NCBI GenBank assembly: GCA_026709725.1 | Contig: JAPOSK010000165.1 | Coordinates: forward strand, 1 to 10,132 | Origin: Paracoccaceae bacterium | GTDB taxonomy: Bacteria; Pseudomonadota; Alphaproteobacteria; Rhodobacterales; Rhodobacteraceae | Direction of reading: 5' to 3' | DNA: 10,132 bases | Part shown: one piece after another, positions 1-10,132 of the stretch | Position numbering within the stretch: position 1 is the first letter of the stretch | Layout of the letters: each line of letters opens with the position of its first letter | The notes under the pieces: generated by a model | Told to the model about the DNA's origin: nothing | Database searches by the model: none | The model's input: only the letters and a program-made list of their open reading frames with translations | Program-made: the position numbers and the translations under genes

Positions 1-42
1 ATGGGGACATGTCTCGATGAAGAGCGGGAGACAGGGGAGTGA
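1..42 (+). CDS. 3' end of a possible upstream gene (partial)
   Basis: Frame 1 is open from the window edge to a TGA at 40-42, giving a visible tail of 13 codons ending Glu-Thr-Gly-Glu. The stop overlaps the GTG start of the next gene as GTGA, the typical arrangement of translationally coupled genes. The ATG at position 1 may be an internal codon or chance. The tail is too short to identify a family. The main alternative is that this is only the leader of the ATPase gene: its GGGAG at 26-30 also serves as that gene's ribosome binding site. Confidence 0.35.
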   Translation: MGTCLDEERETGE

Positions 43-1652
43 TCGTGGGTCCCGATACACCGGAGCACTGGCGGTTCTACGGCCGGGCTGAAGAATTGAA
101 GAGATTGGGCCGCCAGCTGGCACCCAAACGCGGATTCCACCCGAAGCGTATCCAGGGTCGGCGGGGCATCGGCAAAACCGAACTTCTGGTCGAGGTTGGG
201 CGGCGGGCGAATGGCCAGCCGCCGGTGCTGATTTTCGATCTCAAACCGGCAACAGCTGAAGATCCTCACACACGTGTCAGCCGTCTGGTTGAGGCGGCAA
301 GGACACATCTTCCCGCAGATAAACACACCGCCTGGCCGCCTCCCGATCACCGGCATTATGACTCGCCATGTGAACGTTTTGTTGACCTTGTGGCCGCTCT
401 CCTCGATTGCGGCATTGCGGTTGGCCTCGACGAGTTCCATCTGGCCCGACCATTGGGTCTTGATGCAAAATACAAGATCATGATTGATGCACGTCAACGG
501 GTGGGGTCACCACCAACGCCGGGCCGTCTTTTCGTCCTGGGTTCGCACCAGCAGCAACTTCTGGAGATGTTCGCCAGCGACCAGCCTCTCCATCAGCGGA
601 TCACGGCTGGTATCGCGCTGAAGGCGTGGCGTGTGCCGACAGTGCTCGAGATGGCATGTGAGCAGGGTCTTCTCAGTTTCCCAGGACGGTTCCTGACCCT
701 CTGGACTGCCTTCGGGGGCATTCCGCGTGCCTGGGAAGACTTCATCGCGGATGAGGACGAAACCCGTCTTCCGGACATGACTCGCTGGTCTTCCGACCAG
801 GTGTGGCGGGCAGCCTTCATCAGCCACCAGGAAGCGCTTCTGGAACGGTCATCCGATGAGCGGTTTGATGACAAGGCCACGATAGAGCTCAGCAATCCAC
901 AGCGTGCGATCCTCATGCATCTCGGACAGCGCAAGCCGAGGGGGGACATCTATGATCGTGTACGAGCCGCCCTTGGTGAGACAATCGAGGGTGAGGGGAT
1001 GAACAGGCGGGCATTCGAGGCCGGTCTCCACCTGCTGATCCGTCACCTGGATCTGATTGAGGTTCTTGCACCATTTGATGGTGATGGCACGCCCCGTCTC
1101 CAGCTTGTCGATAATCCAACCCTTTTCCAGCTGCATGTCTTCCCCGAGCTCTGGTCCGGATACGAGCGTGTGAAGAGCGTGCATTCCCCGAACCTGTCCA
1201 CCCGCCGCATGGCCCGTCTGGAAACCCTTGAGGGTCAGGCACTTGAGCGGCTGACCGAAGGGGCTCTCAAGGCCATCCGCCCCGATGACTGGATCCTCCG
1301 CAATGCGTGGAACCAGTGTCCCAATGGCCGTGAGGTCGATCTCCTGGCCATCGCGGAGGATACCACCCGCTCCCGTGCTCAGGTGACAATTGCCAGCTGC
1401 AAGCGCAACGCGAACCGGCATCTCCGCGGTGCTGAGGCACTTGATGATACCAGTGTCGCCTTCCTTGCACAGGCCCGGGCAGGCCGACGGGATCTCGGAT
1501 TGCCGGAACGCCCTGACGAGACGCTTCTCGTCAGCCCCGAATTCACGCCAGAGGCCCGGGAGCAGATGATCGCCCGCGGCCGCAGGACGCTGGACATCCG
1601 TGGCATGGCCCGGCTCTGCGGAATCCCCCTGCCGGCACCCCATTCTGCATGA
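39..1652 (+). CDS. AAA/STAND-type ATPase with C-terminal PD-(D/E)XK-like domain
   Basis: A 537-residue cytoplasmic P-loop ATPase of the archaeal-ATPase-like type. Visible motifs are Walker A GRRGIGKT (40-47), Walker B hydrophobic-LDE (127-132), a sensor-1-like strand FVLGSH (165-170) and a GGIPR sensor-2-like turn (226-230). Residues about 283-360 look like a winged helix. The C-terminal part (about 395-525) resembles the PD-(D/E)XK fold attached to many such ATPases: a helix with Glu398/Glu404, REVDLLA with Asp434, then a strand ending IASCK with Lys455. The usual E-x-K glutamate is replaced by Ser453, so the nuclease may be variant or dead. The start is GTG 39, with GGGAG 8 nt upstream; GTG 45, behind AGGGGAG, is an equally good alternative. 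An in-frame stop at 18-20 rules out a longer protein. It probably follows an upstream gene in an operon and is convergent with the giant helicase. Substrate and role are unknown; DNA defence or repair is an inference. Confidence 0.85.
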   Translation: MIVGPDTPEHWRFYGRAEELKRLGRQLAPKRGFHPKRIQGRRGIGKTELLVEVGRRANGQPPVLIFDLKPATAEDPHTRVSRLVEAARTHLPADKHTAWPPPDHRHYDSPCERFVDLVAALLDCGIAVGLDEFHLARPLGLDAKYKIMIDARQRVGSPPTPGRLFVLGSHQQQLLEMFASDQPLHQRITAGIALKAWRVPTVLEMACEQGLLSFPGRFLTLWTAFGGIPRAWEDFIADEDETRLPDMTRWSSDQVWRAAFISHQEALLERSSDERFDDKATIELSNPQRAILMHLGQRKPRGDIYDRVRAALGETIEGEGMNRRAFEAGLHLLIRHLDLIEVLAPFDGDGTPRLQLVDNPTLFQLHVFPELWSGYERVKSVHSPNLSTRRMARLETLEGQALERLTEGALKAIRPDDWILRNAWNQCPNGREVDLLAIAEDTTRSRAQVTIASCKRNANRHLRGAEALDDTSVAFLAQARAGRRDLGLPERPDETLLVSPEFTPEAREQMIARGRRTLDIRGMARLCGIPLPAPHSA

Positions 1653-1740
1653 TTGTGTCAAATACGGGCAAGCCGGGACCTCAATCGGCACCATCTGCAC
1701 CGGCCACGCCTTGACCTAGCGCAGGGTTGAGGAAATCAGC

Positions 1741-1756
1741 GGGTCTGGTTTGACCC
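1741..1756. terminator. weak hairpin between convergent genes
   Basis: GGGTC and GACCC form a 5-bp stem around a 6-nt loop in the 175-bp gap between the ATPase and helicase stops. A short TTTT follows a few bases later on the + strand. It could help end transcription of the ATPase gene, but the stem is short and the T-run is not adjacent. No stronger terminator is visible in this gap. Confidence 0.2.
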
Positions 1757-1827
1757 CCTGGTTTTGCACCTCACGGTGGAGGCGGGAAGAGGAAGCGCAA
1801 TTCGATCATCATCTGTGAAGACGTTGA

Positions 1828-4800
1828 CTATCGATCCGGCTCGAAGATGAGTGAGGGCACGATGACCTCCCATGCATCGCATTTCAGGATGTGGTGCCAT
1901 TCCGGATCGGACATATCACGGTTCCGGGCTATCACGGCAAATACCGATACCGACCGGCAGCGCATACCGGGTGGTGGCCTGAAAGCCCTGGCAAGACGCC
2001 CAACGACCCGACCTTCCCAATCGCACAGGGTCCAAACCCCGCCCCTGCCAACCTTTACCTGAAGACAGTCACCAACGGACAACGCCCTGATGGCCTTATG
2101 GACAGGATCATTGGCACGGTAACGTCCGGCGAAACTCAGATCGACATCCTTCAGTGCCAGTTGGACATGCCGGAATTGCATGGACTCGGTGCACGGCGGA
2201 AGCTGGACCGCTTTCCGACGGATTGCGGCCGGATGGTCAAGCAGCACAGAATGGGATCCACCAGAGCCATCCATCCTCGCCAGCGTCAGTGTCTGCTGTG
2301 CCCGGGTCATCGCAACATAGTAGAGCCGTCGCGGTGCATCCGCATCCTCATTGCGGTCAAAATGGCCCCAGTCACCGTCGAGAACAGCGACATGATCGAA
2401 CTCCAGCCCCTTTGCGCGATGGGCCGTCAGCAGAAGCAATCCCTGCTGACGCCGGCGGATCTCACGTCCCCACTCAGCCAACCACTCAATGAAGTGTTCT
2501 GCCGGCCTGTCGCCATCACCAGTTTCAAGTCCGTGCTCACTGACAGCCTGACGCAGCAGGTCGTGCCACGGATCGGCAGGACGCGTCTCTGTCCATTTGT
2601 GCAGCACCGCCCTGTTGACAATTTTCTGTTCGGGTCGGCGGAGCCATTCAACAAATGTCCGGGTCTCCCGCAACTGCCAGAAACCCGGAATGTCCTCACT
2701 TGCCACCTGTGCCCGGATTTGATCTGCCATATCATGGCCCTCACAGAACGCCCGCACCGGGACCAGCGAGTCCCACCTTCGTGCAATCACCGCACATCGT
2801 GCCCAGTCCCAATCCGGCGCAAGCTCCGAGAGACGCAGCAATTCCGTCATCACAGCGCGGGCCTGGTGAACGCGATCACCGCCGGCCGAAAGGATCTGAA
2901 CCCTCCCCTGCGAGACGGGATCCAGGGATGTCCATTTCCCACCTGGTGCGGCCTCCTTGCGAGCATGGTCGACAGTGATCGGATGCTCTGCCTTCATCCG
3001 GTTTCGAGCCGGTGCGATCACCGCGTTGGCAGCCGCCACAATGTGCGCCGATGAGCGGTAATTTGCGGTGAGATAGACGGGCTTCGGCCCATAGTCAGCC
3101 TCGAATCTGCGGATAAATTCCACCGATGCACCGTTGAAGGCATAGATGTTCTGATCATCGTCACCGACAACGAACAGGGTGAGCCTGCTTTCCTCATCAT
3201 CCAGCGTCCGTCCTGCCAGTGCCGAGATCAACGCATACTGTTCGGAGCCAATATCCTGGTATTCGTCGACGAGAATCCAGCGGAATCCGGCAAGCAGACG
3301 CGCGCGACGTTCATCCGCTTCCTCCGGCAACAATTCCTCACCCTTGAGCAGGGCGCCCGCACGGCACATCACATCCCTGAATGCCTTGGTGCCGGGACGC
3401 TCCGGTCGATCGGCAAAGCTCTCTCCGGTCAGACGCATCGCAAGTGCATGACAGGTCAGTACCGTCACTCCACGCGCTTCGCTCCCGATCATCTCCACCA
3501 GCCGGCGGCGGATATCGACAGCAGCGTGACGATTGTAGGCAAGGGCGAGGATGCTCCGGGCATCCTCCCGCCTGACACGAATGAGGTATGCGATGCGGTG
3601 GACAAGCACGCGCGTCTTGCCTGACCCCGGGCCGGCAAGCACCAGCACATTGGTCCGTTCCCGCTTGTCGGCAACGATGCGCTGCTGGACAGGATTATTC
3701 AGGCTCTCGACAATCGCTTGCCAGGACTTCGGTGTCGTCTGCCGTCCAATCTCCTGATCCCGCCCCGGCATCCACCGCGCCAGGAATGTCTTTTCATCAA
3801 GATTAAAATAATCCATGGCGAGGCGCAGTGCGTCCCGAATTGATTCAAGACCACGCTCGGCAAACTCGACCATGACGTGGATCTGCAGAATCTGACCCCG
3901 GTAGTGGAGCGCAAGAGGCTCGAAATCCACACCGGAAAACCCGCGCCGTTCCCGCCGTTTCAACCGGACTGTCATGGCCGGACGGAACACGGCCAACCCC
4001 TTGTTGAGGCGGATCACCTCCTGCTCATGAAGCCAGAGCAGGGCACGGTCCAGGAGTTTGCTGGGATGTCGGCTTTTCAGACCCAGATCGGATTCGATCG
4101 TCTTCAGGAGCTCTCCGAGGGTGGTCTTGCTCAGACAATCCATGCCGCGACTGCCGGGCGGCAAACGATCAAGCAGATGCCCCAGCAGCAATCCGGCAGC
4201 CTCACGGCGGCGTCCGGCAATCTCTTCCAGATTCTCCCATTCGCGATGCAGCGTGATTCGTGCAGTCTCCCGATCAGATTTGCGGACAGTGAGACTGCCA
4301 CCGGCCCCGTCTTCGCCACGCCCGTCATTGGCAAGACTCCGGACAATCCGCTGCAGCCGTTCCGGAAGTGGATCCGCCAGCCCCTGATCCCGCAGCTTCT
4401 GTGCAGCGATGCGGAGATGGAGAGACGAACTGTCTCCCTTCCCCATATCAGGTGCAGCCTCCCGCATATGGGCAATGAGAGCTCTCTCCAGCGCATCCGC
4501 CTCTTCGAAGCGCTTGCGCGAAGAGCGCTCCACCCAGTTATGCACGAATGCGGTCAGTTCCGTGTCGTTGCTCGCGATTCCGATCTTTTCAAGATCGTAC
4601 AGGGCACCGCGCACGCGTTCCGGGCTCAGCCCTGTGATCGCCATTAAGTCGTCCGTGCTGATTCCTTCATCAGCGTTGGCACCGATCAGTGCTCCGGTGA
4701 TCCTCTCCAGCTGCCCGCGATATGTGTCCGGAATATCCACTTTTGAAAGCCGCTGTTTTGCCTGATCAAGCGATTTGACCTGCAGGGAAGACGGGAACAC

Positions 4801-7020
4801 CTTGACGACATTCTCCTCGCGGGTCAGGAGCTGGCAATCCTCGAGCCAGGCAATGGCCGTGCGCACACGGGTATCGTCCGTTGCCGAGTCGCGCTCGAAC
4901 ACCTTCTCGTCATCCTCACCGAGAATTTCACCTGCAGTTGCGACAACATCACCCTTGAAGCGCTTCTTGCGATCAAGATTGCGCAGGGCTCTGAGAATTC
5001 CGTGGATTTCCGCTCGGGTGAGCCGTGAACGCGCCGACATGCCGAACTGATGCTCGACATCATCCGTCGCATAAAGAAGCACGCAGCGCGCCGGTTCACG
5101 GTCACGTCCTGCGCGGCCAGCCTCCTGCAGGTAATTCTCCAGTGAACCCGTTATGTCGGCATGAATGACCAGTCGTACATTCGGCTTATCGATTCCCATG
5201 CCGAAAGCGTTGGTAGCGGCAATGACACGGAGTTCGCCAGCGATAAATTGCCGCTGTACCTCTTTCTTGGTCTCCGGGAGGAGGCCTGCATGGAAACGAT
5301 CCGCGGCTTCCCCCTTGAGTTTCAGGAACTCGGCGATGTCCTCCGCCTGGCGGCGTGTTGCGCAGTAGACAATTGCGCCACCGGGCATGCCGGTTGGCAA
5401 ATGCGAGGTCAGGACCTGGTGGATGGCGGAATACTTCTCTCCGCCAGTGGTTGGGATCACTTCGAATTCAAGATTCGCGCGTTTGGCACCGCCATCAAAC
5501 ACGGCAAGTTCAATCCCGATTTTCTCCCGGAAATGCCGGACAATATCATCGACAACATCAGGCCTCGCGGTGGCCGTCAGGCACAGGACGGGAGGCACAG
5601 GCCTGCCACCGGCGCTTTCACCGATGAAACGCCCCACATAGCGATAGTCGGGCCGGAAGTCGTGCCCCCAGCGCGACAGGCAGTGCGCCTCGTCGAGGAC
5701 CCAGGCACCGATTTCGCGCTGTTTCAGTGCACCTCTCAGGGAGCGCGAGCGCAACTGTTCGGGTGAGATCAGCAGGATGCTGGCATCCCCCATTCTGATC
5801 TTCTCCAGGGAATCAGCGCGTTCCGGCATCGACAGGAGCCCATTGACGGTTACGCAGTTCTCAATACCGCGCTTTTCCAGGCCATTGACCTGATCAGCCA
5901 TCAGGGCCACCAGAGGTGAGATCACAACCGTCAGGGCTCCGGTCTTGTTGTAGCGCGAGAGGGCCGGAATCTGATAGCAGAGAGACTTTCCCGTCCCTGT
6001 GGGAAGAATTCCCAGCACATGCCGTCCCGCCATTGCCTCCTCAACAATCGCCTGCTGCATGGACCTGCCCTCATGCCGGGGTTCAGATCGGAAACTGTCG
6101 AATCCGAACCAGCGCTTCAACTCCTTCTCTGCACTATGGACATCCCGGCACCAGCCGCATGACGGATCATTGCAGGCGGTGTCCCTGAGTTCGCGCACAT
6201 ACCGGCCCGCTTCCGGGAACTGATGGCGCACCCAAGGCGGCATCACCGAGTTGCCGCCCGCAACCGACAGCCACGCCAGGGCATAGGCCAGTGACCAACC
6301 GAACCTGTCCGGATTTGCGATAAATTCCTGCGCCCTGGTTGCGCAGGCGCTGGTCTCCAGCAACTGTCTGATCGCTGCGCCCGCACTGTCTGCATCGGGC
6401 CGTGCCGTCTTTCGCAGTTGACAGAACAGCTGATCCAGAGCGCGATCCTGACCCCCAGCGTCAGGTGTACACAGCCGGTGCCACGCGGTGAGGAGTTCAG
6501 AACGGGTCTTTGTCAGTGCCAGAAACTCATCATGGAAGAGATCAAGTGCCAGACGGGAATCAAGTTCGGGATCGTTCACCCGGCTGCGCACAAGACCCCC
6601 GTCCTTGTAATGCTTGACGAGGTGGTGGTACGGGTTACGGGGAAACGCAAGCGGGCTGAGACGGAGCGTGTCCACGACCGGCAAATTCAAAAGGCGGAGA
6701 TCCGGATTGGCTGCTTTCAGATGCGGCAGGTCGAAAGTGGTCAGGTTGTGCCCGAGGACGAATTCAGCCCCGTCCGCAAAGGTGTCCAGCCCGGACAGTG
6801 CATCAGCCAGACCGCGACTGCTGTCCGCATCCAGCTTCATGCGGGTATAGCTGTCATCGGTATCGTTGCGAACAGTGCCAATGGCGTGAATATCGCCGTT
6901 TTTCCAGACTTCGAGGTCAAGCGAGATACAACGCAACCGGAACAGGATGCCATCCCCGGATCTGGCCTGATCTGCATCCGGCGACCTGCGATCGACCGCG
7001 CCGTTCATGCGGACATCCAT
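1828..7020 (-). CDS. DEDD exonuclease-RecQ helicase-UvrD helicase fusion protein
   Basis: A 1730-residue DNA-processing enzyme. Residues about 28-168 are a DEDD 3'-5' exonuclease: SLDLE (Asp35, Glu37), GHNLTTFD (Asp97) and NDPELD (Asp154). Residues 283-295 hold a C-x4-C-x2-C-x3-H cluster. Residues about 300-660 are a RecQ SF2 helicase: TGTGKS (341-346), DEAH (443-446), aromatic loop SRWGHDFRPDY (449-459), LTATA (481-485) and QEAGRAGRD (632-640). The canonical RecQ cysteine zinc module does not follow. About 665-1105 is unassigned, with winged-helix-like pieces. About 1107-1580 is a UvrD-type SF1 helicase: AGPGSGKT (1129-1136), VDEYQD (1251-1256), GDDDQNIYAF (1286-1295), a TAHRAKGLEFD stretch (1532-1542) and YVAMTRAQ (1568-1575). 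The tail (1630-1730) is unassigned. Both motors look catalytically intact. ATG 7018-7020 is the likely start: an in-frame stop lies at 7033-7035 and no clear Shine-Dalgarno is seen; ATG at codon 5 is an alternative. The order exonuclease-RecQ matches human WRN; the added UvrD motor is unusual. Confidence 0.95.
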   Translation of the reverse strand: MDVRMNGAVDRRSPDADQARSGDGILFRLRCISLDLEVWKNGDIHAIGTVRNDTDDSYTRMKLDADSSRGLADALSGLDTFADGAEFVLGHNLTTFDLPHLKAANPDLRLLNLPVVDTLRLSPLAFPRNPYHHLVKHYKDGGLVRSRVNDPELDSRLALDLFHDEFLALTKTRSELLTAWHRLCTPDAGGQDRALDQLFCQLRKTARPDADSAGAAIRQLLETSACATRAQEFIANPDRFGWSLAYALAWLSVAGGNSVMPPWVRHQFPEAGRYVRELRDTACNDPSCGWCRDVHSAEKELKRWFGFDSFRSEPRHEGRSMQQAIVEEAMAGRHVLGILPTGTGKSLCYQIPALSRYNKTGALTVVISPLVALMADQVNGLEKRGIENCVTVNGLLSMPERADSLEKIRMGDASILLISPEQLRSRSLRGALKQREIGAWVLDEAHCLSRWGHDFRPDYRYVGRFIGESAGGRPVPPVLCLTATARPDVVDDIVRHFREKIGIELAVFDGGAKRANLEFEVIPTTGGEKYSAIHQVLTSHLPTGMPGGAIVYCATRRQAEDIAEFLKLKGEAADRFHAGLLPETKKEVQRQFIAGELRVIAATNAFGMGIDKPNVRLVIHADITGSLENYLQEAGRAGRDREPARCVLLYATDDVEHQFGMSARSRLTRAEIHGILRALRNLDRKKRFKGDVVATAGEILGEDDEKVFERDSATDDTRVRTAIAWLEDCQLLTREENVVKVFPSSLQVKSLDQAKQRLSKVDIPDTYRGQLERITGALIGANADEGISTDDLMAITGLSPERVRGALYDLEKIGIASNDTELTAFVHNWVERSSRKRFEEADALERALIAHMREAAPDMGKGDSSSLHLRIAAQKLRDQGLADPLPERLQRIVRSLANDGRGEDGAGGSLTVRKSDRETARITLHREWENLEEIAGRRREAAGLLLGHLLDRLPPGSRGMDCLSKTTLGELLKTIESDLGLKSRHPSKLLDRALLWLHEQEVIRLNKGLAVFRPAMTVRLKRRERRGFSGVDFEPLALHYRGQILQIHVMVEFAERGLESIRDALRLAMDYFNLDEKTFLARWMPGRDQEIGRQTTPKSWQAIVESLNNPVQQRIVADKRERTNVLVLAGPGSGKTRVLVHRIAYLIRVRREDARSILALAYNRHAAVDIRRRLVEMIGSEARGVTVLTCHALAMRLTGESFADRPERPGTKAFRDVMCRAGALLKGEELLPEEADERRARLLAGFRWILVDEYQDIGSEQYALISALAGRTLDDEESRLTLFVVGDDDQNIYAFNGASVEFIRRFEADYGPKPVYLTANYRSSAHIVAAANAVIAPARNRMKAEHPITVDHARKEAAPGGKWTSLDPVSQGRVQILSAGGDRVHQARAVMTELLRLSELAPDWDWARCAVIARRWDSLVPVRAFCEGHDMADQIRAQVASEDIPGFWQLRETRTFVEWLRRPEQKIVNRAVLHKWTETRPADPWHDLLRQAVSEHGLETGDGDRPAEHFIEWLAEWGREIRRRQQGLLLLTAHRAKGLEFDHVAVLDGDWGHFDRNEDADAPRRLYYVAMTRAQQTLTLARMDGSGGSHSVLLDHPAAIRRKAVQLPPCTESMQFRHVQLALKDVDLSFAGRYRANDPVHKAIRALSVGDCLQVKVGRGGVWTLCDWEGRVVGRLARAFRPPPGMRCRSVSVFAVIARNRDMSDPEWHHILKCDAWEVIVPSLIFEPDR

Positions 7021-7069
7021 TGCTTCAGGACGTCATCAGAGACGCCGGGGGATCCGGAGGCAGGAACAG

Positions 7070-7103
7070 CCCAACACCATTAACGGCCCAACACCATTAA
7101 CGG
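7070..7103. repeat. perfect 17-bp tandem direct repeat upstream of helicase gene
   Basis: CCCAACACCATTAACGG occurs twice head-to-tail without spacer, at 7070-7086 and 7087-7103. The block ends about 50 bp upstream of the helicase start codon, so it could overlap the promoter and act as a tandem operator. A recent slippage duplication is the simpler alternative. No clear -35/-10 pair is seen around it. Confidence 0.85.
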
Positions 7104-7240
7104 GTTGCGGGCAGCCCGGCAGGATCAATGCCGATATCCAGAGCATCATCGTGGCAATTGGGCGGACTGCGCATTCCGAACGGGGTCGATGGCTCCAACC
7201 CGCTTGCCCGGGGGTGGTCTGTTTGATGCCCGAAAGGATC

Positions 7241-7271
7241 GGCAAGCGGTCAGGCATCCCGACCGCTTGTC
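7241..7271 (-). terminator. hairpin after lipoprotein gene, likely terminator
   Basis: CAAGCGGTC (7243-7251) pairs perfectly with GACCGCTTG (7261-7269). A G-T wobble and a further G-C pair extend the stem to 11 bp around a 9-nt loop. It starts 10 bp past the lipoprotein stop codon on the - strand. Only a short CCTTTC follows rather than a full T-run, so it may be a weak intrinsic terminator or a 3'-end stabiliser. It separates the lipoprotein transcript from the downstream helicase gene. Confidence 0.5.
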
Positions 7272-7281
7272 TCATATCGGC

Positions 7282-7821
7282 TCAGATAATGACCCAGCTG
7301 CCATTCTGCTGGCGGCAGGCCGACCCGGCGAAGTTGCCCCGTTCACCGGTATTGCCGTCGGTCCAGACCGAGTCATAGCCCCGGCAAAGCTGGCCATTCT
7401 GTTCCCATTGTGTCGTGGGGTAAATGTTGCCCTGAACACCATAGGTGCTCCAGCGCTGATATGTATTGGTATCAAGCGCAGAACGCATGGCGTTTTCATG
7501 GGCACTGAGGATGGCCCGTGTGCGCGGGTCGCCGAGTTGACCGCCTGAAGGTGACGGCGGACGGCTGGCTGTCGATTGTACCGGAGCAGGCTGAGGACTG
7601 ATGGACTGTCCTCTCGTCAGAGCGTTCCCGAGCAATGCACCGGCTCCGGCACCAACCAGAGCCCCTTTCAACTCGTCTTCCTCGCTTGATACAGCCATCC
7701 CGAGACCTGCACCAATCAGGGCACCGGTGGCAGCGTTGAAGGCTTGCTGTTCTTCGGGTGTATTGCATCCTGCCAGCAGGATTACAGCAATACCGGCAGG
7801 GATCAATTTGAATTTCCTCAT
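7282..7821 (-). CDS. glycine-zipper lipoprotein, 17-kDa surface antigen type
   Basis: A 179-residue predicted outer-membrane or periplasmic lipoprotein. The signal peptide ends in lipobox LAGC, making Cys19 the lipidated residue. Residues about 29-68 form two glycine-zipper segments rich in GALIGAGLG and GALVGAGAG patterns, as in the Gly-zipper 2TM families. A Pro/Ser/Gln-rich linker (about 72-95) follows. The C-terminal domain (about 100-179) contains Cys146 and Cys169 and ends in a CRQQNGSW pattern like the RT0821/Lpp0805 (17-kDa surface antigen) family. The ATG at 7819-7821 has AAGAGG 5 nt upstream (7827-7832), a good Shine-Dalgarno. The gene is followed by a hairpin at 7241-7271 and is divergent from the threonine aldolase gene. 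The family is thought to be structural in the cell envelope; the exact role is unknown. No link to the helicase is evident. Confidence 0.9.
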   Translation of the reverse strand: MRKFKLIPAGIAVILLAGCNTPEEQQAFNAATGALIGAGLGMAVSSEEDELKGALVGAGAGALLGNALTRGQSISPQPAPVQSTASRPPSPSGGQLGDPRTRAILSAHENAMRSALDTNTYQRWSTYGVQGNIYPTTQWEQNGQLCRGYDSVWTDGNTGERGNFAGSACRQQNGSWVII

Positions 7822-7869
7822 GGGGACCTCTTGATAACAGACTCTGTCATTGCACGAATGGGTCCTTGG

Positions 7870-7898
7870 AGTTTAGGGGGGAATCGGTCTCAATACAA
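7870..7898 (-). promoter_or_regulatory. candidate sigma-70 promoter of the lipoprotein gene
   Basis: Reading the - strand, TTGTAT (7893-7898) and TAAACT (7870-7875) are separated by exactly 17 bp, each matching the consensus at four of six positions. Transcription would start about 40 nt upstream of the lipoprotein ATG. Box quality is moderate, so this is only a candidate. Confidence 0.35.
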
Positions 7899-7963
7899 GT
7901 CCTGTTGCACCGTGCCCCATGGAGGACCGGTGTCGGGCTCGGGTATGGTGAGAGCGCTGCGTG

Positions 7964-7976
7964 GGAGGTTTCCTCC
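7964..7976 (+). other. small GC-rich hairpin in the threonine aldolase leader
   Basis: GGAGG and CCTCC pair perfectly around a TTT loop. It lies about 50-80 nt upstream of the likely aldolase starts, in the probable 5' untranslated region. If the first possible GTG (7961) were the start, the hairpin would be inside the gene. No known riboswitch consensus could be matched around it by eye. Confidence 0.4.
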
Positions 7977-8023
7977 GACCGGGTGAGGGCTTGAACGATG
8001 ACGGCGGGCAAAGGCACCTTGAT

Positions 8024-9082
8024 GTGATCAATGAAATTCAGTCTCATGATCGGGTGATCGTGTCGGGTGATTTCCGCAGCGACACTGTGACCCTGCCATG
8101 TGCGGGCATGCGTCAGGCGATGGCATCAGCGGTTGTCGGTGACGATTGCTACGGTGACGATGTGACGGTCAGGGCACTCGAAGACTCCTTTGCTGAACTG
8201 ATCGGCAAGGATCGTTCCGTATTCTTTCCGACAGGGACGCAGAGCAACCTCGCCGCAATCCTCACCCACTGCCAGCGGGGGGAGGCCATGCTGGTTGGTC
8301 AGGATTACCACAGCTATGCCATTGAATGCGGTGGCGCTTCAGCCCTCGGCAGCGTCGCATACTGGCCCCTTCCTGTTGCAGATGATGGCGGACTCGACCC
8401 TGATGTGATCACCATGGCGGGTGTCTCGGCATCCCGCAATGCTCCGCGCCCCGCCCTGATCTGTCTGGAAAACACACATGGAGGCAAGGCGGTTCCCCTG
8501 GAACGGATCAAGGCAACGGCGAAGAGGGCGCGGGAGCAGTCCCTGGCGGTCCATCTTGATGGCGCCCGCCTCTTCAATGCCGCCCTGGAGCTTGGTGTCG
8601 ACATCGGGGCCATGGCTGCATTTGCCGACACGGTCTCGATCTGCCTCTCAAAGGGATTGGGTGCACCAGCCGGAACACTTCTTGCCTGCCCGGTGGAGAT
8701 TGAGTCATCAATCCGTTGGTACCGCAAAATGCTTGGAGGGGGCATGCGCCAAAGTGGCGTCCTTGCAGCAGCCGGGCTTTATGCGCTTGAACACAATGTC
8801 GAACGCCTGCTTGAAGACCATCGCCGGGCACGGCATCTGGCCGAGAGGATCCGTGCCAATCCGGCTTTGGCGAATGTTGATATTGCCCAACACACCAATA
8901 TGGTCTTTGTCCGACCGGCCCCCGAAGATCATGCCGGTCTGTGCGATGCGATTGCGGCTGCGGGTCTTGTCATTGCCCGCAGGATCCCAACCCTGCGTCT
9001 TGTCGTCCATCTGGGTATTGACGATCAGGCGATCACGGTGCTGGCCGATGCGATTGGTGAGTTCTATCAGCGCAGGCACTGA
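8024..9082 (+). CDS. low-specificity L-threonine aldolase
   Basis: A PLP-dependent fold-type I enzyme that cleaves L-threonine or L-allo-threonine to glycine and acetaldehyde in the cytoplasm. Family signatures are all present. Counting residues from the first possible GTG (7961): DFRSDTVT (37-44), GDDCYGDD (60-67), FFPTGTQSN (88-96), HLDGARLFNA (198-207, with the aspartate that contacts the PLP ring nitrogen) and SICLSKGLGAPAG (226-238), where Lys231 should form the Schiff base. RKMLGGGMRQSG (255-266) is also typical. Family members usually begin a few residues before DFRSDTVT, so the 7961 start is probably too long. GTG 8024 has AAGG at 8011-8014 and gives 352 residues; GTG 8054 or 8060 gives 342 or 340, closest to the usual length. 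The stop lies 10 bp from the convergent DUF1523 stop. The call is firm; the start is not. Confidence 0.9.
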   Translation: MINEIQSHDRVIVSGDFRSDTVTLPCAGMRQAMASAVVGDDCYGDDVTVRALEDSFAELIGKDRSVFFPTGTQSNLAAILTHCQRGEAMLVGQDYHSYAIECGGASALGSVAYWPLPVADDGGLDPDVITMAGVSASRNAPRPALICLENTHGGKAVPLERIKATAKRAREQSLAVHLDGARLFNAALELGVDIGAMAAFADTVSICLSKGLGAPAGTLLACPVEIESSIRWYRKMLGGGMRQSGVLAAAGLYALEHNVERLLEDHRRARHLAERIRANPALANVDIAQHTNMVFVRPAPEDHAGLCDAIAAAGLVIARRIPTLRLVVHLGIDDQAITVLADAIGEFYQRRH

Positions 9083-9092
9083 CTGCGACGGA

Positions 9093-9659
9093 TCAGCGGC
9101 CTTTCAGACCAATACGGTGCATGAGAATCTGGACCTTTTCCCGAACCCAGAGATTGACAAGGTAGCCAAGACGCCAGACCGCAAGAGCTGCAAGACCGCA
9201 GATGATGAAGCCGATGATCCGGATCCAGTTGCGGGGTCGGTCTGCCGGCGATTCGAGCGCCTTGATTGACAGGGCATTGGGATAGATTGACAGGGCGGTG
9301 ATACGCCAGCCGTAATGTCGAACAGCGGCCCACTCACCAACCATGTTCTGGGCCCTGGCTTGCAGGTTGCCACTGTCGAACTTGAAATAGGGTGGCCAGC
9401 CGATCGCCGTATCCTCATTCCTGTACACAACGGGTCGCTCACGGGTATTGACCGTATTGATGAAACGGATATCGCGGTTGCTGCCCCTGACAATTCCGGA
9501 ATCTCCGGATGACCAGAAGAAAGCGCGTTGACCGACATCCATCCGCACAACCTCCGTGCCGACAACCCGGACCACATGGATTGATGGAAGGTTGTAATCA
9601 ATCGCGGCCAGAAAAAGACAGAATATCAGCAACTTTATCGTATAACGCAGGATTTTCAT
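9093..9659 (-). CDS. DUF1523 family membrane protein
   Basis: A 188-residue inner-membrane protein. An N-terminal hydrophobic helix (about residues 4-22) is followed by a polar domain with VVRVVGTEVVRMD, RDIRFINT, YRNEDTAIGWPPYFKFDSG and HYGWRITALSIYPNA segments. These match my knowledge of DUF1523, a family of unknown function common in alphaproteobacteria. A second hydrophobic helix (about 147-172) is followed by a basic tail. The polar domain is probably periplasmic. The frame could start at 9728, but that adds 23 residues unlike the family and moves the membrane helix inward; ATG 9657-9659 places it at the N terminus as expected. No strong Shine-Dalgarno precedes this ATG. The gene is convergent with the threonine aldolase and divergent from the M20 peptidase. 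The function is not known, and the context adds no hint. Confidence 0.85.
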   Translation of the reverse strand: MKILRYTIKLLIFCLFLAAIDYNLPSIHVVRVVGTEVVRMDVGQRAFFWSSGDSGIVRGSNRDIRFINTVNTRERPVVYRNEDTAIGWPPYFKFDSGNLQARAQNMVGEWAAVRHYGWRITALSIYPNALSIKALESPADRPRNWIRIIGFIICGLAALAVWRLGYLVNLWVREKVQILMHRIGLKGR

Positions 9660-9760
9660 TGGACACCCGGGACCATCATCGCACACCATCCCCGGACAAG
9701 ACACCGATCCGGCAACTGGAGCGGGCATTGATTGCCTCTTTGTGCACCGGTGATCACTTC

Positions 9761-9772
9761 ATGATGCATCAT
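9761..9772. repeat. 12-bp perfect palindrome
   Basis: ATGATGCATCAT reads the same on both strands. It lies about 100 bp upstream of the DUF1523 start and could be a protein binding site. No regulator can be named. Confidence 0.5.
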
Positions 9773-9899
9773 GCGCTGCTGTGTTTTTGGGAAGGGGACC
9801 GCAAATACTGAAATTGCCATGACAAATACGCACTGTAACCATTCTGATGATCTCCTGCAAATCATGCCCGCCATAACAATCGGGGTGGAGAGTTTCCAG

Positions 9900-9920
9900 C
9901 GATTGATCGGCTGTCAATCG
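9900..9920. repeat. 7-bp inverted repeat with 7-nt loop
   Basis: CGATTGA (9900-9906) pairs with TCAATCG (9914-9920). The TCAATCG arm recurs at 9951-9957. It may be an operator or a small RNA hairpin upstream of the M20 gene; no T-run follows on the + strand, so it is unlikely to be a terminator. Confidence 0.45.
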
Positions 9921-10013
9921 GGTGCCGGGCGGTGTGCGAATGGCACAGAATCAATCGTGAAATGGTTTCGTTGAACGATTTCGTGTATTGGGATGACAGT
10001 GGGAGACGTTTCA

Positions 10014-10028
10014 TATCACGCAGTGATA
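10014..10028. promoter_or_regulatory. perfect inverted repeat next to the M20 ribosome binding site
   Basis: TATCAC and GTGATA flank a GCA centre, ending 1 nt before the AGGGAG Shine-Dalgarno at 10030-10035. The position would let a bound repressor or an RNA hairpin block expression of the peptidase gene. The arms resemble halves of TetR-family operators, but the spacing differs from tetO, so no regulator is assigned. Confidence 0.45.
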
Positions 10029-10040
10029 GAGGGAGCCAGA

Positions 10041-10132
10041 GTGCGGATGCCATCGGTTGAGACACTGTACCAGGCTGTTGAATCCCGACGTGATGAGCTG
10101 GTTGATCTGACCCGGACTCTCATCGCGATTCC
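10041..10132 (+). CDS. M20 family metallopeptidase, N-terminal fragment (partial)
   Basis: Only the first 30 codons are inside the window. The peptide from ATG 10047 starts MPSVETLYQAVESRRDELVD and ends LTRTLIAIP. This matches the opening helix and RxLIxIP turn of M20 enzymes in the acetylornithine deacetylase / succinyl-diaminopimelate desuccinylase group, which are di-zinc amidohydrolases. GTG 10041 is favoured as start because AGGGAG (10030-10035) sits 5 nt upstream; ATG 10047 is 11 nt away. The metal ligands lie beyond the window, so the substrate (N-acetylornithine, succinyl-DAP, carbamoyl amino acids or a dipeptide) cannot be decided. Confidence 0.7.
   Translation, partial: MRMPSVETLYQAVESRRDELVDLTRTLIAI

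Follow-up and report, generated by a model that had tools for sequence, protein, structure and literature searches.

The 10,132-nucleotide window analysed here, from a Paracoccaceae bacterium, carries on its minus strand a single intact frame (7020–1828) for a protein of 1730 residues, in which a DnaQ-like DEDD domain, a RecQ core, a putative winged-helix linker, a UvrD motor and a C-terminal domain follow one another. This exonuclease–RecQ–UvrD architecture is real and confirmed. Our reading, held with slightly better than even confidence, is that the fusion is a defence protein that works on its own, spreads by horizontal transfer and processes the DNA of invaders; its domains point to DNA. 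This would fit a solo gene that is patchily distributed, appears to have moved between lineages and has defence genes beside several of its copies.

The presence of all three enzymes in one polypeptide had been proposed in a first-pass annotation and is borne out by the intact frame (1828..7020) and by full-length homologues among the matches listed. A protein search scored 7995 candidates, 4708 of them at E ≤ 0.001 with helicase-only proteins among these; the best 120 of the 4708 are all full length (1666–1766 residues, 69–100% identity), which rules out a chance fusion or assembly artefact and supplies the uncharacterised database homologues that the annotation had expected. Its further statement that no characterised bacterial example was known is consistent with the literature, in that no published description of a DEDD–RecQ–UvrD architecture was found in the titles and abstract starts of open-licence articles, taken without supplements, and a listing elsewhere is possible. 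No PADLOC 2.0.0 family covers the fusion protein in full among the best 25 of 81 matching families. Interrupted copies also occur, for example G279 (one TAG) and G286 and G101 (two frames each); A1–A5, A10 and A11 exclude the interrupted L011 and L016, A2, A5, A10 and A11 also L046, A10 also L034, and A4 and A5 also the plasmid rows L025–L034.

Both motors are supported, with recognisable RecQ and SF1A cores whose ATPase residues are kept in 120 of 120 relatives among the matches listed. The RecQ core (residues ~296–659, 5044..6135, minus strand as for every domain below) has the signature motifs of its family, scores 299 bits with recQ_fam against a cut-off of 219.8, and keeps the Walker, DEAH and motif VI residues in the relatives among the matches listed. 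The recQ model is matched at positions 4–337 of 591 only, and the four-cysteine zinc site of RecQ-Ct is lacking, with two cysteines in residues 641–760. A Pfam scan of the whole protein at E ≤ 1 gave no hit to HRDC, a domain present in many RecQ helicases but not all. Directly N-terminal to RecQ motif 0 lies a triad, Cys283, Cys288 and Cys291 (6148..6174), which is cysteine in all 240 listed relatives (two sets of 120) and might conceivably be a zinc or iron–sulphur site. The linker that follows the core (residues ~660–1100, 3721..5043) may contain winged-helix elements, as suggested by the structure model and by a metal-dependent repressor that a PDB profile search matched weakly (0.0016). 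Beyond it, the UvrD-like helicase (residues ~1103–1590, 2251..3714) has the SF1A core with the UvrD N and C domains characteristic of UvrD/Rep, and the C-terminal domain (residues ~1600–1730, 1831..2223), strand-rich in the model, also occurs in a stand-alone UvrD-like protein of Sphaerotilus. An identification of this last domain as HIRAN or another named domain was rejected, as there was no significant PDB match (best 0.056, to a ribosomal protein). On a plasmid of Hymenobacter swuensis (L088:2434-10591) two genes overlap by 17 bases, the first (1421 residues) having a long, different N-terminal part and ending inside a RecQ-like core and the second (1302 residues) encoding the remainder of that core and UvrD; judged by sequence, the pair is a split or frameshifted RecQ–UvrD relative.

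The N-terminal domain (residues ~30–165, 6526..6933) is DnaQ-like and of the DEDD type. In the window protein it matches no Pfam family, DNA_pol_B_exo1 is matched by four of 32 relatives (best 9e-5), and the fold-match lists for the structure model, filled by RecQ, contain no exonuclease. A profile built from the 32 relatives finds Staphylococcus aureus DinG (8zef) as its best PDB match, at 2.4e-6; comparison with a very shallow set of three annotated DEDDh exonucleases gave a probability of 0.2% and no significance. The four metal-binding acids of the three Exo motifs, D35, E37, D97 and D154, are present and invariant across the 32 aligned sequences. Among the first 120 listed relatives D35/E37 fall in gaps in five and one D154 is replaced by Glu, among the second 120 D35 falls in a gap in one, and the four acids are otherwise the same. 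The histidine (DEDDh) or tyrosine (DEDDy) that would act as general base is replaced by Asn149 (codon 6574–6576), which pairs with His149 of DinG when counted on the printed profile alignment, which is ungapped at that point. Asn149 is invariant in the 32 aligned sequences and is found in 119 of 120 and 118 of 120 listed relatives, with Ser in the remaining three and His or Tyr in none of the 240; by eye, the third motif of a Deinococcus copy likewise reads Asn-x4-Asp. The DinG report (PMC12345164) gives D10, E12, D95, H149 and D154 as a DEDDh site, alanine at which nearly abolished exonuclease activity. What was annotated as a DEDD exonuclease thus stands as a domain with intact metal ligands, whereas Asn149 in the place of the general base makes its activity doubtful, though still conceivable because the four acids are kept.

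A search with A3 for stand-alone relatives of the DEDD domain gave 847 matches, but most of the 120 listed carry the following DEAD domain and are thus pieces of the fusion protein. Rhodobacter sp. CZR27 (L091:5119-10443) encodes a RecQ–UvrD fusion of 1774 residues, in whose first 294 residues DEDD motifs cannot be seen and a PDB match is lacking; the N-terminal module of the family may accordingly be exchangeable.

It is quite possible, if somewhat short of an even chance, that the DEDD domain is catalytically dead and does no more than hold single-stranded DNA or regulate the motors, leaving a two-motor translocase that can be compatible with either defence or repair. Asn149 takes the place of the catalytic histidine whose replacement by alanine was so damaging in DinG (PMC12345164), and a review presents pExoDinG as a DEDDy-like domain that is probably inactive and perhaps nucleic-acid binding. 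A dead domain, however, need not keep all its metal ligands, and D35, E37, D97 and D154 are invariant in the 32 aligned sequences and nearly so in the 240 listed. The combination of retained ligands and a fixed asparagine suggests to us that selection has maintained an altered site and that the site is not in decay. Lys136, identical in 240 of 240 listed relatives and lying in a loop that is poorly modelled in the structure prediction, could, as a guess, take part in such a site.

The distribution of the gene is patchy. It is found in 10 of 289 sampled genomes of Alphaproteobacteria and 16 of 397 of Pseudomonadota, the window's own genome being counted in both, and in five of the nine genomes of the window's genus. 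Twenty plasmid records carry at least 80% of the fusion length; plasmid relatives come from Alpha- and Gammaproteobacteria and, near 30% identity, from Cyanobacteriota, Bacteroidota, Campylobacterota and Deinococcota. A phage-borne gene was considered and rejected, since in none of the 96 phage records with some match does it extend over 80% of the query length. Across groups the fusion protein is much more conserved than UvrD, which indicates horizontal transfer, also between phyla: identities of the fusion and of UvrD are, respectively, 75% and 39% in a Vicinamibacteraceae MAG (Acidobacteriota), 65% and 38% in two Poribacteria MAGs, 63% and 36% in an Arenicellales genome, and 76% and 44% in two alphaproteobacterial MAGs. 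The cross-phylum cases rest partly on MAGs, in which wrong binning is possible, and the safer ones are those on long contigs, namely Poribacteria (126 and 146 kb) and Arenicellales (3.1 Mb).

Synteny at the window's own site is consistent with mobility. Seven same-genus stretches (L092–L098, a further genome, G664, standing outside the count) place a junction at 7021..7281. To its right, lipoprotein, threonine aldolase and DUF1523 genes keep the order found in the genus; to its left, the window has the fusion gene and a second gene, described below, where relatives have a gene that we take to be CarD-like. The order CarD-like, lipoprotein, threonine aldolase, DUF1523 is conserved in the genus, the first two genes adjoining in the six stretches L093–L098 and, by coordinates, in L092. 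All four other same-genus genomes that carry the fusion have this site uninterrupted and their copies on other contigs. The flanks of three of those copies (L099, L101 and L102) share no gene family with one another or with the window, the contig of the fourth (L100) being too short to judge; three of the four copies are 87–89% identical mutually and only 59% to that of the window. We read this as insertion of the fusion gene at the window site, and a rearrangement is also possible because the contig begins 39 bases before the neighbouring gene.

That neighbour (39..1652, plus strand), convergent with the fusion gene, encodes an AAA protein of 537 residues that matches the candidate defence family PDC-S27 over nearly the full length of the model (PADLOC, 6.6e-35, residues 10–524). 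For PDC-S27, itself an untested candidate, enrichment in Archaea is reported (PMC12988326). The pairing is local to the window, because no relative of the PDC-S27 protein (E ≤ 1e-5) occurs in the genes of 35 fusion loci or 11 same-genus stretches. The end of this protein (residues ~440–480) reads by eye like a PD-(D/E)xK nuclease and has no PDB match by sequence.

Comparison of the same 35 loci gave no conserved operon partner. No family besides the fusion occurs in more than four of them, the maximum being an ABC ATPase, and the gene is therefore regarded as solo. The company it keeps was assessed by PADLOC (E ≤ 1e-15) in pools, families being counted rather than proteins. Of 292 neighbours selected, 192 were pooled, the 100 around plasmid copies being left out, as was L049, which resembles L025. 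The first pool gave 142 families in 98 neighbours from 12 loci and the second 22 families in 94 neighbours from 12 more, the latter including AbiEi, PD-Lambda-4, type IIG and PDC models. As a control, 98 proteins drawn from the 307 on 18 arbitrary stretches, which came from eight of the same genomes, gave 29 families, the best 25 of which are mostly DpdF/PsyrT-type models and consistent with one RecQ; by raw count the second pool is not above this control, which speaks against the defence reading. Fifty of the 192 neighbours, from 20 of the 24 loci, were also scanned singly. Strong matches over most of the protein appeared in seven of these 20 loci, a figure that is neither a rate nor a test because the neighbours were hand-chosen by size and position: LmuA and LmuB (Lamassu A and B), a DrmD-like protein and PDC-S68 (L055); a CBASS cyclase and phospholipase (L054); PtuA (Septu) and PDC-S06 (L056); a type III methyltransferase and PDC-S36 (L058); PDC-S01 (L060 and L009); and PD-Lambda-4_A with a type IIG match (L013). 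Also counting against defence, the other 13 gave no near-full-length defence match, those of L050 and L051 being partial only; ten of the singly scanned neighbours gave no defence match as one batch.

Among the wide plasmid neighbourhoods, RefSeq names place a type I R-M system ~1 kb from the Allochromatium copy and a type I-D CRISPR system ~4 kb from that of Thiothrix, whereas the other eight hold toxin–antitoxin, transposase, partition or unrelated genes, a balance that again weighs against defence. Two distant copies (35–39% identity; L060:2194-7341 and L061:6289-17535) have a common adjacent gene set encoding proteins of ~402, 552 and, several times, 760 residues, one with a partial PbeA match, and are possibly a partnered subfamily.

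We consider it unlikely, at perhaps one chance in several, that the fusion is an accessory DNA-repair or recombination enzyme, a bacterial functional counterpart of WRN acting by resection or remodelling on stalled forks and on damaged ends in host or plasmid DNA. The order of exonuclease and RecQ is that of WRN, both RecQ and UvrD belong to families of repair helicases, and one plasmid copy has partition genes on one side and secretion genes on the other. Relatives of both helicases have roles in repair too, and repair genes can be part of a genomic island, which we count against the defence reading. Exonuclease-DinG, the best match of the DEDD domain, is discussed with mitomycin C repair. 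Core repair genes, however, would not be expected to be patchy within a genus (five of nine), apparently transferred across phyla and accompanied by defence genes in several loci. It is improbable that the gene is a selfish or plasmid-maintenance element that aids replication or establishment of the island or plasmid carrying it, the defence genes merely sharing the island; although it occurs in the 20 plasmid records above and one copy adjoins parA/parB and replication genes, many copies are chromosomal and no replication or mobility gene recurs beside the fusion in 35 loci.

For a defence protein, we suggest that the fusion would load on phage or plasmid DNA undergoing replication or recombination, at its ends or where single and double strands meet, and that the RecQ and UvrD motors, both expected from their families to move 3' to 5', would then unwind and strip this DNA. 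The N-terminal DEDD domain would hold the 3' strand and cut it slowly or under control, if it is not dead; slow or controlled cutting is proposed because Asn takes the position of the general base, where His or Tyr would be usual, and this residue also makes a nuclease part questionable. The first-pass annotation had suggested that the parts could act on a common strand. Here we infer substrate, polarity, nuclease activity, target and cell outcome. A bolder and rather doubtful version is a widespread, uncharacterised immune machine made of one protein, its two motors belonging to different superfamilies, in which a new DEDD subtype, 'DEDDn', with the general base fixed as Asn, acts as a built-in brake that keeps the DNA-destroying protein harmless in a healthy cell until the motors are engaged by invading DNA or by a trigger, for example a phage SSB. 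If this were true, one gene would combine functions that RecBCD-like or Gabija-like systems divide among subunits, and its spread across phyla might mark a common, unnamed layer of immunity. An invariant asparagine where alanine almost kills a related exonuclease also poses a clean catalytic question.

One likeness is to WRN, with which the protein had been compared at the outset and in which a DEDD domain at the N terminus likewise precedes a RecQ core; WRN structures are matched by the RecQ part of the fusion. The parallel holds for domain order only; the fusion has Asn for the DEDDy Tyr of WRN, an extra UvrD motor and no HRDC in the Pfam scan. ExoDinG (S. aureus DinG, 8zef) likewise joins a DEDD exonuclease domain to a helicase, with the catalytic His149 where the fusion has Asn, and its helicase is DinG, reported as 5'–3'. 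The RecQ-like PADLOC models DpdF and PsyrT match the RecQ core at 5e-113 and 2.6e-88, but only the helicase core aligns, and canonical RecQ matches these models as well as or better than the fusion does. Gabija GajB and RecBCD/AddAB share UvrD-type motors with the fusion, whose UvrD half is matched by GajB models and structures over the helicase parts; unlike the single-protein fusion, these systems are multi-subunit, and GajA and RecB-type nucleases are absent from it in the Pfam scan. Hna is also a single helicase–nuclease protein, with domains different from those of the fusion, and its model is not among the best 25 of the 81 PADLOC families matched. The Hna report (PMC13381803) presents a 3'–5' single-stranded DNA exonuclease that is autoinhibited and activated by phage SSB, and by analogy Hna offers a possible precedent for a lone helicase–nuclease held off in the healthy cell.
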